DNA from: Agreia sp. Leaf283
GTDB taxonomy: Bacteria > Actinomycetota > Actinomycetes > Actinomycetales > Microbacteriaceae
Length of the DNA stretch: 64,000 nucleotides
Direction of reading: 5' to 3'
NCBI RefSeq assembly: GCF_001422485.1
Contig: NZ_LMNF01000003.1
Coordinates: 1-64,000, forward strand
Shown here piece by piece: positions 1 to 64,000 of this stretch; the stretch's first letter is position 1; every line of letters begins with the position of its first letter. Below the pieces are notes generated by a model, which had not been told where the DNA came from, made no database searches, and was given only the letters and a program-made list of their open reading frames with translations. A program made the position numbers and the translations under genes.

Positions 1-1392
1 CTGAGTGGTGCAGCCGAGCACGGTTCCGGGTGCGGGGTTTCCCGGCAGGGGCATGGAGGTGACGCAGGTGACGTACTTGCCCTTCTGCGTGATCGGCATC
101 GACCAGCTGTAGCCGTGGTTCACTCCGAGGCCGGGCACGGCGACGTTCAGCTCCGGGCGCGGCACCGAAGCGGTCGAGTAGGCGGTGGTGTTCGAGCCAT
201 TCGGCAGATAGACGTCGATCTTGACCTGGTTGGAGGTCGAGAGGGAGGAGGCGTCAGCGGCCCAGCCGGTGAGGGCGAGGGTGCCGCCCGTTGCCGTGGC
301 CTTCTCGTACGCTCCGACCGGAGCGACTGGAGGCCCCATGGGCACCGGGCCGAACCAGTTCTTGTAGAGCGTGTAGAAGTTCAGGTTTCCGAACGCCGAA
401 CACGTGTCCGGGTTGCCGTTGATGGCCGCCTGGTTGGGCTGGTAGGGCGTGTAGTAGTAGAGAGCGGCGGTCGCCTTGTTGCGCACGACCACGTTCGACG
501 AACCGCAGGCGGCGTTGGGGGAGAAGCGAATGGAGCTGTTGCCGCCCACGGGGTACCACGTGAAGAAGTTGCTCGTACCCGGCGGGTTGCCGTAACGCTT
601 GAACTGGTACGCCGCCCAGTAGACCTGGTTGTAGAAGCCGGCGTAGTTCGCGTCGCAGTCAGCGGTGTCGGGGCACGCGTATCCGGTGGCGGCCGCGTAT
701 TGACGGGCGCTGGGCCAGCTGTCCGTGATGAGCGACTGCTCCTTCTGGAGCAGCACGAGCATCGCCTTCTGGCTGATACCGCAGGCGACGCCGACCTTGT
801 AGATGATCGTTGCCGCCGACTCCACGCCGCCGCCGTTGTAGGCGTTGCACATCGCGCTCGCCGGGCGGGACGTGGTCATCGTGGAGTAGTCCTTGAGACA
901 GACGTAGCCGGCCCTGCACGAAGAGAGCATGGCATTGAGGAAGTTCTGCACGGAATCCGCGTTCGCGGCGTTGCCGTCGTAGAAGAGCTCGTCGCTGATG
1001 ATGAATCCCGGATCGAAGCCGGAGGCAGCCAGCGGCGATACGAACGGCGAGAGGGAGTTGTGCTCGGGAACCTGCGACTGCAGCTTCTCCTGCGCATCCG
1101 CCTGTGCGGCGAGCTCTTCCGTGCTGGAATCTGGCGTGACGTTGGGGTCGGCAGCCTGGAAGCCGCCAGGGTCCACTGGATCGACGGGATCGGAGGAACC
1201 GTCGGTCACGGGGGCGTCTGCAGGAGGAGCGGGCGTGTCTTGGGGAGCAACCGGCGCCGTTGTCGACGTGCTGGTCGGTTCGGGGGTCGGCGTCACTGTC
1301 GACGCGGCTGCTGCCTCGGCCTGCACCAATCCTGTTGCGATCAGCGCGATGCTGACGATCGCTGACACCAATGTCCTACGAATATTCCCCAT
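1..1392 (-). CDS. Secreted hemagglutinin-like surface protein, 3' end cut by window edge
   Basis: An uninterrupted minus-strand frame of 464 codons starts at ATG 1392 and leaves the window without a stop. Residues 1-30 form a signal peptide (MGNIRRT, then a hydrophobic stretch ending AEAAAAS). Residues 31-95 are Pro/Thr/Ser/Asp-rich, a likely wall-spanning linker. The globular part begins near residue 115 (LSPFVSPLAASGFDPGFIIS) and carries paired cysteines (AMLSSCRAGYVCLKDY, CNAYNGG, YACPDTADCDANYAGFYNQVYWAAYQFKRYG) in an order I associate with actinobacterial proteins annotated as hemagglutinin or hydrolase-like secreted proteins. A further beta-rich part begins around residue 350 (GPVPMGPPVAPVGAYEKATATG). 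The role is unknown; wall-associated enzyme or adhesin is inference. The start is supported by a TAACAT -10 seven bases upstream. Confidence 0.8.
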   Translation of the reverse strand, partial: MGNIRRTLVSAIVSIALIATGLVQAEAAAASTVTPTPEPTSTSTTAPVAPQDTPAPPADAPVTDGSSDPVDPVDPGGFQAADPNVTPDSSTEELAAQADAQEKLQSQVPEHNSLSPFVSPLAASGFDPGFIISDELFYDGNAANADSVQNFLNAMLSSCRAGYVCLKDYSTMTTSRPASAMCNAYNGGGVESAATIIYKVGVACGISQKAMLVLLQKEQSLITDSWPSARQYAAATGYACPDTADCDANYAGFYNQVYWAAYQFKRYGNPPGTSNFFTWYPVGGNSSIRFSPNAACGSSNVVVRNKATAALYYYTPYQPNQAAINGNPDTCSAFGNLNFYTLYKNWFGPVPMGPPVAPVGAYEKATATGGTLALTGWAADASSLSTSNQVKIDVYLPNGSNTTAYSTASVPRPELNVAVPGLGVNHGYSWSMPITQKGKYVTCVTSMPLPGNPAPGTVLGCTTQ

Positions 1393-1393
1393 G

Positions 1394-1415
1394 CGTGTGA
1401 TGTTACAGTCACACG
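1394..1415 (-). promoter_or_regulatory. Promoter -10 with overlapping inverted repeat upstream of the secreted protein
   Basis: On the minus strand TAACAT ends seven bases before the ATG at 1392, so transcription would start at or next to the start codon. The same bases lie inside a perfect inverted repeat, CGTGTGA (1394-1400) and TCACACG (1409-1415), with an 8-base spacer. A protein bound there would block the -10. The arms resemble a Crp/GlxR half-site (TGTGA/TCACA) but the spacer is 8 and not the usual 6, so the identity of the regulator is open. Confidence 0.45.
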
Positions 1416-1521
1416 GCCTGCAACCGAAAGGATGCGTTAATAATCCTCGATTGCGCGGAGCCGGTCTGGCGCATCCCGCACCGGTGTCGGTATCGTCACC
1501 CAAGAGGGGGTGTCTGAGGTC

Positions 1522-3180
1522 ATGGGCAGAATTCGATTGGGGCGAGCGGCCACCGTGCTTCTCGTCGGCCTGTTGGCAGCGGTCGGGTTGAGCGCCGTCC
1601 CGCCCTCGACTCCTCCGGCCTGGGCGGCCACGCAGGAAGACGAGGTCTTCGCGCGTGTGAACTCGGAGCGCTCGGCGAACGGGCTCCAGCCGCTCTCCCG
1701 CGACTCGACCATCGAGGCCGCCGCAGAACAATGGGCGCAACACCTCAGCGACTCCGGAACTTTTGAGCACAGTTCGAACGACTGGCGAAGCGCCCGGATC
1801 CCGGCCGGCTGGAATTCGCAAGGCGAGAACATCGCCAGGGGATATACGAGCTCGGATGCCGTGATGACCGGCTGGATGAACTCCGACGGGCATCGCCGCA
1901 ACATCCTCAGCAGCAGCTACACGCGGATCGGGATCGGCTACGTGGCGGCCGGCAACTACTGGGTGCAGATCTTCGCGGGTTACTCCGGCGACACTCGACC
2001 GCCGCTGTCTGCGGGTACTCCGACCCTCACCGGAACGCCCGCCGTCGGGCAGACCCTGACGGCGCAGACCGGCACCTGGGGTCCCAGCCCCGTCTCGCTG
2101 TCCCTGCAGTGGTTCAGGGGCGGCACTGCGATCGCCGGGGCGACCGGCACCACGTATACGACGACCTTCCTCGATTCGGGCGCGAGGCTGAGTGTCTCGG
2201 TCACCGGCACCAAGTCCGGCTACAGAACCACCACAGTGTCGAGCGCGTCGACGGCCGAGGTGGCGACAGACAAGGTCGTCGAACGCATCGACGGTTCCGA
2301 CCGCTACGCGGTGTCCGTGGCCATCGCGGCGAAGGCCTACCCCGGCACCGCCCCCGTCGTCTTCGTCGCGTCGGGCGAGAACTATCCCGACGCGCTTGCG
2401 GCGGGTCCCGCCGCGGCAAAAGAGGGAGGGCCGCTTCTGCTGACGCCGGGTTCCTCCTTGCCGCAGTCGGTCGAAGAGGCGATACGGCGCCTGGCACCAG
2501 ACCGGATCGTCGTCGTGGGCGGAGTCAAATCGGTATCAGAGGTCGTGGTGAGCAGACTCAAGACGATCCAGAGCGAGGTCGACAGAGTAGCCGGCGCGGA
2601 TCGGTTCGAAGTGTCTCGCAACCTGGCCGTCCGGTCGTTCAGCGATACTCCTCCGTCGCGGGTCTATGTCGTGACGGGCAACACCTTTGCCGATGCACTG
2701 AGTGCGGGGGCGGCCGCGGCGGCACAGCGGGTTCCGGTCATTCTGGTCAACGGAGTGCAATCCTCGGCTGATGCGGCGACCCTCGACACGATCTCGGCCC
2801 TGGGGGTGACGAAGGTCACCATCGGCGGAGGCCCCAACTCCGTATCGCCGGGCATCGAGGCCTCCCTCACCCAATTGTTGCCCGACACCACCCGGCTCGC
2901 AGGGGCCGACCGCTACGTCGCTTCCCAGGCGATCTCCCGGGATGCCTACCCCGGGACGGCTTCACAGGTCCTGTTGTCGACAGGGCTGAATTTTCCGGAC
3001 GCGCTGGCCGGTGCCGCTTGGGCAGGAGTCATCTCGGCACCTCTCTACGTCGTGCCGGGAAACTGTGTGCCCCGAGGTGTTGTCGAGGAGATCTACCGGG
3101 TGAACGCCTCGACCGTGTCGTTGCTGGGAGGGCCGGCCTCGCTCACGCCAGAGGTGAAGAAGCTGGTCGTCTGCGGGTGA
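1522..3180 (+). CDS. CAP-domain protein with Ig-like module and CWB2 cell-wall anchor
   Basis: An exported wall protein of 552 residues. The start is taken at ATG 1522, with AAGAGGGGG about 11 bases upstream; an in-frame GTG at 1510 is the alternative. A signal peptide (VLLVGLLAAVGLSAV, cut near AWAA) leads into a CAP/SCP domain of about 125 residues (FARVNSERSANGLQPLS, FEHSSNDW, GENIARGY, GWMNSDGHRRNILS). Next comes an Ig-like repeat (LTGTPAVGQTLTAQTGTW, LQWFRGGTAIAGATG) and then about 300 residues with three cell-wall-binding-repeat-2 units, each with an R(I/L)xGxDRY opening, an (N/Y)(F/Y)PDAL-like core and a VGG or GGP turn. CWB2 repeats are known to hold proteins to secondary wall polymers. 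The CAP ligand is not predictable. It converges on the membrane gene ending at 3188. Confidence 0.88.
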   Translation: MGRIRLGRAATVLLVGLLAAVGLSAVPPSTPPAWAATQEDEVFARVNSERSANGLQPLSRDSTIEAAAEQWAQHLSDSGTFEHSSNDWRSARIPAGWNSQGENIARGYTSSDAVMTGWMNSDGHRRNILSSSYTRIGIGYVAAGNYWVQIFAGYSGDTRPPLSAGTPTLTGTPAVGQTLTAQTGTWGPSPVSLSLQWFRGGTAIAGATGTTYTTTFLDSGARLSVSVTGTKSGYRTTTVSSASTAEVATDKVVERIDGSDRYAVSVAIAAKAYPGTAPVVFVASGENYPDALAAGPAAAKEGGPLLLTPGSSLPQSVEEAIRRLAPDRIVVVGGVKSVSEVVVSRLKTIQSEVDRVAGADRFEVSRNLAVRSFSDTPPSRVYVVTGNTFADALSAGAAAAAQRVPVILVNGVQSSADAATLDTISALGVTKVTIGGGPNSVSPGIEASLTQLLPDTTRLAGADRYVASQAISRDAYPGTASQVLLSTGLNFPDALAGAAWAGVISAPLYVVPGNCVPRGVVEEIYRVNASTVSLLGGPASLTPEVKKLVVCG

Positions 3181-3187
3181 CCTGCGC

Positions 3188-4498
3188 CTAGGACCCCGCT
3201 CGGGGCAACTCGGTCGTCGGCGGCTTCAGCGCGAGCCCTTGTCGCCAGCTGAGCGAGTGCGCGGCCTTCACCATGCACATCACGAAGAACATCCACCCGT
3301 ACTCCACGAGAATGACGCTCTCCGCCGCGCTCGTCACGAGCAGGACGATGAGGATGAGGGCCGGCCACATGTAGATGACGCTCTTCTTCGACGTCGCCAG
3401 GATCCAGGAGCGCACGAGCGCGAGTCCCACCATGCCCACGAAGATCGCGAGGCCGATCAGCCCGACCTGAAAGTAGACATCGATGAACGCGTTAAGGCCC
3501 GACGTGTGCTGCCGGTTGCCCACGAAGTCGAGGGCGAAGAACGGCGACACGTTGGGCCGCCACAGGCCCACCCAGCCCCAGCCCTCGAGCTGGTTGTAGT
3601 CGATCAGGTTCGAGAGCTGGTTCCAGATCTCGAGCCTGTAGGTGAATTCCGCCCGAGCGCCGACGATCGCGAGGATGCGTGTGCGCACGAAGTAGGCGCT
3701 GATCGTTCCGATCACCAGAATGACCAGCATTCCGATCTGCAGGCTGCGGCGCAGCTCGGGCCTGGCCCGGCGCAGCGCGAGAACGGCCAGGGCGGCCACG
3801 AGCACGATCACGGCGACGCCCAGCGAGATGGGGGAGCGGGAGCCGATGAGGAGCACCCCGGCCAGAACGATCGAGTACAGGCTCAGGCCGCGTTGCACGG
3901 ACCGCGTGTTGCGCTCGACCAGGAAGGTGACAAGAGCGATCAGGGCGACGAAGCCCAGCATGTTGCGCGATCCGAAGATGCCCTGCAGAGGTCCGCCGTC
4001 GTCGAGGTTGCCCTGGATGCGCAGGAACGCGATCGGCAGGTCGAGCAGCAGGCCCGACAGGATCTCGAGCGCCAGCGAGGCCGTGAGCAGCACGCGCATG
4101 ACGTCGCCGACCGCGCGCACGATCTGGATGAGGTCGCGCACGAGTGCCACGTACAGCGCCAGGAACGAGAACGTCAGCTGGTAGACGACGCCCGTGATGC
4201 TCGACGTCTGGTACCTGCTCCACACGATCGTGATGGCGCACCAGCCCAGAAACACGAGGAGCGACAGGGGCAGAACGCCGTGCCAGTCGAGGTCTTTGCG
4301 GCGGGCCACCAGAGACACGGTCGCGAACACCACGAGGGTGCTCAGGATGCCGACCAGCCCGGCCCAGCCCATGGTCGCCTTGATGACGTGTACGGACAGT
4401 GCCGAGCCGATGGCCGCCACCGACAGCGCGGCCGAGAACCGCGGCGAGCCGAAGATCGCGGCGACCACCGCCCATCCGGGGTGCTCGGAGATCCTCAC
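3188..4498 (-). CDS. O-antigen ligase/polymerase-like polytopic membrane protein (second of a pair)
   Basis: A 436-residue protein with about ten hydrophobic segments and a large extracytoplasmic loop. The signature of the Wzy/WaaL O-antigen ligase superfamily is visible: the GIFGSRNMLGFVALIAL segment, RLEIWNQLSNLI followed by GWGWVGLW, then HTSGLNAFIDVYFQVGLIG. The conserved loop Arg and the H/N-rich motif before the last helices fit that family, whose members join or polymerise glycans on the outer membrane face. Here it probably handles a wall glycopolymer or exopolysaccharide. Its GTG start overlaps the stop of the upstream paralogue (GTGA), so the two are translationally coupled. Confidence 0.8.
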   Translation of the reverse strand: MRISEHPGWAVVAAIFGSPRFSAALSVAAIGSALSVHVIKATMGWAGLVGILSTLVVFATVSLVARRKDLDWHGVLPLSLLVFLGWCAITIVWSRYQTSSITGVVYQLTFSFLALYVALVRDLIQIVRAVGDVMRVLLTASLALEILSGLLLDLPIAFLRIQGNLDDGGPLQGIFGSRNMLGFVALIALVTFLVERNTRSVQRGLSLYSIVLAGVLLIGSRSPISLGVAVIVLVAALAVLALRRARPELRRSLQIGMLVILVIGTISAYFVRTRILAIVGARAEFTYRLEIWNQLSNLIDYNQLEGWGWVGLWRPNVSPFFALDFVGNRQHTSGLNAFIDVYFQVGLIGLAIFVGMVGLALVRSWILATSKKSVIYMWPALILIVLLVTSAAESVILVEYGWMFFVMCMVKAAHSLSWRQGLALKPPTTELPRAGS

Positions 4499-5871
4499 CG
4501 CGCGAGGCCGACCCGTCGCGGCCGCACCGGCGCGTCCGATTCGACAGGGCCGCCGTCGGGCACGGTCAGGTCGATTCCGGTGGCGCCCACGTCGAGTCGG
4601 GTCTTGAGCGCCATCAGCGCAAGGAGGGCGAACCCGCCTTCGACGAGCATGCGCGATTCGACGAACGACTGGGCGACAAGAAGCGTGAGGATGAGGGCCG
4701 GGAGCAGGGTGACCGGAACGAACGGAACGGCCGTACCCCGGGCATCCAGTTGCTCATCGACCGCGAACCACCACGACCGCCAGCACGCGCCGACGACCGC
4801 GCCGACGAACAGCACGAGCCCCACGATGCCGAGCTGCAGCCAGACGTCGAGCCAGGCGTTGTGGGCCTGCAGGTAGGTCACGCCCTTGCGCTCGGCGAGG
4901 TGGGTGAACGGCTCGACCCACGGCACCCAGTAGCTGACCCAGCCCCAGCCGAACGCCGGACGCTGCTGGGCGAGCCCGGTCACGGCGTTCCAGATGTCGA
5001 GGCGACCCGTGAGGTCGGAGCTCTTGCCGAAGAGCCGGAGGATCTGCGACGAGAATGCTCCCACCAGAACGGCGATCGCGGCGATGCCGGCGGCGCTCGA
5101 GACGAGGACCACCCTGCGCTGCCTCTGGTTCGACCGGCGCATCAGAATCAGGATGCCTGCGGCGGCGGCCACGATGACGAGCACGGCGATGGCCGTGGTC
5201 GAGCGGGTGAGCGCCAGCGTGGCCACCGCCACGGCGATCCACGAGTACGAGCGTGCGCGGCCCAGCGACCTCGACGTGAACTCGAGCGCGAGGCAGACGA
5301 GCGCGATCACGGCGATGAACGCCAGCAGGTTGCGGTTGCCGACGATGCCCTGGATGGGGTCTCCCGTGAAGAGGTCGGCCTGGCTCCAGAAGAAGGCGTC
5401 GGGGAGTTTTCCGTTGCCGTAGTCGACCCAGAACGGGATGATCGGGTGGCGCACGAACACGGCCACGATGAACTCGAAGAGCAGTGACAGGCCGAGGATC
5501 CAGCGCGTCGCGCGGCCGAGGGCGGTGAGGATGCGCGGCCACGACATCGAGGTGGCGAAGAAGATCGCCGCGATCACAGGGCCCGCCTGGGCGACCAGGC
5601 CGAGGAGCGTGGCCCCGGGGTAGAACGACCACGCGATAGACACGACCGCGAGGGCCAGGAAGGCGGTGAGCCCGAGCGGGACCCGACGGGGGGTCAACTG
5701 GCGCCATCCCTTGTCGCGGCTGATCAGCACCACCAGCGTGATCACGACCGCGAGGCAGAGGGCGGCGAACCCGTACCAGCCGATGAGGTTGCGCCAGAAG
5801 TCGCCGGCGAGGAGCGTGAAGAACGTGAGCACGGCCAGCGTCGAGCGGCCTGTGCTGGTCACGGAGTTCAT
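4495..5871 (-). CDS. O-antigen ligase/polymerase-like polytopic membrane protein (first of a pair)
   Basis: A 458-residue paralogue of the gene that follows it on the same strand. It shows the same order of motifs: about ten hydrophobic segments, GIVGNRNLLAFIAVIAL, RLDIWNAVTGL, GWGWVSYW, and AHNAWLDVWLQLGIVG before the last helices. The tail of about 25 residues is charged (VRPRRVGLAR) and cytoplasmic by inference. On the minus strand TAGTCT stands seven bases before ATG 5871, giving a likely leaderless transcript for the two-gene unit. No glycosyltransferase or flippase gene is next to the pair, so the substrate is not shown by context. Confidence 0.8.
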   Translation of the reverse strand: MNSVTSTGRSTLAVLTFFTLLAGDFWRNLIGWYGFAALCLAVVITLVVLISRDKGWRQLTPRRVPLGLTAFLALAVVSIAWSFYPGATLLGLVAQAGPVIAAIFFATSMSWPRILTALGRATRWILGLSLLFEFIVAVFVRHPIIPFWVDYGNGKLPDAFFWSQADLFTGDPIQGIVGNRNLLAFIAVIALVCLALEFTSRSLGRARSYSWIAVAVATLALTRSTTAIAVLVIVAAAAGILILMRRSNQRQRRVVLVSSAAGIAAIAVLVGAFSSQILRLFGKSSDLTGRLDIWNAVTGLAQQRPAFGWGWVSYWVPWVEPFTHLAERKGVTYLQAHNAWLDVWLQLGIVGLVLFVGAVVGACWRSWWFAVDEQLDARGTAVPFVPVTLLPALILTLLVAQSFVESRMLVEGGFALLALMALKTRLDVGATGIDLTVPDGGPVESDAPVRPRRVGLAR

Positions 5872-5878
5872 AGAGGCA

Positions 5879-5884
5879 AGACTA
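5879..5884 (-). promoter_or_regulatory. -10 element for leaderless start of the O-antigen-ligase-like pair
   Basis: TAGTCT on the minus strand is followed by seven bases (TGCCTCT) and the ATG at 5871. This spacing puts the first transcribed base at the start codon. No purine-rich ribosome binding site is present. Confidence 0.4.
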
Positions 5885-5890
5885 CCGATG

Positions 5891-6025
5891 CTCGTTCCCT
5901 GAGCCTGTCGAAGGGACCGGACGTGCGCTGCCTCGTTCCCTGAGCTTGTCGAAGGGGCCCGGCGTGCGCTGCCCCGTTCCCTGAGCTTGTCGAAGGGACC
6001 AGCCCCTCGACGAGCTCAGGCAACG
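5891..6025. repeat. Tandem array of the GTTCCCTGAGC(T/C)TGTCGAAGGG repeat, 41-bp period
   Basis: Three direct units start at 5891, 5932 and 5973. Each has CGTTCCCTGAGC(T/C)TGTCGAAGGG followed by a spacer ending GTGCGCTGC in the first two. A degenerate inverted copy (CCCCTCGACGAGCTCAGGCAACG) closes the array at 6003-6025, immediately before the acyl-CoA dehydrogenase stop. The same motif occurs near 37482-37569, 52107-52130 and 62666-62729. Confidence 0.9.
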
Positions 6026-6030
6026 AATCA

Positions 6031-7209
6031 CTACACGAACGCGGCGAAGCCCGTTAGCGCGCGGCCCACGATGAGCGTGTTCATCTCGCGCGTTCCCTCG
6101 TACGAGTACAGCGCCTCGGCATCGGCGAAGTGCCGTGCCACGTCGTAGTCGAGCACGATGCCGTTGCCGCCGAGCGCCTCGCGGCACCACGCGACCGTCT
6201 CGCGCATCCGGGCGGTCGCATATGCCTTGGCGAGCGCCGAGTGCTCATCGCGCTGGATGCCCTGATCGAGCATCTGCGAGACGCGCACGACCATGCCGAG
6301 GCTGGCAGTGATGTTGCCGATCGACTTCACGAGCAGGTCCTGGATCAGCTGGTGCGACGCGATCGGCTTGCCGAACTGCACGCGCTCCTTCGTGTAGCGC
6401 AGTGCAGCCTCGTACGCGCCGATCGAGTTGCCGACCGCGGCCCAGGCCACCTCGGCGCGGGTGAGGCGCAGCACCTTGGCGGTGTCGCGGAACGAGTTCG
6501 CGTTCTGCAGGCGCAGCGACTCGGGGACGCGCACGTCGGTGAGCGTGATGTCGGCGTTCTGCACGATGCGCAGGCTCTGCTTGTTCTCGATCTTCGTTGC
6601 CCGGTAGCCGGCCGTGTCGGTGGGAACGATGAAGCCCTTCACCTGGTTGTCGGCCGTGTCCTTCGCCCAGATCACGGTGATGTCGCTGAAGGTCGCGTGC
6701 CCGATCCAGCGCTTCTCGCCGTTCAGCACCCACTCGTCACCGTCGCGCGTCGCCGTGGTCTTGAGGCCCTGGGCGGAGTCCGAGCCCGACGTGGGCTCGG
6801 TGAGGCCGAAGGCACCGACGACCTCTCCCGCCGCCATGCGGGGCAGCCACTCGGCGCGCTGCTCGTCGGAACCCGTGACGCTGATCGCGCCCATCGCGAG
6901 TCCGTTCTGCACGCCCACGTGGGTGGCGACGGATGCGTCGATGCGGCCGAGTTCGAGGGCGACGAAGCCGCGGAACACGGCGGAGTTCTCGAACGGCTTC
7001 GTCTCGTCCCAGCCGAAGCGGTAGACGTCGAGGTCGGCGAGGCCCTTCACGATCTCGTGCGGGAACGTCGCCTTCTCCCAGTGCGCGTTCACAACCGGCT
7101 TGACCTCGTTCTCGAGGTAGCGGCGGATGCCGGCGAGGGCATCCTTCTCCTGGTCGGTCAGCATCGACTCGTAGCCGTAGAAGTCGCTCGCGAGAGGTTC
7201 CAATGACAT
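6031..7209 (-). CDS. Acyl-CoA dehydrogenase, glutaryl-CoA dehydrogenase-like
   Basis: A cytoplasmic FAD enzyme that oxidises an acyl-CoA thioester. The protein has 392 residues from ATG 7209, chosen because GGAG lies five bases upstream; a longer frame to 7248 lacks a site. The N-terminal helical domain is followed by the FAD-binding beta segment (AFGLTEPTSGSDSAQGLKT, GEKRWIGHA), and the C-terminal helical domain has RVQFGKPIASHQLIQ and ALGGNGI. The catalytic base is Glu371 in YEGTREMN, at the place used by glutaryl-CoA and related dehydrogenases, and the ending GRALTGFAAF is typical of that branch. The true substrate could be another short dicarboxylic or branched acyl-CoA. It is a single-gene unit, divergent from manA. 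Confidence 0.88.
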   Translation of the reverse strand: MSLEPLASDFYGYESMLTDQEKDALAGIRRYLENEVKPVVNAHWEKATFPHEIVKGLADLDVYRFGWDETKPFENSAVFRGFVALELGRIDASVATHVGVQNGLAMGAISVTGSDEQRAEWLPRMAAGEVVGAFGLTEPTSGSDSAQGLKTTATRDGDEWVLNGEKRWIGHATFSDITVIWAKDTADNQVKGFIVPTDTAGYRATKIENKQSLRIVQNADITLTDVRVPESLRLQNANSFRDTAKVLRLTRAEVAWAAVGNSIGAYEAALRYTKERVQFGKPIASHQLIQDLLVKSIGNITASLGMVVRVSQMLDQGIQRDEHSALAKAYATARMRETVAWCREALGGNGIVLDYDVARHFADAEALYSYEGTREMNTLIVGRALTGFAAFV

Positions 7210-7245
7210 GTGTGCTCCATTGCTCAAGGGTGTTCGGGTGCAACT

Positions 7246-7337
7246 CAATCAGCGAGGCCGCCACCGCTCCAACTGATTGGTAGTTTGGGCTAAGACTCGG
7301 CAGGCCGCACCGGGCGACGTTGTAGGTCGCTCATAAT
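7246..7337. promoter_or_regulatory. Divergent control region between acyl-CoA dehydrogenase and manA
   Basis: The 177-base gap holds an inverted repeat, CAATCAG (7246-7252) and CTGATTG (7273-7279), extendable with AACT/AGTT on the outside. This could be an operator for the dehydrogenase promoter. CATAAT at 7332-7337 is a plausible plus-strand -10 for manA, giving a leader of about 45 bases. No good -35 is seen. Confidence 0.3.
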
Positions 7338-7386
7338 GCTGCCCCCGGGTCGTGCTCCTCCCCGGCTTGTCAGAAAGGCGCCCGAC

Positions 7387-8622
7387 GTGTTCGTTGGCAT
7401 CACCAATACTCCCCGTGACTACTCGTGGGGGTCCACGACGGCGATCGCCGAACTGCTCGGAATCCCGTCGACCGGAGGGCCGGAGGCCGAGCTCTGGCTG
7501 GGGGCGCACCCCGGATCCCCTGCGCGCATCATCGACGGATCGATGCGGCACGGCGTCGACGATCTCGCCCAGTGGATCGCCGATGACAGGGAGACGGCCC
7601 TCGGGGCACACGCGCAGCTGCCGTTCCTGCTGAAGATCCTCGCCGCCGACGGGCCGCTGTCGCTGCAGGCGCATCCCACGCTCGAACGGGCCCGGCAGGG
7701 ATTCGATGCCGAGAACGCCGCCGGCATCCCGCTCGACGCACCCAACCGCAACTACAAGGACCCGCTGCACAAGCCCGAGGTCATCGTCGCCCTGAGCGAG
7801 ACCTTCGACGCCCTGTGCGGGTTCCGCCCGGTCGCCGAGATCCGCGATATCGTCGCGCTGCTCGAGACGTGGGACACAGAATCGGATGCCCCGGCGCCGG
7901 CCGTTCTCGCGCCTCTCGCCGCGCGGGCGCGCGCCGACGGCGACGAGGGAAGCGTCCTCCGCTCGCTGGTGGAGTGGCTGCTGGGCGGTTCGGAGGATGT
8001 CGCGACTCTCGTGAGCCGTGTCTCGGCGCTCGCGGAGGAGAACGAGCCCTCCGCCGCGGGGGAGTATGCGGCGTCGCTGCAGACCGTGCGCGACCTGGCG
8101 GTCGAGTACCCGGGCGATCCGGGAATCGTCACCTCACTGCTGCTCAACCGGGTGACCCTCTCGGCCGGCGAGGCGCTGTATCTGCCGGCCGGCAACATCC
8201 ATGCGTATCTGAAGGGGCTCGGCGTCGAGCTGATGGCGGCCTCCGACAATGTGCTGCGGGGTGGACTCACGCCGAAGTACATCGACGTACCCGAGCTGCT
8301 GTCGGTGCTCGACTTCGAATCGCTGCCCGTTCCGTACCTCCGCCCCACCTTCCCCTCGGAGGGGGTGGAGGAGTTCCGGCCCGGCGTTCCCGACTTCGTG
8401 CTGGTGCGCATCCAGACCCGGCTCAACGAGCGCGCGGCCTATCGACCCGACGGTGCGGCGATCGCGATCTGCACGTCGGGGTCGTTCGAGATCCACGGGG
8501 AGCGCAGCGACACCACCCTCGAGCGCGGCCAGTCGGTGTTCATCACGCCCGAGGAGGGTGCGATCACGTTCACGGGAGTGGGCACGATCTTCCTGGCGGC
8601 TCCGGGCGCTCCCGCCAACTAA
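7387..8622 (+). CDS. manA: Mannose-6-phosphate isomerase, class I
   Basis: It interconverts fructose 6-phosphate and mannose 6-phosphate, feeding GDP-mannose and mannosylated wall polymers. The start is taken at GTG 7387 (MFVGITNTPRDYSWGS) because AAAGGCG precedes it; upstream in-frame codons do not look like family sequence. The zinc site of type I isomerases is present: Gln and His in LSLQAHPT, Glu in HKPEVIVAL, and His in LPAGNIHAYLKG. The end of the protein forms a second cupin (ERGQSVFITPEEGAITFTG). The length of 411 residues is normal for the family. In Mycobacterium tuberculosis manA also lies in the whiB2 neighbourhood. Confidence 0.95.
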   Translation: MFVGITNTPRDYSWGSTTAIAELLGIPSTGGPEAELWLGAHPGSPARIIDGSMRHGVDDLAQWIADDRETALGAHAQLPFLLKILAADGPLSLQAHPTLERARQGFDAENAAGIPLDAPNRNYKDPLHKPEVIVALSETFDALCGFRPVAEIRDIVALLETWDTESDAPAPAVLAPLAARARADGDEGSVLRSLVEWLLGGSEDVATLVSRVSALAEENEPSAAGEYAASLQTVRDLAVEYPGDPGIVTSLLLNRVTLSAGEALYLPAGNIHAYLKGLGVELMAASDNVLRGGLTPKYIDVPELLSVLDFESLPVPYLRPTFPSEGVEEFRPGVPDFVLVRIQTRLNERAAYRPDGAAIAICTSGSFEIHGERSDTTLERGQSVFITPEEGAITFTGVGTIFLAAPGAPAN

Positions 8623-8632
8623 ATACGGGGTC

Positions 8633-8707
8633 AAGTCAGCACGTTTCACGAGACACGCCGCCCCCTGGTGACGCCGTGGCAGCGTGTCACTACGAGTGTG
8701 CTGACTT
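8633..8707. repeat. 75-bp imperfect palindrome overlapping the 3' end of the nuclease-like gene
   Basis: Outer arms AAGTCAGCAC (8633-8642) and GTGCTGACTT (8698-8707) are perfect. Nine unpaired bases follow on each side, then inner arms GACACGC (8652-8658) and GCGTGTC (8682-8688) around a 23-base loop. The right half supplies the last codons and the TAG stop (8690-8692) of the minus-strand gene, so its C-terminal KSAHS is encoded by the repeat. No second copy was found in the window. Confidence 0.8.
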
Positions 8708-9670
8708 AGGCCTGCCACCTTCTCGGTAGCTGCGCAGGTCGAGGGCGTCTTGAACGGCCCGTTCGATCGCCTGCAGGGTCTCTGGCCAATACTCGAACAG
8801 GTGATGAGGCAGGATTCGGATCGCCGGCCGCCCCCAGGCGAAGGACTGCAGGGTCTTGTCGTAATCCCATTTCTGCTGCGCCTCGTCGGAGTGCCATCTC
8901 TTGCTGTCCAGATCGACGGCGACGACATCATCGATGAGCGCGTCGAACTTGCTCGACCCGGGCACCGCCCGCTGCAGCTCGACGATGTGACCCAGTCTGC
9001 GCATACGAACCCCGAAGATGGACTCGGTGCCGGAATCAGCGAGGGGGTCGAGCTCCGTCCGAAGCCCGTGCAGGCGCTGGGGAAGGGTGTCGAACAGCAG
9101 ATCGAGCTGGCCGGGGAGGATGAAGTTCTTCCGCAGAGCGGAGTCGATCGAGGCGATCGCGTGCTCCTCCTCCTGGCAGAGCACTGCTTGGCGGAGGGCG
9201 AGAAGCGGAGGAACCATCCAATCGCTGGTGCCGTGGCGCTCACCCATAGGGATGCCCCGGATGGGTCGCTGCCAGTGAACGCGGGGCACCCCGGCCTCTG
9301 CGAGGTAGTTCGTGTCGCTTCGTGCAGTGCTCGTGTCACGGCCGAATGCGACCACGGAGTCGACCCGCAGCCGCTTGGATCCGGCCGGCACGTGCACGTG
9401 CAGTCGGGTGTCCATCCCGGCCCAGACTCCCGATCGTCGGAGGGCGCTGACGCAGCCGATCAGGCCGCCCAGGCGAACGGCTCTGCGTTGATCGAGATCG
9501 GCTGTGGCGCTGGCGTAGAGCCCGCGTCGCTCCGAAACGATCAGCTTCGCCTGTCTGGCTAGATCGATGGCGCGTGGCGAGGCCCCGTTTCGAAGGAGAG
9601 TCGCTCGGGATGCGATGCCTCCGTTCCGGTCGACAAGACGGCTCACCGAGACGGCATCATGACTGATCAC
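8690..9670 (-). CDS. AbiEi-like winged-helix plus DUF559/VSR-like nuclease-fold protein
   Basis: A 326-residue protein. Residues 1-55 (LVDRNGGIASRATLLRNGAS, then SERRGLYAS) resemble the N-terminal winged helix of type IV antitoxin AbiEi-family proteins. The last 110 residues (KFDALIDDVVAVDLDSKRWHS, KWDYDKTLQSFAWGRPAIRI) resemble DUF559, a VSR-like PD-(D/E)xK fold, with Asp in FDAL and an Asp-x-Asp in place of the common Glu. Such fusions are frequent and scattered in this family of bacteria; their function is not established. The frame opens with GTG 9670 without a good ribosome site, and GTG 9646 is possible. Its last five codons are part of a 75-bp hairpin. No toxin partner is adjacent. Confidence 0.7.
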   Translation of the reverse strand: MISHDAVSVSRLVDRNGGIASRATLLRNGASPRAIDLARQAKLIVSERRGLYASATADLDQRRAVRLGGLIGCVSALRRSGVWAGMDTRLHVHVPAGSKRLRVDSVVAFGRDTSTARSDTNYLAEAGVPRVHWQRPIRGIPMGERHGTSDWMVPPLLALRQAVLCQEEEHAIASIDSALRKNFILPGQLDLLFDTLPQRLHGLRTELDPLADSGTESIFGVRMRRLGHIVELQRAVPGSSKFDALIDDVVAVDLDSKRWHSDEAQQKWDYDKTLQSFAWGRPAIRILPHHLFEYWPETLQAIERAVQDALDLRSYREGGRPKSAHS

Positions 9671-9770
9671 AAGGAAGAAGGTGGTTCACCCGGTGGTATC
9701 GATCACCCGGTCCGGTGGGATCCGTGGACAACTCTCCTTCGTGTGCAACGGGGAGGATGGGAAGTGCGCG

Positions 9771-10730
9771 TCAGCTCACGAGTTCTCGAACGCAGAAGGT
9801 GCGCCGGTAGTTGGCCGGCGTGGTCTGCAGGGTCTTCACGAAGTGATGCCGCATCACCGCGGCCGACCCGAAGCCCGTCTCGGCGGCGACGGCCTCGAGC
9901 CCCAGGGTGGTCTCCTCGAGGAGGTGCTGCGCTCGCATGAGGCGCTGCTTGTTCAGCCAGGCCGCCGGCGTCGTTCCCAGATCCGCGCGGAATCGGCGCG
10001 CGAAGGTGCGCGACGACATCAGGGCCTTGCGGGCGAGCTCGTCGACGCTGAGGTCGCGATCGAGGTTCTCGAGCATCCATTCCGTGACGCCCGCGAACGA
10101 GTCGCTGGGCTCCGCGGGAAGCGGCGTGGCGATGTACTGGGCCTGGCCGCCGGCCCGCTGAGGAGGCACGACCATGCGACGGGCGATGACGTTCGCCGCG
10201 GCGGCGCCCAGCTCGGTACGCACGAGGTGCAGGGCCGCGTCGATGCCCGCCGACGTTCCGGCGCCGGTGATGATGTTGCCGTCCTGAACGAACAGAACGT
10301 CGGCGTCGACCTCGATCTGGGGGAACTCGCGCGCCAGCCTGTCGGCGTGCATCCAGTGAGTGGTGGCCCGCTTGCCGTCGAGCAGCCCGGACTTCGCGAG
10401 CGTGAACGCCCCGCTGCACACCGTCAGGATCCAGGCGCCCCGGTCGTTAGCCTCATGCAGCACCCGCAGGACCTCGGGGTGCACTGCGCCCTCGATGATG
10501 TGGGCCGGAATGGCGATGAGGTCGGCGTCGGCCGCTGCGGAGAGGTCGTTCAGGATCATCATGTCGTAGCCGAGGCTGGTCGGAATGGGCCCGGGTTCGG
10601 CGGCCGCAATCGTGAAGTCGAAGACGGGCCCGCCCATGTCGGAGCGATCGATGCCGAAGACCTCACAGATCACTCCGAACTCGAACGGGGCGACGTGGGG
10701 GAGGGCGATGAGTACGACCTTCTTGAGCAT
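9771..10730 (-). CDS. GlxA-type transcriptional regulator (DJ-1/PfpI domain plus AraC HTH)
   Basis: A 319-residue regulator. The N-terminal half is a DJ-1/PfpI class I amidotransferase-like fold (MLKKVVLIALPHVAPFEFG, and AWILTVCSGAFTLAKSGLL with the conserved cysteine elbow). The C-terminal 100 residues hold two AraC helix-turn-helix units (LSVDELARKALMSSRTFARRF and GLEAVAAETGFGSAAVMRHHF). Proteins of this plan sense small molecules and activate nearby catabolic or stress genes. The start is ATG 10730, with GAAGGA six bases upstream; longer frames are read-through. It is divergent from the small-ORF/galE unit and might control it, but nothing in the sequence proves this. Confidence 0.88.
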   Translation of the reverse strand: MLKKVVLIALPHVAPFEFGVICEVFGIDRSDMGGPVFDFTIAAAEPGPIPTSLGYDMMILNDLSAAADADLIAIPAHIIEGAVHPEVLRVLHEANDRGAWILTVCSGAFTLAKSGLLDGKRATTHWMHADRLAREFPQIEVDADVLFVQDGNIITGAGTSAGIDAALHLVRTELGAAAANVIARRMVVPPQRAGGQAQYIATPLPAEPSDSFAGVTEWMLENLDRDLSVDELARKALMSSRTFARRFRADLGTTPAAWLNKQRLMRAQHLLEETTLGLEAVAAETGFGSAAVMRHHFVKTLQTTPANYRRTFCVRELVS

Positions 10731-10772
10731 GGCTGTTCCTTCGCGGGAGGTGTGGCAGTAAAGCGTGGAGTG

Positions 10773-10802
10773 TTGACATTCTTCCATCTGGTGGCCGATA
10801 TT
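10773..10802 (+). promoter_or_regulatory. Promoter for the small membrane ORF and galE
   Basis: A perfect -35 TTGACA (10773-10778) is followed after 18 bases by GATATT (10797-10802). The transcript would begin about 15 bases before the 43-codon ORF at 10825. Confidence 0.5.
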
Positions 10803-10824
10803 CGCAATTCGTAGCGTTACTGCC

Positions 10825-10956
10825 ATGATGATTTTTCTGGTTGTTATGGGAGTTCTGTCGGCCGCGGCGATCGTGTGGACGATGCGAGACTGGGTGCGCG
10901 ATGGATACCGTCGCATTCCCACGGGTAGAGGAGACGACGAATGGCGTGGTTGGTAA
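10825..10956 (+). CDS. Small single-span membrane protein, 43 residues
   Basis: ATG 10825 opens a 43-codon frame. It encodes a hydrophobic N-terminal helix (MMIFLVVMGVLSAAAIVWTM), then a basic and polar tail (RDWVRDGYRRIPTGRGDDEWRGW). Its last 16 bases overlap the first codons of galE in another frame, so the two are probably translationally coupled. A promoter with a consensus -35 lies just upstream. I recall short actinobacterial membrane proteins with an RDGYxRIPT motif after the helix, which favours a real gene. The function is unknown. Confidence 0.65.
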   Translation: MMIFLVVMGVLSAAAIVWTMRDWVRDGYRRIPTGRGDDEWRGW

Positions 10957-11900
10957 CAGGAGGCGCGGGTTACATCGGCTCGCACGTGGTGCGGGCGTTC
11001 CGCGAGCAGGGCATAGATGTCGTGGTCGTCGACGATCTCTCCAGCGGCCACCGCGCGTTCGTCGATGACGGCGTGCCGTTCATCGACGGCAGCATTCTCG
11101 ATGCCGACCTTCTGCGCCAGACATTCGAAGACCACGCGATCTCGGGTGTCGTTCACGTCGCCGGCTACAAGTACGCCGGCGTCTCCGTCACGCGGCCGCT
11201 CCATACCTATGAGCAGAACGTCACGGGAACCCAGGTTCTGCTCGGTGCGATGAGCGATGCCGGGGTCGACCGCATCGTCTTCTCATCGAGCGCGGCCGTC
11301 TACGGAACGCCGGACACGGATCTCGTGACCGAGTCCACCGCCAAGAATCCCGAGTCGCCCTACGGCGAGTCGAAGCTGATCGGCGAGTGGCTGCTGCGAG
11401 ACCAGGGCGTGGCGGCCGGACTCGCCCACACGTCGCTGCGCTATTTCAACGTCGTCGGTTCGGGATATCCGGACCTGTTCGACACCAGCCCGCACAACCT
11501 CTTCCCCCTCGTGTTCGAAGCGCTCCTCGACGGCCGCGTTCCCCGCATCAACGGCGACGACTACGACACCCCCGACGGAACGTGCGTGCGCGACTACATC
11601 CACGTGTCCGACCTGGCGCTGTCGCATGTCGCGGCCGCGCGGCGATTGGATGCCGGTGAGCCGGTCGAGCAGGCCTACAACCTCGGGAGCGGGGCCGGTG
11701 TGTCGGTCGGCGAGATCATGACGGCGATGGCCGAGGGCACGGGGATTCCCTTCACTCCCGAGATCGCGCCGCGCCGACCGGGCGACCCCGCCCGCATCGT
11801 CGCATCCGGCGAATCGGCCGCGCGAGACCTCGACTGGCGGATGCGCCACACGCTCGACGAGATGGTTCGCAGCGCGTGGGCGGCACGCCAGGGCGAGTAG
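10941..11900 (+). CDS. galE: UDP-glucose 4-epimerase
   Basis: A cytoplasmic short-chain dehydrogenase/reductase that interconverts UDP-glucose and UDP-galactose. Its 319 residues start with the NAD motif GGAGYIGSH. The catalytic Ser and Tyr-xxx-Lys are seen in FSSSAAVYG and YGESK, and substrate-binding motifs follow (LRYFNVVGSGYPDL, DGTCVRDYIHVSDLA, YNLGSGAGVSV). The length is a little short of the usual 325-340. The product can feed galactose-containing wall polymers, in line with manA and the glycosyltransferase nearby. A related NDP-sugar epimerase specificity cannot be excluded. Confidence 0.92.
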   Translation: MAWLVTGGAGYIGSHVVRAFREQGIDVVVVDDLSSGHRAFVDDGVPFIDGSILDADLLRQTFEDHAISGVVHVAGYKYAGVSVTRPLHTYEQNVTGTQVLLGAMSDAGVDRIVFSSSAAVYGTPDTDLVTESTAKNPESPYGESKLIGEWLLRDQGVAAGLAHTSLRYFNVVGSGYPDLFDTSPHNLFPLVFEALLDGRVPRINGDDYDTPDGTCVRDYIHVSDLALSHVAAARRLDAGEPVEQAYNLGSGAGVSVGEIMTAMAEGTGIPFTPEIAPRRPGDPARIVASGESAARDLDWRMRHTLDEMVRSAWAARQGE

Positions 11901-11951
11901 TCGATTTGGCGTGTTGCGCCGTTGTCGATTGCCGCGACACGGTGTTTCCCC

Positions 11952-11978
11952 AAACCCTCCAGAAGCACTTGAGGGTTT
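11952..11978. terminator. Perfect 8-bp inverted repeat after galE, before the whiB promoter
   Basis: AAACCCTC (11952-11959) and GAGGGTTT (11971-11978) enclose an 11-base loop. It may end the galE transcript, though no run of T follows. As it stops 12 bases before the whiB -35 it could equally be an operator for that promoter. Confidence 0.4.
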
Positions 11979-11990
11979 ACGATCTGCGAC

Positions 11991-12019
11991 TTGACTCCAA
12001 CGAACTACACGGGTGTAAT
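11991..12019 (+). promoter_or_regulatory. Promoter of whiB2
   Basis: TTGACT (11991-11996) and TGTAAT (12014-12019) are separated by exactly 17 bases, one of the best sigma-70-type promoters in the window. The leader to ATG 12071 would be about 45 bases and includes an AGAAGGT ribosome site. Confidence 0.6.
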
Positions 12020-12070
12020 TAGCGGGAGGGGTTCGGCAGGTCGAATGCAGATCAGAAGGTAGAGCGTGGT

Positions 12071-12391
12071 ATGGCTATGGAATACCGCTCAGGCGTCCCA
12101 GAGGACTGGTTCGTCGATCCCGTCAATCTCGGTGTTCCGGGCGTTCGTCAACAGGCGCCGGTAGAAGACGAGAACCCGCTGGCGTGGCAGACCGACTCTC
12201 TCTGCGCTCAGACCGACCCCGAGGCCTTCTTTCCTGAGAAGGGCGGCTCGACCCGCGATGCCAAGCGCATCTGCACGTCGTGCGAGGTGAAGGCCCAGTG
12301 CCTCGAGTACGCGCTGAAGAACGACGAGCGCTTCGGCATCTGGGGTGGCCTGTCCGAGCGTGAACGGCGCAAGCTGCGCAAGCAGGCCTAG
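12071..12391 (+). CDS. whiB2: WhiB-family iron-sulfur regulator, WhiB2/WhmD type
   Basis: A 106-residue DNA-associated regulator. Four cysteines for the [4Fe-4S] cluster are in place: Cys45 (SLCAQT), Cys68 and Cys71 (ICTSCEVK) and Cys77 (AQCLEY). The turn FGIWGGLSERERR and the basic tail KLRKQA follow, as in all Wbl proteins. The extra N-terminal 35 residues and the linkage to ManA, GT2, DUF5719 and AhcY genes point to the WhiB2/WhmD branch, which acts on septation and cell division in mycobacteria. A second ATG two codons in is possible. It has its own promoter and stands alone before the glycosyltransferase gene. Confidence 0.93.
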   Translation: MAMEYRSGVPEDWFVDPVNLGVPGVRQQAPVEDENPLAWQTDSLCAQTDPEAFFPEKGGSTRDAKRICTSCEVKAQCLEYALKNDERFGIWGGLSERERRKLRKQA

Positions 12392-12473
12392 GGTCATAGT
12401 TTTCTCATAGGTATCCCGGCACGCCGGGGCCTGACCCGTCGCGGGCGCATGCCGCCCTTAGGGTCTAAGGGAT

Positions 12474-15400
12474 ATGCGCGCCCGAGTTACAGCAGTTCTA
12501 GTCGCCTCCAACGGAGCGGACTACCTTCCGCGCACCCTCGACGCGCTGAAGGCGCAGACGAGGCAGCCCGACAGCCTCATCGTGGTCGATGTGGGTTCGT
12601 CGGATGAGACGCCCGCCCTGCTGTCGGCGGCGCTTCCCACTCACTTCATCTCGGCATCCGGCAGGCTGAGCTTCGGCACGGCCGTCGCGCACGCCCTCGG
12701 TGTCGTCCCTCCTCCCGCCGACGAGAACGAGTGGCTCTGGCTGCTCGCGCACGACACGGCGCCGGAGCCCGACGCCCTCGCCGCCCTGCTCGCCGCGGTC
12801 GAGGTCAACCCCTCGGTGGCTGCCGCGGGCCCCAAGCAGATGGACTGGGAGCACCCCGACTACATCAGCGAGTTCGGTGAGACGCTCACGCGCTTCGGTG
12901 CCACGTATTCCATGGCGGAGACCGAGCTCGACCAGGCCCAGCACGATCGCATGAGCGATGTTCTCGGAGTCGGCGCGGCCGGCATGCTCGTTCGCCACAC
13001 TGTGTGGAACGACCTGGCCGGGTTCGACGACGCCCTGCCGACCGCCGACAACGGCCTCGACTTCAGTGTGCGGGTGCGACTCGCCGGCCACCGGGTGATG
13101 GGCGTCCCCGCAGCGCGGATCGCGTCGGCGGGCGTCGGTCTCGCCGGACCCGGCCGCAGCGAGAAGGGCCGCGCGCGGAGAAAACGACAGGCGGATCGAC
13201 GGGCTGCGCAGCTTCACCGCAGGCTGGTCTACGCGCCCGCGTTCGCCGTGGTCTTCCACTGGCTCTCCCTCGTTCCCCTGGCCGTGGCCCGCAGCCTCGG
13301 CCAGCTGGTGCGCAAGCAGCCCGGCGCCATCGGCGGTGAGATGTCGGCCGCGTTCCGCACGGCATTCGGATCGCGCATCGCCGAGGCCCGCAAGAACCTG
13401 CACGCCGCCAAGAGGGTCGGCTGGAGCACGATCGCTCCGCTGCGCATTCCAGGAGACGAGGTGCGCCGCCGCCGCTCTCTGCAACGCGAGATCGCCCTCA
13501 CACACCTGCGCGGCGAGAAGGACCGCATCCAGTTCATCGCGACGGGCGGCGTGACCACCGTTCTGATCTTCGCCGTGCTCGGGCTCATCATGTTCGTTCC
13601 CCTGATCGGCGCGATCGCTCTCACGGGCGGTTCCCTGCTGCCGGTGAGCGCGACCCTCGGCGAGCTGTGGAGCCACGTCGGCTACGGCTGGCGCGACATC
13701 GGCCTCGGCTTCGTCGGCGCCGCAGACCCCTTCACCACCGTGCTGGCCGTGCTGGGGTCGATCACGTTCTGGTCGCCGTCGCTCTCGATCGTCGGCCTCT
13801 ATCTCGCCGCTCTGCCGCTCGCTGCGCTGGCGGCCTGGTTCCTCGCCGCGCGGCTCACGGACAAGCCCTGGCTGCGTGCGGTCGCCGCCGTTCTCTGGAC
13901 TCTCGCCCCCACCTTCCTCGCCTCGCTCGACAACGGCGCAATCGGCGCGGTTCTGGCCCACCTGCTGCTGCCGTGGCTCGTGCTCGCCGGCCTTGCCGCA
14001 CGCAAGTCGTGGTCGGCATCGGCGATGGCCGCCATCCTGTTCGCCGTCACCTTGGCTGCAGCCCCGTCGTTGTGGCCCGCGTTGCTGGTCATCTGGGTGG
14101 TCTCTGTGGCCACCGCGGGCCGCAACGTCGCCCGCTACATCGGCATCCCGATTCCGGCCGTCGCCCTCTTCCTCCCGCTGGCCTGGGATCAGTTCCGCGC
14201 CGGAAATCCGATCGGCATCCTCGCTGACCCCGGTGTTCCCGTGGTGCGCGAGCCGGGGTCGATCCTGGCGCTGCTGAGCGGCATCCCCGACTCCGCACAG
14301 AGCGGATGGACCGGGCTCGCGTCGATGGCCGGCATCGATTCGTCGGTGCTGCAGATCGTGCTGGCGGTCGCCGTCGTTCCCCTCGGCCTCCTCGCCGTGC
14401 TCGCCCTCGTCAATCCCGGTCCGAGCGTCACACGGGCCATCGTCGCCGTCGTCGGCGCACTGCTCGGCCTGGCGACCGCGATCGCATCGACCCGCATCTC
14501 GCTCGACGCCATCGGTGCTGATCCCGTCGTGCTGTGGGCGGGCCCCGGTCTCAGCCTCTACTGGCTCGGGCTCATCTGCGCGGCCGTCATCGGCCTGCAC
14601 TTCCTCAAGAGGTTCTCCCTCGCCCCCGGATTCGTCGCGGCCACCACCGTGGTCGTGGTCGCGGTGCCCCTCGTCGCGTCGACCCTGCTCGGATCCTCGG
14701 CCATCCAGATCACCGATGGCCGCCTGCTTCCCGCGTTCGTCACGGCCGAGGCGGCATCCACACCCCGCGTCGGCACCCTCGTGCTCACCCCGCAGCCCGA
14801 CGGCGGCCTCGCGTCGACGATCGTGAACGGAACGGGCGTGATGCTCGACGACCAGTCCACCCTCGCCTCCACCAACCGCGACCCGGCACGCGATGCCGAA
14901 CTCGCGGAGCTCATCGGCAACCTCACCTCACTGAGCGGAGAGGACAGCACCCCGCGCCTCGCAGACCTCGGTGTGGAGTTCGTGCTGCTCGCCAACCCCG
15001 CGCCGGGTGACAACGAAGCGGCGTTGGTCACCACGACCACCCGATCGACCGCCGCGTTCGATGCGAACGCATCGCTCACGACGGTGGGCAAGACCTTCGC
15101 GGGAACGCTCTGGCAGATCACGGGAACCGAGAGCATGTCGAGCCTCCCTGCGCCCGTTCCCACCAACCTCGGATCGGCCACCGGCGTGCTCGTGCTCGTC
15201 GGGCAGGGCATCGTCTTCCTTCTGATGCTGCTTCTCGCACTGCCTGCCGGGCGACTGCAGCCGCACGGTGCCCGCGCCGTGAGCGCGCTGGAGCCCGCCG
15301 GCCCGGTGATACCCGATGAGCCCGATGACGAGGGTTCCGACGGCGACGAGAACGGCGACGACGGGGCCGCGGTTCCGGATGGGCAGGCCGCCGAGACGGC

Positions 15401-16214
15401 GGGCACCCCGGAGCCCGGTTCGACAGAGCCCGGTTCGACAGCCACCGCTTCGACCGCGCGCCGCCGTCGCCGGCTGTTCGCGCGTAAGGAGCGTCCCGAC
15501 GCCGCTGCAGAGGCTGCTACCGCGGCCGCCGCGGCGAGTGCGGCCGCGATCGCCTCGGCTCCGAATGCCGCCCCTGACGAATCGACTCCTGACGAGTCTG
15601 CTCCCGACGAGTCTGCTGCTCGCGAGTCGGCGACGGAAGCGCTCGAAGCGCCCGAGTCGTCGGTCGCCGAGTCGTCGGTCGCCGAGTCGTCGGTCGCAGA
15701 GCCGACGACCGTCGTGTCGCCCGAGCCTGACCGTACCCCGGAACCGGAGACGGCATCGAGTGCCCGGGCCGAGTCGAGCGCTGCGGCTGTCGCCGCCCCG
15801 CAGTCGGTCGTGATCCACCCCGGCGAGGACTTCGATCTGCTCGATCCGGCCGAGGTCCTGACTGCTACGGAACGCACTGCGGAGCCGGCGACGCCGACTC
15901 TCGACGAGCTCGTCGAAGAGCCCGCCTCGACGGAGCTGCCGCCCATCGAGGCGGAGCCGACGACGGAGTTCGTCGCATCGCCCGAGGCTAAGCCTGAAGC
16001 AGTGCCAGAGCCAGAGCCGGCGCAGACCCCCGTGGCGGAAGAGGCCCCCGAGCCGCATCGCCCGGAACCCGAGGCCGACCCTGAACCGGCCTTCTCGCAT
16101 CCGCGTGCCCTGCCCGACGATATTGACGACGACTACGACCCCGACGCGGAGACCGTGATGCGCGTGAAACCGATCGACCTGAGCAACGAGGAGGATGAGC
16201 ACGATGGCCGCTAG
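12474..16214 (+). CDS. Giant family-2 glycosyltransferase with polytopic membrane domain and acidic tail
   Basis: A 1246-residue protein. Residues 1-230 are a GT-A family 2 domain (VTAVLVASNGADYLPRTLDAL, DVGSSDETP, and WLLAHDTAPEPDAL in the DxD region). From about residue 250 to 940 there are many hydrophobic helices with a long exported loop (TPRVGTLVLTPQPDGGLAST). The final 290 residues are disordered, rich in Ala, Glu, Pro and Ser, with short tandem repeats (ESSVA, DESAP, PGSTE). Homologues sit beside whiB2 and DUF5719 throughout the actinomycetes, and Rv3256c-Rv3260c in M. tuberculosis is the matching region. The likely role is lipid-linked or wall polysaccharide assembly at the membrane. 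The DUF5719 gene overlaps its 3' end. Confidence 0.85.
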   Translation: MRARVTAVLVASNGADYLPRTLDALKAQTRQPDSLIVVDVGSSDETPALLSAALPTHFISASGRLSFGTAVAHALGVVPPPADENEWLWLLAHDTAPEPDALAALLAAVEVNPSVAAAGPKQMDWEHPDYISEFGETLTRFGATYSMAETELDQAQHDRMSDVLGVGAAGMLVRHTVWNDLAGFDDALPTADNGLDFSVRVRLAGHRVMGVPAARIASAGVGLAGPGRSEKGRARRKRQADRRAAQLHRRLVYAPAFAVVFHWLSLVPLAVARSLGQLVRKQPGAIGGEMSAAFRTAFGSRIAEARKNLHAAKRVGWSTIAPLRIPGDEVRRRRSLQREIALTHLRGEKDRIQFIATGGVTTVLIFAVLGLIMFVPLIGAIALTGGSLLPVSATLGELWSHVGYGWRDIGLGFVGAADPFTTVLAVLGSITFWSPSLSIVGLYLAALPLAALAAWFLAARLTDKPWLRAVAAVLWTLAPTFLASLDNGAIGAVLAHLLLPWLVLAGLAARKSWSASAMAAILFAVTLAAAPSLWPALLVIWVVSVATAGRNVARYIGIPIPAVALFLPLAWDQFRAGNPIGILADPGVPVVREPGSILALLSGIPDSAQSGWTGLASMAGIDSSVLQIVLAVAVVPLGLLAVLALVNPGPSVTRAIVAVVGALLGLATAIASTRISLDAIGADPVVLWAGPGLSLYWLGLICAAVIGLHFLKRFSLAPGFVAATTVVVVAVPLVASTLLGSSAIQITDGRLLPAFVTAEAASTPRVGTLVLTPQPDGGLASTIVNGTGVMLDDQSTLASTNRDPARDAELAELIGNLTSLSGEDSTPRLADLGVEFVLLANPAPGDNEAALVTTTTRSTAAFDANASLTTVGKTFAGTLWQITGTESMSSLPAPVPTNLGSATGVLVLVGQGIVFLLMLLLALPAGRLQPHGARAVSALEPAGPVIPDEPDDEGSDGDENGDDGAAVPDGQAAETAGTPEPGSTEPGSTATASTARRRRRLFARKERPDAAAEAATAAAAASAAAIASAPNAAPDESTPDESAPDESAARESATEALEAPESSVAESSVAESSVAEPTTVVSPEPDRTPEPETASSARAESSAAAVAAPQSVVIHPGEDFDLLDPAEVLTATERTAEPATPTLDELVEEPASTELPPIEAEPTTEFVASPEAKPEAVPEPEPAQTPVAEEAPEPHRPEPEADPEPAFSHPRALPDDIDDDYDPDAETVMRVKPIDLSNEEDEHDGR
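15654..15698 (+). repeat. Three 15-bp tandem units coding ESSVA
   Basis: GAGTCGTCGGTCGCC occurs at 15654, 15669 and 15684 (the last ends in A). It lies in the disordered tail of the glycosyltransferase, next to looser repeats coding DES(T/A)P and EPGST. In-frame units suggest length variation between strains. Confidence 0.85.
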
Positions 16215-17637
16215 ACGCACAGTCATCGCCACCAGCGCACGCGCGCTGGGGGCAGCACTGACCCTCGGAGCGGGCGTCGCGCTCGTCGCCGGAGCGGTGC
16301 TCATCCCGCTGCCGCAGCATTCCGTCTCGGTGACGGCCGTCGAGGTCGCCCCGACGCCGCTGCCCCAGTCGCTCGTGTGCCCCGGATCGCTCCTGCAGCT
16401 CTCGAACGGTGCGGGAGCCGACGCGACCTCCTCCTCCGGAATCGGCTCGCCGAAGCGCAGCAGCGGGGCCTCAGAGGCCGATGTCGACATCGACCAGACT
16501 CCGATTGCGGCTCCCGACAACTCGACCGTCACCGATGAGACCGCGCCCACAGTGGTCACGGCGCCGGATGCCGATCCCGGCGTTCTCGTCGCTGCCGCCC
16601 AGTCCGTCGCCGTCTCTCAGGAGGACGTGGCCGGCCTCGCCTCCACGAACTGCGCCGAGGCAAAGGCCGACTCATGGCTGGTGGGAGGGGCGACGACCGT
16701 GGGTCGCACGAGCTTCGTGCTGCTGAGCAACCCCTCCGAGGTCACGGCCGACGTCGACCTCACCTTCTTCGACGAGAACGGTCGGCTCGAGGCTCCCGGA
16801 TCGACGGGAATCACCGTCGATGCGCAGTCGCAGCGCGTCTTCTCGCTCGCCGGCTTCGCCCCGAACGCCAAATACCCCGTCGTGCACGTGGTCAGCACCG
16901 GCGGCTATGTCGCCGCGAGCCTGCAGCAGACCGTGATCCGCGGCCTCGAGCCCGGCGGCATCGAGCTATCCGGCACGACGACGGCGCCCTCCACCGAGAT
17001 GGTCTTCCCGGGAGTCAAGATCGCCGGAACGTCCGCCATCGCCCAGCGCCTCTCCGCCGACGGCTATGCCGATCTGCAGGCGGCGCTGCGGGTCTATGTG
17101 CCCGGCAGCTCCGATGCCACCATCACGGTGTCGGTCGCCAGTGAGAGCTCCGGATCAGCCGACGGCTCCTACAGCCTCAGCGCCCCGGCAGGCGTCGTCA
17201 GCGAGCTCCCGCTAAAAGATCTTCCCGACGGCACCTACTCCGTGACCCTCGATTCCACGGAGCCGATCGTCGGCTCCGCGCGCACGTCCGCCCTGTCCTC
17301 CGGTGCCATCGACTTCGCCTGGAACCAGGCGGCGGAGCCGCTCGACGACGATGTTCTCGTTCCGATCGCGCCCGGCCCGTCCCCGCGCATCCATCTGGCG
17401 AATTCCGGCGACGACGAGGCGACGGTCACGCTGCGCACGGCCTCGGGCAGCGAGGTCAAGATCGTGGTGCCCGCGGGCGGCACAAAAGGCCTCGAGGCCC
17501 AGCCCAACACGGTCTACACGGCGACGATGACCGAGCCGGTGAGCATCAGCGTCAACTACAGCAGCGACGGGCAGCTCTCCGCGTACACGGTCGCGGCACC
17601 GAGCGAGCTCGCAGCCCCCATCGTCATCTACCCGTAG
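16195..17637 (+). CDS. DUF5719-family exported protein
   Basis: A 480-residue protein with an N-terminal membrane anchor (ALTLGAGVALVAGAVLIPL) and a long extracytoplasmic part. Beta-sandwich-like repeats are suggested by alternating patterns (SFVLLSNPSEVTADVDLTFFDENG, HVVSTGGYVAASLQQTV, VLVPIAPGPSPRIHLANSGDDEATVTL). The conserved placement directly after the GT2 gene identifies it as the DUF5719 family, whose members are thought to work with that glycosyltransferase. It starts at ATG 16195 inside the end of the upstream gene, an overlap of 20 bases that implies coupling. It converges on the metallopeptidase-like gene with only eight bases between them. Confidence 0.82.
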   Translation: MSTMAARRTVIATSARALGAALTLGAGVALVAGAVLIPLPQHSVSVTAVEVAPTPLPQSLVCPGSLLQLSNGAGADATSSSGIGSPKRSSGASEADVDIDQTPIAAPDNSTVTDETAPTVVTAPDADPGVLVAAAQSVAVSQEDVAGLASTNCAEAKADSWLVGGATTVGRTSFVLLSNPSEVTADVDLTFFDENGRLEAPGSTGITVDAQSQRVFSLAGFAPNAKYPVVHVVSTGGYVAASLQQTVIRGLEPGGIELSGTTTAPSTEMVFPGVKIAGTSAIAQRLSADGYADLQAALRVYVPGSSDATITVSVASESSGSADGSYSLSAPAGVVSELPLKDLPDGTYSVTLDSTEPIVGSARTSALSSGAIDFAWNQAAEPLDDDVLVPIAPGPSPRIHLANSGDDEATVTLRTASGSEVKIVVPAGGTKGLEAQPNTVYTATMTEPVSISVNYSSDGQLSAYTVAAPSELAAPIVIYP

Positions 17638-17645
17638 CCAGCGGC

Positions 17646-18095
17646 TCAGAAGTGCCGGAAGCCCTCGGGCGCGAGATCCCACGGATCCTTGCCGAGGTAT
17701 TCGGCGACGGCGCGGAACACGCAGCTCTCGACGAGCATGCGACGGTGGGCCTCGTCGTTGCGGTGCAGATGGGCGAGGCGCTCGATGGGCACGCGGTAGA
17801 GGATGATGCGGTCACCCAGAACACGCCAGCGCTCCACGCCTGAATCCGCAGTGCCCGGCTTTCCATTGGGACCATAGGGCAGCGCGCCGATCTCGAAGAC
17901 GGCGTCGGCCAGTTCGTTCGGCCAGATGCTGCGCAGGTACTCGGCCGTGGATGCGACGGTGGTGTCGAAGAAATCGATGCGGGTGTTCATCATGGGCAGA
18001 TGAGGGCCGGTCACCGCCGAGCGGAGCCCTCTGCCGTGGCGGTTGCGGCCGGTTCCCCGAGACGAGGCCGGTGCGATGCGACGTGAGCGAGCCAT
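17646..18095 (-). CDS. Metallopeptidase-family (DUF1025/zincin-like) protein lacking HExxH
   Basis: A 149-residue protein starting MARSRR, with an N-terminal basic segment (RGTGRNRHGRGLRSA) as seen in actinobacterial members of this family. The core (TAEYLRSIWPNELADAVFEIG, RVLGDRIILYRVPIERLAH, AVAEYLGKDPWDL) matches the family layout. The helix that carries the zinc motif in true zincins reads RMLVESCVFRAVAEYLG, with no HExxH, so peptidase activity is doubtful; actinobacterial members often lack the motif. It is divergent from DUF3499, and TAGACT six bases before its ATG suggests a leaderless transcript. The function is unknown. Confidence 0.78.
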   Translation of the reverse strand: MARSRRIAPASSRGTGRNRHGRGLRSAVTGPHLPMMNTRIDFFDTTVASTAEYLRSIWPNELADAVFEIGALPYGPNGKPGTADSGVERWRVLGDRIILYRVPIERLAHLHRNDEAHRRMLVESCVFRAVAEYLGKDPWDLAPEGFRHF

Positions 18096-18101
18096 GGCGA
18101 G

Positions 18102-18107
18102 AGTCTA
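18102..18107 (-). promoter_or_regulatory. -10 for leaderless start of the metallopeptidase-like gene
   Basis: TAGACT on the minus strand, six bases (CTCGCC), then ATG at 18095. No ribosome site is present. Confidence 0.4.
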
Positions 18108-18193
18108 TTCTCTGCGCTCGCGCGCGGCAGTACCCGCGACACACGATCGAGCCTGACTGCCAGGTCGCCGCCGCGGGCGTACCGTGGAGCGTG

Positions 18194-18400
18194 ATGACGA
18201 ATAGACCGTGTTCCCGTGTGGCGTGCCCCGACGAGGCCATCGCCACGCTCACGTACGTCTACGCCGATTCCCTCGCCGTGCTCGGCCCTCTGAGCCTCAG
18301 CCACGAGCCGCACAGCTACGACCTGTGCGTTCGCCACTCCGAGCGGCTCAAGGCGCCGCAGGGCTGGCAGGTCATGCGTCACGTGCAGTTCACCCAGTAG
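18194..18400 (+). CDS. DUF3499-family small protein
   Basis: A 68-residue protein ([53 protein letters not shown]). The CSxxAC pair near the N-terminus plus the later DLC could form a zinc site. The family is restricted to actinomycetes and is found next to the metallopeptidase-like gene and the whiB2/GT2 cluster; its function is not known. ATG 18194 is chosen over the GTG one codon earlier because GGAG at 18186-18189 gives a workable site. The ahcY promoter follows within 36 bases. Confidence 0.85.
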
Positions 18401-18423
18401 GCGTTCGTGCAGCGTCACCTCTT

Positions 18424-18429
18424 TACAAT
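18424..18429 (+). promoter_or_regulatory. -10 for ahcY, leaderless spacing
   Basis: TACAAT is followed by GGAGAC and ATG 18436. The six-base gap puts the start of transcription at the ATG, and the GGAG is too close to the ATG for a normal ribosome site. This leaves no room for an SAH or SAM riboswitch. Confidence 0.5.
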
Positions 18430-18435
18430 GGAGAC

Positions 18436-19920
<1,485 letters not shown>

Positions 19921-19926
19921 GTCCGA

Positions 19927-19971
19927 CCCCGGGCGCCGGGGACGTCAGCGCCGGGGACGTCAGCGCCGGGG
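19927..19971. repeat. 15-bp tandem repeat and GC hairpin between ahcY and the RDD gene
   Basis: GCGCCGGGGACGTCA occurs at 19933 and 19948, with a partial third unit from 19963. The third unit and the RDD stop codon (19960-19962) overlap. CCCCGG/CCGGGG at 19927-19941 also forms a tight hairpin that may end the ahcY transcript. Confidence 0.65.
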
Positions 19972-20835
19972 GAAGGCGTGCGGGAGGCTCTGCAGGATCG
20001 GGTCGAGGCGGTTCAGGGCAGCCTTCTGCAGGGAGAGAGCGGCGTACTCGCGATCGCGGCGTACGGCCGCGACCCCCGACAGGAACAGTGCGGGATGCAC
20101 CTGCGGAATGGGTGACACGAACGGCGTGACCTCGGCCGCCAGGTCCACGGCGAGTCGTTCCCGCGTGGCCGGGGCCATCTGCGGCGCCTGCACGAGGAAC
20201 TGCGAGACTCGGTGTCCGAGGCGGTCGGGCAGGCGGGCGACGTCGACGACCTCGGCCCATGCCTGGAGCATCACCGGAACCCCTCGCGCGTGGCTGACCG
20301 GAACCGGTACGCGCTCGTGCTGGCTGTACGTGCCTGCGAGAAGGTCGCCGAGCCGCTTCGACCTGCCGTTGAGCAGCGCCGTCACGATCGCGATCGAGCC
20401 CAGGGTCATGTAGATCTCGAGGACGCCGACCATCCCTCGGATCACGGAATGCCTGATCGAGATGGCTCCTCCGTCATCGCGCACGATGCGTGCGCCGACG
20501 GCGAGCTTGCCCACCGACCTGCCCTTCAGCACCACTTCGAGGGTGGTGGGCACGACGACGAAGCACAGCACCAGTGCAGAGACGCTGAACGTCGCGGTGA
20601 GGGCCTCGTCGATGAGGGCGTTCTCTGCGAGAGCGCCGATGCCGAGCAGGAGCACGATGAGGATGGCCACCGAGATGACGACGTCGATGGCAGCGCCGCC
20701 GGCGCGCAGGATGAAGCCGGCGGGGCGCACGTCGATGGCCACGGCTTCGCCGATCAGCAGCTCGTCGTCGGCGTAGGCGTCGGCGAGCGGGTCGGCGAAC
20801 GCCGGAGCGGGTGAGGCGACACGGGCGTCGGTCAT
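19960..20835 (-). CDS. RDD-family membrane protein
   Basis: A 291-residue protein. After a short acidic N-terminus come the RDD hallmarks: RPAGFILRAGGAAIDVVISV for the first helix, then VVLKGRSVGKLAVGARIVRDDG, and RLGDLLAGTYSQ at the end of the domain (about residue 175). A C-terminal cytoplasmic part of 110 residues follows, probably helical (LPDRLGHRVSQFLVQAPQM). RDD proteins are membrane proteins of largely unknown transport or assembly role. It is divergent from the SpoIIM-like gene with 17 bases between the start codons, an arrangement common in actinomycetes, so the pair probably acts together. Confidence 0.88.
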   Translation of the reverse strand: MTDARVASPAPAFADPLADAYADDELLIGEAVAIDVRPAGFILRAGGAAIDVVISVAILIVLLLGIGALAENALIDEALTATFSVSALVLCFVVVPTTLEVVLKGRSVGKLAVGARIVRDDGGAISIRHSVIRGMVGVLEIYMTLGSIAIVTALLNGRSKRLGDLLAGTYSQHERVPVPVSHARGVPVMLQAWAEVVDVARLPDRLGHRVSQFLVQAPQMAPATRERLAVDLAAEVTPFVSPIPQVHPALFLSGVAAVRRDREYAALSLQKAALNRLDPILQSLPHAFPRR

Positions 20836-20852
20836 GAATACAATTCAAGCAG
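20836..20852. promoter_or_regulatory. 17-bp divergent promoter region, RDD versus SpoIIM-like
   Basis: The plus strand has TACAAT (20839-20844), eight bases before ATG 20853. The minus strand has TTGAAT, seven bases before ATG 20835. The two -10 elements overlap, so only one direction can be used at a time and both messages would be leaderless. Confidence 0.45.
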
Positions 20853-21848
20853 ATGGATCTCGACGCCTACACAGCAGCCCACCGCGACGAGTGGGCCCGT
20901 CTCGATGCCCTGGGCAGACGAGGGCAGTTCTCGGGCGCCGAGGCCGACGAGTTGATCGAGCGCTACCAGGCCGGCGCATCCGATCTGTCGGCGATCAAGA
21001 CCACGGCCGGATCGACGGCCCAGGGCGCACAGCTCTCCCTGTTCCTCTCGAGGGCCCGCCTGCGTTTCACCGGGGCCGGCCCGAACATCCTTCGGCAGAT
21101 TCCCGCCTTCTTCGTCCTCCAGCTTCCGGCGGCCCTCTACCGCATCCGTTGGCTCACGCTCGTGCTCGCCGTCGTCACGGTCGGCGTGGCCGCCCTCTAC
21201 GCGCTGTGGGTGTCGAACGATCCGCAGGTACTGGCGAACCTCGGTTCCGATGCCCAGCTGAAGAAGCTCGCCGAGCAGGACTTCGTCGACTACTACTCCG
21301 AGAATCCCGCCGCATCGTTCACCGGCCAGGTCTGGACGAACAACGCGTGGCTTGCCGCGCAGTGCATCGCGTTCGGCATCACGGGCTTCTATGTGCCCGT
21401 GCTCATCATGTCGAACGCTCAGAACCTCGGACTCAGCGCGGCCGTGCTGTTCCACTACGGAGAGGGCGACACGTTCTTCCTCTACATCATGCCGCACGGT
21501 CTCCTCGAGCTCACGGCCATCTTCGTCGCCGGAGCCGCGGGCCTGCGCATCTTCTGGGCGTGGGTCGCTCCCGGCGCCCGCACCAGGGCGCAGGCGCTGG
21601 CCGAAGACGGTCGGGCACTCTTCACGGTGGCCCTCGGTCTCGTGATCGTGCTCTTCATATCGGGGATCATCGAGGGCTTCGTCACGCCCCAGCCCTGGCC
21701 ATGGGCGGTGAAGATCGGCATCGGCGCCCTCGCCCTGGCTGCATTCCTCGCCTACATGCTCATCGTCGGACGAGCCGCCGTTCGAGCCGGCCAGACGGGT
21801 GACCTCGACGAGTTCGAGGCGGGCGCGAAGCAGCTCGTCGCGGGCTGA
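20853..21848 (+). CDS. SpoIIM-like (DUF95) membrane protein
   Basis: A 331-residue protein with five to six hydrophobic segments. The N-terminal 80 residues are soluble and helical (YTAAHRDEWARLDALG, ADELIERYQAGASDLSAIKT). The core SpoIIM signature is seen in FGITGFYVPVLIMSNAQNLG and YIMPHGLLELTAIFVAGAAGLRI. In non-sporulating actinomycetes this family is encoded beside RDD and the moxR-DUF58 operon, and a role in membrane or wall remodelling is inferred only. The next conserved gene in that arrangement, DUF58, is here separated by a 1.2-kb insertion carrying the DUF559 gene. Confidence 0.87.
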   Translation: MDLDAYTAAHRDEWARLDALGRRGQFSGAEADELIERYQAGASDLSAIKTTAGSTAQGAQLSLFLSRARLRFTGAGPNILRQIPAFFVLQLPAALYRIRWLTLVLAVVTVGVAALYALWVSNDPQVLANLGSDAQLKKLAEQDFVDYYSENPAASFTGQVWTNNAWLAAQCIAFGITGFYVPVLIMSNAQNLGLSAAVLFHYGEGDTFFLYIMPHGLLELTAIFVAGAAGLRIFWAWVAPGARTRAQALAEDGRALFTVALGLVIVLFISGIIEGFVTPQPWPWAVKIGIGALALAAFLAYMLIVGRAAVRAGQTGDLDEFEAGAKQLVAG

Positions 21849-21870
21849 CGTTCGCTCCTGCCCGACCCGC

Positions 21871-21936
21871 CGCATCCATCCGTCACTCGATGCGCGCAAG
21901 ACCGCAGCTGACGACATCTATCGACGGATGGATGCG
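21871..21936. repeat. 66-bp hairpin repeat, copy 1 (3' side of the DUF559 gene)
   Basis: Terminal arms CGCATCCATCCGTC (21871-21884) and GACGGATGGATGCG (21923-21936) are perfect inverted repeats of 14 bp around a 38-base centre. It lies 22 bases after the SpoIIM-like stop and 11 bases beyond the stop of the DUF559 gene. It matches copy 2 (22946-23011) at 59 of 66 positions in the same orientation. Confidence 0.92.
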
Positions 21937-21947
21937 CGCGACTGAAG

Positions 21948-22883
21948 TCAGGGGCGCCATCCGCGAGAGCGAAGGGCGCGCTCGACCCGAGCGATCGCGC
22001 TCTTTCCGGCGGCGGACATCGCCCCCTTCCTGATGCGCACCACACTCCAACCGGCTTGGACCGCGTCTTCGATCTTGATCTCATCGCGGTCGTACTGCCG
22101 ATCATCGAGCCGGTGCTGCTCGCCGTCGTACTCGACGATCACCATCCATCTCCTGTGCACCTGGTCGAAGCGCCCGATCCACCGGCCCTCGCTGTCATAG
22201 ACGTCGACGTTGAGGTCTGGCTCGGGAAGCCCGGCCCGCTGGAGGAGAAGGCGAAGCAGCGTCTCCCGTCTCGACTCGGCGCCGTCTCGCACATCGACCA
22301 GTGCCTTGCGTGCGGCCCGCGCGCCCGGCCCGTGATAGGTGTCGACGCGATGGCGCAACTGCTCGACGGTGACGTAGGGGCGGCGATCTCCGGCGCGCTG
22401 CCTCGCTGGCGTCAGCACCAGGTGGTCGGCTGCGGCGACGAGGTCATCGTGTGACAGCAATGCCGCCAGGTGGCACCACGTCGTGGCCGCATCGGTTACC
22501 GGCACCCCGAAGCGCATGACCGCTGTGGCGCACGGATCGCTCAGCTCGTGTCCGGTCACGCCGTGTCCCCGAGGCCGGGTATTCGGCGCTCTGACCGACA
22601 CGTGAACGCCCTCACGTCTGGTGAAGACCGTCGGAAGAGGCATGCCCCACACTCGCGCCGCTGTCAGGTGCGAGAACACCTGCCCCGGGCGAGACCGCGC
22701 CATGTAGGCGGACCGCGCGAGCTGCTCGGTGTACTCCATGCCAGCGGGAACTCGCACCCCTCGGTGCGCGGAGCTCAGATCGCGTGCCCGTAGCCGTCCC
22801 CGCCTCACTCCCGCGGCGTCCGATTCGTGCACACCGAAGGCCCGGCCCGCAAGATGCGGGGGCAGAGGCTCGGGACTTTTCAC
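21948..22883 (-). CDS. DUF559 nuclease-fold protein, possibly carried by flanking repeats
   Basis: A 311-residue protein from GTG 22883 (MKSPEPLPPHLAGRAFGVHE), the start that matches how this actinobacterial family usually begins; a frame from ATG 22976 would start inside the flanking repeat. The middle part has GQVFSHLTAARVWGMPLP and TDAATTWCHLAALLS. The C-terminal 110 residues form a DUF559 PD-(D/E)xK-like domain: ESRRETLLRLLLQ, then RFDQVHRRWMVIVEYDGEQHR with the Asp and Glu-x-Asp expected at the active site, and a final AGWSVVRI strand. Nuclease activity is inferred from the fold only. It sits between two 66-bp direct repeats and interrupts the usual SpoIIM/DUF58 neighbourhood. Confidence 0.75.
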   Translation of the reverse strand: MKSPEPLPPHLAGRAFGVHESDAAGVRRGRLRARDLSSAHRGVRVPAGMEYTEQLARSAYMARSRPGQVFSHLTAARVWGMPLPTVFTRREGVHVSVRAPNTRPRGHGVTGHELSDPCATAVMRFGVPVTDAATTWCHLAALLSHDDLVAAADHLVLTPARQRAGDRRPYVTVEQLRHRVDTYHGPGARAARKALVDVRDGAESRRETLLRLLLQRAGLPEPDLNVDVYDSEGRWIGRFDQVHRRWMVIVEYDGEQHRLDDRQYDRDEIKIEDAVQAGWSVVRIRKGAMSAAGKSAIARVERALRSRGWRP

Positions 22884-22945
22884 CCCCACATGGTGCCCGA
22901 CCCCTGACAGCCCTTGTCGAAACCATCCACAGGCGCCTTGGTCGA

Positions 22946-23011
22946 CGCATCCATCCGTCACTCGATGCGTTTTCAACCGCAGATGACGACATCTATCGAC
23001 GGATGGATGCG
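22946..23011. repeat. 66-bp hairpin repeat, copy 2 (5' side of the DUF559 gene)
   Basis: It has the same 14-bp terminal inverted repeats as copy 1 (22946-22959 and 22998-23011). Six of the seven differences from copy 1 fall in one six-base block in the middle (CGCAAG against TTTTCA). The outer arms and the GACGACATCTATC stretch are identical. It ends 23 bases before the DUF58 stop. Confidence 0.92.
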
Positions 23012-23034
23012 TGCGCCCCGCGCGCGGCGCTCGG

Positions 23035-24366
23035 TCAGAGCTTTCCGGCGGCCTTGAGGGCGAGGTAGCGGTCTGCGAGCATCGGGGGCAGCGCGGCGGG
23101 GGAGCCCGTGACCACGTCGCCGCCCAGTCGTCGGATGGCCGTGGTCACCCGCTCCATGTCGAGCAGCGAGCGTTCGGCCGACGCGGCGCGGTAGGTCTCG
23201 TCGCGGTCGCCGCGCTGCGATACAGCCTTGAGCACCTCGGGGTCCGAAACGGCAGCCACGACGACGGTGTGGCGCTGAGTCAGCTGGGGCAGCACGCTCA
23301 GCAGCCCGCTGGAGGACGCCGGGGTGTCGATCGTGGTGAGGAGCACGACGAGAGCGCGCTGATTCGTCACCGCGCGAACCTGCCCCGCCACCGAAGACCA
23401 GTCGGTCTCGAGCAGCTCGGGGTCGACCGTGGCCATCGTGTCGACCATGCGGTTCAACAGCTCGCCGCCGGTCGCGCCGGTCACACGACCCCGGATGCGG
23501 CGGTCCCACGCGATCAGGTCTACACGGTCGCCGGCCCGCGTCGCGAGGGCGGCCAGCAGCAGTGAGGCCTCGATCGACGTGTCGATGCGGGGCTCGTCGT
23601 CGATGCGGGCGGCCTGCGTTCGTCCGGTGTCGATCACGATCACGATGCGTCGGTCGCGCTCGGGTCTCCACGTGCGAACCATGAGTTTCTGCTCGTGCCC
23701 GGCCCGGGCATCCCCCTGTCGCGCCGTGGCGCGCCAGTCGATCGAACGCACGTCGTCGCCGCGCACGTATTCGCGCAGGCTGTCGAACTCCGTTCCTTGG
23801 CCTCTGATCTGCACGCTCGTCGCGCCGTCGAGCTCGCGCAGCCGGGCCAGCCGTGACGGCAGGTGCTTGCGCGAGGTGAAGGGAGGCAGCACGCGCACGC
23901 GCCCCGGGCTCGACAGGGTGGCCTGCCTGGCCCAGAGCCCGAGCGGCCCGAAGCTTCTCACCGTGAGGCCGGCGGTTCTGCGGTCTCCGCGTCGGAACGG
24001 GGTGAGAGCGGTGCGCAGCATGCGGCGCTCCGACGGCGGAACGACGAGGGACTGACGGGTGACGGCGGCACCGGCCGAGGGCTGCCAGGCGTCGCGAACG
24101 AGAGCCCGCAGCGTTCTGCCGTTCTCGTTCGTGAGATAGACCTCGCTCGCGACCGTCTCTCCGAGACGAACCCGATGCGGCAGCACCCGCTCGACGACCA
24201 GTCGACGCGGTGACGCGGCCAGGATCAGGTCGACGACACCGACAGCAACGGTGAGCAGCAGCCACAGCACGAGGGTGATCTCGGCCTGCCGGTAGGCCTC
24301 GCCCAGGATGACGACGGGAACGACGCCGAGGGCGACGAGCAGAACGTAGCGTCCGGTGACGGCCAT
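23035..24366 (-). CDS. DUF58 protein of the MoxR operon
   Basis: A 443-residue protein. It starts with two hydrophobic segments (YVLLVALGVVPVVIL, LVLWLLLTVAVGVVDLILA). A beta-rich part follows (RLVVERVLPHRVRLGETV), then the DUF58 core with GTEFDSLREYVRGDDVRSIDWRATAR. The C-terminus is a vWA-like fold (RRIVIVIDTGRTQ, LVVLLTTIDTPAS) whose metal site is incomplete. DUF58 proteins are the standard partner of MoxR ATPases. The start ATG 24366 lies 25 bases after the moxR stop, with no strong ribosome site; a longer frame is unlikely because it would run into moxR. Confidence 0.88.
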   Translation of the reverse strand: MAVTGRYVLLVALGVVPVVILGEAYRQAEITLVLWLLLTVAVGVVDLILAASPRRLVVERVLPHRVRLGETVASEVYLTNENGRTLRALVRDAWQPSAGAAVTRQSLVVPPSERRMLRTALTPFRRGDRRTAGLTVRSFGPLGLWARQATLSSPGRVRVLPPFTSRKHLPSRLARLRELDGATSVQIRGQGTEFDSLREYVRGDDVRSIDWRATARQGDARAGHEQKLMVRTWRPERDRRIVIVIDTGRTQAARIDDEPRIDTSIEASLLLAALATRAGDRVDLIAWDRRIRGRVTGATGGELLNRMVDTMATVDPELLETDWSSVAGQVRAVTNQRALVVLLTTIDTPASSSGLLSVLPQLTQRHTVVVAAVSDPEVLKAVSQRGDRDETYRAASAERSLLDMERVTTAIRRLGGDVVTGSPAALPPMLADRYLALKAAGKL

Positions 24367-24391
24367 CAGGAGGTCAGCTCTCGAGGCGACA

Positions 24392-25366
24392 TCAGATGGG
24401 AACCTGCACCTGGCTGAGGATCGAACGGAGGATCGAGTCGACGGAGACGCCTTCGAGCTCGGCCTCGGGCCGGAGCTGGATGCGGTGGCGCAGCACGGGC
24501 AGCACCATCGCCTGCACGTGGTCGGGAGTGATCGCGGGGGAGGCGTTGAGCCAGGCCCAGGCCTTCGCCGACGCGACGAGGGCCGTGGCGCCACGCGGGC
24601 TCACGCCGAGTTTGACCGAGGGGCTCTGTCTGGTGGCCCTGGCCAGGTCGACGATGTAGGCGAGCACGTCGGGGCTGGCGCCGACCGCGGCTGCGGATGC
24701 CTGGGCCTGGCGCAACTCGGATGCTCCGAGCACGGCCGAGAGACCGGCACCGGCCAGATCGCGCGGGTTGAAGCCGGCCGCGTGCCGCTGCAGCACGGCG
24801 ATCTCGGTGTCGCGCGGAGGAAGGTCGAGCACGAGCTTGAGCATGAACCGGTCGAGCTGGGCCTCGGGAAGCGTGTAGGTTCCCTCGTACTCGATCGGGT
24901 TCATGGTCGCCGCCACCATGAAGGGGTCGGGGAGCGGGCGGCTGAGACCGTCGACGCTCACCTGCCGCTCCTCCATCGCCTCGAGCAGGGCCGACTGCGT
25001 CTTGGGGGGAGTGCGGTTGATCTCGTCGGCGAGCAGGATGTTGGTGAACACGGGCCCCTCGCGGAACTCGAAGTCGCCCGACTTGGCGTCGTAGACGAGA
25101 GAGCCCGTCACGTCGCCGGGCATCAGGTCGGGGGTGAACTGCACGCGGGTCGTGTCGAGCGAGAGCGCGTGGCTCAGCGAGCGCACCAGCAGGGTCTTCG
25201 CGACGCCGGGCACGCCTTCGAGCAGCACATGACCCTTGGCGAGCAACGCGACGATGAGTCCGGTCACCGCGCCATCCTGGCCGACGACGGCCTTGCCGAC
25301 CTCTGCGCGCACTCGGCCGAGGGCCTCGCGGAGCTGATCGGGGGTCTGTTCTGGCTGGTCTGTCAT
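24392..25366 (-). CDS. MoxR-family AAA+ ATPase
   Basis: A 324-residue cytoplasmic AAA+ ATPase of the MoxR/RavA class. Walker A is GVPGVAKT near residue 50, Walker B is ILLADEINRTPPKTQSALL, and sensor 1 is in VAATMNP, followed by the EGTYTLPEAQLDRFM arginine-finger region. MoxR proteins act as chaperones that assemble or activate vWA-containing partners, here most likely the DUF58 protein downstream. The start ATG 25366 has GAAAGG seven bases before it. It is the fourth gene in a five-gene minus-strand run (GPDPase-membrane-like, DUF4129, DUF4350, moxR, DUF58), with a 103-base gap from the gene before. Confidence 0.93.
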   Translation of the reverse strand: MTDQPEQTPDQLREALGRVRAEVGKAVVGQDGAVTGLIVALLAKGHVLLEGVPGVAKTLLVRSLSHALSLDTTRVQFTPDLMPGDVTGSLVYDAKSGDFEFREGPVFTNILLADEINRTPPKTQSALLEAMEERQVSVDGLSRPLPDPFMVAATMNPIEYEGTYTLPEAQLDRFMLKLVLDLPPRDTEIAVLQRHAAGFNPRDLAGAGLSAVLGASELRQAQASAAAVGASPDVLAYIVDLARATRQSPSVKLGVSPRGATALVASAKAWAWLNASPAITPDHVQAMVLPVLRHRIQLRPEAELEGVSVDSILRSILSQVQVPI

Positions 25367-25469
25367 GGTCGGCCTTTCGGTGGGGACACGGGCAGGTGGG
25401 GTGGCTTGGTGGGTGCGATGGCTATGGCGACGGCGGGGTCGGATGCGGTGGCTGGGCCGGTCTCGGTCG

Positions 25470-26681
25470 TCACGGCCGCACCGCGCTCGTCACGGCGTTC
25501 TCGAGAAGAAGGAGTCGGTCGGAGAGAGCGATCAGATCGCCCTCGCCAGACGGCATCGCATCGACCAGAACGGCCCGGATGTCGCCGAGCGACCAGCCGG
25601 GCAGCACGGCGGCCGCCGATGAGGCGACCTCCTCTACCGAGGCATTGCGGGGGAGTCCGAGCACGGACGACAGGCGCGTGATGGTTCCGATGCGCAGCGA
25701 GTCGAGCGCGTGGGTGTGCGCGCCGGCCTTGGCGTAGAGCCGTGCGCGGCCCTCCATGGTCTCGCGCGAACGCACGGTGACCGGGAGGTTCTCGACCACG
25801 AGCGCACCGAGCCTGCGCCCCCGCCAGATTGCGGCGGCGAGGAAGGTGAAGACGGCGAGCAGAAGCACGGGAGTCACCCAGTCGGGAGTGAGCGACGCGA
25901 CGTCGGCCGGCCCGTCGGCCACGACGTCGTCTGCCGTGGGCACGTACCAGACGAGGGTGTCGTCTTCGCCCAGGAGGCCCAGCGCGAGCGCCGCGTTTCC
26001 TGCTCCGGTGATGCCCTCGTTGCTCAGCACGTCGGCCGCGCCGAGAACGGTGGTCGTGCCGTTCGGGGTCTCGGTGCTCACCACGTAGTAGGCGTCGTCC
26101 GAGCTGCGGAAACAGAGCTGGGCGTCACCGTCTGCCGCCGCGCGGTAGGACTGTCCACCACCGATGATGGTGCCCGCACGTTCGGCGGCCGGCAGGGAGC
26201 ATCCGGCGTCGACGCCGTCGATGTCGCGGGGTGCGCCGGCCGCGGCGACTCCGGGCGCGAAGGCGCGCAGTTCGTTGAACCCCGGCAGGAACAGCACGAC
26301 CCGGTCGGCGAGCTCCGCGGCGTCGCCCAGCTGTTCGTCGGTCAGATAGCCGCCGGGGTCGGCGAAGGCGAGGGTCGCGCCGGGTGCCGCATCCACTGCG
26401 GCCCGCGCCTGCGGGAGCGTGTCTGCCTGCACGACGTCGACACCCTGCTGCCGCAAGACCTCGGCCACCGCCTTGCTGCCGTCGGGCGCGGCGTTCGTGA
26501 TCGAATACGGCGACCTGCTGCCGGTTCCGGTTCCGGATGCGACGGTGACGAGGAGCAGGCCGATCACGGCGACCGCGGCGAGAATGAGCCAGAACCGCCA
26601 GCGTCGCGCCGTGGCGCGGAGCGTGGGCGTCGTCGCCTCGGCCCGGGAGGGCGACTCCTGCACGGTCGCGGGCGCGCTCAC
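25470..26681 (-). CDS. DUF4350-domain membrane protein
   Basis: A 403-residue protein with one N-terminal helix (RFWLILAAVAVIGLLLVTVA), a periplasm-side alpha/beta DUF4350 domain (PYSITNAAPDGSKAVAEVLRQ, and VVLFLPGFNELRAFA), a second helix (PVLLLAVFTFLAAAIW) and a cytoplasmic helical tail (MEGRARLYAKAGAHTHALDSL). DUF4350 proteins are found in actinomycete MoxR operons. The start is GTG 26681, whose first four bases overlap the stop of the DUF4129 gene (GTGA). The role, possibly in wall or spore-coat-like processes, is not known. Confidence 0.85.
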   Translation of the reverse strand: MSAPATVQESPSRAEATTPTLRATARRWRFWLILAAVAVIGLLLVTVASGTGTGSRSPYSITNAAPDGSKAVAEVLRQQGVDVVQADTLPQARAAVDAAPGATLAFADPGGYLTDEQLGDAAELADRVVLFLPGFNELRAFAPGVAAAGAPRDIDGVDAGCSLPAAERAGTIIGGGQSYRAAADGDAQLCFRSSDDAYYVVSTETPNGTTTVLGAADVLSNEGITGAGNAALALGLLGEDDTLVWYVPTADDVVADGPADVASLTPDWVTPVLLLAVFTFLAAAIWRGRRLGALVVENLPVTVRSRETMEGRARLYAKAGAHTHALDSLRIGTITRLSSVLGLPRNASVEEVASSAAAVLPGWSLGDIRAVLVDAMPSGEGDLIALSDRLLLLENAVTSAVRP

Positions 26682-27361
26682 AGTGCGGCTCCCGAGTCGG
26701 CGACGCGCTCGAGTCGAGCCGGCCGCGCGGCGAGCAGGTCTCGATCGAGTGCCGAAATCTCGTCGAACTCCTCGCGGCTGCCCGGCCGGTCGAGATAACG
26801 CACGCTGTCGAAGGAGCGGGCTCCGCGGACCAGACGGTCGCCGTGCTCGGGGAAGGTGCGACCGGCTCGGGCGGCGAACTCCTGCGCCGTGGTGCCAGGA
26901 GTGACCGACACGACGGTGCGCTCGGCGAGCTGGCGGGCGACGGCGCGGAACATCTCCTCGATCGCCGCGACGAAGTCGCCGGCTGCGGCGGCCCGGTGGG
27001 CCGACGCCCGCAGTTCTGCCGAGGTGCGCGTGTCGTCGTCGTCGGAGAACAGGGCGCCGGCGACGGCGCTCCTGCGCTGCAGGCGGGGGCGGCCGAAGAC
27101 GAAGAAGGCCGCCACGATGAGACCGACCACGAGCACGGTCACGACCAGCGGGAAGACGTTTGGCACCGAGCTGTCGGCCGAGCCCTGGAAGGACCCGAGC
27201 CAGTCCTGGATGGCCTGGGCGAGGCGGTCGATCAGGGTCGGCCTGGCCGCCGCGTACTCGGGCTTGCCGAGCTCGTCGAGCAGCAGCTTTCGCGCGTCAG
27301 GCGCGTCGGGATCGACGGGAACGTCGAGAAGGACCGTGGGCAGAGCGGAGAACGGGCGCAT
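26678..27361 (-). CDS. DUF4129-domain membrane protein
   Basis: A 227-residue protein from ATG 27361 (MRPFSALPTVLLDVP); ATG 27418 would overlap the gene before by 44 bases. One membrane helix (NVFPLVVTVLVVGLIVAAFFVF) separates an external N-terminus from a cytoplasmic DUF4129 domain (SAELRASAHRAAAAGDFVAAIEEMFRAVARQL, GTTAQEFAARAGRTF, FDSVRYLDRPGSREEFDEI). The domain is best known from the C-terminus of TgpA-type transglutaminase proteins. Here it stands alone, as usual for actinomycetes. Confidence 0.85.
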   Translation of the reverse strand: MRPFSALPTVLLDVPVDPDAPDARKLLLDELGKPEYAAARPTLIDRLAQAIQDWLGSFQGSADSSVPNVFPLVVTVLVVGLIVAAFFVFGRPRLQRRSAVAGALFSDDDDTRTSAELRASAHRAAAAGDFVAAIEEMFRAVARQLAERTVVSVTPGTTAQEFAARAGRTFPEHGDRLVRGARSFDSVRYLDRPGSREEFDEISALDRDLLAARPARLERVADSGAAL

Positions 27362-27374
27362 AGGAGAGGAGAGG

Positions 27375-28616
27375 TCAGCCGTTTCTCTGGGAGGAGACGA
27401 GGTAGGGATCGACGACATCGTGGGCGCCGCCGGCCTGCCGGGCCTCGACGTAGCGCATGAGGTCGAGATCGAGACCCTCGCGGCGCATCCGGAGGTCGAT
27501 GTAGACGACCGCGACGGCCGACGACTGCACGACGGCCGCGATGGAGCCCAGGATGAGGCTGACGATGAGCGCGAGTCCGTAGGTCACTGCCAGCACGGCG
27601 ATGTACGAACCGGAGTCGTCGGAGCTGCCTGTGGGGAACAGGAAGCTCGCGACGAGTCCGCCGATGAACGACACGGGAGTGGTGATGATCTGCGTCGCCG
27701 CATAGAGAATGACGCCGATGAGGGCGAGCACGCCGAACGTCTTCCAGAACGAGTGGGTGGTGAGCCCCCAGGAACGCCTGATCGACGAGATCACGCCTCG
27801 ACGCTCGAGCACGATGATCGACGGCACCAGGGCAGTCTTCGTGCCCAGCCAGATTCCGGCGGCGGCGAGCACGAGCGTGCCCAGAACACCGAAGAGGACG
27901 GCGAAGCCGATCGCGGCCCCGCCGATCATGCCGATGAGCACCGCGATGCCGATGACCCCGGCGACGGCCACGACGATCAGGCCGAGGAGGATCGCGAACC
28001 AGGCGATCAGGGGCCAGAGCCGTCGACCGGCGGCCTTCCAGAGCGCGCCCATGCGGTTCTTCTCGCCCAGGGTGCCGCGGGCGACCTCGACGACGAGCAC
28101 GCCCTGCAGGAGAGCGGAGCCGAGGATCGACAGCGCCAGAGGCACGAGGCTGGCGAGGATCACCGTCGCCCAGGCGCCTGCAGTGACGGCGTCTCGGTCT
28201 TCGGGGAGGGCGCTGTCGATGCGGCCGAAGGCGAGGATGCCGACGCCGCCGATGACGAAGACCGCGACGAGAGAGGTGACGAGTTGAACGATCAGGGCGC
28301 TGCCGAAGGTGGCGCCGGGATTGCGTCGCAGAACCTGGAACGGGGTACCGAGGAGCGTTCCGAACCCCAACGGTCGGAGGGGGAGCAGGCCGGGACGAGG
28401 CGGTGGCGACCAGGCGCCGGGCGCGGGCGGCGGAACGGTCGGGTAGCCCGTGGGCGGGGCGCCGTACGCAGCCTGCGGCGCACCGCCGTACGGAGCCTGG
28501 GGCGCACCGCCATACGGAGCCTGCGGCGCACCGCCGTAAGGCGCCTGCGGCACACCGCCGTACGACGGTGGAAGGGTGGGGGGCGCCTCAGGCCCGCCGT
28601 TCTGGCTGTCGTTCAC
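27375..28616 (-). CDS. Membrane protein with Pro/Gly/Tyr-rich N-terminus (GPDPase membrane-domain-like)
   Basis: A 413-residue protein from GTG 28616, with AAGGA six bases before it. Residues 1-80 are low-complexity with four PYGGAPQA-type repeats coded by imperfect 24-base units (28470-28560). The rest has six to eight hydrophobic helices. Motifs resembling the membrane domain linked to glycerophosphodiester phosphodiesterases are PFQVLRRNPGATFGSALIVQL, LWKAAGRRLWPLIAWFAIL and SIIVLERRGVISSIRRSWGLT. No phosphodiesterase catalytic domain is present. It heads the five-gene moxR operon and is divergent from mtrA. Confidence 0.8.
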   Translation of the reverse strand: MNDSQNGGPEAPPTLPPSYGGVPQAPYGGAPQAPYGGAPQAPYGGAPQAAYGAPPTGYPTVPPPAPGAWSPPPRPGLLPLRPLGFGTLLGTPFQVLRRNPGATFGSALIVQLVTSLVAVFVIGGVGILAFGRIDSALPEDRDAVTAGAWATVILASLVPLALSILGSALLQGVLVVEVARGTLGEKNRMGALWKAAGRRLWPLIAWFAILLGLIVVAVAGVIGIAVLIGMIGGAAIGFAVLFGVLGTLVLAAAGIWLGTKTALVPSIIVLERRGVISSIRRSWGLTTHSFWKTFGVLALIGVILYAATQIITTPVSFIGGLVASFLFPTGSSDDSGSYIAVLAVTYGLALIVSLILGSIAAVVQSSAVAVVYIDLRMRREGLDLDLMRYVEARQAGGAHDVVDPYLVSSQRNG

Positions 28617-28728
28617 CGGTGTTCCTTCATGTCGTATCGGTGTCCCCCCGGCATGTCACGTGCTCCCATGCTTCCACACACCCCGCCCCGCCCGCAGGAT
28701 GCTGTGAATCAATGACGGGAGGCTCGAC

Positions 28729-28734
28729 TAATCT
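28729..28734 (+). promoter_or_regulatory. -10 for leaderless mtrA
   Basis: TAATCT is followed by seven bases (GTAGCGC) and ATG 28742. No ribosome site lies between. Confidence 0.5.
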
Positions 28735-28741
28735 GTAGCGC

Positions 28742-29422
28742 ATGGATGCTCGCATACTGGTCGTCGACGATGACACCGCCCTGGCAGAGATGATCGGCAT
28801 CGTTCTGCGCGCCGAAGGATTCGAGCCGGTGTTCTGTGCCGACGGCGCGGAGGCGCTCGGCATCTTCCGCGAGTCGAAGCCCGACCTCGTTCTGCTCGAC
28901 CTCATGCTCCCCGGTCTCGACGGCATCGAGGTCTGCAGGCTCATCCGCGCGGAGTCCGGAACGCCGGTGATCATGCTCACGGCGAAGGCCGACACCACCG
29001 ACGTGGTGAAGGGGCTCGAGGCGGGGGCCGACGACTACGTCGTCAAGCCGTTCAATCCCAAAGAACTCGTGGCACGCATCCGCACCCGCCTGCGGCCCAG
29101 CGCCGCCGGCTCGCCGGAGCTTCTTCAGGTCGGCGACCTCGAGCTCGATGTCGCCGGGCACGAGGTGCGCCGGGGCGACGCGCGCATCGGACTCACCCCT
29201 CTCGAATTCGATCTCCTCCACGCCCTGGCCGCCAAGCCGCAGCAGGTCTTCACCCGCGAGATGCTGCTCGAACAGGTCTGGGGCTACCACTACAAGGCCG
29301 ACACCCGACTGGTGAACGTGCACGTGCAGCGCCTGCGCGCCAAGGTCGAGGAAGATCCCGACAACCCGCGCATCGTCATGACCGTTCGTGGCGTCGGCTA
29401 CCGGGCGGGTCAGGTCACGTAG
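28742..29422 (+). CDS. mtrA: Two-component response regulator MtrA
   Basis: A 226-residue OmpR/PhoB-type regulator. The receiver domain starts RILVVDDDTALAEM, has the phosphoacceptor Asp53 in LVLLDLMLPG, Thr in MLTAKAD, and the switch Lys in DDYVVKPFNP. The winged-helix effector domain ends RVQRLRAKVEEDP-like (HVQRLRAKVEEDPDNPRIV) and GVGYRAG. MtrA controls cell division, replication and wall metabolism in actinomycetes and is usually essential. It is followed six bases later by mtrB and then lpqB, the conserved signalling unit. Confidence 0.96.
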   Translation: MDARILVVDDDTALAEMIGIVLRAEGFEPVFCADGAEALGIFRESKPDLVLLDLMLPGLDGIEVCRLIRAESGTPVIMLTAKADTTDVVKGLEAGADDYVVKPFNPKELVARIRTRLRPSAAGSPELLQVGDLELDVAGHEVRRGDARIGLTPLEFDLLHALAAKPQQVFTREMLLEQVWGYHYKADTRLVNVHVQRLRAKVEEDPDNPRIVMTVRGVGYRAGQVT

Positions 29423-29428
29423 CGACCC

Positions 29429-31120
29429 GTGTCGACAGACAGCATCGCCACCGTCGAAGGGCGCCGCACGAGCCGCATAGGCCCGACGATCGTGCGGGAG
29501 TGGCGCACCTGGCCCATGCAGATCGCGCGCGGCTGGCGGCGATCGCTGCAGTTCCGCACCATCGTGATCACGGTGGCGCTCTCGGCCGTGGCCCTGTCGG
29601 CCACGGGTGCGTTCGTGTCGACGAGCATCAGCAACGACCTCTTCAACTCGCGACTCGACCAGGTGCTCATCGAATCGAAGCGCGCTGCGACGGCGGCGCA
29701 GAAGATCTTCGACTCGTCCGACGTGACCGGGCAGGCAGCCAGCCTGTCGCTGCAGAACTCGGTGAAGAACGCCATCACCGCATCGACGTCGTCGCGGCTG
29801 GTGGCGCTGTACGTGACGCCGGGAAAGGAGTCCGATCCGAACACCGCGATCTCCTTCACCGCGCTCAAGCTGGTCGACGTCATAACGCCGGAACTGCGCT
29901 CCCAGGTGTCCTCCGGCAGCGACGACCAGTCTCAGTACTGGCAGTCCGTCTCGCTCGGTGACGGGCAGAGCTCGTCGGTGCCCGGAATCGTCGTGGGCAC
30001 GCCTCTCTCGGTTCCGGGCTCGGGCGAGTTCGAGCTGTATCTCGGCTACGACCTCGCCGAGGCCGACCGCACACTCGTGTTCGTCCAGCAGATCCTCCTC
30101 ATCGCGGCCCTCGCGCTGAGCCTGCTGATCGGCGTGATCGCCTGGGTCGTCGTGCGACTCGTCGTCGAGCCGATCCGGGTGGCCGCCGAGACCAGTGAGA
30201 AGCTCGCCGCGGGCGAGCTCGAGGTGCGCATCCCCGAGAAGGGCGACGACGTGATCACGACGCTGGCGAGATCCTTCAACGGCATGGCCGACAGCATCCA
30301 GTCGCAGATCACCCAGCTGGCCGATCTCTCGAGGGTGCAGCAGCGATTCGTGTCGGATGTCTCGCACGAGCTGCGCACGCCCCTCACCACGATCAGATTG
30401 GCCGGCGACGTGCTGTTCGATCAACGCGACTCCTTTCCGCCCGCGACGTCGCGCACGGCCGAGCTGCTGCACACGCAGACGGAGCGCTTCGAGCTGCTGC
30501 TCGGCGACCTGCTCGAGATCAGCCGGTTCGACGCCGGCTCCGCCGAGCTCGAGACCGAGCCGGCCAGCCTCGTGCACCTCGTGGAGGGCTCCATAGACGA
30601 GATGAGCCAGCTGGCGCAGCAGGCGGGCAGCGAACTGCGGCTCGTCGCGCTGGGCGGGTACTTCGAGGCCGACATCGACGCGCGACGCATCCGGCGCATC
30701 GTGCGCAACCTTCTCGGCAATGCGATCGAGCACGGCGAGGGGCGCCCCATCATCGTGTCGATCGACAGCACGGCCACGGCCGTCGCGCTCGCGGTTCGCG
30801 ATTACGGAATCGGTATGACCCCCGAGTCTGCCGCCCGGGTCTTCGACAGGTTCTGGCGAGCCGACCCGTCGCGCAAACGCACCATCGGCGGCACGGGGCT
30901 CGGCCTCGCGATCTCTCTCGAAGACGCGGCGCTGCACGGGGGAGAGCTCGAACTGTGGAGCGAGCCAGGCGCCGGCACGTGCTTCCGGCTGACCCTGCCG
31001 CGCATCAAGGGCAGACCGATCGGCGTCTCGCCGCTGCCGCTGCCGCCACTCGATGCCGACGGCGAGGCGCAGACGCACAACGCGTTCGACGAGCAGGCCT
31101 TCAACGGAGACAAGTCATGA
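29429..31120 (+). CDS. mtrB: Two-component sensor histidine kinase MtrB
   Basis: A 563-residue membrane kinase from GTG 29429. It has two membrane helices (residues about 43-65 and 220-245) around an extracellular sensor region, then a HAMP linker (VVEPIRVAAETSEKLAAGELEVRIP). The phosphorylated His313 is in VSDVSHELRTPLTTIR. The ATP-binding domain shows NLLGNAIEHGEG, RDYGIGMTP, RFWRADPSRKRTIGGTGLGLAI. The partners are MtrA upstream and LpqB, a lipoprotein that modulates MtrB, whose ATG overlaps the mtrB stop (ATGA). Confidence 0.95.
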   Translation: MSTDSIATVEGRRTSRIGPTIVREWRTWPMQIARGWRRSLQFRTIVITVALSAVALSATGAFVSTSISNDLFNSRLDQVLIESKRAATAAQKIFDSSDVTGQAASLSLQNSVKNAITASTSSRLVALYVTPGKESDPNTAISFTALKLVDVITPELRSQVSSGSDDQSQYWQSVSLGDGQSSSVPGIVVGTPLSVPGSGEFELYLGYDLAEADRTLVFVQQILLIAALALSLLIGVIAWVVVRLVVEPIRVAAETSEKLAAGELEVRIPEKGDDVITTLARSFNGMADSIQSQITQLADLSRVQQRFVSDVSHELRTPLTTIRLAGDVLFDQRDSFPPATSRTAELLHTQTERFELLLGDLLEISRFDAGSAELETEPASLVHLVEGSIDEMSQLAQQAGSELRLVALGGYFEADIDARRIRRIVRNLLGNAIEHGEGRPIIVSIDSTATAVALAVRDYGIGMTPESAARVFDRFWRADPSRKRTIGGTGLGLAISLEDAALHGGELELWSEPGAGTCFRLTLPRIKGRPIGVSPLPLPPLDADGEAQTHNAFDEQAFNGDKS

Positions 31121-32805
31121 TGCGTTCACGCTCCCGCGCCCTGATCGCCGCGATGGCATCGCTGACCGTGCTGCTCCTCGCCGGATGCGTGGGCATCCCC
31201 AGTTCCGGTCCTGTGGAGAAGGGCGACGCGCTCTCGACCACCGACGAGATCGACATCATCTTCCAGCCCTCGGGCCCCGGCGTCGACGAGAGCCAGGAGG
31301 ACATCCTCAATGGATTCATCCGCGCCGCGCTGAACCCCCTGAACAACTTCGCGGTCGCGAGGTCGTTCCTCAGCAAGAGCTTCTCCGACGACTGGAAGCC
31401 CGACGCCGGAGTCACGATCGACCAGAGCGGCCGCAGCACCCAGGCGGTGTCGGAGACCTCGATCGACCTGAAGGTCAGCCCCATCGCCACCGTCGACGCC
31501 GACGGGGAGTACAGCACCGTGCCCGCCGCGGCCCCGGTCACCCGCAGCTACACCTTCGTGCAGGAGGACGGCCAGTGGCGCATCAACACGGCGCCCGACG
31601 GCATCGTGATGCTCGCCACCGAATTCGCCGAGGTCTACAACTCGTATCCCCTCTACTTCTTCGACCCGAGCTACCAGCGTCTGGTGCCCGACGTGCGCTG
31701 GTTCCCGCGCGTCGCATCCAATACCGGAACGCGCATCGCGCGCGCCCTGATCAACGGCCCCTCCGCCTGGCTCGACGGTGCCGTGGTCACCGCATTCCCC
31801 GAGGGAACGGGAGTGACGAGCGTTCCTGTCGACGCCGGACTCGCATCCGTCGACCTGTCAGGGCCCGTTCTCGACTCGAGCGAGGCGACGCTCGAGCGAA
31901 TGCAGGTTCAGCTCCGGGCGAGTCTGCTCACCCTGAGCGGCGTGTCGACCGTGCGCCTGACCGTCGATTCCACCGAGGTTCCTCTGGCCACCTCGGGCGA
32001 CGCGGCGCCCATCACGAGTCCTCGCGTCGACAGTCGCGCGCTCGTGTTGCGCTCGGGGCAGTTCGGCTTCTTCACCGGCAGTTCGCTCACGCCGATCGAG
32101 GGCATCAGCGATGACGTGGCGTCGCTCGCGGCCACGTCGATCGCGTTCTCCGACTCGGTTCCCGGCCTGCAGCTCGCCGCGGTGGGAACGGCCGCCGGCG
32201 TGTACGCGGCAGCCCCCTCGTCGACGCCCGGTCTCGTCGACGACCGCCCCGGCCTCATCGAGCCGAGCCTCGACCCCGAGGGGTTCGTGTGGACGGTTCC
32301 GCGTGGGTCGCCGCTCGACGTCCGGGTCGCCGCGGGCGGACGAACGCCGTCGAGCTTCACGGCCACGTGGGATGGCGCGAGCGAGATCGTGTCGCTCGAC
32401 GTCTCGCGCGACGGCGCCCGGGTGCTCGCATTCCTCACGATGGATGGCGAGCCCCGTCTCGTGGTCGCGTCGGTCATCCGCGATAAAGACGGCACGCCCA
32501 CGGGGCTCGGCGAGCCCGTCGACCTGGCCGAAGGGCCCGGCACGGCGGTGGATGCGACGTGGGTCGACTCCCTGTCGGTCGCGTCGGCGACGCTCACCGC
32601 CTCAGGCGACAACGCGATCGTGCAGCAGCAGATCGGCGGCACGACGACGCAGCTGGCCGACGCGTCGGATGTGGTGTCGCTCGTCGGCTCGAACGACGTC
32701 GTCGGGTTGCGTGTGCTCGCCTCCGACGGCACGATCCTGCAGCAGAGCGCCAACACGTGGCAGGTGCGCGCCGCCGATGTGGCGCTGCTGGCCACGCAGT
32801 ACTGA
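31117..32805 (+). CDS. lpqB: Lipoprotein LpqB, MtrB accessory protein
   Basis: A 562-residue lipoprotein. The signal ends in the lipobox LLLAGC with Cys near residue 23, followed by VGIPSSGPVEKG. The GerMN-like domain is visible in ARALINGPSAWLDGAV and VQLRASLLTLSGVSTVRLTVD, and a beta-propeller-like C-terminus follows (TASGDNAIVQQQIGGTTTQL). The known role of LpqB is to sit outside the membrane and tune the MtrAB signal. The start overlaps mtrB at ATGA; two adjacent ATG codons (31117, 31120) are possible. The next gene begins 91 bases later. Confidence 0.93.
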   Translation: MMRSRSRALIAAMASLTVLLLAGCVGIPSSGPVEKGDALSTTDEIDIIFQPSGPGVDESQEDILNGFIRAALNPLNNFAVARSFLSKSFSDDWKPDAGVTIDQSGRSTQAVSETSIDLKVSPIATVDADGEYSTVPAAAPVTRSYTFVQEDGQWRINTAPDGIVMLATEFAEVYNSYPLYFFDPSYQRLVPDVRWFPRVASNTGTRIARALINGPSAWLDGAVVTAFPEGTGVTSVPVDAGLASVDLSGPVLDSSEATLERMQVQLRASLLTLSGVSTVRLTVDSTEVPLATSGDAAPITSPRVDSRALVLRSGQFGFFTGSSLTPIEGISDDVASLAATSIAFSDSVPGLQLAAVGTAAGVYAAAPSSTPGLVDDRPGLIEPSLDPEGFVWTVPRGSPLDVRVAAGGRTPSSFTATWDGASEIVSLDVSRDGARVLAFLTMDGEPRLVVASVIRDKDGTPTGLGEPVDLAEGPGTAVDATWVDSLSVASATLTASGDNAIVQQQIGGTTTQLADASDVVSLVGSNDVVGLRVLASDGTILQQSANTWQVRAADVALLATQY

Positions 32806-32896
32806 GACCGCTCCGCACAGCCGCCGGGCGAGCCTTTCTCTCCGCAGAGACCACCGGACCGGGCGAGCTGAGCCGGGTGCCCGCCAGGCTGGGGTC

Positions 32897-33712
32897 ATGG
32901 ATGCCCGTGGCCCGATCTCGACGGCGCTCTTAGACGGTCTCGCCGTGCTTCTGCCCGTGGAGTGCGCCGGGTGCGGCGCGACCGACAGAGGGGTCTGCGA
33001 CGCCTGTCGGGCGGCGCTCCAGCCACCCGAGCGGGCCGGCCGACACCTGATGACCCCGCCCGATGCCGGAGGGGCGGCAGACGGGCGCGGTCTTCCCCTG
33101 TGGTTCGCTGTCGACTATGCCGGGGTGCCCAAGGCGGCGCTGCACGCGCTCAAAGAAAGCAGTCGCGTCGATACCGCGAAGCCACTCGGGCGACTCCTCG
33201 GGGTCGCCGTGACGCAGGCGGTCACCGCCCTCGAACCCGGCCTGCCGTCGGGTGCCGTGCTCGAGACCCTCGTCGTCCCCTCGTCGCGCGGTGCCTTCCG
33301 ACTGCGCGGGTACAACCCCGTCGAGTCGCTCCTTCGATGGGCGGGGCCGCAGCCTCGCCGGGCCACCGGGCTCCGCTACGTGCGCGCTCCCCGAGACCAG
33401 GCATCCCTCGGCGCCGAGGAGCGGTGGGCCAACCTGCAGGGCTCGGTCGAGGCGGTTCGGCAGAGGCTCTCGGGGCGTCATCTGCTGCTCGTCGACGACG
33501 TGGTGACGACAGGCGCGACCCTGCTCGAATGCCGTCGTGCAGCCGAGGCCGGAGGCGCCATCGTGTGGGGTTCGGCAGCTCTCGCCCATACAGCAAAAGT
33601 CAAGAGAACAAACAGTGAATTACACGGTGACTTAGTCAGCCGGCAGGTCTACGGTGGGGGAAAAGGCGCGGAATCCAATCGCCCTCGACTCGGGCGCCGC
33701 GTCTTGGACTAG
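32897..33712 (+). CDS. ComF-family phosphoribosyltransferase-like protein
   Basis: A 271-residue cytoplasmic protein. The N-terminal zinc ribbon is CAGC with a second pair CDAC twelve residues on. The phosphoribosyltransferase motif is HLLLVDDVVTTGATLLECRRAA, and the family segment FRLRGYNPVESLLR is also present. ComFC proteins are linked to DNA uptake, but in actinomycetes the role is unproven. The C-terminus runs on for about 35 residues beyond the expected end near ALAHT (VKRTNSELHGDLVSRQVYGGG), through the region where the hpf control sequences should lie. A changed stop compared with relatives is possible. Confidence 0.88.
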   Translation: MDARGPISTALLDGLAVLLPVECAGCGATDRGVCDACRAALQPPERAGRHLMTPPDAGGAADGRGLPLWFAVDYAGVPKAALHALKESSRVDTAKPLGRLLGVAVTQAVTALEPGLPSGAVLETLVVPSSRGAFRLRGYNPVESLLRWAGPQPRRATGLRYVRAPRDQASLGAEERWANLQGSVEAVRQRLSGRHLLLVDDVVTTGATLLECRRAAEAGGAIVWGSAALAHTAKVKRTNSELHGDLVSRQVYGGGKGAESNRPRLGRRVLD

Positions 33713-33723
33713 GAGAGATCGCC

Positions 33724-34449
33724 TTGGAAATCAACATCACCGGACGAAACCTAGGAATCACCGATCGGTTTCGGGATTACGCGACAGAGAAGGCCGAGAA
33801 GGTCGAGCATCTCGCCGACAAGGCCCTCGCACTCGAGGTCAAACTCTGCCGCCACAACTCGGCCACGGCGTCGCCGGGCGACGACCGGGTCGAACTCACG
33901 CTGATCGGTCCTGGCCCCATCGTGCGGGCGGAGAGCGCAGCGAGCGACAAGTACGCGGCGTTCGATCTCGCCCTCGCGAAACTCATGGAGCGCGTGCGCC
34001 GCGCCAAAGATCGAAAGAAGGTGCATCGGGGCAAGCATCGCCCGGTCTCCTTGCGCGAGGCATCTACGGGCGGCTTCTCGGTCATCGACATCACACCGGC
34101 CGACGTCGAGGTCCTCAACAGCGTCGACAGCACCGGAGCCGTCAAGCCGCGGGCCGAAGAGCCCGACCAGCCGAGCTACTCCGAAGACGACGACTACACC
34201 GAGTACACGCCCGTCGTCATACGAGAGAAGGTGTTCCCCGCCGCGCCGATGACGGTCGACGACGCCCTCTACTACATGGAGCTCGTGGGCCACGACTTCT
34301 ACCTCTTCATCGACGCCGACAGCCTGCGCCCCAGCGTGGTCTACCGTCGCAAGGGCTGGGAGTACGGCGTGATCGGGCTCGACGACCAGGCGACGGATGC
34401 CGACGGCACAGTCGCCGCGGCCGCTGCGGCCGGAGCGTCGGCGCGATAG
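33724..34449 (+). CDS. hpf: Ribosome hibernation promoting factor, long form
   Basis: A 241-residue ribosome-binding protein from TTG 33724, with AGGAGAG about seven bases before it. The N-terminal S30AE domain ([36 protein letters not shown]) enters the 30S decoding region. A flexible linker leads to a C-terminal dimerisation domain ([45 protein letters not shown]). The long form alone can pair 70S ribosomes into 100S dimers. The position before secA is conserved in actinomycetes. A hairpin terminator follows. Confidence 0.95.
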
Positions 34450-34471
34450 ACGCTCGAACGCAGCCTGCCTG

Positions 34472-34507
34472 ACGAAGGCCCGGCCCCGCACAGGGTCGGG
34501 CCTTCGT
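34472..34507 (+). terminator. Hairpin terminator after hpf
   Basis: Arms ACGAAGGCCCG (34472-34482) and CGGGCCTTCGT (34497-34507) are perfect 11-bp complements with a 14-base loop that can pair further (GCCC/GGGT). There is no T-run, as is common in high-GC actinomycetes. Confidence 0.8.
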
Positions 34508-34560
34508 GGTGTTCGGCCGGGATTCAGGCGCAGTTCCGGTGACGCACAGGCAAGGCAGGC

Positions 34561-34566
34561 TAGAAT
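34561..34566 (+). promoter_or_regulatory. -10 element for secA
   Basis: TAGAAT lies 52 bases before the secA GTG, after the hpf terminator. No clear -35 is seen. The leader would carry the AGGAG ribosome site at 34607-34612. Confidence 0.4.
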
Positions 34567-34618
34567 TGCTGGGATTGTCGGCCAAATGCGCCGCGATATC
34601 AGCAGTAGGAGACTCTCT

Positions 34619-37474
<2,856 letters not shown>

Positions 37475-37481
37475 CCGCCGC

Positions 37482-37569
37482 CGTTCCCTGAGCTTGTCTC
37501 AGAGCGCCCGTTCCCTGAACTTGTCGAAGGGCGCCGCTTCGACAGGCCCTTCGACAGGCTCAGGGAACG
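37482..37569. repeat. Cluster of GTTCCCTGAGCTTGTCGAAGGG repeats at a convergent gene end
   Basis: Two direct copies (37482-37500, truncated, and 37509-37532), a partial inverted copy (37537-37546) and a full inverted copy (37547-37569) fill the gap between the secA stop and the end of the Rv3235-like gene. The inverted pair can fold into a long stem and may also end both transcripts. Confidence 0.88.
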
Positions 37570-37574
37570 ACGCG

Positions 37575-38078
37575 TCAGAGCACGTTGATCGCGCTTGCGC
37601 GCCAGCGCTTGTCGAGTCCCTCTAAGCGAATGGCGACGGCTCTGGTGCGCGCTTTTCCGTGCACGATCACGACCCCCTCCACTACGCCGTCTGCCGGCTC
37701 GCACGTGATCGTGTTGCCGATGCGGAACGATGGCCGGCCGACGGGTGTGCCCCGAGCTTGTCGTGCCCGGGTAGCCAGCACCACGCGTTTCAGCAGGTGG
37801 CGATAGACGTCGTCGGCGACCCAGCGCGAGAGCTGGTCGAGGTCGCGTGCGCCGGCCAGTACCTCGAGTACGCAGCGAGCGAGATTCTCCATAAGCGGCA
37901 CCGGGTTCGGCAGCGACGAGGTCGAGGTGGGCTGCGCGTCGAAGTACTCGGGATGCGGGCGCTCGGGCGGCTCGGATATCGGTGAGTCTGGCGCGAGGGG
38001 AGGAACGGCGCGCAGCGTTACTGCGTGCTGCGGGTCGACTAGAGGGGTCGTCGACTGTGCGGTGCGGGGACTCTGCAT
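37575..38078 (-). CDS. Rv3235-family protein
   Basis: A 167-residue soluble protein from ATG 38078 (MQSPRTAQSTTPLVD), with AGAGAAG upstream; a longer frame to 38198 is read-through. The N-terminal 60 residues are Pro-rich and disordered. The conserved part runs NLARCVLEVLAGARDLDQLSRWVADDVYRHLLKRV and ends in a short beta unit (VEGVVIVHGKARTRAVAIRLEGLDKRWRASAINVL). In M. tuberculosis the family member Rv3235 lies in the same neighbourhood as secA1. The function is unknown. Confidence 0.82.
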   Translation of the reverse strand: MQSPRTAQSTTPLVDPQHAVTLRAVPPLAPDSPISEPPERPHPEYFDAQPTSTSSLPNPVPLMENLARCVLEVLAGARDLDQLSRWVADDVYRHLLKRVVLATRARQARGTPVGRPSFRIGNTITCEPADGVVEGVVIVHGKARTRAVAIRLEGLDKRWRASAINVL

Positions 38079-38346
38079 GGTGTCTTCTCTGGCGAAACGG
38101 ACGAATGAGACGTCGAAAGCTGCGTGAGCAGGGCGCTGAGGCGTGCGTGAGCGCGCCGCAGTGACTTCGGTGCGTCGAGCGCCTGTTCTTGTCCCCATCC
38201 AGGCGAGCGATGCACTGTCAGTGGCTGGCAGTGATGCATGTCCCCCGCATGGGGGATCTTTGGATACTCAACCAGTTTTAGAGTCATGGTGTCTATAAGC
38301 CTTTCTGCCCTGTGGACAGATTTCACCCGGGTGCGCGATCACCCGT

Positions 38347-38352
38347 TACCGT
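38347..38352 (+). promoter_or_regulatory. -10 for leaderless start of the 204-residue protein
   Basis: TACCGT, seven bases (TCCTGCT), then ATG 38360. The rest of the 281-base divergent gap (38079-38359) holds a CCCCC/GGGGG hairpin around 38240-38257 and an A/T-richer stretch near 38270-38300, with no convincing gene. Confidence 0.35.
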
Positions 38353-38359
38353 TCCTGCT

Positions 38360-38974
38360 ATGCGATGGGACAACCTGTTCTCCGATCTCGAGAGCCAGCT
38401 CGAGTACGGTCTTCACGCCGAGGAGAACGATCTTCACGACGAAGAGGAGCGGCTGCGGCTCGGCCGGCTCACGCTGAGAGACCGCCTGCTGCAGCTGGCG
38501 AGTGTCTCGGAGCGAGGGGCGAACTACTCGATCTCGTTCGTTCTGTTGGGCGGCGGCACCCTGTCGGCGATGGTGAAGACGATCGGAAAAGACTGGTTCG
38601 CGGCCGACCTCGACCCGAGGGCGTCGGGTGGCGCGCGACGGCAGCAGCAGTGCATCGTGCCTCTCACCGCAGTGCAGGGGCTGTCGCTCACGAAGCGGCA
38701 GATCCGCCACTCGCTCGAGCCCCGACCGTCGCACGAGGGCGCCGGTGCGATCACCGACAGGCTCGGGCTCGCTTTTCTTCTCAGAGACCTCTGCCGCAGG
38801 CGCACCGCAGTCGAGGTGGTGCTGGCGACCGAGTCGGTGTTCGGCACCATCGACCGGGTCGGTCGCGATCATTTCGATATCGCCGTGCACGACGCCACAT
38901 CGTCGCGTCGCGACGTCGAGGTCGTGGGCTATCGCCTCATCGCGTTCGACTGTGTCGCGCTCTTCAGGGTGTGA
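38360..38974 (+). CDS. Conserved actinobacterial protein of unknown function
   Basis: A 204-residue soluble protein (MRWDNLFSDLESQLEYGLHA). The first 45 residues are acidic and helical, ending EEERLRLGRLTLRDRLLQLA. A beta-rich domain follows with alternating hydrophobics (GANYSISFVLLGGGTLSAMV, GLAFLLRDLCRRRTAVEVVLATESVFGTIDRVG, VEVVGYRLIAFDCVALFRV). The second half is reminiscent of an SH3- or Sm-like barrel, but I cannot name a family. Homologues are, from memory, found next to the HTH and Rv3235 genes in related genomes. The start is fixed by the -10 spacing. It converges on the HTH gene. Confidence 0.75.
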   Translation: MRWDNLFSDLESQLEYGLHAEENDLHDEEERLRLGRLTLRDRLLQLASVSERGANYSISFVLLGGGTLSAMVKTIGKDWFAADLDPRASGGARRQQQCIVPLTAVQGLSLTKRQIRHSLEPRPSHEGAGAITDRLGLAFLLRDLCRRRTAVEVVLATESVFGTIDRVGRDHFDIAVHDATSSRRDVEVVGYRLIAFDCVALFRV

Positions 38975-38991
38975 TTCTCAGCGTGTGACCC

Positions 38992-39273
38992 TTAGCGCCT
39001 GATGATTCGGCCGTCGGACAGCTCGGGCAGCGGTGCGACGTCGGACTGCTGCCACAGACTGAGGCGGCGGCTCTCCTCGTACATCGCGTCGATGTACGAC
39101 TCGAGAACGAGTCGCTCGATGCGCCAATGCCCGGCGGCTCCCACCTTGATGGCCGGCAGCTCGCCCGATCGAACCAGGGCGTAGACCTGCCTCGCCGAGA
39201 CGTTCAGCACCTCTGCCGTGTCGGCAAGGGTGAGGAAGCGACCGAGGCGATCGGGCGAAGCGGGATCGTTCAT
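38992..39273 (-). CDS. Excisionase/BldC-like helix-turn-helix protein
   Basis: A 93-residue DNA-binding protein. Residues 13-65 form a MerR-type winged helix of the excisionase family (FLTLADTAEVLNVSARQVYAL, SGELPAIKVGAAGHWRIERLVLESYI). The C-terminal tail is short and charged (ELSDGRIIRR). No integrase or attachment site is nearby, so despite the name it is probably a host regulator; the closest known functional analogue is BldC. CATAAT, six bases before ATG 39273, suggests leaderless transcription. Confidence 0.85.
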   Translation of the reverse strand: MNDPASPDRLGRFLTLADTAEVLNVSARQVYALVRSGELPAIKVGAAGHWRIERLVLESYIDAMYEESRRLSLWQQSDVAPLPELSDGRIIRR

Positions 39274-39311
39274 TCCTCAATTATGAAACCGGCGCGATGC
39301 ATCCTGCAGGC

Positions 39312-39321
39312 CTGTGGATAA
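39312..39321. other. Isolated DnaA-box-like sequence
   Basis: CTGTGGATAA is the exact reverse complement of TTATCCACAG, in the 86-base gap between the HTH and SAF genes. A single box is not an origin. A weaker TTGTCCACA lies at 60624-60632, far away. Confidence 0.3.
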
Positions 39322-39359
39322 CTTTCCCACGGCGCCGCGAACCTTGGCACCATGTGCGT

Positions 39360-40004
39360 ATGGACCGCCCCGCTGAACGCCTGCGAACGCATCGAAGGTT
39401 CTTCGTCGACCCTCGGTTTCTCATCGGAATCACGCTCGTCGTGGTCGCTGCGGTCGGCGTCACCTGGCTCGTCGCCACTGTTGACGAGACGACCGACGTC
39501 TATGTCGCGTCGTCCACGATCAATACGGGTGAACGACTCACCGTCGACGATCTGGCGGTCGCTCATGTGAGGCTCGGTTCGGCGGCCGATCGCTATCTCA
39601 GGCCCGACGACGTTCCGGCGGAGGGGGCCGTCGTCGTGCGAGCCATCAAACGGGGTGAACTGGTGCCGAGCGCGTCGGTGGGCGCTGCTCGGTCTGTCGA
39701 CGAGGCGCAGGTGGTCGTCACGGTGTCCGGTCCGGTTCCGTCGATCGTCGACACATCCTCCCGGGTCACCCTTTGGGCCTCGGCCGCGTCCGACTCCGGT
39801 TCGGTGTTCGAGGCTCCCGTGGTCCTCGTCGCCCAGGCCGAGGTCGTCTCGGTCGTCGAATCGGCCGGGCTCGTCGCATCCGGCACCGACGTGCAGGTCG
39901 AATTGCGTGTTCCGCGCGAGTCCGTCGCATCCGTTCTCGAGGCCATGGCCAACGGTGCCGCGCTGGCAATCGTGCCCGACGACGAGCCGCTCGTCGAGAA
40001 ATGA
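39360..40004 (+). CDS. SAF-domain membrane protein, CpaB/RcpC-like
   Basis: A 214-residue protein. It has one N-terminal membrane helix (FLIGITLVVVAAVGVTWLVATV), then an extracytoplasmic SAF domain (VYVASSTINTGERLTVDDLAVAHV, AIKRGELVPSASVG), then a beta-rich region (VSGPVPSIVDTSSRVTLWASA). The SAF fold occurs in pilus assembly proteins CpaB/RcpC. It is stop-start coupled (ATGA) to a CpaE-like ATPase, but no other pilus genes are in the window. ATG 39360 is used because the upstream in-frame stretch lacks family character. Confidence 0.82.
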   Translation: MDRPAERLRTHRRFFVDPRFLIGITLVVVAAVGVTWLVATVDETTDVYVASSTINTGERLTVDDLAVAHVRLGSAADRYLRPDDVPAEGAVVVRAIKRGELVPSASVGAARSVDEAQVVVTVSGPVPSIVDTSSRVTLWASAASDSGSVFEAPVVLVAQAEVVSVVESAGLVASGTDVQVELRVPRESVASVLEAMANGAALAIVPDDEPLVEK

Positions 40005-41281
40005 GCCCGGTGCTGACACTTCTGACCTGCCTCGACGACACGGCGGGCGACCGGCTGATCCAGCAGATCTCCTTCGCAGGACACGACATCGTCGCGCGGC
40101 TCGACACCGCGCACGATCTGGTGTCCGCCATTCGGGGTCGCACCCCCGATGGCATCGTCGTGTCCGCCACGAGGCGCCATCTGACGCTCGACGTACTCGC
40201 AGAGGCCGACGATGCCGGCATCCGCATGGTGGCGGTCGCGGCCGACGACGCCGAGAGGCGCTACGCGCTGTCGCTCGGGCTCTTCGAGGTGGTCGATGCA
40301 CGCGCATCGTGGAACGACATCGAGGCCCTGTTGCGCGGGGGAGTCGCCGTGCCTCGCGCCCCGTCTCCTGACGGCGAGGTGGGCACCGTGATCGCCGTGT
40401 GGGGCCCTGCAGGTGCCCCGGGCCGCACGACCGTGGCCATCCAGCTCGCCGCCGAACTCGCGTTCAGGGGCAGAACCGTGGCTCTGGTCGACGCGGACAC
40501 CTACGGCGGAGCGATCGCCCCGAGCCTGGGCATGCTCGATGAGTCACCGTCGTTCGCGGCGGCCTGTCGACTGGCCTCGAGAGACAGCCTCACCCTGGCC
40601 GAACTGGAGCGCATCGCGTCGCGCTACACCTCGCCGCGGTCGGCGTTCTGGATCCTCAGCGGAATCGGGCGGGCCTCGCGGTGGCCCGAACTCGGCGCCG
40701 ATCGTGTGACGACGGTGCTGAGCACGTGCCGCCAGTGGGTCGACTACGTGGTCGTCGACACGGGGTTCAATCTCGAGACAGACGAGGAGATCTCGAGCGA
40801 CATGTTCGCCCCGAGACGCAACGCAGCGACGCTTGCGGCACTGCGTCAGGCCGACAGGGTGGTGGCCGTGGGCTCAGCAGACCCGATCGGACTGTCGCGG
40901 TTCCTGCGTGCCCACGTCGACCTGCTCGAGCAGGTCGAGACGGCCGAGATCTCGGTGGTGATCAATCGCCTGCGCGCGAGCTCGGTCGGCAGCAATGCGC
41001 AGCATCAGGTGCAGCAGACTCTGGGCCGCTTCGGCGGGCTCGATGACGCCGTGTTCCTTCCGCTCGACACGGCGGGTGTCGATGCGGCCGTGCTTGCGGG
41101 AAAGACCGTGCTCGACGCTGCCCCTCGTTCACCGGTCCGTACTGCCATCGCGCAGCTGGTCGATCGCAGCATCATTGCGCCGTCGCCGCTGGGCACATCG
41201 AGACGAGAGGCACGACAGGCGGCACGGCAGGAGCAGAGGGGTGGGCCGCTGCAGATGCTTCGCGCGCGTCGCCTAGGCTAG
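40001..41281 (+). CDS. CpaE/MinD-like P-loop ATPase
   Basis: A 426-residue cytoplasmic protein. The N-terminal 110 residues resemble a degenerate receiver-like domain (MSPVLTLLTCLDDTAGDRLI). The ParA/MinD ATPase follows, with a deviant Walker A (VWGPAGAPGRTTVAIQLAAELA: GxxGxPGRTT in place of KGGVGKT), then TVALVDADTYGG and DYVVVDTGFNLE. Its C-terminal 60 residues are basic. It is coupled to the SAF gene at ATGA, so the pair should work together at the membrane. The absence of prepilin, CpaF and TadB genes makes a pilus role uncertain here. Confidence 0.82.
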   Translation: MSPVLTLLTCLDDTAGDRLIQQISFAGHDIVARLDTAHDLVSAIRGRTPDGIVVSATRRHLTLDVLAEADDAGIRMVAVAADDAERRYALSLGLFEVVDARASWNDIEALLRGGVAVPRAPSPDGEVGTVIAVWGPAGAPGRTTVAIQLAAELAFRGRTVALVDADTYGGAIAPSLGMLDESPSFAAACRLASRDSLTLAELERIASRYTSPRSAFWILSGIGRASRWPELGADRVTTVLSTCRQWVDYVVVDTGFNLETDEEISSDMFAPRRNAATLAALRQADRVVAVGSADPIGLSRFLRAHVDLLEQVETAEISVVINRLRASSVGSNAQHQVQQTLGRFGGLDDAVFLPLDTAGVDAAVLAGKTVLDAAPRSPVRTAIAQLVDRSIIAPSPLGTSRREARQAARQEQRGGPLQMLRARRLG

Positions 41282-41285
41282 GCAG

Positions 41286-42779
41286 GTGTCGACGCTCAGT
41301 GATCTCGTACTTGCCCAAGGCCGTTCCTCCGAGGCCGATGTCGAGTGGCTGCATCTGCTCGTGAGCGACTGGCAGTTGCTCGCCGACCTCGCGTTCGCCG
41401 ACATCGTGCTCTGGGTTCCCACGGCCGACGACTCGTTCCTGGCCGTTGCGCACGCCCGGCCGTCGAGCTCGGCCACGCTGTTCTACCGCGACTTCGTGGG
41501 CCAGAAGATCAAGCCGGAATGGAACACCCAGGTCACCGAAGCGTTCCGCAACTCGGTCATCGTCGATACGGCCGCGCCCGACTGGTACGAGGAGACGCCC
41601 ACGCGGGTGCGCGCCGTTCCCGTGCTGCGCCGGCTCGCTCCGAACGACCGCCAGACCACCGACCACCCGATCGCGGTGATCACCCGCCACACGAACCTCA
41701 GCGAGACGCGCACCCCCAGCCGTCAGGAACTCACGTTCAACGAGTGCGCCAACGACCTGTTCGCCATGATCGGCACCGGCGATTTCCCCGACCTGGGCGC
41801 GCCGACCGGACCTCGACGAGGCGCCCCCCGCGCATCCGACGGCCTGATCAGACTCGATGCCGACGGCATCGTCACCTTCGCCAGCCCCAACGGCCTGTCC
41901 GCGTTCAACCGCATGGGTTTCCCCGAAGAGCTCGAGGGCCAGTCCCTGGCCGAGGTCACGACCGCCCTCCTCGGCGGGCGGCTCGAGGTCGACGAGTCAC
42001 TGCCGCTGGTCGTCACCGGCCGAGCCCCGTGGCGCACGGACATCGAGGCGAAGGGTGTCACCGTGTCGCTGCGCGCGATTCCGCTGCGCCTGCAGGGCAC
42101 GCGCTTCGGCGCCATCGTTCTCTGCCGCGACGTGACCGAGCTCAGGCACACCGAGCGCGAGCTCATTACAAAAGACGCGACGATCCGCGAGATCCACCAC
42201 CGGGTCAAGAACAACCTGCAGACCGTCGCGTCGCTGCTGCGCATCCAGGCGCGGCGCACGCACTCCGAAGACGCCAAAGACGCTCTCACGCAGGCCATGC
42301 GTCGCGTCGCCGCGATCGCCGTCGTGCACGACACCCTCTCGGAGGGGCTCAACCAGCGCGTCGACTTCGACGAGGTCTTCGACCGTGTGCTGCTGCTCGT
42401 CGCCGAGGTCGCCTCGGCCCACAACACCACGGTGCACCCGAAGTCAAGTGGAAGCTTCGGCATCCTGCCGAGCGAGTACGCCACACCCCTCGCCCTCGCC
42501 CTCACCGAACTCGTGACGAACGCGGTGGAGCACGGGCTGGCCGGCCAGGAGGGGCAGGTCGAGATCGTCGCCACCCGCTCGGAGGAGAACCTGACCGTCG
42601 AGGTGCGCGACAACGGCACCGGACTGCCCGAGGGCAAGGTGGGCTCAGGTCTGGGAACCCAGATCGTGCGCACCCTGATTCAGGGAGAGCTCGGCGGAAC
42701 GATCGACTGGCACACCATGGTGGGGTCGGGAACGGTCGTCACGATCGAGATCCCGTTCCGCTGGCTCACGAAGCCCTAG
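41286..42779 (+). CDS. pdtaS: Sensor histidine kinase, PdtaS type
   Basis: A 497-residue soluble kinase from GTG 41286, placed by a TAGGCT -10 six bases upstream. The N-terminal 150 residues form a GAF-like sensor (LLADLAFADIVLWVPTADDSF). A PAS domain occupies about 185-285 (LIRLDADGIVTFASPNGLSAF, FGAIVLCRDVTE). The HisKA_2 dimerisation helix has the phosphoacceptor in EIHHRVKNNLQTVASLLRI (His304/305), and the ATPase shows LTELVTNAVEHGL, DNGTGLPEGK, SGLGTQIVRTLI. In M. tuberculosis PdtaS (Rv3220c) is next to whiB1 and signals to the RNA-binding regulator PdtaR. No ANTAR-domain partner is in this window. Confidence 0.92.
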   Translation: MSTLSDLVLAQGRSSEADVEWLHLLVSDWQLLADLAFADIVLWVPTADDSFLAVAHARPSSSATLFYRDFVGQKIKPEWNTQVTEAFRNSVIVDTAAPDWYEETPTRVRAVPVLRRLAPNDRQTTDHPIAVITRHTNLSETRTPSRQELTFNECANDLFAMIGTGDFPDLGAPTGPRRGAPRASDGLIRLDADGIVTFASPNGLSAFNRMGFPEELEGQSLAEVTTALLGGRLEVDESLPLVVTGRAPWRTDIEAKGVTVSLRAIPLRLQGTRFGAIVLCRDVTELRHTERELITKDATIREIHHRVKNNLQTVASLLRIQARRTHSEDAKDALTQAMRRVAAIAVVHDTLSEGLNQRVDFDEVFDRVLLLVAEVASAHNTTVHPKSSGSFGILPSEYATPLALALTELVTNAVEHGLAGQEGQVEIVATRSEENLTVEVRDNGTGLPEGKVGSGLGTQIVRTLIQGELGGTIDWHTMVGSGTVVTIEIPFRWLTKP

Positions 42780-42855
42780 CGCGGTTCCGGCGCATCCGGT
42801 CGCCCGCACGCACCACGTCGCCCGAGTCACAAAGTCGCCCGCGCAAACAAACGAA

Positions 42856-42910
42856 CCGCGGATTCTCTGTGCTGGTCGCGGGTAAGTACGACTCGCACGA
42901 GAATCCGCGG
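42856..42910. repeat. 55-bp palindromic element between pdtaS and whiB1
   Basis: CCGCGGATTCTC (42856-42867) and GAGAATCCGCGG (42899-42910) are perfect 12-bp complements. With a one-base bulge the stem continues as GTGC/GCAC. The 31-base centre is GC-rich. The two flanking genes converge, so it could be a two-way terminator or a REP-like repeat. No other copy is in the window. Confidence 0.8.
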
Positions 42911-42936
42911 CTCGCGGATGTGGTGCTGTTTAGCGT

Positions 42937-43185
42937 CTAGGAGGCGCGGCGCGCGCGTGCGGCGCGACGCTTGAGGGCGCGGCGCTCGTCTTCGCTGAGG
43001 CCACCCCACACGCCCGAGTCCTGACCGGTCTCGAGGGCGTACTGCAGGCAGATCTCGGTGACCGTGCATCGTGCACAGACGGTCTTGGCCTTGTCGATCT
43101 GGTCGACGGCCGGGCCGGTGTTGCCTACGGGGAAGAACAGCTCGGGGTCTGCGGTGAGGCAGGCTGCTTTGTCGCGCCAATCCAT
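42937..43185 (-). CDS. whiB1: WhiB-family iron-sulfur regulator WhiB1
   Basis: An 82-residue regulator. Cluster cysteines are Cys9 (AACLT), Cys37 and Cys40 (VCARC) and Cys46 (EICLQY). GVWGGLSEDERRALKRRAARAR forms the G[V/I]WGG turn and the basic DNA-contact tail. Size, sequence and the convergent position next to PdtaS identify the WhiB1 branch, which binds SigA and is essential in mycobacteria. The start has a strong site (AAGGAG, seven bases before ATG). TACACT on the minus strand at 43232-43227 is a likely -10, giving a leader of about 35 bases. Confidence 0.94.
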   Translation of the reverse strand: MDWRDKAACLTADPELFFPVGNTGPAVDQIDKAKTVCARCTVTEICLQYALETGQDSGVWGGLSEDERRALKRRAARARRAS

Positions 43186-43390
43186 GGGGGTGCTCCTTAT
43201 AGTGCGGAAGCTTCGGCTGCCCTACGAGTGTAGAAAGAGGGCTCGGCCTAAGATTCGGGTGAGGGTCAATGGCACAGGGACTGCTGCAGAAAGAAATCTG
43301 CATGCGCCCACGTCACTGTGAGCAACATTGACCTCAAATATGGTCGCATACTGGTAATTGCAAATCAAGACTTTTCTAGGGGTAACGGCT

Positions 43391-43831
43391 GTGAGTGAAC
43401 CGCTGAATTCGAAGCCAAATTCGGGTGAACAGGCACCGGATCCGTCGTCGCGACGACCGATTCTGTTGGTCGCGCTCTCAGTTGTGCTCGCCGCCGAGGC
43501 CCTCCTCGCGACCGGTGTGACGGTGTGGCTCGTCATCGAACTGCTCACGGCAACGCCCGATTCCTTCGCCTCGGCTGTCGTGATTCTGCTCCTCGCGGCC
43601 GGTCTCGCATGCGCGCTGTGGGCGATGGTCGTCGGGCTGCTCCGTCGGCAGACCTGGGTGCGCGGCGCGGCGCTGACGTGGCAGCTTCTGCAGATCGCCG
43701 TGGCGATCGGATGCTTCCAGGGCGTCTTCGCCGTGCCGTCGCTCGGGTGGGCGCTCCTGATTCCGGCCGCCATCGCCATCCTGCTGCTGATGAGCCCGCC
43801 CGTCGTCGCGGCCACCCGCCGCGTCTCCTAG
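43391..43831 (+). CDS. Four-helix membrane protein of unknown function
   Basis: A 146-residue protein from GTG 43391, with AGGGG about eight bases before it. A 30-residue hydrophilic N-terminus ([18 protein letters not shown]) leads to four hydrophobic helices ([22 protein letters not shown] and others), separated by short loops. The last helix ends RRVS. No domain is recognised. Upstream is a possible promoter with TTGACC (43328-43333) and GGTAAT (43353-43358). It converges on the DUF2200 gene. Confidence 0.75.
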
Positions 43832-43853
43832 GCGCCCCGCCTCGACGGGCCGA

Positions 43854-44201
43854 TCAGGTTCGCAGGATCGACGTCATCTTCTTGCCCCGGCCGACCTCGT
43901 CGACCAGCTTGTCCATGTAGCGGATCTTCTGCATCAACGGATCGTCGATCTCTTCGACCCGGATGCCGCAGATCACGCCCGTGATGAGCGACGCGTTCGG
44001 GTTGAGGGCCGGCGCATCGTCGAAGAACTGCTCGAACGTGACCTCATCGGAGATGGCCTTCTCGAGCTGCTCCTGGCTGTAGCCGGTGAGCCAGCGGATG
44101 ACCAGGTCGACGTCGGACTTCTGCTGGCCTTTGCGCTCGGCCTTCGCCACATAGTGCGGGTAGACGCTCGCGAAGCTCGTTGTGAAGATGCGGTGTTGCA
44201 C
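43854..44201 (-). CDS. DUF2200-family protein
   Basis: A 115-residue protein that matches the DUF2200 pattern over its whole length: [85 protein letters not shown]. The family is small, soluble, widespread and without a known function. It ends close to the membrane gene it converges on. The bcp stop lies 18 bases before its start, so the two may share a message. Confidence 0.93.
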
Positions 44202-44219
44202 GGGGCGGCCCCTTTCGGT

Positions 44220-44702
44220 TCAGCTGTCGATGCCGAGCTTCTTGCGCAGCGAGGCCACGTGGCCGGTGGCCTTGACGTTATAGAGGGCGAGGGTGATGAC
44301 GCCGTTCTCGTCGAGCACGAAGGTCGATCGGATGACTCCCGTGACCGTCTTGCCGTACAGCGACTTCTCGCCCCACGTGCCATATGCCTCGTGCACGGCC
44401 TTGTCGGGGTCGGAGAGGAGCGGGAACGTGAGGTTCTGGTGTTCCTTGAAGGCGGCCAGTTTCGCGGGCTTGTCGCGCGATACACCGAGCACCTGGTAGC
44501 CGGCGGCCTCGAGTGAGTTGAGGCTGTCGCGGAAGTCGCACGCCTGGGTGGTGCAGCCGGGGGTGTCGGCCTCGGGGTAGAAGTAGACGATCGTCTTCTG
44601 CCCACGGAAGTCGCTGAGCGACACCTCCACGCCGTCCTGGTCGAGGAGCGTGAACTCCGGTGCGGGTGTTCCCGCGGACAGTCGCGAAACGGTGTCGGTC
44701 AT
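44220..44702 (-). CDS. bcp: Thiol peroxidase of the Bcp/PrxQ type
   Basis: A 160-residue peroxiredoxin that reduces hydrogen peroxide and organic peroxides with electrons from thioredoxin. The start is ATG 44702, with AGAGGAG six bases upstream; a longer frame begins at 44732. The thioredoxin fold opens LSAGTPAPEFTLLDQDG. The peroxidatic Cys50 is in YPEADTPGCTTQACDFRD, and Cys55, five residues on, is the resolving residue typical of PrxQ. The C-terminus (FVLDENGVITLALYNVKATGHVASL) is normal for the family. Confidence 0.95.
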   Translation of the reverse strand: MTDTVSRLSAGTPAPEFTLLDQDGVEVSLSDFRGQKTIVYFYPEADTPGCTTQACDFRDSLNSLEAAGYQVLGVSRDKPAKLAAFKEHQNLTFPLLSDPDKAVHEAYGTWGEKSLYGKTVTGVIRSTFVLDENGVITLALYNVKATGHVASLRKKLGIDS

Positions 44703-44786
44703 GGTTCTCCTCTGGTCGAACGAGCGTCGCACGACGCTCTCATCTCATGGTAGTGTTTTCCCTCGGCGCCGCAGTTTCGCGCCAAG

Positions 44787-44859
<73 letters not shown>

Positions 44860-44863
44860 CCGC

Positions 44864-44897
44864 AAGCCCGGAGTTCCTACGAACTCCGGGCTTTTTT
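44864..44897 (+). terminator. Rho-independent terminator after tRNA-Lys
   Basis: AAGCCCGGAGTTC (44864-44876), loop CTAC, GAACTCCGGGCTT (44881-44893), then a T-run to 44897. It is the clearest intrinsic terminator in the window. Confidence 0.93.
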
Positions 44898-44922
44898 CGA
44901 TTCTGACGCACGTGGCGCACGA

Positions 44923-44954
44923 AGAAGCCCGGGGTCGCAGGACCCCGGGCTTCT
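44923..44954 (-). terminator. Hairpin terminator for the proline-rich membrane protein gene
   Basis: AGAAGCCCGGGGTC (44923-44936) and GACCCCGGGCTTCT (44941-44954) are perfect 14-bp arms with a four-base loop. It lies 26 bases past the minus-strand stop and may stop transcription from both sides. The stem core AAGCCCGG is shared with the tRNA terminator 60 bases away. Confidence 0.8.
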
Positions 44955-44979
44955 CTAGTGCCTGGCTACTGCCTTGGCG

Positions 44980-46530
44980 TCAGTCCCAGTTCACCACCGG
45001 GTTGTCAGACGCCATGTCGACCGAGGGGGTTCCGAGGGCCGGGGCGAAGTAGATCGAGCAGCGCCCGGTCGCTCCATCCTTCGTGCAGTCGGCCTCGACC
45101 GACGGCGAGCCGATGTACTCGCCCTCGACCAGCGTGGGATTGTCGTAGCTCGGCGTCGCCTCGAGGGAGTCGAGCGTCGCGTTCGAGTCGGCGCTGAGGC
45201 TGCGGGTGATGGTGCCGTCGGCGAGCTGCGTGCCGTCGCTGATGGTCGCAGGCAGATCGATGCCACAGCCGGCGGCCAACGTGGTCGACGCGATGCAGGC
45301 GTCGACCGCTGCCCTCACGAGACCGCGGAACTGCTGCAGGGCCTCTTCGGTGAGCGCGGGCTTGATCTGCGACGTGTCGGCCGATTCATACGGCTCCGTG
45401 ATCGTCACCGTGGTGGGGCCGGAGAGCGTGAAGTTCTTCAGCGAGGTGGCCAGCTCGTACGTGCCGGGGAACACCTCCACCGATTCCGCGTCGACCTCTA
45501 CACCGTTGATCGTGAGTCCCAGACCGTCGAAGGGCTCGGTGTAGATCGAGCCGGTGCCTCCGCTGATCTCCCACTTTCCGTCGTCGTCGTAGTCGGACGT
45601 GCTGAAGGTGGTGGTGATGGGCTCGCCGTTCAGCATGTACGTCGCCGTGACATCGGCCGAACCGCTTTCGCCCTTCGTCTCGGGAACGTCGATCTCGGTG
45701 ATCGGTGCCAGCTCGGCCGACGCCGCGAGGGCCTCGTCGGTGAGCAGCGTCGAATCGTTCGGAGGCGAGCTGAGGTAACCGAGCGCGGTCTTGGCGTCGC
45801 CGTCGGCGATGGCCGTGAGATAGTCGGTCACGGCGTCTGAGGGCGATGACGCCTGTGCCTTGGGCTCTTCGCCACCCCCGCCGCCTCCGCCGCCGGCCAT
45901 TCCGCCGATGCGCGAGATACCGAAGACGACGCCGACCACCAGAAGCACGACCACGAGAATCGCACCGCCGATGATTCCGATCAGGGCGCCCGTGCCGAGC
46001 TTGCGCTTGGGTCCCTTCGGCGCCGCGTAGCCTGCGGTGGGCTGAGCGCCGTACTGCGGTGCTCCGTTTTGCGGTGCTCCATACTGCGGCGCACCGTTCT
46101 GGGGAGCGCCGTTCTGAGGTGCTCCGTTCTGCGGTGCTCCGTACTGGGGCGCGCCGGGGGCCTGGGGCGGCGCCGAGGGCGGCACGTACTGCCCGCCCGC
46201 GTACGGCGGCTGCTGCGGTGCCTGAGGCGCGGACGGTGCCTGCGGGGGCGCGGCGGGAGCCTGCGGAGGCGCTGACGGTGCGTGCGGCGGCGCGGCGGGT
46301 GCCTGCGGAGGCGCTGACGGTGCCTGCGGCGGCGCGGCGGGAGCCTGCGGAGGTGTAACCGGCGCGGACGGCGCCTGCGGCACATCCGGCGCCTTCGGTG
46401 TCTCGGGAGCGGGCGGCACCTGCTGTGCGTCGGGCGCGTCAGGCGCCTCCGGCTGCGCCGGGGCGCCGGGGAATGCGGGGAGCGGGGGAGTGCCCTGTTT
46501 GTCTTCGGCCCTGTCGTCGTTGTCGCTCAT
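44980..46530 (-). CDS. Proline-rich single-pass membrane protein with extracytoplasmic domains
   Basis: A 516-residue protein from ATG 46530, with GAAGGA five bases before it. Residues 1-170 are Pro/Ala/Gln-rich with PPQAPAAPPQAPSAP-type repeats and NGAPQ/YGAPQ repeats. A single helix follows (GALIGIIGGAILVVVLLVVGVV), then a run of eight glycines. The outside part starts with a DUF4878/lumazine-binding-like segment (PSDAVTDYLTAIADGDAKTALGYL) and ends in beta-rich sequence with a cysteine pair (DCTKDGATGRCSIYF). Such proteins are common in actinomycetes, and a role at the cell surface is inferred. The function is unknown. Confidence 0.78.
   Translation of the reverse strand: MSDNDDRAEDKQGTPPLPAFPGAPAQPEAPDAPDAQQVPPAPETPKAPDVPQAPSAPVTPPQAPAAPPQAPSAPPQAPAAPPHAPSAPPQAPAAPPQAPSAPQAPQQPPYAGGQYVPPSAPPQAPGAPQYGAPQNGAPQNGAPQNGAPQYGAPQNGAPQYGAQPTAGYAAPKGPKRKLGTGALIGIIGGAILVVVLLVVGVVFGISRIGGMAGGGGGGGGEEPKAQASSPSDAVTDYLTAIADGDAKTALGYLSSPPNDSTLLTDEALAASAELAPITEIDVPETKGESGSADVTATYMLNGEPITTTFSTSDYDDDGKWEISGGTGSIYTEPFDGLGLTINGVEVDAESVEVFPGTYELATSLKNFTLSGPTTVTITEPYESADTSQIKPALTEEALQQFRGLVRAAVDACIASTTLAAGCGIDLPATISDGTQLADGTITRSLSADSNATLDSLEATPSYDNPTLVEGEYIGSPSVEADCTKDGATGRCSIYFAPALGTPSVDMASDNPVVNWD
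46028..46370 (-). repeat. Coding repeats in the proline-rich N-terminus
   Basis: From 46028 to 46150, units of 15 to 18 bases code (N/Y)GAPQ. From 46225 to 46370, units of about 45 bases code PPQAP(A/S)AP pairs. Both are in frame and imperfect, a typical pattern of slippage-prone disordered regions. Confidence 0.75.
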
Positions 46531-46619
46531 GGGTTCCTTCGTCGTTACGGAATGGGCTGTGCGTTCGGGCACACGGGCGAGCGCCGCGACATCGATCGCT
46601 CGATATCGCGACAAGCTCG

Positions 46620-47633
46620 TCACCCCCCAGTCTGGTGCCAGACGAAGTCGATTGCAGCCCTCAACGCGGCGAGCCCCTCTGGACGGTCGAGATCGAACTG
46701 GTATTCGTGCGGCAGCGGGGGAGTGAGATCGTCGGGCCAGAACAGCCGCGTCACGTCGACGCCCAGCGACTCCAAGCGATCGGCGAACGGCTTCGCCTGG
46801 CCGTCGGTCAGGGGGTCGCCGTTGCCTCCGCTGATGAATGTCGGAGGAAACGCCGCGGTCGCCCGGTGCATCATCGACATCTGCCCGAGCAACGGCGACG
46901 TGGCGAAGCGACGGCCGCCCACGTAGGCGTGCAGGGCTGTTCGGTTGCCCCATCCGACGATGCCCGTCGCGGTCAGCAGGCCCTCCAGGTGGTAGATGCC
47001 GCAGTGCAGGATCACACCGCGCAGCTGGTGTGCCGCAAGACCGGGCCGGATGCCGAGCTCGGCCGCATAGGCCGGGTCGGTGATGGCGGTGGCCAGCTGG
47101 CTCGAGAGCTGGGCGCCCGCCGAGTCGCCGGCGAGCACGATGCGGTCGGGGTCGATGTGCAGCGCGTCGGCGTTCGCGACGAGATAGGCGTGGGCGTCGT
47201 TCAGCTGGTGCACGGCGGTGGGATAGCGGCTCGCGGGGCCTCGGGAGTAGTCCACGCTCACCACCGTGAAGCCCGCCGCGGCGAGCAGCTCGAAGTAGGG
47301 CGCCGCGTTCGCGCGGCCGCCCGAGATCCACGCGCCGCCGTGCGTCCAGACCACGGTCGGAAGGCCGGCCGACGCGCCCGACGGGTGGTAGACATCCAGA
47401 AGCGCGTGCTGGTCGTGCGGCCGATACCGGATGCCGGTGGCCCGGTCGACCCCGCCCGGTGCGTGGGCCTGCAGGGCCTTCAAGACGCGCGCCCCGTCTT
47501 TCTCGAAGACATATCGCACGAGTATCGCCGACGGCCACGGGCTCAGTTTCCACGCGGAGATCGCGGCCGCAGTGACGGCTCCGATGACGACCGCCGCCGT
47601 TCCGACGCGGGCGCGTGTGCGTCGATGGGTCAT
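46620..47633 (-). CDS. Alpha/beta-hydrolase, HSL/BD-FAE-type esterase
   Basis: A 337-residue hydrolase with an N-terminal membrane helix or uncleaved signal (VGTAAVVIGAVTAAAISAW). Family motifs: the oxyanion motif HGGAWISGG, the nucleophile elbow LAGDSAGAQLSSQL with the catalytic Ser, the acid in SGGNGDPLTDGQ and His in PLPHEYQF. The pattern matches short-chain carboxyl esterases of the hormone-sensitive-lipase group. The natural substrate is unknown. Its ATG overlaps the stop of the hydrolase upstream (ATGA), so two exported-side hydrolases are made together. Confidence 0.9.
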   Translation of the reverse strand: MTHRRTRARVGTAAVVIGAVTAAAISAWKLSPWPSAILVRYVFEKDGARVLKALQAHAPGGVDRATGIRYRPHDQHALLDVYHPSGASAGLPTVVWTHGGAWISGGRANAAPYFELLAAAGFTVVSVDYSRGPASRYPTAVHQLNDAHAYLVANADALHIDPDRIVLAGDSAGAQLSSQLATAITDPAYAAELGIRPGLAAHQLRGVILHCGIYHLEGLLTATGIVGWGNRTALHAYVGGRRFATSPLLGQMSMMHRATAAFPPTFISGGNGDPLTDGQAKPFADRLESLGVDVTRLFWPDDLTPPLPHEYQFDLDRPEGLAALRAAIDFVWHQTGG

Positions 47634-48364
47634 TGCAGGGCTCCCGTGATCGTGTCGGTGATGATGTCGCGCATATCGGAGTCGTCGATCGAGGAGTCAC
47701 CGTCGCCGGCTTGCAGCCCGTAGTCGCCGAAGGCCGCGTGGTTGGCTCCCTCGATCTCGACGAAGGTCGTGTCTGCGGGCAGCGCCTTCGCGTTGGCGTC
47801 GATCTTGGCGGGCGTGCTCAGCCCGTCGGCGCTTCCAGAAAGCGAGACGACGGTCAGCTCGGAGTCGGAGAGGTTGTTGGCGCAGTACGACCCGAAGAGA
47901 ACGAGCCCCTTCACATCAGGAGAGTCGGCGTACATGCACGCCTTCACCCCGCCCAGGGAGTGCCCGCCCACGAACCAGTCGGAGACGTCGGGCGCGAGTG
48001 AAGTGAAGGCCGAGAGAGGCCGCGTCTCGAACAGCCCGAAATTGAGGAACGGGCGCACGATCACGACCGTGTATCCGGCATCGACGAGGCCCGACAGTTT
48101 GTAGGCGTAGGCGACGGGTTCGATCTTGGCGCCCGCGATGAAGACGAGGCCCTCGCCGTTCGCGTCGGAGGCGGGAGCCATGACGACCGAGTCTCGCGAG
48201 TAGTCGAGGGAGATCGCCGGGTCATCTGCCACCTCGGCGAGAGGCTCGCGCTCGGCGGCGGATGTGACGTTGGCGTAGACGAGAAAACCGCTCGCACCCA
48301 CGACGATCGCGGCGACGAGAACGGCGGCGGTGGCGCGCAGCGCGCCGCGACGGCGAGAAGTCAT
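47630..48364 (-). CDS. Alpha/beta-hydrolase, dienelactone-hydrolase-like, membrane-anchored
   Basis: A 244-residue protein from ATG 48364. The N-terminal helix (AAVLVAAIVVGASGFLVYANV) anchors it or serves as a signal. The nucleophile elbow is VGGHSLGGVKACMYA, with the acid probably in LSGSADGLSTP and His in IEGANHAAFGDYG. The layout is that of the PF12695-type hydrolases. It is coupled to the second hydrolase and divergent from arfB, with 36 bases between the starts. The substrate is unknown. Confidence 0.87.
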   Translation of the reverse strand: MTSRRRGALRATAAVLVAAIVVGASGFLVYANVTSAAEREPLAEVADDPAISLDYSRDSVVMAPASDANGEGLVFIAGAKIEPVAYAYKLSGLVDAGYTVVIVRPFLNFGLFETRPLSAFTSLAPDVSDWFVGGHSLGGVKACMYADSPDVKGLVLFGSYCANNLSDSELTVVSLSGSADGLSTPAKIDANAKALPADTTFVEIEGANHAAFGDYGLQAGDGDSSIDDSDMRDIITDTITGALQ

Positions 48365-48400
48365 GGGGCCAATTCTCCCTGATCGTGCAACGCTGGGTAT

Positions 48401-48823
48401 ATGGATCTCGAGGTGGTGGATGGGCTCACCATCCCGGCGGCGGAGCTCGACTGGCGATTCTCGCGCTCGTCGGGCCCGGGCGGCCAGCACGTCAACACGT
48501 CCGACAGCAGGGTGCAGCTGTCGTGGAGCATCGCCGACTCCGCCGTGCTCAGCGAGTCGCAGCGCGAGCAACTGCTGAGCAGGCTCGGTCGACGTCTCAC
48601 GGCTGGTCGCATCACCGTCACGGTCTCCGCCCAGCGCTCACAGCTGCGCAATCGCGAGACCGCCCTCGAGCATCTCGGCGAGCTCGTGCGCGACGCGCTG
48701 GCGCCTCCCGCGCCGCTCCGGCGCGCGACGAGGCCGACCCGAGGCTCGGCGAGGCGGCATCTCGCCGGCAAGAAACGCCGGTCGGAGACCAAGCAGCAGC
48801 GTCAACGGCCGTCGGCCGAATAG
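48401..48823 (+). CDS. arfB: Peptidyl-tRNA hydrolase ArfB, ribosome rescue factor
   Basis: A 140-residue release-factor-like protein that frees ribosomes stalled without a stop codon. The GGQ loop is in RSSGPGGQHVNTSDSRVQLSW. The C-terminal tail that enters the empty mRNA channel is basic (RRATRPTRGSARRHLAGKKRRSE), as required. It lacks the codon-recognition domain of true release factors. The length fits ArfB/YaeJ. The start is ATG 48401. It converges on the GH15 gene. Confidence 0.95.
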   Translation: MDLEVVDGLTIPAAELDWRFSRSSGPGGQHVNTSDSRVQLSWSIADSAVLSESQREQLLSRLGRRLTAGRITVTVSAQRSQLRNRETALEHLGELVRDALAPPAPLRRATRPTRGSARRHLAGKKRRSETKQQRQRPSAE

Positions 48824-48845
48824 ACGAGCCGGGCCTCGTCCGCGC

Positions 48846-50639
48846 TCAGTTCTCTTCCGTCGTCGGCGGCGAGTGGCGGTCGATAGCGTCGGCCGCGCGC
48901 ACCAGCGCGAGGTGCGACAGAGCCTGGGGCGTGTTGCCCATCTGGCGTCCCGCGGCCGGGTCGTACTCCTCCGAGAGCAGCCCCACGTCGTTGGTGAACG
49001 AGACCAGCCTGTCCATGAGCGTGACCGCGTCGGCGAGCCGCCCCGAGCCGGCCCACTGCTCCGCAAGCCAGAACGAGCAGGCGAGAAACGGATGCTCGCC
49101 GGCCGGCAGCCCGTCGACGTCGCTCTCGGTGCGATACCGCATTACGAGCCCGTCGTTCAGGAGGTCGCTCTCGATGGCCTTCACCGTGCCGAGCATGCGC
49201 GCATCCGTCGGGGTGCAGAAGCCGGTTTGCGGAAGCAGGAGCAGCGACGCGTCGACCTCGGTACTGCCGTAGTACTGGGTGTAGGTGCCGCGCTCGGCGT
49301 CCCAGCCGTTCTGCTCGATCTCGTCGCGCACCTCGTCGCGCAGCTTCTCCCAGCGCTCGGCCGGCCCGTCGAGCCCGAACTCGCGCACGCCCCGCACGGC
49401 CCTGTCGAGGGCGACCCAGATCATGACGCGCGAGTGCGTGAAGTGCTGCAGCGCACCGCGGATCTCCCAGATGCCGTTGTCGGGCCTTGTCCAGTTCTCT
49501 TCGACGAAACTCATCAGGGCCCTCTGCAGCGGCCAGCTGAACTCCGTCTCCTCGGCGCCCGCGAGCCGTGCCTCGTGCAGGGCCATCATGACCTCGCCGA
49601 TCACGTCGGCTTGGTACTGCAGCGCCGCCCCGTTGCCGATGCGCACGGGCGAGGCGCCCTGGTAGCCCGGCAGGCTCGTGATCTCGCGCTCGGGCAGTTC
49701 GCGTTCGCCCGCCAGACCGTACATGATCTGGATGTCTGCGGGATCGCCCGCGATGGCGCGCAGCAGCCAGTCGCGCCAGTTCACTGCCTCCTCGTCGAAG
49801 CCGTGCGAGAGCAGGACCTGCAGCGTGAGCGACGCATCGCGCAGCCACACGTAGCGGTAGTCCCAGTTGCGAACCCCGCCCTGCGATTCGGGGAGCGACG
49901 TCGTGGCCGCCGCCACGATGCCGCCCGTGTCCTCGTGGCTGAGCGCGCGCAGTACGAGAAGAGACCGGATGACCTCCGGCCCGTACGGCCCGTCGTGGGT
50001 GAGCGACTTCGACCACTCCGCCCACCACGACTTCGTGGCGACGAGGCGTTCGTCGAAATCGAGCTGCTGCGGGGGCTCCCGGTGCGACGGGAACCAGGTG
50101 AGCGAGATGTCGACGTGGCTGCCCTCGCGCACCTGGAACACCCCGCGGTGCCGGGTGTCGGCGGCCGTGAGCCGCGGGCCGCGCCGCACCAGCGCATCCG
50201 GCCCGGCGATGGCCACGAGCATCGGATGGCCGTTCTCGCGAGACTGGCGCACCCAGGGAACGGCCGTCGCGTACCCGAAGCGGATCACCAGCTCCTCGAC
50301 CATCTCGACGTGACCCGAGACGCCGCGCACCCGACGCAGAACGTCGGCCCGTCGGTCGCCGTGCGGCATGAGGTCGGTGACCTCGACCACGCCCGTCGGG
50401 GTGGTCCAGGTGGTGACAAGCACGAACGTGCTGCCGTCGTAGACGCGGGTGCAGGTGGCGTCGGGCGACGACGGGGCCAGGAGCCAGCGGCCGTGCTCCT
50501 CGGTGCCGAGAAGAGCGCCGAACGTCGACGGCGAGTCGTAGCGGGGGAGGCAGAGCCAGTCGATGCTGCCGTCCCGCCCCACGAGGGCCGCCGTGTGGCA
50601 GTCGCTGATCAGGGCGTAATCCTCGATGGCCAGGCTCAT
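48846..50639 (-). CDS. Glycoside hydrolase family 15 protein (trehalase/glucoamylase-like)
   Basis: A 597-residue protein from ATG 50639 (MSLAIEDYALISDCHTAALVG), without a signal peptide, so cytoplasmic. The N-terminal beta-sandwich (SIDWLCLPRYDSPSTFGALL) is followed by the (alpha/alpha)6 barrel with NWDYRYVWLRDASLTLQVLL, PDNGIWEIRG, and the C-terminal catalytic region GLLSEEYDPAAGRQMGNTPQALSHL. Actinobacterial members of this size include trehalases as well as glucoamylase-like enzymes, and specificity is not set by sequence alone. It is divergent from zwf, so both may serve glucose entry into the pentose phosphate route. Confidence 0.9.
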   Translation of the reverse strand: MSLAIEDYALISDCHTAALVGRDGSIDWLCLPRYDSPSTFGALLGTEEHGRWLLAPSSPDATCTRVYDGSTFVLVTTWTTPTGVVEVTDLMPHGDRRADVLRRVRGVSGHVEMVEELVIRFGYATAVPWVRQSRENGHPMLVAIAGPDALVRRGPRLTAADTRHRGVFQVREGSHVDISLTWFPSHREPPQQLDFDERLVATKSWWAEWSKSLTHDGPYGPEVIRSLLVLRALSHEDTGGIVAAATTSLPESQGGVRNWDYRYVWLRDASLTLQVLLSHGFDEEAVNWRDWLLRAIAGDPADIQIMYGLAGERELPEREITSLPGYQGASPVRIGNGAALQYQADVIGEVMMALHEARLAGAEETEFSWPLQRALMSFVEENWTRPDNGIWEIRGALQHFTHSRVMIWVALDRAVRGVREFGLDGPAERWEKLRDEVRDEIEQNGWDAERGTYTQYYGSTEVDASLLLLPQTGFCTPTDARMLGTVKAIESDLLNDGLVMRYRTESDVDGLPAGEHPFLACSFWLAEQWAGSGRLADAVTLMDRLVSFTNDVGLLSEEYDPAAGRQMGNTPQALSHLALVRAADAIDRHSPPTTEEN

Positions 50640-50682
50640 TACCCCATCTTCACACCTGAAAGCCACGGTCGGCGCCCGGTAC

Positions 50683-50688
50683 TAGCCT
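50683..50688 (+). promoter_or_regulatory. -10 for leaderless zwf
   Basis: TAGCCT, seven bases (GACTACC), then ATG 50696. No ribosome site is visible. Confidence 0.45.
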
Positions 50689-50695
50689 GACTACC

Positions 50696-52072
50696 ATGTC
50701 GAAGAAATTGTCATCGCTGATCATTCTCGGAGCCTCAGGCGACCTCACCTCGCGCCTGCTCCTTCCCGGCCTCGGCCAGCTGCTCGACGAGCAGGGCGAG
50801 CGCCACCTGCAGCTGATCGGCGCGGGCAGCGCCGACTGGAGCGACGACGACTTCAGAAAGGTCGTCGACACGGCCTTCGACACGGTGAACTGCACCGGGC
50901 CGTCGGGCGATCACACGCGAACCACCGCCACCTATGTGAAGGCCGACGTCACCGATCCGGCCGTGCTGCAGAAGCTCATCGACTCGTGCGATGCCGCCCC
51001 CGCGATCTACTTCGCCCTGCCTCCCGCCGTGGCCGTGGCCGCCTGCACCGCTCTCGAGCACGTCACCCGGCCGGCCGGGCTCACGCTCGCCCTCGAGAAG
51101 CCGTTCGGCACCGACGTGGCGAGCGCGGAGGCGCTGAACGCGCAGCTGGCCAAGCTCGTTCCCGAGAACCAGATCCACCGCGTCGACCACTTCCTCGGCC
51201 GCTCCACCGTCTTCAACCTGCTCGGCCTGCGCTTCGCGAACCGCATCTTCGAGCCCGTCTGGAACGCCGAGCACATCGAGAAGGTCGACATCGTCTACGA
51301 CGAGCAGCTCGGGCTCGAGGGCCGGGCCGGCTACTACGACACCGCGGGCGCTCTCATCGACATGATCCAGAGCCACCTGCTGCAGGTCATGGCGGTGGTC
51401 GCGATGGAGCCGCCGTCGACACTCGGCGCCGACGACCTGCGCGACGCGAAAGAGATCGTGCTGCGCGCCACGAGCCTGAAAGACGGCGATCCGGCCGCCT
51501 CGAGCCGACGCGCCCGCTACACCGCGGGCGACGTCGACGGCCGCGAGATGCCCGCCTACTCCAAGGAGCCCGGCGTCGTCGCCTCGCGCAAGACCGAGAC
51601 GCTCGCCGAGGTCACCGTGCAGATCGACACGTGGCGCTGGGCCGGCGTGCCGTTCACCCTCCGCAGCGGCAAGGCGCTCTCCGAGCGTCGTCGCGAGATC
51701 GCGATCACGTTCAAGAAGGCGAACAGGGTGCCCACCGGGCTCACGGGAACCGAGCATCCGAACGTTCTGCGCATCTACCTCGCCCCCGACAAGATGTCGT
51801 TCGAGCTCAACGTGAACGGTCCGGGCGACCCCTACGAGCTCGAGAAGACACAGCTCGACGCCCTCTTCGGCGACGGCCAGCTGCTGGCCTACCGAGAGGT
51901 GCTCGCGGGCATTCTCGACGGAGACCCCTCGCTGTCGGTCAGGGGCGACTCTGCCGTGGAGGGATGGCGCATCGTGGCCCCGGTGCTCGAGGCGTGGCGG
52001 GCCGACGAGGTGCCGCTCGACACATACAAGGCGGGCTCCGACGGCCCGTCGAAATGGGCCCGCATCGGCTGA
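50696..52072 (+). CDS. zwf: Glucose-6-phosphate dehydrogenase
   Basis: It oxidises glucose 6-phosphate to 6-phosphogluconolactone with NAD(P) and opens the oxidative pentose phosphate route. Its 458 residues are a little short of the usual 480-510. The nucleotide site is IILGASGDLTSRLLLPGLGQL, the substrate and catalytic site is IHRVDHFLGRSTVFNLL, and EKPFGTD and WRWAGVPFTLRSGKAL are further family motifs. The companion genes opcA, tal, tkt and pgl usually clustered with zwf in actinomycetes are absent here, so this may be a second zwf copy in the genome. A repeat copy follows 34 bases after the stop. Confidence 0.94.
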   Translation: MSKKLSSLIILGASGDLTSRLLLPGLGQLLDEQGERHLQLIGAGSADWSDDDFRKVVDTAFDTVNCTGPSGDHTRTTATYVKADVTDPAVLQKLIDSCDAAPAIYFALPPAVAVAACTALEHVTRPAGLTLALEKPFGTDVASAEALNAQLAKLVPENQIHRVDHFLGRSTVFNLLGLRFANRIFEPVWNAEHIEKVDIVYDEQLGLEGRAGYYDTAGALIDMIQSHLLQVMAVVAMEPPSTLGADDLRDAKEIVLRATSLKDGDPAASSRRARYTAGDVDGREMPAYSKEPGVVASRKTETLAEVTVQIDTWRWAGVPFTLRSGKALSERRREIAITFKKANRVPTGLTGTEHPNVLRIYLAPDKMSFELNVNGPGDPYELEKTQLDALFGDGQLLAYREVLAGILDGDPSLSVRGDSAVEGWRIVAPVLEAWRADEVPLDTYKAGSDGPSKWARIG

Positions 52073-52106
52073 CCCCGGATGGGCCCTGCGCTGGATGGAC
52101 ACGCAG

Positions 52107-52130
52107 CCCTTCGACAGGCTCAGGGAACGG
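52107..52130. repeat. Single copy of the GTTCCCTGAGCTTGTCGAAGGG repeat (inverted orientation)
   Basis: CCCTTCGACAGGCTCAGGGAACGG lies in the convergent gap between zwf and the adenylate-forming ligase. It has no inverted partner. Confidence 0.88.
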
Positions 52131-52158
52131 ACCTGGGGGATCGAAACCACTCCTGCTG

Positions 52159-53526
52159 TCAGGCGCGCGAGACGTAGCGGCGGGGTTTGCCCTCCCCGAG
52201 CTCAGAGAGCGAACCCCGCCGCTGCACCTCGACCGGGCGTCCCAGCAGCGCCTCGAGGGCGGCCGTGACCCGCGCCGAGTCGCCCCGCACGATCGTCGCC
52301 TCGACCCGGCCCGTCGCATCCTGCACCACCGACCAGCCGTGGGCGCCGGCCGCCTGCAGGTGCTGGGTCAGGTCGACGCACGGCACGCGGCTGCCATCGG
52401 AGGCGAGGAACGTGGTCGCCTCGCGGCCCTCGAGGTCGGCGATCGCGAGCCGACCGTCGACGTCGACCAGGCGCCCGAAGTCGCCGGTGCGGTAGCGCAC
52501 GAGCGGCAGCAGCGGATTCTCGCCGGCGGTCACCACGATCTCTCCGTTCGCGCCGGCCGGGGCCGGCCGGCCCAGCTCGTCGACCACCTCGACGCGAACG
52601 CGCCGGTCGAGCACCACGAACGGGCCGTCGTCGGCTCGGGATGCGATGGGCCGGGTCTCGTGGAGTCCGTAGATGTCGATCACGGGGCAGCCGTAGGCGC
52701 GCTCGAGGTCGTGGCGCAGCGCGCTCGACAGGGCCATCGCGCCGGAGAAGATCACGAGGGGGCGGAGCGCCGCGACGAGCTCGGGGTCGAGCAGCTCGGC
52801 GAGGCTCGTGGGGCTGCCGCTGAACGCTTGCGGGTTCTGGGCGACGAGGAAGCGCGTGCGCGTGTCGGGGCTGCGCCAGCCGCGCTCGTCAAGGTTGAGA
52901 CGCGCCATCGTGGCCTGGTCGAAGGAGCTGATCACCGAGGCGTAGGTGAACGCCTGTCGCTGCTTCACGACGTGGGCGAGTGCGAGGCGGCTGTGATCCG
53001 GCGCCCATTCGACGCCCTGCTCCGCCGCGAGCGAGACCATGAGGTGGAAGGTGCGTGCCGTGTCCTCGATGTCGTCGGGAATCAGCAGCGCCCGGCCCGT
53101 GCTGCCCGAGCTCGAGCCGTGCACGGCCCGTGCGAGATCGGCGTCGAGGGGCACGAACGCCGACACGTCGTCGACGAGGTCGTCGCGGACGATCAGAGGA
53201 AAGTCCTGCAGCGAGAGAAGCTCGGCCGCACGTCTTCTGTAGGCGGGAAGGCGTCGCGCGGTGTCGAGGTGCTCGTCGATCCAGCCGGTCGTCGGCAGCG
53301 GCTGGCGAACGCGCCGCACGGCCTCGGACGAGAGCCGGTCGCCTGTGGCGTGAACCCAGGCCGGGGCATCCGGATGCGACCGCAGCGTCTCGAGCCGTCG
53401 CGCGCCCTCGGCGCTGAGCGTCGGCCAGCGCTCGGCATCGACGAGGGCCGTCTGGCCGCCGGGGGCGTACTCGGCGATGGCCAGCGGATCGTCGGGGTCG
53501 GGCGCATTCATGCCGTTCACGCTCAT
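52159..53526 (-). CDS. PaaK/LuxE-like adenylate-forming ligase, last gene of the AAA/vWA operon
   Basis: A 455-residue ANL-superfamily enzyme, expected to activate a carboxylate with ATP. The AMP/phosphate loop is VHGSSSGSTGRALLIPDD, a Y-G-x-x-E-like motif is IDIYGLHETRPIA, and the hinge motif is LLPLVRYRTGDFGRLVD. A C-terminal GEGKPRRYVSR supplies the lysine expected near the end of PaaK-type enzymes. Length and motifs fit phenylacetate-CoA ligase or LuxE acyl-protein synthetase and not the longer acyl-CoA synthetases. No CoA-pathway genes are adjacent. ATG 53526 overlaps the stop of the previous gene (ATGA). An enzyme that adenylates or tags a target under control of the ATPase is an inference. 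Confidence 0.78.
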   Translation of the reverse strand: MSVNGMNAPDPDDPLAIAEYAPGGQTALVDAERWPTLSAEGARRLETLRSHPDAPAWVHATGDRLSSEAVRRVRQPLPTTGWIDEHLDTARRLPAYRRRAAELLSLQDFPLIVRDDLVDDVSAFVPLDADLARAVHGSSSGSTGRALLIPDDIEDTARTFHLMVSLAAEQGVEWAPDHSRLALAHVVKQRQAFTYASVISSFDQATMARLNLDERGWRSPDTRTRFLVAQNPQAFSGSPTSLAELLDPELVAALRPLVIFSGAMALSSALRHDLERAYGCPVIDIYGLHETRPIASRADDGPFVVLDRRVRVEVVDELGRPAPAGANGEIVVTAGENPLLPLVRYRTGDFGRLVDVDGRLAIADLEGREATTFLASDGSRVPCVDLTQHLQAAGAHGWSVVQDATGRVEATIVRGDSARVTAALEALLGRPVEVQRRGSLSELGEGKPRRYVSRA

Positions 53527-54194
53527 TCGTGGGTGTACCGGGCTGCCGCCTCGCGTGCCCGGGCGTCGTTCAGCGCGCGGGTCACCTCGAGCCGATGAGC
53601 GTGCTCGGCGGCAGCGGCCGCCAGCGCTCCGTTGCGTTGCAGCGAGTCGCGCATGTCGAGCAGCGATCGAGCCGTCTCGCGATCCTCGCCGGCGGGCAGC
53701 GCACCCGACCAGAGCAGGAACGTGCGGGCGGCCTCGTCTCGGCGCTCGGCGTCGCTGATCCACTCGGAGGGATCGACCACTGCGGCCAGGCGCAGCGCGA
53801 GAGCCGCGAGGGTGCGCGACGCGTGGGCGGTCTCGAGCCGGGGAGTGAATGCGCCGAGCAGGTCTTCGCTCGCCCAGAGCCACAGGGCGATGGCCGCGCC
53901 CCGCCGAGCGGCCGACGACCTCGTCTGGGCGACGTCGGTGAGCAGCTGCACGATCTCGGTCGATGCGGGCGTGCGGCCCCTGTCGGCGCCGAGAACGTCG
54001 CCGGCGAGGCCCAGCAGGGAGACCCGGTCGTCGAGGAAGCTCTTCGGGATGCTCGACAGGCGACTGCTCACGACGTCGACCGACGGCCCGGGCACGGCCT
54101 GCTGCCAGGCGGCGTCGACGTCGTCGCCGCGGTCGAGCCAGCGCTGCAGCAGCTGCTCGGCCGAGTCGATCTCTGGTTCCGTGCGATCAGCCAC
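53523..54194 (-). CDS. Unknown helical protein, fourth gene of the AAA/vWA operon
   Basis: A 223-residue protein, almost entirely alpha-helical and Ala/Leu/Arg-rich (SAEQLLQRWLDRGDDVDAAW, TLAALALRLAAVVDPSEWI, LLDMRDSLQRNGALAAAAAEHAHRLEV). The pattern suggests a HEAT/TPR-like or four-helix scaffold, but no family is recognised. There are no catalytic motifs and no cysteines. The start is GTG 54194, with an excellent GGAGG five bases before it, inside the end of the vWA gene. The frame continues upstream to 54272 but that part overlaps vWA coding sequence. Confidence 0.7.
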   Translation of the reverse strand: MADRTEPEIDSAEQLLQRWLDRGDDVDAAWQQAVPGPSVDVVSSRLSSIPKSFLDDRVSLLGLAGDVLGADRGRTPASTEIVQLLTDVAQTRSSAARRGAAIALWLWASEDLLGAFTPRLETAHASRTLAALALRLAAVVDPSEWISDAERRDEAARTFLLWSGALPAGEDRETARSLLDMRDSLQRNGALAAAAAEHAHRLEVTRALNDARAREAAARYTHE

Positions 54195-56157
54195 GTCGAC
54201 CTCCAGCGTCGGTTCGAGGGCCCAGCGGATCGGCGAGTCTCCGGGCCAGGCGCGCGCAGACGAGGGGCGCATCCGTCATGCGGTCGATGTACTCGACGTC
54301 GTAGCCCGCCTCGGTGGCGGGCTTCGTGAGGCGGCGACCGGCATCCTGCACGACGAGCGTGGCGGTGTCGATCACGCGGCGCACCGTGCGTGCCACGTCG
54401 GCGTACTGGGGCTGACCCGCGCCGAACATCGACTGCAGGCCGTCGTCGGAGAGCACGACCACGTGCCGCCGGGTGGCCGATGCGCCCACCCCGCGCGAGC
54501 GTCGCGCGTCTGCGTACCGCGCCGCGTAGAGGTCGAGCGGGAACGTCGTTCCGTGCCCGAAGTAGAAGGTGAGGTCTCGCATCAACTCGGCCCTGTCTCG
54601 GGTGAACCGCGCGCCGCCGGCGACCTCGCCGGCCGCCGAGAACGACGTCACGCGCGCCTGCCCGCCACCGCGGAGGGCGCTCAGGATCAGGATGGTGCCG
54701 GCCAGCACGCCCGGCGATTCGCGTCGAGGCGCGGTCATCGAGCCGGAGGAGTCGATGTAGATGTCGAGCTGCACGCTCTCGCGGGCGTCGGGAGGAGCAT
54801 CCGGCAGAACGTCGCGGAGCCTCGTCGTGACGCCGGGAACGACGGTCGTGCTGTGCGACAGAGACGCCGGCCAGTCGATCGACGAGATGTCGTCGTCGAT
54901 GTTCCACTGCTCCAAGGCGCCCGGGATGGTCTCATCGAGCGAGCGGGGCCTGGCCGAGGGCTGGGTGAGGGGCCGCACGTATCGGCGGGCAGCAGTGAGG
55001 TACCAGGCCGCCACGACGTCGTCGGCGCTCGCCGCCGAATAGAGCTCGAGTGTGTCGGCCAGTCCGTAGCCCTGGCCGAGCCCATCGACGCCCGCGGCTC
55101 CGGTCGAGCCATCGTCGGCCTCCATGCCGGTGCCCGAGGCTCGCTCGGCCTGTCGCGCTTTCTCGACGGCCGGATGCTCCGGCACCTCGCGCAACCGCGG
55201 GTCGCCGAGCACCCGCTCGAGTTCGGCCGCCGTCGGAGCCGTCTCGTCGGCCTGACCCGCGCATCCGCCCGCCGCCTGCGCGCCGGCCGATGTCGACCGC
55301 CGACGGGGTTGCTCGTCGGCGATCAGGTAGGGGGCCATGATCATGCCGAAGCGCAGCGCGCCGCTCACCGGGTCGTCTGCGAAAGTGCGCACGGTCTCGG
55401 CGAGGAGGGCGGCGTCGAGGGGCGGATTCGTGAGCACGAGCTCTGCCCAGACGGCCTCGGCGGCGATGCGGGCGTCGGCGGCCGCCGCTGCCTCGACGGC
55501 CTTCAGTCGCTGCTCCTCGGTCTTCGTCGCGGCCGGCACGGTCGGGGGCGGAGGCTCGCGGTGCACGACGGGCCGCGGTGGTGGTTCGGCCGGGCACAGG
55601 AATCCGGCAGGCCTGCTCCAGAGAATCTCGTAGGCACGCAGCACCACCCACCAGAGCTGGTCGCTCGGCGGCTCGGCAGACAGCACGCGCCACATGCGCA
55701 CCATCTCGGGTTCGGGGGATGCGCCGCCGTCGCGCTGCCGCTGCATCGTCGCGACCCGGGTGTTGATCAGCATGTCCGACCACAGATTCGACATGCGGCG
55801 GGCCTTGCCGTCGGGATCGGGGATGCGGGCCCGGCCCGTGGCGGCGATGGCCCGGGCGATCTGCTGGGTGATCGTGAACGAGTCGATGCGCGTGCTCGGA
55901 GACAGCACGTGATGGCCGATCTCGTGCGCGAAGATCGATTCGTAGAAGCCGTCCACCCCGTGTCGGCGCGCCTCGACGGGATCGACGGAGACCTGCGGCG
56001 GAAACGAGAACCAGGCGAACGACGGCATCGTGGACCCGGGCTCGAGCAGGGGATCGTGCAGTCGCACGCCCCACAGCGCCTGCGCCGACTGCCAGGCCGC
56101 GCGCTGCTGCTCGTCGAGCGTGTGCTCGCGTGCGCGAGTGCCGAGAGGTGGCGTCAT
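54187..56157 (-). CDS. HExxH-peptidase/von Willebrand A fusion protein
   Basis: A 656-residue protein. Residues 1-180 form a zinc-peptidase-like domain with the motif FAHEIGHHVLS (His78, Glu79, His82), followed by NLWSDMLINTRV (Asp128), a likely site for the third ligand. The arrangement resembles the DUF2201-type putative metallopeptidase/vWA proteins. A Pro-rich hinge (about 189-210) and a variable middle part lead to a vWA domain with an intact MIDAS: Asp469, Ser471 and Ser473 in IYIDSSGSM, a Thr in GHGTTFPLD and Asp in VVLSDDGLQSMF. No signal or membrane segment is present, so it acts in the cytoplasm. Both ends overlap neighbouring genes. Confidence 0.82.
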   Translation of the reverse strand: MTPPLGTRAREHTLDEQQRAAWQSAQALWGVRLHDPLLEPGSTMPSFAWFSFPPQVSVDPVEARRHGVDGFYESIFAHEIGHHVLSPSTRIDSFTITQQIARAIAATGRARIPDPDGKARRMSNLWSDMLINTRVATMQRQRDGGASPEPEMVRMWRVLSAEPPSDQLWWVVLRAYEILWSRPAGFLCPAEPPPRPVVHREPPPPTVPAATKTEEQRLKAVEAAAAADARIAAEAVWAELVLTNPPLDAALLAETVRTFADDPVSGALRFGMIMAPYLIADEQPRRRSTSAGAQAAGGCAGQADETAPTAAELERVLGDPRLREVPEHPAVEKARQAERASGTGMEADDGSTGAAGVDGLGQGYGLADTLELYSAASADDVVAAWYLTAARRYVRPLTQPSARPRSLDETIPGALEQWNIDDDISSIDWPASLSHSTTVVPGVTTRLRDVLPDAPPDARESVQLDIYIDSSGSMTAPRRESPGVLAGTILILSALRGGGQARVTSFSAAGEVAGGARFTRDRAELMRDLTFYFGHGTTFPLDLYAARYADARRSRGVGASATRRHVVVLSDDGLQSMFGAGQPQYADVARTVRRVIDTATLVVQDAGRRLTKPATEAGYDVEYIDRMTDAPLVCARLARRLADPLGPRTDAGGRRG

Positions 56158-56873
56158 CGCGCCTTCTCCAGCACGAGCCAGGCGAGGTACGAGGTGTCGA
56201 AGACGGCGAGTCGGGTCGGCCAGGCACCGGATGCCTCGGGCCGGCCAGCAGGGTCGGTTGCGGTCGTGGGCGCCTCATCGGGCGGCAGCCGGGAGAGGGT
56301 CGTGCCGAAGATGTCGGCGTCGAGCTGCCACCGCTCGCCGTCGGTGAGGGTGATGACGAATCGGCCCTCCCGATCGCCGTGCTCGCCGGTCATGGGCGGT
56401 GCCGTCCATGCGCCGCCCAGCCCGCGGAATCCGCCGACGCGGGCGATCACCACGTCGCCGTCGCCCCGGGCCGGCCAGCCGAACGGGCTCTCGGCCTGGG
56501 CGCTCGCGAAGTCGTCGAGTTCGGAGGGCTGCAGGCCCACGGCACTCACCAGCGCCTGCCGCGGCACCGAGCCGGAGCCGAGCGCCTCGCCGAGCCGGGT
56601 GAGAGCATCCTGCCTCAGATCGAGTATGCCCGAGCGCCACGCCGCGAGGGCTGCGAGCGTGAGAACGGTGTGCGGAAGCGGCCCGTCGGTGCCGCCCGCG
56701 ATGTCGTCGGCTGCGAGGGCCTGTGAGAGAAAGTGCCGGTAGAGGGTCGAGTCTCCGCCCCAGGACTCCACGTTGCGCACCGACTGGTCGACATCGAAGC
56801 CGGGAACGACGGGCGCGACCGTCGTCTGCGGCAGCAGGCCCTCGTCGACGGCCTGCCCGGGCCGCCTGATCAT
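56154..56873 (-). CDS. Unknown two-part protein, second gene of the AAA/vWA operon
   Basis: A 239-residue protein from ATG 56873 (MIRRPGQAVDEGLLPQTTV). Residues 30-125 are helical (WGGDSTLYRHFLSQALAADD, HTVLTLAALAAWRSGILDL). Residues 130-235 are beta-rich (GDVVIARVGGFRGLGGAW, GRFVITLTDGERWQLDADIF) and end LAVFDTSYLAWLVLEKAR. No family is recognised. Given its place between a MoxR-like ATPase and a vWA protein, an adaptor that links the two is the simplest idea. It overlaps both neighbours by four bases (ATGA). Confidence 0.7.
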   Translation of the reverse strand: MIRRPGQAVDEGLLPQTTVAPVVPGFDVDQSVRNVESWGGDSTLYRHFLSQALAADDIAGGTDGPLPHTVLTLAALAAWRSGILDLRQDALTRLGEALGSGSVPRQALVSAVGLQPSELDDFASAQAESPFGWPARGDGDVVIARVGGFRGLGGAWTAPPMTGEHGDREGRFVITLTDGERWQLDADIFGTTLSRLPPDEAPTTATDPAGRPEASGAWPTRLAVFDTSYLAWLVLEKAR

Positions 56874-58444
56874 CGGGGGCGACCCTCGAGCCACTGCAGG
56901 TAGTTGGTGTAGCGCTGGTGCAGGTACTTCAAGGCCACGAGGTCGTCGAAATGCCGCCCGTAGAGCTTCTTCTGCTTCGAGATCGTCTGGATCTGAGACT
57001 CGATGGCCGTGAGGCGGCGCGATGACTCGACCTGGCTGACGCCGTCGAGGCCTGCCGCGAACTCCGCGAGCAGATCGCCGACAGGATCGCTCTTCGCGAG
57101 TCCGAGTGACAGGAACTGGCGGCGCGACTGCTCGAACAGATCGCCGAGCCAACTGATCGAGTCGGTCGCGAGCTCCCTGTCGGCTCCGGTCTCGAACCGG
57201 GGGTGCAGCTCGTTCGGAAGGAGTTTGCCCCGCAACGAGAACGGCAGCACGGCGGCGACGTCGTCGAGCCCGACCACGTCGACGCCCCGGAAGTAGGCCA
57301 TGGCCTTCGCGTAGGTGATGAGCGACTGCAGCGCCCGCGCCGAGATGCTGTTCACGGTCTGCGCCCCGAGGTCGACCTGCAGATCGGCGCCCGTGTTGCT
57401 GTCGATGACCTCTCCGACCTGGCCTCCCGAGGTCATGACCGTGTCTTTCGTGCGGTATTCGAAGCGACGGCCGCCGTGCTGCACGAACTCGAACTGGCTC
57501 GCGAAGAACTCGAGCTGCCGACGCACGTCGCGGGGAACAGGCACTGCCCGGATGGCCGCCGCAAGAGCGGCCTGCTCGGTGGGGGTGAACACCAGCTCGG
57601 CGGGAACGTGGTCTTCGGGCTTCTCTCCTGCCTCGACCCGGGTGATCAGCTCGTCGAAGAACCTGCTGTTGAATCCCTGCGCGGCGACCGTCACGTCGAC
57701 CCTGTCTTTGAGAGCCTGGATGACCGGGAACGTTCCGCCGCCCGAATCGTCGTTGGCGGTGAAGAACCAGCTCTCGACCCCGGACTCGGGAGCCGTGCGA
57801 AGCATCTGGTCGTAGCTCTCGACGTAGCCCTCGGCCACCATCGTGAGCAGCGCGGACTGGGTCTTTGTGGGAATGCGGTTGTACTCGTCGATGATCTTGA
57901 CGGGCTTCGTGAGCCAGCCGCGCCAGGCGATGGTGATCTCGGGAAGGCTGGCGGCGTTCACGAGGTCGCGAGGCAGAGGCATGCCGACGAGGTCTCCCAC
58001 GGTGAGCTGCGGCTGACCCTGCTGCACACTTCGACGCACCTCGGCGGGTTCGGTGCCGGCGATCACGGCCATCAGCACGGCGAGGGTGGTCTTGCCACGA
58101 CCCGGGCCACCGACGAGCAGGCACTTTCCGCCGACCGCCGTGGTGAGCAGGGGCAGCAGCACGTTCGACGAATAGGACTGGTCGGTGGGCAGGTGCAGCT
58201 CTGCACCGGCGTCGCCGAGGGCAAAACTCACCGGGGCGTCGAGGGAGAATTCGATGTCGTAGAAGGGCGAGATGACGGCGCGGTTGACGAGCCAGAAATA
58301 GATCCGGCGCAGCTTCTCGTCGAGGGCGACCTGGTCGACGCGGTCGGGTTGGCGAAACAGGTCTTCGGCCGTCAGGCCGGGGTGGGATGCGCCGGTGCCG
58401 GTTCGCGTGGGGGATTCCGAGATCTTGTTCCAGCGATTGGGCAT
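56870..58444 (-). CDS. MoxR-like AAA+ ATPase of the peptidase/vWA operon
   Basis: A 524-residue ATPase, much longer than ordinary MoxR proteins (about 320). The AAA core lies in residues 95-240: Walker A GGPGRGKT (112-119), Walker B VKIIDEYNRIPTKTQSALL (182-200) and sensor 1 in WFFTANDD (Asn231). An N-terminal 90-residue extension and a C-terminal part of about 150 residues are specific to this type; the latter has QFEFVQHGGRRFEYRTKD and a charged helical end (SQIQTISKQKKLYGRHFDDLVALKYLHQRY). Asp-Glu in Walker B and Lys in Walker A are intact, so it should be active. MoxR ATPases typically remodel a vWA partner, here two genes downstream. Confidence 0.88.
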   Translation of the reverse strand: MPNRWNKISESPTRTGTGASHPGLTAEDLFRQPDRVDQVALDEKLRRIYFWLVNRAVISPFYDIEFSLDAPVSFALGDAGAELHLPTDQSYSSNVLLPLLTTAVGGKCLLVGGPGRGKTTLAVLMAVIAGTEPAEVRRSVQQGQPQLTVGDLVGMPLPRDLVNAASLPEITIAWRGWLTKPVKIIDEYNRIPTKTQSALLTMVAEGYVESYDQMLRTAPESGVESWFFTANDDSGGGTFPVIQALKDRVDVTVAAQGFNSRFFDELITRVEAGEKPEDHVPAELVFTPTEQAALAAAIRAVPVPRDVRRQLEFFASQFEFVQHGGRRFEYRTKDTVMTSGGQVGEVIDSNTGADLQVDLGAQTVNSISARALQSLITYAKAMAYFRGVDVVGLDDVAAVLPFSLRGKLLPNELHPRFETGADRELATDSISWLGDLFEQSRRQFLSLGLAKSDPVGDLLAEFAAGLDGVSQVESSRRLTAIESQIQTISKQKKLYGRHFDDLVALKYLHQRYTNYLQWLEGRPR

Positions 58445-58486
58445 GGCACCAGTCTAGGAAGCGGGGAGCCGTGCCGGGGAGTGCTG

Positions 58487-58849
58487 TTACGCGGCGCGGA
58501 CAGGACCGACGAGTGTCGTAGTGCGGGGAGCGGCGTCGGTGACAGCCTTGGCCAGCTCTGCGGGCACATCGACGGTGTTGATCGGGGCGAGCGGCGTGCG
58601 CGAGACCGGGGTCTCTGCGGCGCGGAAGACGCCGTGGCTGGTGAGCGTCGACACGATGTCGCGGGCCACCGAGGCGGCGAGAACGGTGTGGAAGATATCG
58701 TCGGTGTCGACCTCGGTGCGCCGAGTGATCGCGAACGATCCATAGGGGCCGAAGTTCTCCATGAGGGTCTGGTTCACCAGCTCGGAAAGACGCTGCTGGT
58801 TGGCCTCGTCTTGTTGTTCTGCCTTCGCGCGTCGTCGCCATCCGAGCAT
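58487..58849 (-). CDS. Small protein of unknown function ahead of the AAA/vWA operon
   Basis: A 120-residue protein from ATG 58849, with GGGAAGG eight bases before it. The N-terminus is short and basic (MLGWRRRAKAEQQDEANQQR), then a helical segment (LSELVNQTLMENFGPYGSFAI) and a mixed region (VLAASVARDIVSTLTSHGVF). No domain is recognised. The gap to the ATPase gene is 42 bases, on the same strand, so it may be the first gene of the operon or an independent neighbour. Confidence 0.65.
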   Translation of the reverse strand: MLGWRRRAKAEQQDEANQQRLSELVNQTLMENFGPYGSFAITRRTEVDTDDIFHTVLAASVARDIVSTLTSHGVFRAAETPVSRTPLAPINTVDVPAELAKAVTDAAPRTTTLVGPVRAA

Positions 58850-58920
58850 TTGTCACACCTTCCCACCACGGTCGTAAGAGCAGTCTGCGGCGTGGGCTCC
58901 GAATAGGGCCGCAGACACGC

Positions 58921-58949
58921 CGCGATCCCGCCTGATAGACGGGATCGCG
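58921..58949 (-). terminator. Perfect 10-bp inverted repeat after the permease gene
   Basis: CGCGATCCCG (58921-58930) and CGGGATCGCG (58940-58949) enclose a nine-base loop, 33 bases beyond the permease stop. It is a likely terminator for the permease, or an operator for the operon that starts at 58849. Confidence 0.55.
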
Positions 58950-58981
58950 ACCTGTTCGGGACAGATTTCGGAAGGGGTTCG

Positions 58982-60553
58982 TTAACCCTTCGGGCGACCG
59001 GACGGGTCGAGGTCCTCCGACCGGATCTCCTCGGCCACGGCACCCCCGTAGCCGTCGGTCTCGGGGTCGCCGTGCAGGCCGCCCGAGAGCGCGTACTCCT
59101 CCTCGGGAGAGAGCACGAGCTGCTTGCGCCCCCAGACGGCGAATCCGAGGAGGATCAGCGCGTAGACGATCACGATCGCGATGATGGCCGGCTGGAAGGT
59201 GACGTTGAGCAGGAAGCCCAAGAAGATGAGCGCGGAGATGACGCCGGCGATCACGGCGCCGGGGATGCCCCACGGGCTCACGTAGGGCCGCTTGGCGTTC
59301 GGGAACTTCTTGCGCAGGATCACGAAGGAGATCATCTGCAGCAGGTACGCCACGACGGCACCCCAGACCGCGATGTTCAGGATGATCGCTCCCGCGACCG
59401 CTCCCGCTCCCTCCTCGTCGACCTTCGACAGGATGTCGAGAACGATGAGGGCGATGAAGCCGATGACCGCGCCCACGGTGAGGGCGACCCAGGGCGTCTG
59501 GCGCTTGCCGGTGAGCGAGAAGAACTTCGGGTAGTACCCGGCGCGGGAGAGCGAGTACATGTTGCGTCCGTAGGCGAACATGATGCCCTGAAGCGAGGCG
59601 AGCAGGCCGATCAGTGCGAAGAGCGCGAGCGCCGCGGCTGCCTGGTCGCCCACGATCGCGCGGAATCCGTCGAGGAGGGGCTCGGCAGAGACGCCCATGT
59701 CCTCGGCGCCGATCACGCCGGTGTTGAGGAACAGGATGAGCAGGCCGGTCACGATCAGCGTTCCGCGGGCCCAGAAGCCGGCCTTGGGAATGTCGCGAAC
59801 CGGGTTGTGGGCCTCTTCGGCTGCGAGCGGCAGCTCCTCGATGCCGAGGAAGAACCACATGGCGAAGGGGAGAGCGAAGAGGATCGGGACGACGCCGTGG
59901 GGGAGGAACGCCGACTGGCCCGGGTCGGGCTCGATGTTGAAGAGGCTGTCCCAGCTGAACAGTCCGGAGAACGCCGCCATGGCCGAGAAGACGAGCAGGA
60001 TCGCGATGGAGATGATCGACACGACGATCGCGAACTTGAACGAGATCGCCGCCCCGGCGGCGTTGAGCGCGATGAACGCGACGTAGAGAACCAGCCACCA
60101 GATCCACATGGCGCCGGAGAGGTCGAAGCCGAGGAGTTCGGTCGTGATGCTGTTCGCATACTGCGCCGAGAAGAAGACGATCACACCGGTCGTGGCCACG
60201 TATTCGATGGTCTCGGCGAGGCCCGTCACGAGTCCACCCCATGGTCCCATGGCCGAGCGGGCGAACGAGTACGCGCCTCCCGTATGCGGCATGGCCGCCG
60301 CCATCTCGCCGATCGAGAAGATCATTCCGTAGTACATGACGATGAGCAGGGCGAAGGCGATGAGCATGCCCCCGAAGCCGGCGAAGTCGATTCCGAAGTT
60401 CCACCCCGAGAAGTCTCCCGAGATGACGGCCGCCACGGCGAGGCCCCAGAGCCCCCAGATGCCCGCCGATCTCTTGAGGGTGCGTTTCTCGAAGTAGCCG
60501 TCTACAGCCTTGCTGTAGGTGACGCCGGAACGGCGGGTCTTGCTGTCAGTCAC
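58982..60553 (-). CDS. eat: Ethanolamine-permease-like APC transporter
   Basis: A 523-residue transporter with twelve hydrophobic helices. The start is GTG 60553, with GGAGG six bases before it. The N-terminal part (YFEKRTLKRSAGIWGLWGLA, AAVISGDFSGWNFGIDFAGFGGMLIAF) is characteristic of the ethanolamine permease branch of the APC superfamily, and FAMWFFLGIEELPLAAEEAHNP is also family-typical. The C-terminal tail is acidic (SPEEEYALSGG). It is divergent from the glutamine-synthetase-like, amidotransferase and aldehyde dehydrogenase genes that would use the amine it brings in. Confidence 0.88.
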   Translation of the reverse strand: MTDSKTRRSGVTYSKAVDGYFEKRTLKRSAGIWGLWGLAVAAVISGDFSGWNFGIDFAGFGGMLIAFALLIVMYYGMIFSIGEMAAAMPHTGGAYSFARSAMGPWGGLVTGLAETIEYVATTGVIVFFSAQYANSITTELLGFDLSGAMWIWWLVLYVAFIALNAAGAAISFKFAIVVSIISIAILLVFSAMAAFSGLFSWDSLFNIEPDPGQSAFLPHGVVPILFALPFAMWFFLGIEELPLAAEEAHNPVRDIPKAGFWARGTLIVTGLLILFLNTGVIGAEDMGVSAEPLLDGFRAIVGDQAAAALALFALIGLLASLQGIMFAYGRNMYSLSRAGYYPKFFSLTGKRQTPWVALTVGAVIGFIALIVLDILSKVDEEGAGAVAGAIILNIAVWGAVVAYLLQMISFVILRKKFPNAKRPYVSPWGIPGAVIAGVISALIFLGFLLNVTFQPAIIAIVIVYALILLGFAVWGRKQLVLSPEEEYALSGGLHGDPETDGYGGAVAEEIRSEDLDPSGRPKG

Positions 60554-60677
60554 GTGGATCCTCCGGTAGCTCGTTGTCTCGGCAGTGCACAGCGGAACGC
60601 CATCGGCTCCCTCGCACGAATTGTCCACACACTAGCGTTCTATTGGTTGGTTGGCACCACCTTTGTGTGTAAATTGC

Positions 60678-60734
60678 GTGTTACGAACACTGCGAACAAC
60701 TCCCCGTAAGCCGACGATGTCGTGTGGTGTAATG
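60678..60734. promoter_or_regulatory. Divergent control region of the amine-use genes
   Basis: In the 245-base gap, GTGTTACGAACAC (60678-60690) is a near-perfect palindrome (GTGTT-ACG-AACAC) and a good operator candidate for both sides. TGTAAT at 60729-60734 is a possible plus-strand -10, about 65 bases before the synthetase-like gene. On the minus strand TAGTGT near 60628 may serve the permease. No adjacent regulator gene is present. Confidence 0.4.
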
Positions 60735-60798
60735 GTCGGGTCGACGGGTTCTGCAGCGCGGGAATCGCCCGTGGCGACCATCGATGAAGGAGCACACC

Positions 60799-62166
60799 GT
60801 GGCATCCACCGCAGGAAATCTGACGCTCGACGCACTCACGGCCCAGGTCTCGGCCGGCGAGGTCGACACCGTGATCGTGGCCTTCACCGACATGCAGGGC
60901 AGGCTCGTGGGCAAACGGCTCTCGGCCCGACTCTTCGTCGAGGACGCGGCGTCGCACGGAGCCGAGTGCTGCAACTACCTGCTCGCGGTCGACGTGGAGA
61001 TGAACACCGTCGACGGCTACGACATGTCGAGCTGGGAGCACGGCTACGGCGACATGGCGATGATGCCCGACATGTCGACCCTGCGAACGATTCCCTGGCT
61101 GCCGGGCACGGCGATGGTCACCGCCGACCTGCAGTGGCTCGACGGCGAGCCGGTCGAGCCGTCGCCGCGGCAGATCCTGGCCGCCCAGATGAAGCGCCTG
61201 AAAGATCGAGGCCTCGAGGCCTTTGTCGCCACCGAGCTCGAGTTCATCGTCTTCGACGACAGCTACCGCTCCGCCTGGTCGAAGGGGTACCGCGACCTCA
61301 CCCCGGCGAGCGACTACAACATCGACTACGCCCTGCTGGCCTCCACGCGCATGGAGCCACTGCTGCGCGACATCCGGGTGTCGATGGATGGCGCGGGCAT
61401 GTACTGCGAGGGCGTCAAGGGCGAGTGCAACTTCGGGCAGCAGGAGATCGGCTTCCGTTACGACGACGCCATGGTCACCTGCGACAACCACTCGATCTAC
61501 AAGAACGGCGCCAAGGAGATCGCTGATCGCCATGGCAAGTCGCTCACGTTCATGGCCAAGTTCAACGAGCGCGAGGGCAACTCGTGCCACGTGCACATCA
61601 GCCTGCGCAGCACCGAGGGCGAGGCCGTCTTCGCCGACAAGGATGCCGAGAACGGCATGTCCGACATGTTCCGGCACTTCATGGCCGGGCAGCTCAAGAC
61701 GCTGCGCGAGCTGACGCTGTTCTTCGCGCCCAACATCAATTCGTACAAGCGCTACGTCGACGGCTCGTTCGCCCCGACAGCGGTGGCCTGGGGGCTCGAC
61801 AACCGCACCTGCGCCCTGCGCGTGGTGGGCAAGGGCCTCGGCATGCGCGTCGAGAACCGCGTTCCCGGGGGCGACGTGAACCAGTACCTCGCGACCGCCG
61901 CCCTCATCGCCGGCGGACTCTACGGAATCGAGAACGAGCTCGAGCTCGAAGATGCGACCGTGGGCAACGCCTACACCTCCGGTGCGCCGCGCGTGCCCAC
62001 GAACCTGCGCGACGCCGCCGAGCTCTTCGCCTCGAGCGAGATCGCCCGGGCCGCGTTCGGTGACGAGGTCGTCGACCACTATGTGAACAACGCGCGCATC
62101 GAGCTGAAGGCATTCGACAGCGCCGTCACCGACTGGGAGAGGATCCGCGGCTTTGAGCGCCTCTGA
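60799..62166 (+). CDS. Glutamine-synthetase-like gamma-glutamyl-amine ligase
   Basis: A 455-residue member of the glutamine synthetase superfamily. GTG 60799 is chosen because AAGGAG lies six bases upstream; ATG 60784 would place that site inside the gene. GS motifs: VATELEFIVFDDS, GQQEIGFRYDDAM, FMAKFNEREGNSCHVHISL, NSYKRYVDGSFAPTAVAWG, NRTCALRVV and RVENRVPGGDVNQYL. With an ethanolamine-type permease, a class I amidotransferase and an aldehyde dehydrogenase around it, it most likely joins glutamate to ethanolamine or a polyamine, as GlnA4 does for ethanolamine in Streptomyces coelicolor. A true glutamine synthetase is less likely. Confidence 0.87.
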   Translation: MASTAGNLTLDALTAQVSAGEVDTVIVAFTDMQGRLVGKRLSARLFVEDAASHGAECCNYLLAVDVEMNTVDGYDMSSWEHGYGDMAMMPDMSTLRTIPWLPGTAMVTADLQWLDGEPVEPSPRQILAAQMKRLKDRGLEAFVATELEFIVFDDSYRSAWSKGYRDLTPASDYNIDYALLASTRMEPLLRDIRVSMDGAGMYCEGVKGECNFGQQEIGFRYDDAMVTCDNHSIYKNGAKEIADRHGKSLTFMAKFNEREGNSCHVHISLRSTEGEAVFADKDAENGMSDMFRHFMAGQLKTLRELTLFFAPNINSYKRYVDGSFAPTAVAWGLDNRTCALRVVGKGLGMRVENRVPGGDVNQYLATAALIAGGLYGIENELELEDATVGNAYTSGAPRVPTNLRDAAELFASSEIARAAFGDEVVDHYVNNARIELKAFDSAVTDWERIRGFERL

Positions 62167-62968
62167 CCGCCTGCCCGTCATCGGCCTCACGACCTATCTC
62201 GAACGCGCGAAGACCGGAGTGTGGGACGTTCCCGCCTCGTTCCTTCCGAAGGTCTACTTCGATGCCGTGGAGAAGGCCGGCGGCATCGCCGTGCTGCTGC
62301 CGCCCCAGGCTGTCAGCGAACCGATCGCCGACCGCCTGCTCGACTCGCTCGACGGGCTGATCCTCACCGGCGGCAAAGACATCGATCCGTCGCGCTACGG
62401 CCAGGAGGCCCACGCCGAGACCGACGAGCCGCGACGCGACCGCGACGCGTGGGAGGACACCCTGCTGCGCCGTGCGATCGATCGAGAGATTCCGTTCCTC
62501 GGCATCTGCCGGGGAGCGCAGATGCTGAACGTCGCGCGCGGCGGAACCCTGCACCAGCACCTCCCCGATGTCGTCGGAGATCGTCGCTACCAGGCGGGCG
62601 AGGGCATCTTCAACCACGTCGAGGTCGGCGTCGAACAGGGCTCGCGCCTTGCCACGCTGCTCTTCCCGTTCCCTGAGCTTGTCGAAGGGAATGCATCGGA
62701 TACTTCCCTTCGACAAGCTCAGGGAACGGCTCTAATCGACGTTCCCGTCTACCACCACCAGGCCATCGACGCGCTCGGCGACGGGCTCGTCGTCACCGCC
62801 CGAACTCCCGACGGAACGATCGAGGCCGTCGAGCTCGAGTCCGTACCGTTCGGCGTCGCCGTGCAGTGGCATCCCGAGGAGTCGCCCGACGACATCCGGC
62901 TGTTCGCCGGTCTCGTCGACGCGGCCCGACACTACCGAGAACAGAGACGGGAACACCCGACCACATGA
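62153..62968 (+). CDS. Class I amidotransferase-like gamma-glutamyl hydrolase (PuuD-type), carrying a repeat insertion
   Basis: A 271-residue protein from TTG 62153, overlapping the synthetase-like gene by 14 bases. The catalytic triad is present: Cys119 in FLGICRGAQMLNV, His240 and Glu242 in VQWHPEES. LILTGGKDIDPSRYG is a family motif. The family releases glutamate from gamma-glutamyl intermediates, which fits the pathway. Residues 172-193 (PFPELVEGNASDTSLRQAQGT and following) are coded by a 64-bp palindrome (62666-62729) and have no match in the family, which usually passes straight to the xxVxSxHHQAI segment (here DVPVYHHQAID). The frame stays open, so the protein may still work. Confidence 0.87.
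   Translation: MSASDRLPVIGLTTYLERAKTGVWDVPASFLPKVYFDAVEKAGGIAVLLPPQAVSEPIADRLLDSLDGLILTGGKDIDPSRYGQEAHAETDEPRRDRDAWEDTLLRRAIDREIPFLGICRGAQMLNVARGGTLHQHLPDVVGDRRYQAGEGIFNHVEVGVEQGSRLATLLFPFPELVEGNASDTSLRQAQGTALIDVPVYHHQAIDALGDGLVVTARTPDGTIEAVELESVPFGVAVQWHPEESPDDIRLFAGLVDAARHYREQRREHPTT
62666..62729. repeat. Perfect palindrome of two repeat copies inside a coding region
   Basis: Left arm 62666-62691 and right arm 62704-62729 are perfect 26-bp complements, each a copy of CCGTTCCCTGAGCTTGTCGAAGGGAA, with a 12-base loop. It is the best-preserved inverted pair of the repeat family in the window. Confidence 0.95.
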
Positions 62969-64000
62969 GCAGCTACACCGTGATCAACCCGGCGACCGAA
63001 GAGATCGTCACCGACGTCGAGCTCTTCGACGTCGAGCGCACCGACGACGCCATCGCGCGGGCGGCGGATGCGCAGAAGGCGTGGGCACGCCGGGCCCCCG
63101 CAGAGCGGGCCCAGGCCCTGCGCGACTTCGCCGCGGCCGTCGACGCGAACGTCGAGGCCCTCGCCCGGCTGGAGACTCTGAACTCCGGCCATCCGATCGG
63201 CCAGGCCCGCTGGGAGGCGGGCCATGTGCGCGACGTGCTCACGTACTACTCGGCCGCGCCCGAACGGCTCTTCGGCAGGCAGATCCCGGTCGCCGGCGGC
63301 CTCGACGTCACCTTCCACGAGCCTCTCGGCGTGGTGGGAGTCATCACCCCGTGGAACTTTCCCATGACCATCGCCGCGTGGGGATTCGCCCCGGCGCTCG
63401 CGGCGGGCAACGCGGTCGTGCTGAAGCCGGCCGAGTGGACGCCCCTGACCTCGGTGCGGCTCGCCGAGATCGGGCGGGAGTCGGGACTGCCCGATGGCCT
63501 GTTCCAGGTGCTGCCCGGGCACGGACAGGTGGTCGGTGAGCGCTTCGTGACCAACCAGACCGTGCGCAAGGTCGTGTTCACCGGATCGACCGCGGTGGGC
63601 AAGAAGATCATGGCGGGCAGTGCCGAGCAGGTGAAGAGGGTGACCCTCGAGCTCGGCGGCAAGAGCGCGAACATCGTGTTCGCCGACTCCGATCTCGAGA
63701 AGGCCGCGGCCTCGGCGCCGTCGGGGGTCTTCGACAACGCGGGGCAGGACTGCTGCGCGCGCAGTCGCATCCTCGTCGAGCGCAGCGTCTACGACCGCTT
63801 CATGGAGCTGCTCGAGCCCGCGGTGAACAAGGTCGTGGTCGGCGACCCGAACGACGAGGCCACGGAGATGGGTCCGCTCGTCTCGGCGAAGCACCACGCG
63901 TCGGTGAGCTCGTACGTTCCCGACGACAGCCAGGTCGCCTTCCGAGGATCCGCGCCGCAGGGGCCGGGCTACTGGTTCCCGCCGACCGTGCTCACCCCGG
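62965..64000 (+). CDS. Aldehyde dehydrogenase, 3' end cut by window edge
   Basis: The frame opens at ATG 62965, overlapping the previous stop (ATGA), and stays open for 345 codons to the window end. Family motifs in order: PLGVVGVITPWNFPMTIAAWG, KPAEWTPLTSVRLAEI, VFTGSTAVGKKIM, the catalytic Glu in VTLELGGKSANIVF and the nucleophile Cys in GQDCCARSRILVE. NAD-linked enzymes of this type oxidise aminoaldehydes or gamma-glutamyl aldehydes, which is the step after oxidation of the amide in this pathway. The C-terminal quarter is outside the window. Confidence 0.93.
   Translation, partial: MSSYTVINPATEEIVTDVELFDVERTDDAIARAADAQKAWARRAPAERAQALRDFAAAVDANVEALARLETLNSGHPIGQARWEAGHVRDVLTYYSAAPERLFGRQIPVAGGLDVTFHEPLGVVGVITPWNFPMTIAAWGFAPALAAGNAVVLKPAEWTPLTSVRLAEIGRESGLPDGLFQVLPGHGQVVGERFVTNQTVRKVVFTGSTAVGKKIMAGSAEQVKRVTLELGGKSANIVFADSDLEKAAASAPSGVFDNAGQDCCARSRILVERSVYDRFMELLEPAVNKVVVGDPNDEATEMGPLVSAKHHASVSSYVPDDSQVAFRGSAPQGPGYWFPPTVLTP

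Follow-up and report, generated by a model that had tools for sequence, protein, structure and literature searches.

A MoxR-type ATPase acting with a metallopeptidase-vWA partner is an already known kind of machine. MoxR-vWA ternary conflict systems place a MoxR-type ATPase gene near that of a vWA protein and add further conserved proteins; VMAP, iSTAND, FtsH and beta-propeller proteins are given as third components in the available text of the source (PMC7159879). The same text describes RavA-ViaA, CoxD-CoxE and similar MoxR-vWA pairs, in which an ATPase and a vWA co-chaperone mature or remodel dedicated complexes (PMC7159879). In the group 2.2 jumbo phages MoxR adjoins a vWA protein that has a metallopeptidase domain fused to its N-terminus, and a role in virion assembly is proposed (PMC7824862). 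MoxR-vWA machines are widespread, and the clients of many of them are unknown.

The locus considered here consists of five minus-strand genes, A-B-C-D-E, spanning positions 52159-58444 of the window (the whole stretch of 64,000 nt that was analysed), and it shares with RavA-ViaA and CoxD-CoxE the combination of an ATPase and a vWA partner. To our knowledge, pairs of that type lack a zincin-like domain, a ligase and an operon for NAD salvage. Unlike the ternary systems, A-E has no recognised third component or effector and possesses an adenylate-forming (ANL) ligase and a link to NAD salvage; none of the terms "adenylate", "AMP-forming", "AMP-ligase", "LuxE" and "acyl-CoA" occurs in the main text of PMC7159879. 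The jumbo-phage pair differs in being phage-borne, and the available text mentions no B, D or ligase with it (PMC7824862). Among the papers listed in literature searches none describes this set of five genes or a connection of it with NAD, in agreement with the sequence-only reading, which knew of no named system with this composition. A-E combines a ligase with a zincin-like motif, and salvage of nicotinamide riboside (NR) gives it a metabolic tag; its role is therefore directly testable.

The five genes overlap by 4, 4, 8 and 4 nt, and the coordinates and overlaps originally read from the sequence hold. Order and strand are identical in 24/24 loci from 11 genera, 5 families and 2 classes, which establishes the five-gene unit as real; the same order is thus kept across distant genera, as the sequence-only reading had proposed to check. 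Neighbouring genes overlap at 86 of 96 junctions in the 24-locus set, a count that is biased upward because start codons were picked closest to a 4-nt overlap (order and strand are unaffected by this choice). The ATPase, metal-site and adenylation motifs are preserved across the unit in the 24-locus comparison. The cassette is rare and is gained or lost as one block; in some of the homologue and cassette searches three candidates per genome were scored. A scan for promoters and terminators found three terminator-like sites, where chance alone would give 1.7, and no promoter-like site.

Presence and absence are both seen in Agreia, the genus of the window genome, where the whole insert (52073..58484) is missing as a block from two genomes, G006 and G007. 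In G007, 28 bases separate the points to which window positions 52072 and 58491 map; in G006, 13 bases separate those of positions 52072 and 58485. The ends of the insert are connected by no repeat. The convergent left flank (50696..52072, plus strand), which we take to be zwf (glucose-6-phosphate dehydrogenase), lies outside the unit and is a fixed neighbour, adjoining the cassette in 5/5 cassette-bearing Agreia and the empty site in both genomes that lack it. The right flank, also outside the unit, is a 120-aa gene (58487..58849, minus strand) present with or without the cassette; an extra 5.6 kb separates it from A in G001 and G003. The variable presence about which the sequence-only reading had asked is therefore found, at a fixed site and with a clean empty counterpart in two genomes. 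Long antisense frames are common in this DNA, and the genes might be thought to be overlapping open reading frames of high GC that fell together by chance; the probability of this is vanishingly small in view of the clean empty site, and the order conserved in all 24 loci and the invariance of the catalytic motifs refute it.

Gene A (56870..58444, minus strand) encodes a 524-aa MoxR-type AAA+ ATPase. The AAA motifs first noticed by eye correspond to Pfam matches above cut-off, to AAA_3 (29.6 bits, cut-off 27), which we take to be the mark of the MoxR clade, AAA_lid_2 (25.8; 22.7) and AAA_5 (23.4; 22). Membership of the MoxR AAA+ ATPases rests on the first two of these with the P-loop and Walker B; the P-loop GGPGRGKT (G112-T119) and D186/E187 are invariant in 24/24 relatives. 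Compared with the PDB, the profile of A has a single match at E <= 0.001, to 2r44 (E 1.4e-6), an entry that bears the label of an uncharacterized protein.

Gene C (54187..56157, minus strand; 656 aa) combines in its N-terminal part the zincin-like motif HEIGHH (H78, E79, H82, H83), with NLWSDMLIN downstream, and in its C-terminal part a vWA-like region with what is presumably a complete MIDAS (D469-x-S471-x-S473, T537, D571). The HEIGHH and MIDAS residues are invariant in 24/24 relatives, and N124, D128 and N132 are as invariant as HExGHH. "Peptidase" and "vWA" are thus names given by motif and not by profile cut-off. The C of the window has no match in Pfam, NCBIfam or PADLOC (B, C and D have none in Pfam up to E 1), and no PDB sequence matches it up to E 10. 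Weak Pfam matches appear among 8 C members, to Peptidase_M48 in two (best E 0.015) and to VWA_2 in three (best E 0.12), and chance-like families reach similar E-values among them. The joint presence of HEIGHH and an intact MIDAS in one protein, as originally read, is accordingly upheld, and its assignment to a peptidase is not confirmed by profile. DUF2201/COG3864 metallopeptidase-vWA proteins, which we had presumed to be a candidate family, were rejected: there is no PF13203 (DUF2201_N) match in the window genome or in the 8 C members, the single relative sequence found aligns to C with an hhalign probability of 0.1% (a weak test), and literature naming DUF2201/COG3864 yielded nothing relevant among the matches listed. 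An AlphaFold model of C from three sequences is unusable (mean pLDDT 31.5).

The products of genes B (56154..56873, minus strand; 239 aa) and D (53523..54194, minus strand, GTG start; 223 aa) belong to no known family, matching nothing in Pfam, NCBIfam or PADLOC, just as the sequence-only reading had them. B is the fastest-evolving of the five proteins, with 10 residues besides the start invariant in 24 relatives, and its AlphaFold model (three sequences) is unreliable at a pLDDT of 45.7. D has a conserved C-terminal tail (ARAREAAAR), in which L208, R212, E215, A216 and A218 are invariant in 24.

Gene E (52159..53526, minus strand; 455 aa) encodes a PaaK-like ANL ligase. Superfamily membership follows from the AMP-binding profile (38.4 bits, cut-off 29.9; found in 6/8 E members) and from the motifs that we take to be A3, A5, A7, A8 and A10. 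Its nearest solved structures are phenylacetate-CoA ligases, which with the AMP-binding match bears out the ANL/PaaK-type assignment of the original PaaK/LuxE layout. E matches the DVU_1553 ligase model with an E-value of 8.2e-22, yet its score of 77.7 bits lies below the cut-off (300), and it reaches 40.3 bits against the curated 646.3 of the PaaK model TIGR02155. Far under both family cut-offs, it keeps the G141, E290, D349 and R368 of these ligases, invariant in 24/24. PaaK-like enzymes favour aromatic acids. The A10 lysine is present in 20/24 and replaced, shifted or lost in the other four; this, with the place of C in no peptidase family by profile and the unusable models of B and C, counts against the NAD-linked machine considered below.

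The connection with NAD lies upstream of A and was missed by the sequence-only reading because the gene pair is not in this window. In 14/24 loci, from 8/11 genera, pnuC (the nicotinamide-riboside transporter) and nadR stand upstream on the same strand; nadR is directly beside A in 10 loci (the match ending within 100 nt of A), and in 4 loci nadR, as predicted, shares 4 nt with A. The other 10/24 have nadR elsewhere, so that all 24 cassette genomes possess a NadR-type gene. Among 80 of the 155 genomes considered, NadR is found in 13/13 with the cassette and in 4/67 without it (Fisher p 8e-12, a value that ignores shared ancestry). The cassette-free side of this comparison is made up of 3 Agreia, 56 members of genus g52 and 8 of the 19 f14 genomes; outside it lie 11 cassette carriers whose nadR is linked, 11 f14 genomes and 51 further relatives without the cassette, and G668 and G678. 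Linked NadRs supplied the search profile for NadR; in Agreia G005-G007 gene C was used to judge whether the cassette is present (G005 is fragmented). Within Agreia NadR is present in 5/5 cassette-bearing and 0/3 cassette-free genomes, and within g52 in 4/4 and 4/56, respectively. The base of the Agreia tree is unresolved; the genomes are related, and the Agreia pattern may be a single joint gain or loss, which weighs against a NAD-salvage machine.

PnuC scores above its curated cut-off: the four proteins from L014, L015, L090 and L096 score 78.9, 97.0, 92.3 and 72.1 bits against TIGR01528 (cut-off 42.45). The five NadRs compared with the equivalog model TIGR01526 cover nearly its whole length at scores below its cut-off of 341.15 (three linked NadRs score 172.9-185.7, two unlinked ones 117.2 and 96.7). 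The nucleotidyltransferase HxGH pattern occurs in 26/28 loci scanned, L096 and L099 being the exceptions. The cassette accompanies differing NadR subfamilies (283-291, 225-232 and 100-102 bits, compared with 589-641 among linked NadRs); G1131/G1157 have a weak NadR (102-103 bits), and that of G591 has an in-frame stop. The usual kinase P-loop lysine is missing from most NadRs here, linked ones included, and NR kinase activity is therefore putative. This change does not serve as a signature of the cassette, since cassette-free G259, G854, G832 and G836 have it too. The NadRs of 4/67 cassette-free genomes, the weak, interrupted or sub-cut-off NadRs and the missing lysine all speak against a machine reliant on NAD salvage.

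In the genomes examined the cassette is always accompanied by a NadR-type gene, which suggests that it encodes a machine not yet described and connected with NAD metabolism. The reading that we tentatively prefer, at somewhat less than an even chance, is that A-E form one ATP-driven remodelling or processing machine dependent on NR-to-NAD salvage. A would form a MoxR-type hexamer driving C; the vWA/MIDAS part of C would grip a client peptide, which its zincin-like domain would cut or load with metal; B and D may be adaptors or scaffolds; and E would adenylate a carboxylate and hand the product to the client or to a small molecule. Substrate, client and complex are all putative, a further point on the opposing side. 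Salvage of NR would be needed if the machine, or an enzyme that it matures, consumes or makes a NAD/NMN-type metabolite; that unlike NadR subfamilies can serve points to a metabolite and not to the binding of a particular NadR. For the same reason it is unlikely that the MoxR/vWA machine is a post-translational regulator that remodels or cleaves PnuC or NadR and so tunes NAD supply: the seven-gene operon layout, with its 4-nt overlaps of nadR and A, would suit it, but the NadRs are of different subfamilies and unlinked in 10/24 genomes, and pnuC-nadR exists without the cassette in G259, G832 and G836. Unlikely, too, is coincidence, A-E being an unrelated maturation machine and NadR common to these genomes by ancestry or niche. 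Independent origins are few, and Agreia possibly contributes one event; against this stand the linkage in 8/11 genera, the contrast within g52, and G869, where the pnuC-nadR pair found locally in its genus mates is missing and a different type of pnuC-nadR is kept on another contig. If dependence on NAD salvage is true, it connects the remodelling of proteins by an ATP-driven machine with NAD metabolism, a connection for which no published description was found, and offers a handle on B and D, protein families without recognised relatives.

An extension of the preferred reading, suggested by analogy and very improbable, is that the seven genes pnuC-nadR-A-B-C-D-E together produce a novel cofactor or protein modification derived from NAD and put it in place. 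Imported NR would be converted to NMN/NAD, E would activate a carboxylate of the pyridine type, and insertion of the product, perhaps with metal, into a client enzyme would fall to the MoxR/vWA-zincin machine; the nickel-pincer cofactor is NAD-derived, and the insertion step is likened to MoxR-vWA metal-insertion machines. An anti-phage or stress-death conflict system of the MoxR-vWA kind, in which infection triggers cutting or acylation of a target and NR salvage then restores NAD, is rather unlikely. A role in conflict has been proposed for MoxR-vWA pairs that have extra components, and in some actinobacterial cases there is a link to metallopeptidases of the zincin-like type (PMC7159879); presence at the fixed site is patchy, and C, a vWA protein with MIDAS by motif, lies two genes from A. 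But all five parts are conserved, the same five genes recurring in the 24 loci with no variable or swapped effector recognised, no Pfam, NCBIfam or PADLOC match to VMAP, iSTAND, FtsH or beta-propeller is found in B, C, D or E (remote versions are possible), and the co-occurrence is with a salvage pathway.

Scans for defence and mobile elements also run counter to the conflict system entertained in the sequence-only reading. PADLOC returns for A weak generic P-loop/ATPase matches (best E 0.0066) that assign it to no defence system, and nothing for B-E. C is absent from the plasmid collection, and A from the plasmid collection and, at E 1e-3, from 50,697 phage records; with no repeat joining the insert ends and no integrase noticed next to the cassettes, a mobile element was rejected. 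The one plasmid match to E, in Embleya, covers half the protein at 30% and falls in an unannotated stretch. The flanks were represented by 81 proteins of 12 loci, drawn from 129 proteins of 14 loci; the 48 set aside are all 20 of L050/L051 (of the same genus as L014 and L049), 16 pnuC/nadR genes, 11 at or near stretch ends and one of 51 aa. PADLOC and Pfam give scattered matches and no complete defence system among the matches listed (the best 25 of 34 and the best 25 of 116 families, respectively), and a defence island is judged unlikely. SNF2-helicase-type, CSD_V and Csa3 matches occur in one or more flanking proteins among the PADLOC matches listed. In a re-scan of 10 proteins the commonest flanking PADLOC matches (mad3, mad8, AriA) turn out to be three ABC-transporter ATPases; HTH proteins, a dGTPase and a GlgB-like protein account for others.

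On the minus strand of the 4.0 Mb Agreia genome that contains the window, genes A to E extend from 58444 to 52159, and neighbours overlap by 4, 4, 8 and 4 nt, bearing out the overlaps of 4 to 8 bases described in a sequence-only reading. Gene A encodes a MoxR-type AAA+ ATPase (Pfam AAA_3 match). The PaaK-type ANL ligase of that reading also holds for E, which has an AMP-binding match (Pfam), matches PaaK-type ligase models below cut-off (NCBIfam) and has phenylacetate-CoA ligases as its closest solved structures. B, C and D have no family match in Pfam, NCBIfam or PADLOC, in keeping with the two proteins (B and D) said to lack a recognisable family.

The unit is present in 24 genomes, the window's included (surveys by gene A or C, every locus examined), which by kinship labels span 11 genera, 5 families and 2 classes. 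Gene order across distant genera had been left as a point to be checked: profiles for A to E, built from 8 of the 24 loci and run on all of them, find A-B-C-D-E in one order and on one strand in 24/24. A is the slowest-evolving gene (50-97% identity to the window protein over the 24 loci) and B the fastest (23-90%). Invariant throughout are the P-loop and D186/E187 of A, the HExGHH motif and five MIDAS residues of C (the zinc motif and intact MIDAS reported for one protein are thus kept in all 24), and in E residues G141, E290, D349 and R368. Ligase E also has the A10 lysine in 20 loci; in 2 it is replaced by Arg, in 1 displaced by one position and in 1 absent. The gene tree of A clusters its ten family-f1 members and gives no resolution of deeper branching order. 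At one locus (genome G416, L014:10945-11013) the first codons of C align in another frame from the rest of the gene; as aligned, the start looks frame-shifted or shortened.

The unit is rare, and is gained or lost as a block. With the window's own genome counted where drawn, gene C finds it in 6/60 relatives and 3/394 genomes of the class; gene A finds it in 15/396 of the order, 3/394 of the class, 2/396 of the phylum, 2/66 of the class of genome G591, 4/60 of genus g52 and 5/24 of family f14. In Agreia it lies between zwf and a 120-aa gene; in G006 and G007, which lack it, 13 and 28 bases, respectively, separate the mapped flanks, so that the suspected variable presence is seen at a fixed site. 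The two ends of the insert share no repeat, and ATPase A has no match in the plasmid or phage collection. In G001 (L016:2040-7503) and G003 (L018:12613-18076) an extra module, by eye looking like an RND/MMPL-type transporter with a two-component system, separates the 120-aa gene from the cassette; this interval is thus a variable site.

In most genera outside Agreia, flanking-gene calls show PnuC-type (nicotinamide-riboside, NR, transporter) and NadR-type (NR-to-NAD salvage) genes that lie upstream of A and share its strand. In the members tested, PnuC identity is confirmed by Pfam and NCBIfam, and NadR has a nearly full-length hit to the NMN adenylyltransferase model, below the equivalog cut-off. 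By tblastn the pair is linked in 14/24 loci and 8/11 genera; the nadR match ends <100 nt from A in 10 of these 14 loci and within 3.5 kb in the rest, and in 4 loci predicted nadR overlaps A by 4 nt. A NadR profile from ten linked genes, applied to 80 genomes whose cassette status was known, detects NadR in 13/13 cassette-bearing vs 4/67 cassette-free genomes (Fisher's exact p = 8e-12), in 5/5 vs 0/3 within Agreia (p = 0.018) and in 4/4 vs 4/56 within g52 (p = 1.4e-4); these tests ignore kinship, counting kin genomes as independent, and therefore overstate the case. The Agreia pattern may be a single event. None of the 8 cassette-free genomes of f14 has NadR. With the 14 linked loci added, every cassette-bearing genome (24/24) has a NadR-type gene, which lies distant from the cassette in 10 of the 13 in the profile test. 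Among those checked, unlinked NadR adjoins pnuC in G000 and G002 (2 of 5 Agreia), G869, G1131 and G1157; G591 and G811 have a PnuC match ~3 kb from it. Weak points of the co-occurrence are the low NadR scores of G1131 and G1157 (102-103 bits) and one in-frame TGA in the NadR gene of G591 (L094:8890-9909).

The dependence is one-directional: the cassette implies NadR, and not the converse. Two g52 genomes lack A-E and have the same genes downstream as the cassette loci: pnuC-nadR lies near them in G259, and nadR in G854, with no PnuC match in the G854 stretch. Linked NadRs score 589-641 bits and unlinked ones 283-291, 225-232 and 100-102; NadRs of clearly distinct subfamilies serve. G869 has no pnuC-nadR beside its cassette and carries an Agreia-type pair on a separate contig. 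The one-sided dependence, the unlike NadR subfamilies and this substitute pair together suggest dependence on a metabolite: they agree more with a need for NR-to-NAD flux than with binding to a single NadR protein.

A further weak point, bearing on NR kinase activity, is the kinase P-loop: most of these NadRs, cassette or none alike, lack its usual lysine and read GAESTG[T/S]TTL, with Thr/Ser in that place (loci L014, L015, L050-L055, L065, L068-L072, L078, L080, L084, L090-L093, L097, L098 and L100); the lysine (GKTT) is kept in L094/L095 (G591/G811) and L096/L099. A NUDIX-like gene is found close to the unlinked pnuC-nadR pairs of L091 (G869), L092/L093 (G832, G836) and L096/L099 (G1131/G1157); that of L096 matches an NAD-regulator model well under cut-off, and L091 and L092 also have, by eye, a putative ADP-ribosylglycohydrolase gene nearby.

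By class, A-E is read as one of the MoxR-vWA machines. In the common scheme, as PMC7159879 describes it, a client peptide is captured by vWA and then remodelled through ATPase action; A would accordingly drive C, C would contribute its zincin-like motif, and E would activate a carboxylate. An adaptor role is likely for B and D, the conserved tail of D being a candidate contact. In its zincin-like motif C resembles the MoxR/metallopeptidase-vWA pair of group 2.2 jumbo phages (PMC7824862). The sequence-only reading had leaned towards a conflict system, and PMC7159879 also describes proposed ternary MoxR-vWA conflict systems; their third components are defined and their effectors vary, whereas neither part is recognised in A-E, and all five genes are constant across loci. 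The 81 flanking proteins of 12 loci match 34 PADLOC families; among the 25 listed, the commonest are ABC-transporter ATPases, and SNF2-type helicase matches also occur. Of the 116 Pfam families matched by flanking proteins, the 25 listed are chiefly metabolic, transport and regulatory. On the basis of these matches and loci, A-E is on balance probably not a conflict system. The sequence-only reading knew of no named system with this gene set. In a literature search with most subscription journals outside its coverage, no paper was found with both MoxR and PnuC, or combining MoxR with 'AMP-dependent synthetase', and among the matches listed no title or abstract start describes the five-gene set.

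Two further features of the window are recorded here. A 20-base repeat, CCCTTCGACAGGCTCAGGGA (≤2 mismatches), has 8 copies vs none expected by chance: one at 52107-52126, between zwf and E within the insert, and further copies in 5896-5997, 37512-37566 and 62670-62725. The minus-strand frame at 44980-47700 has, by eye, a long Pro/Ala/Gln-rich stretch and, after it, a probable transmembrane segment.
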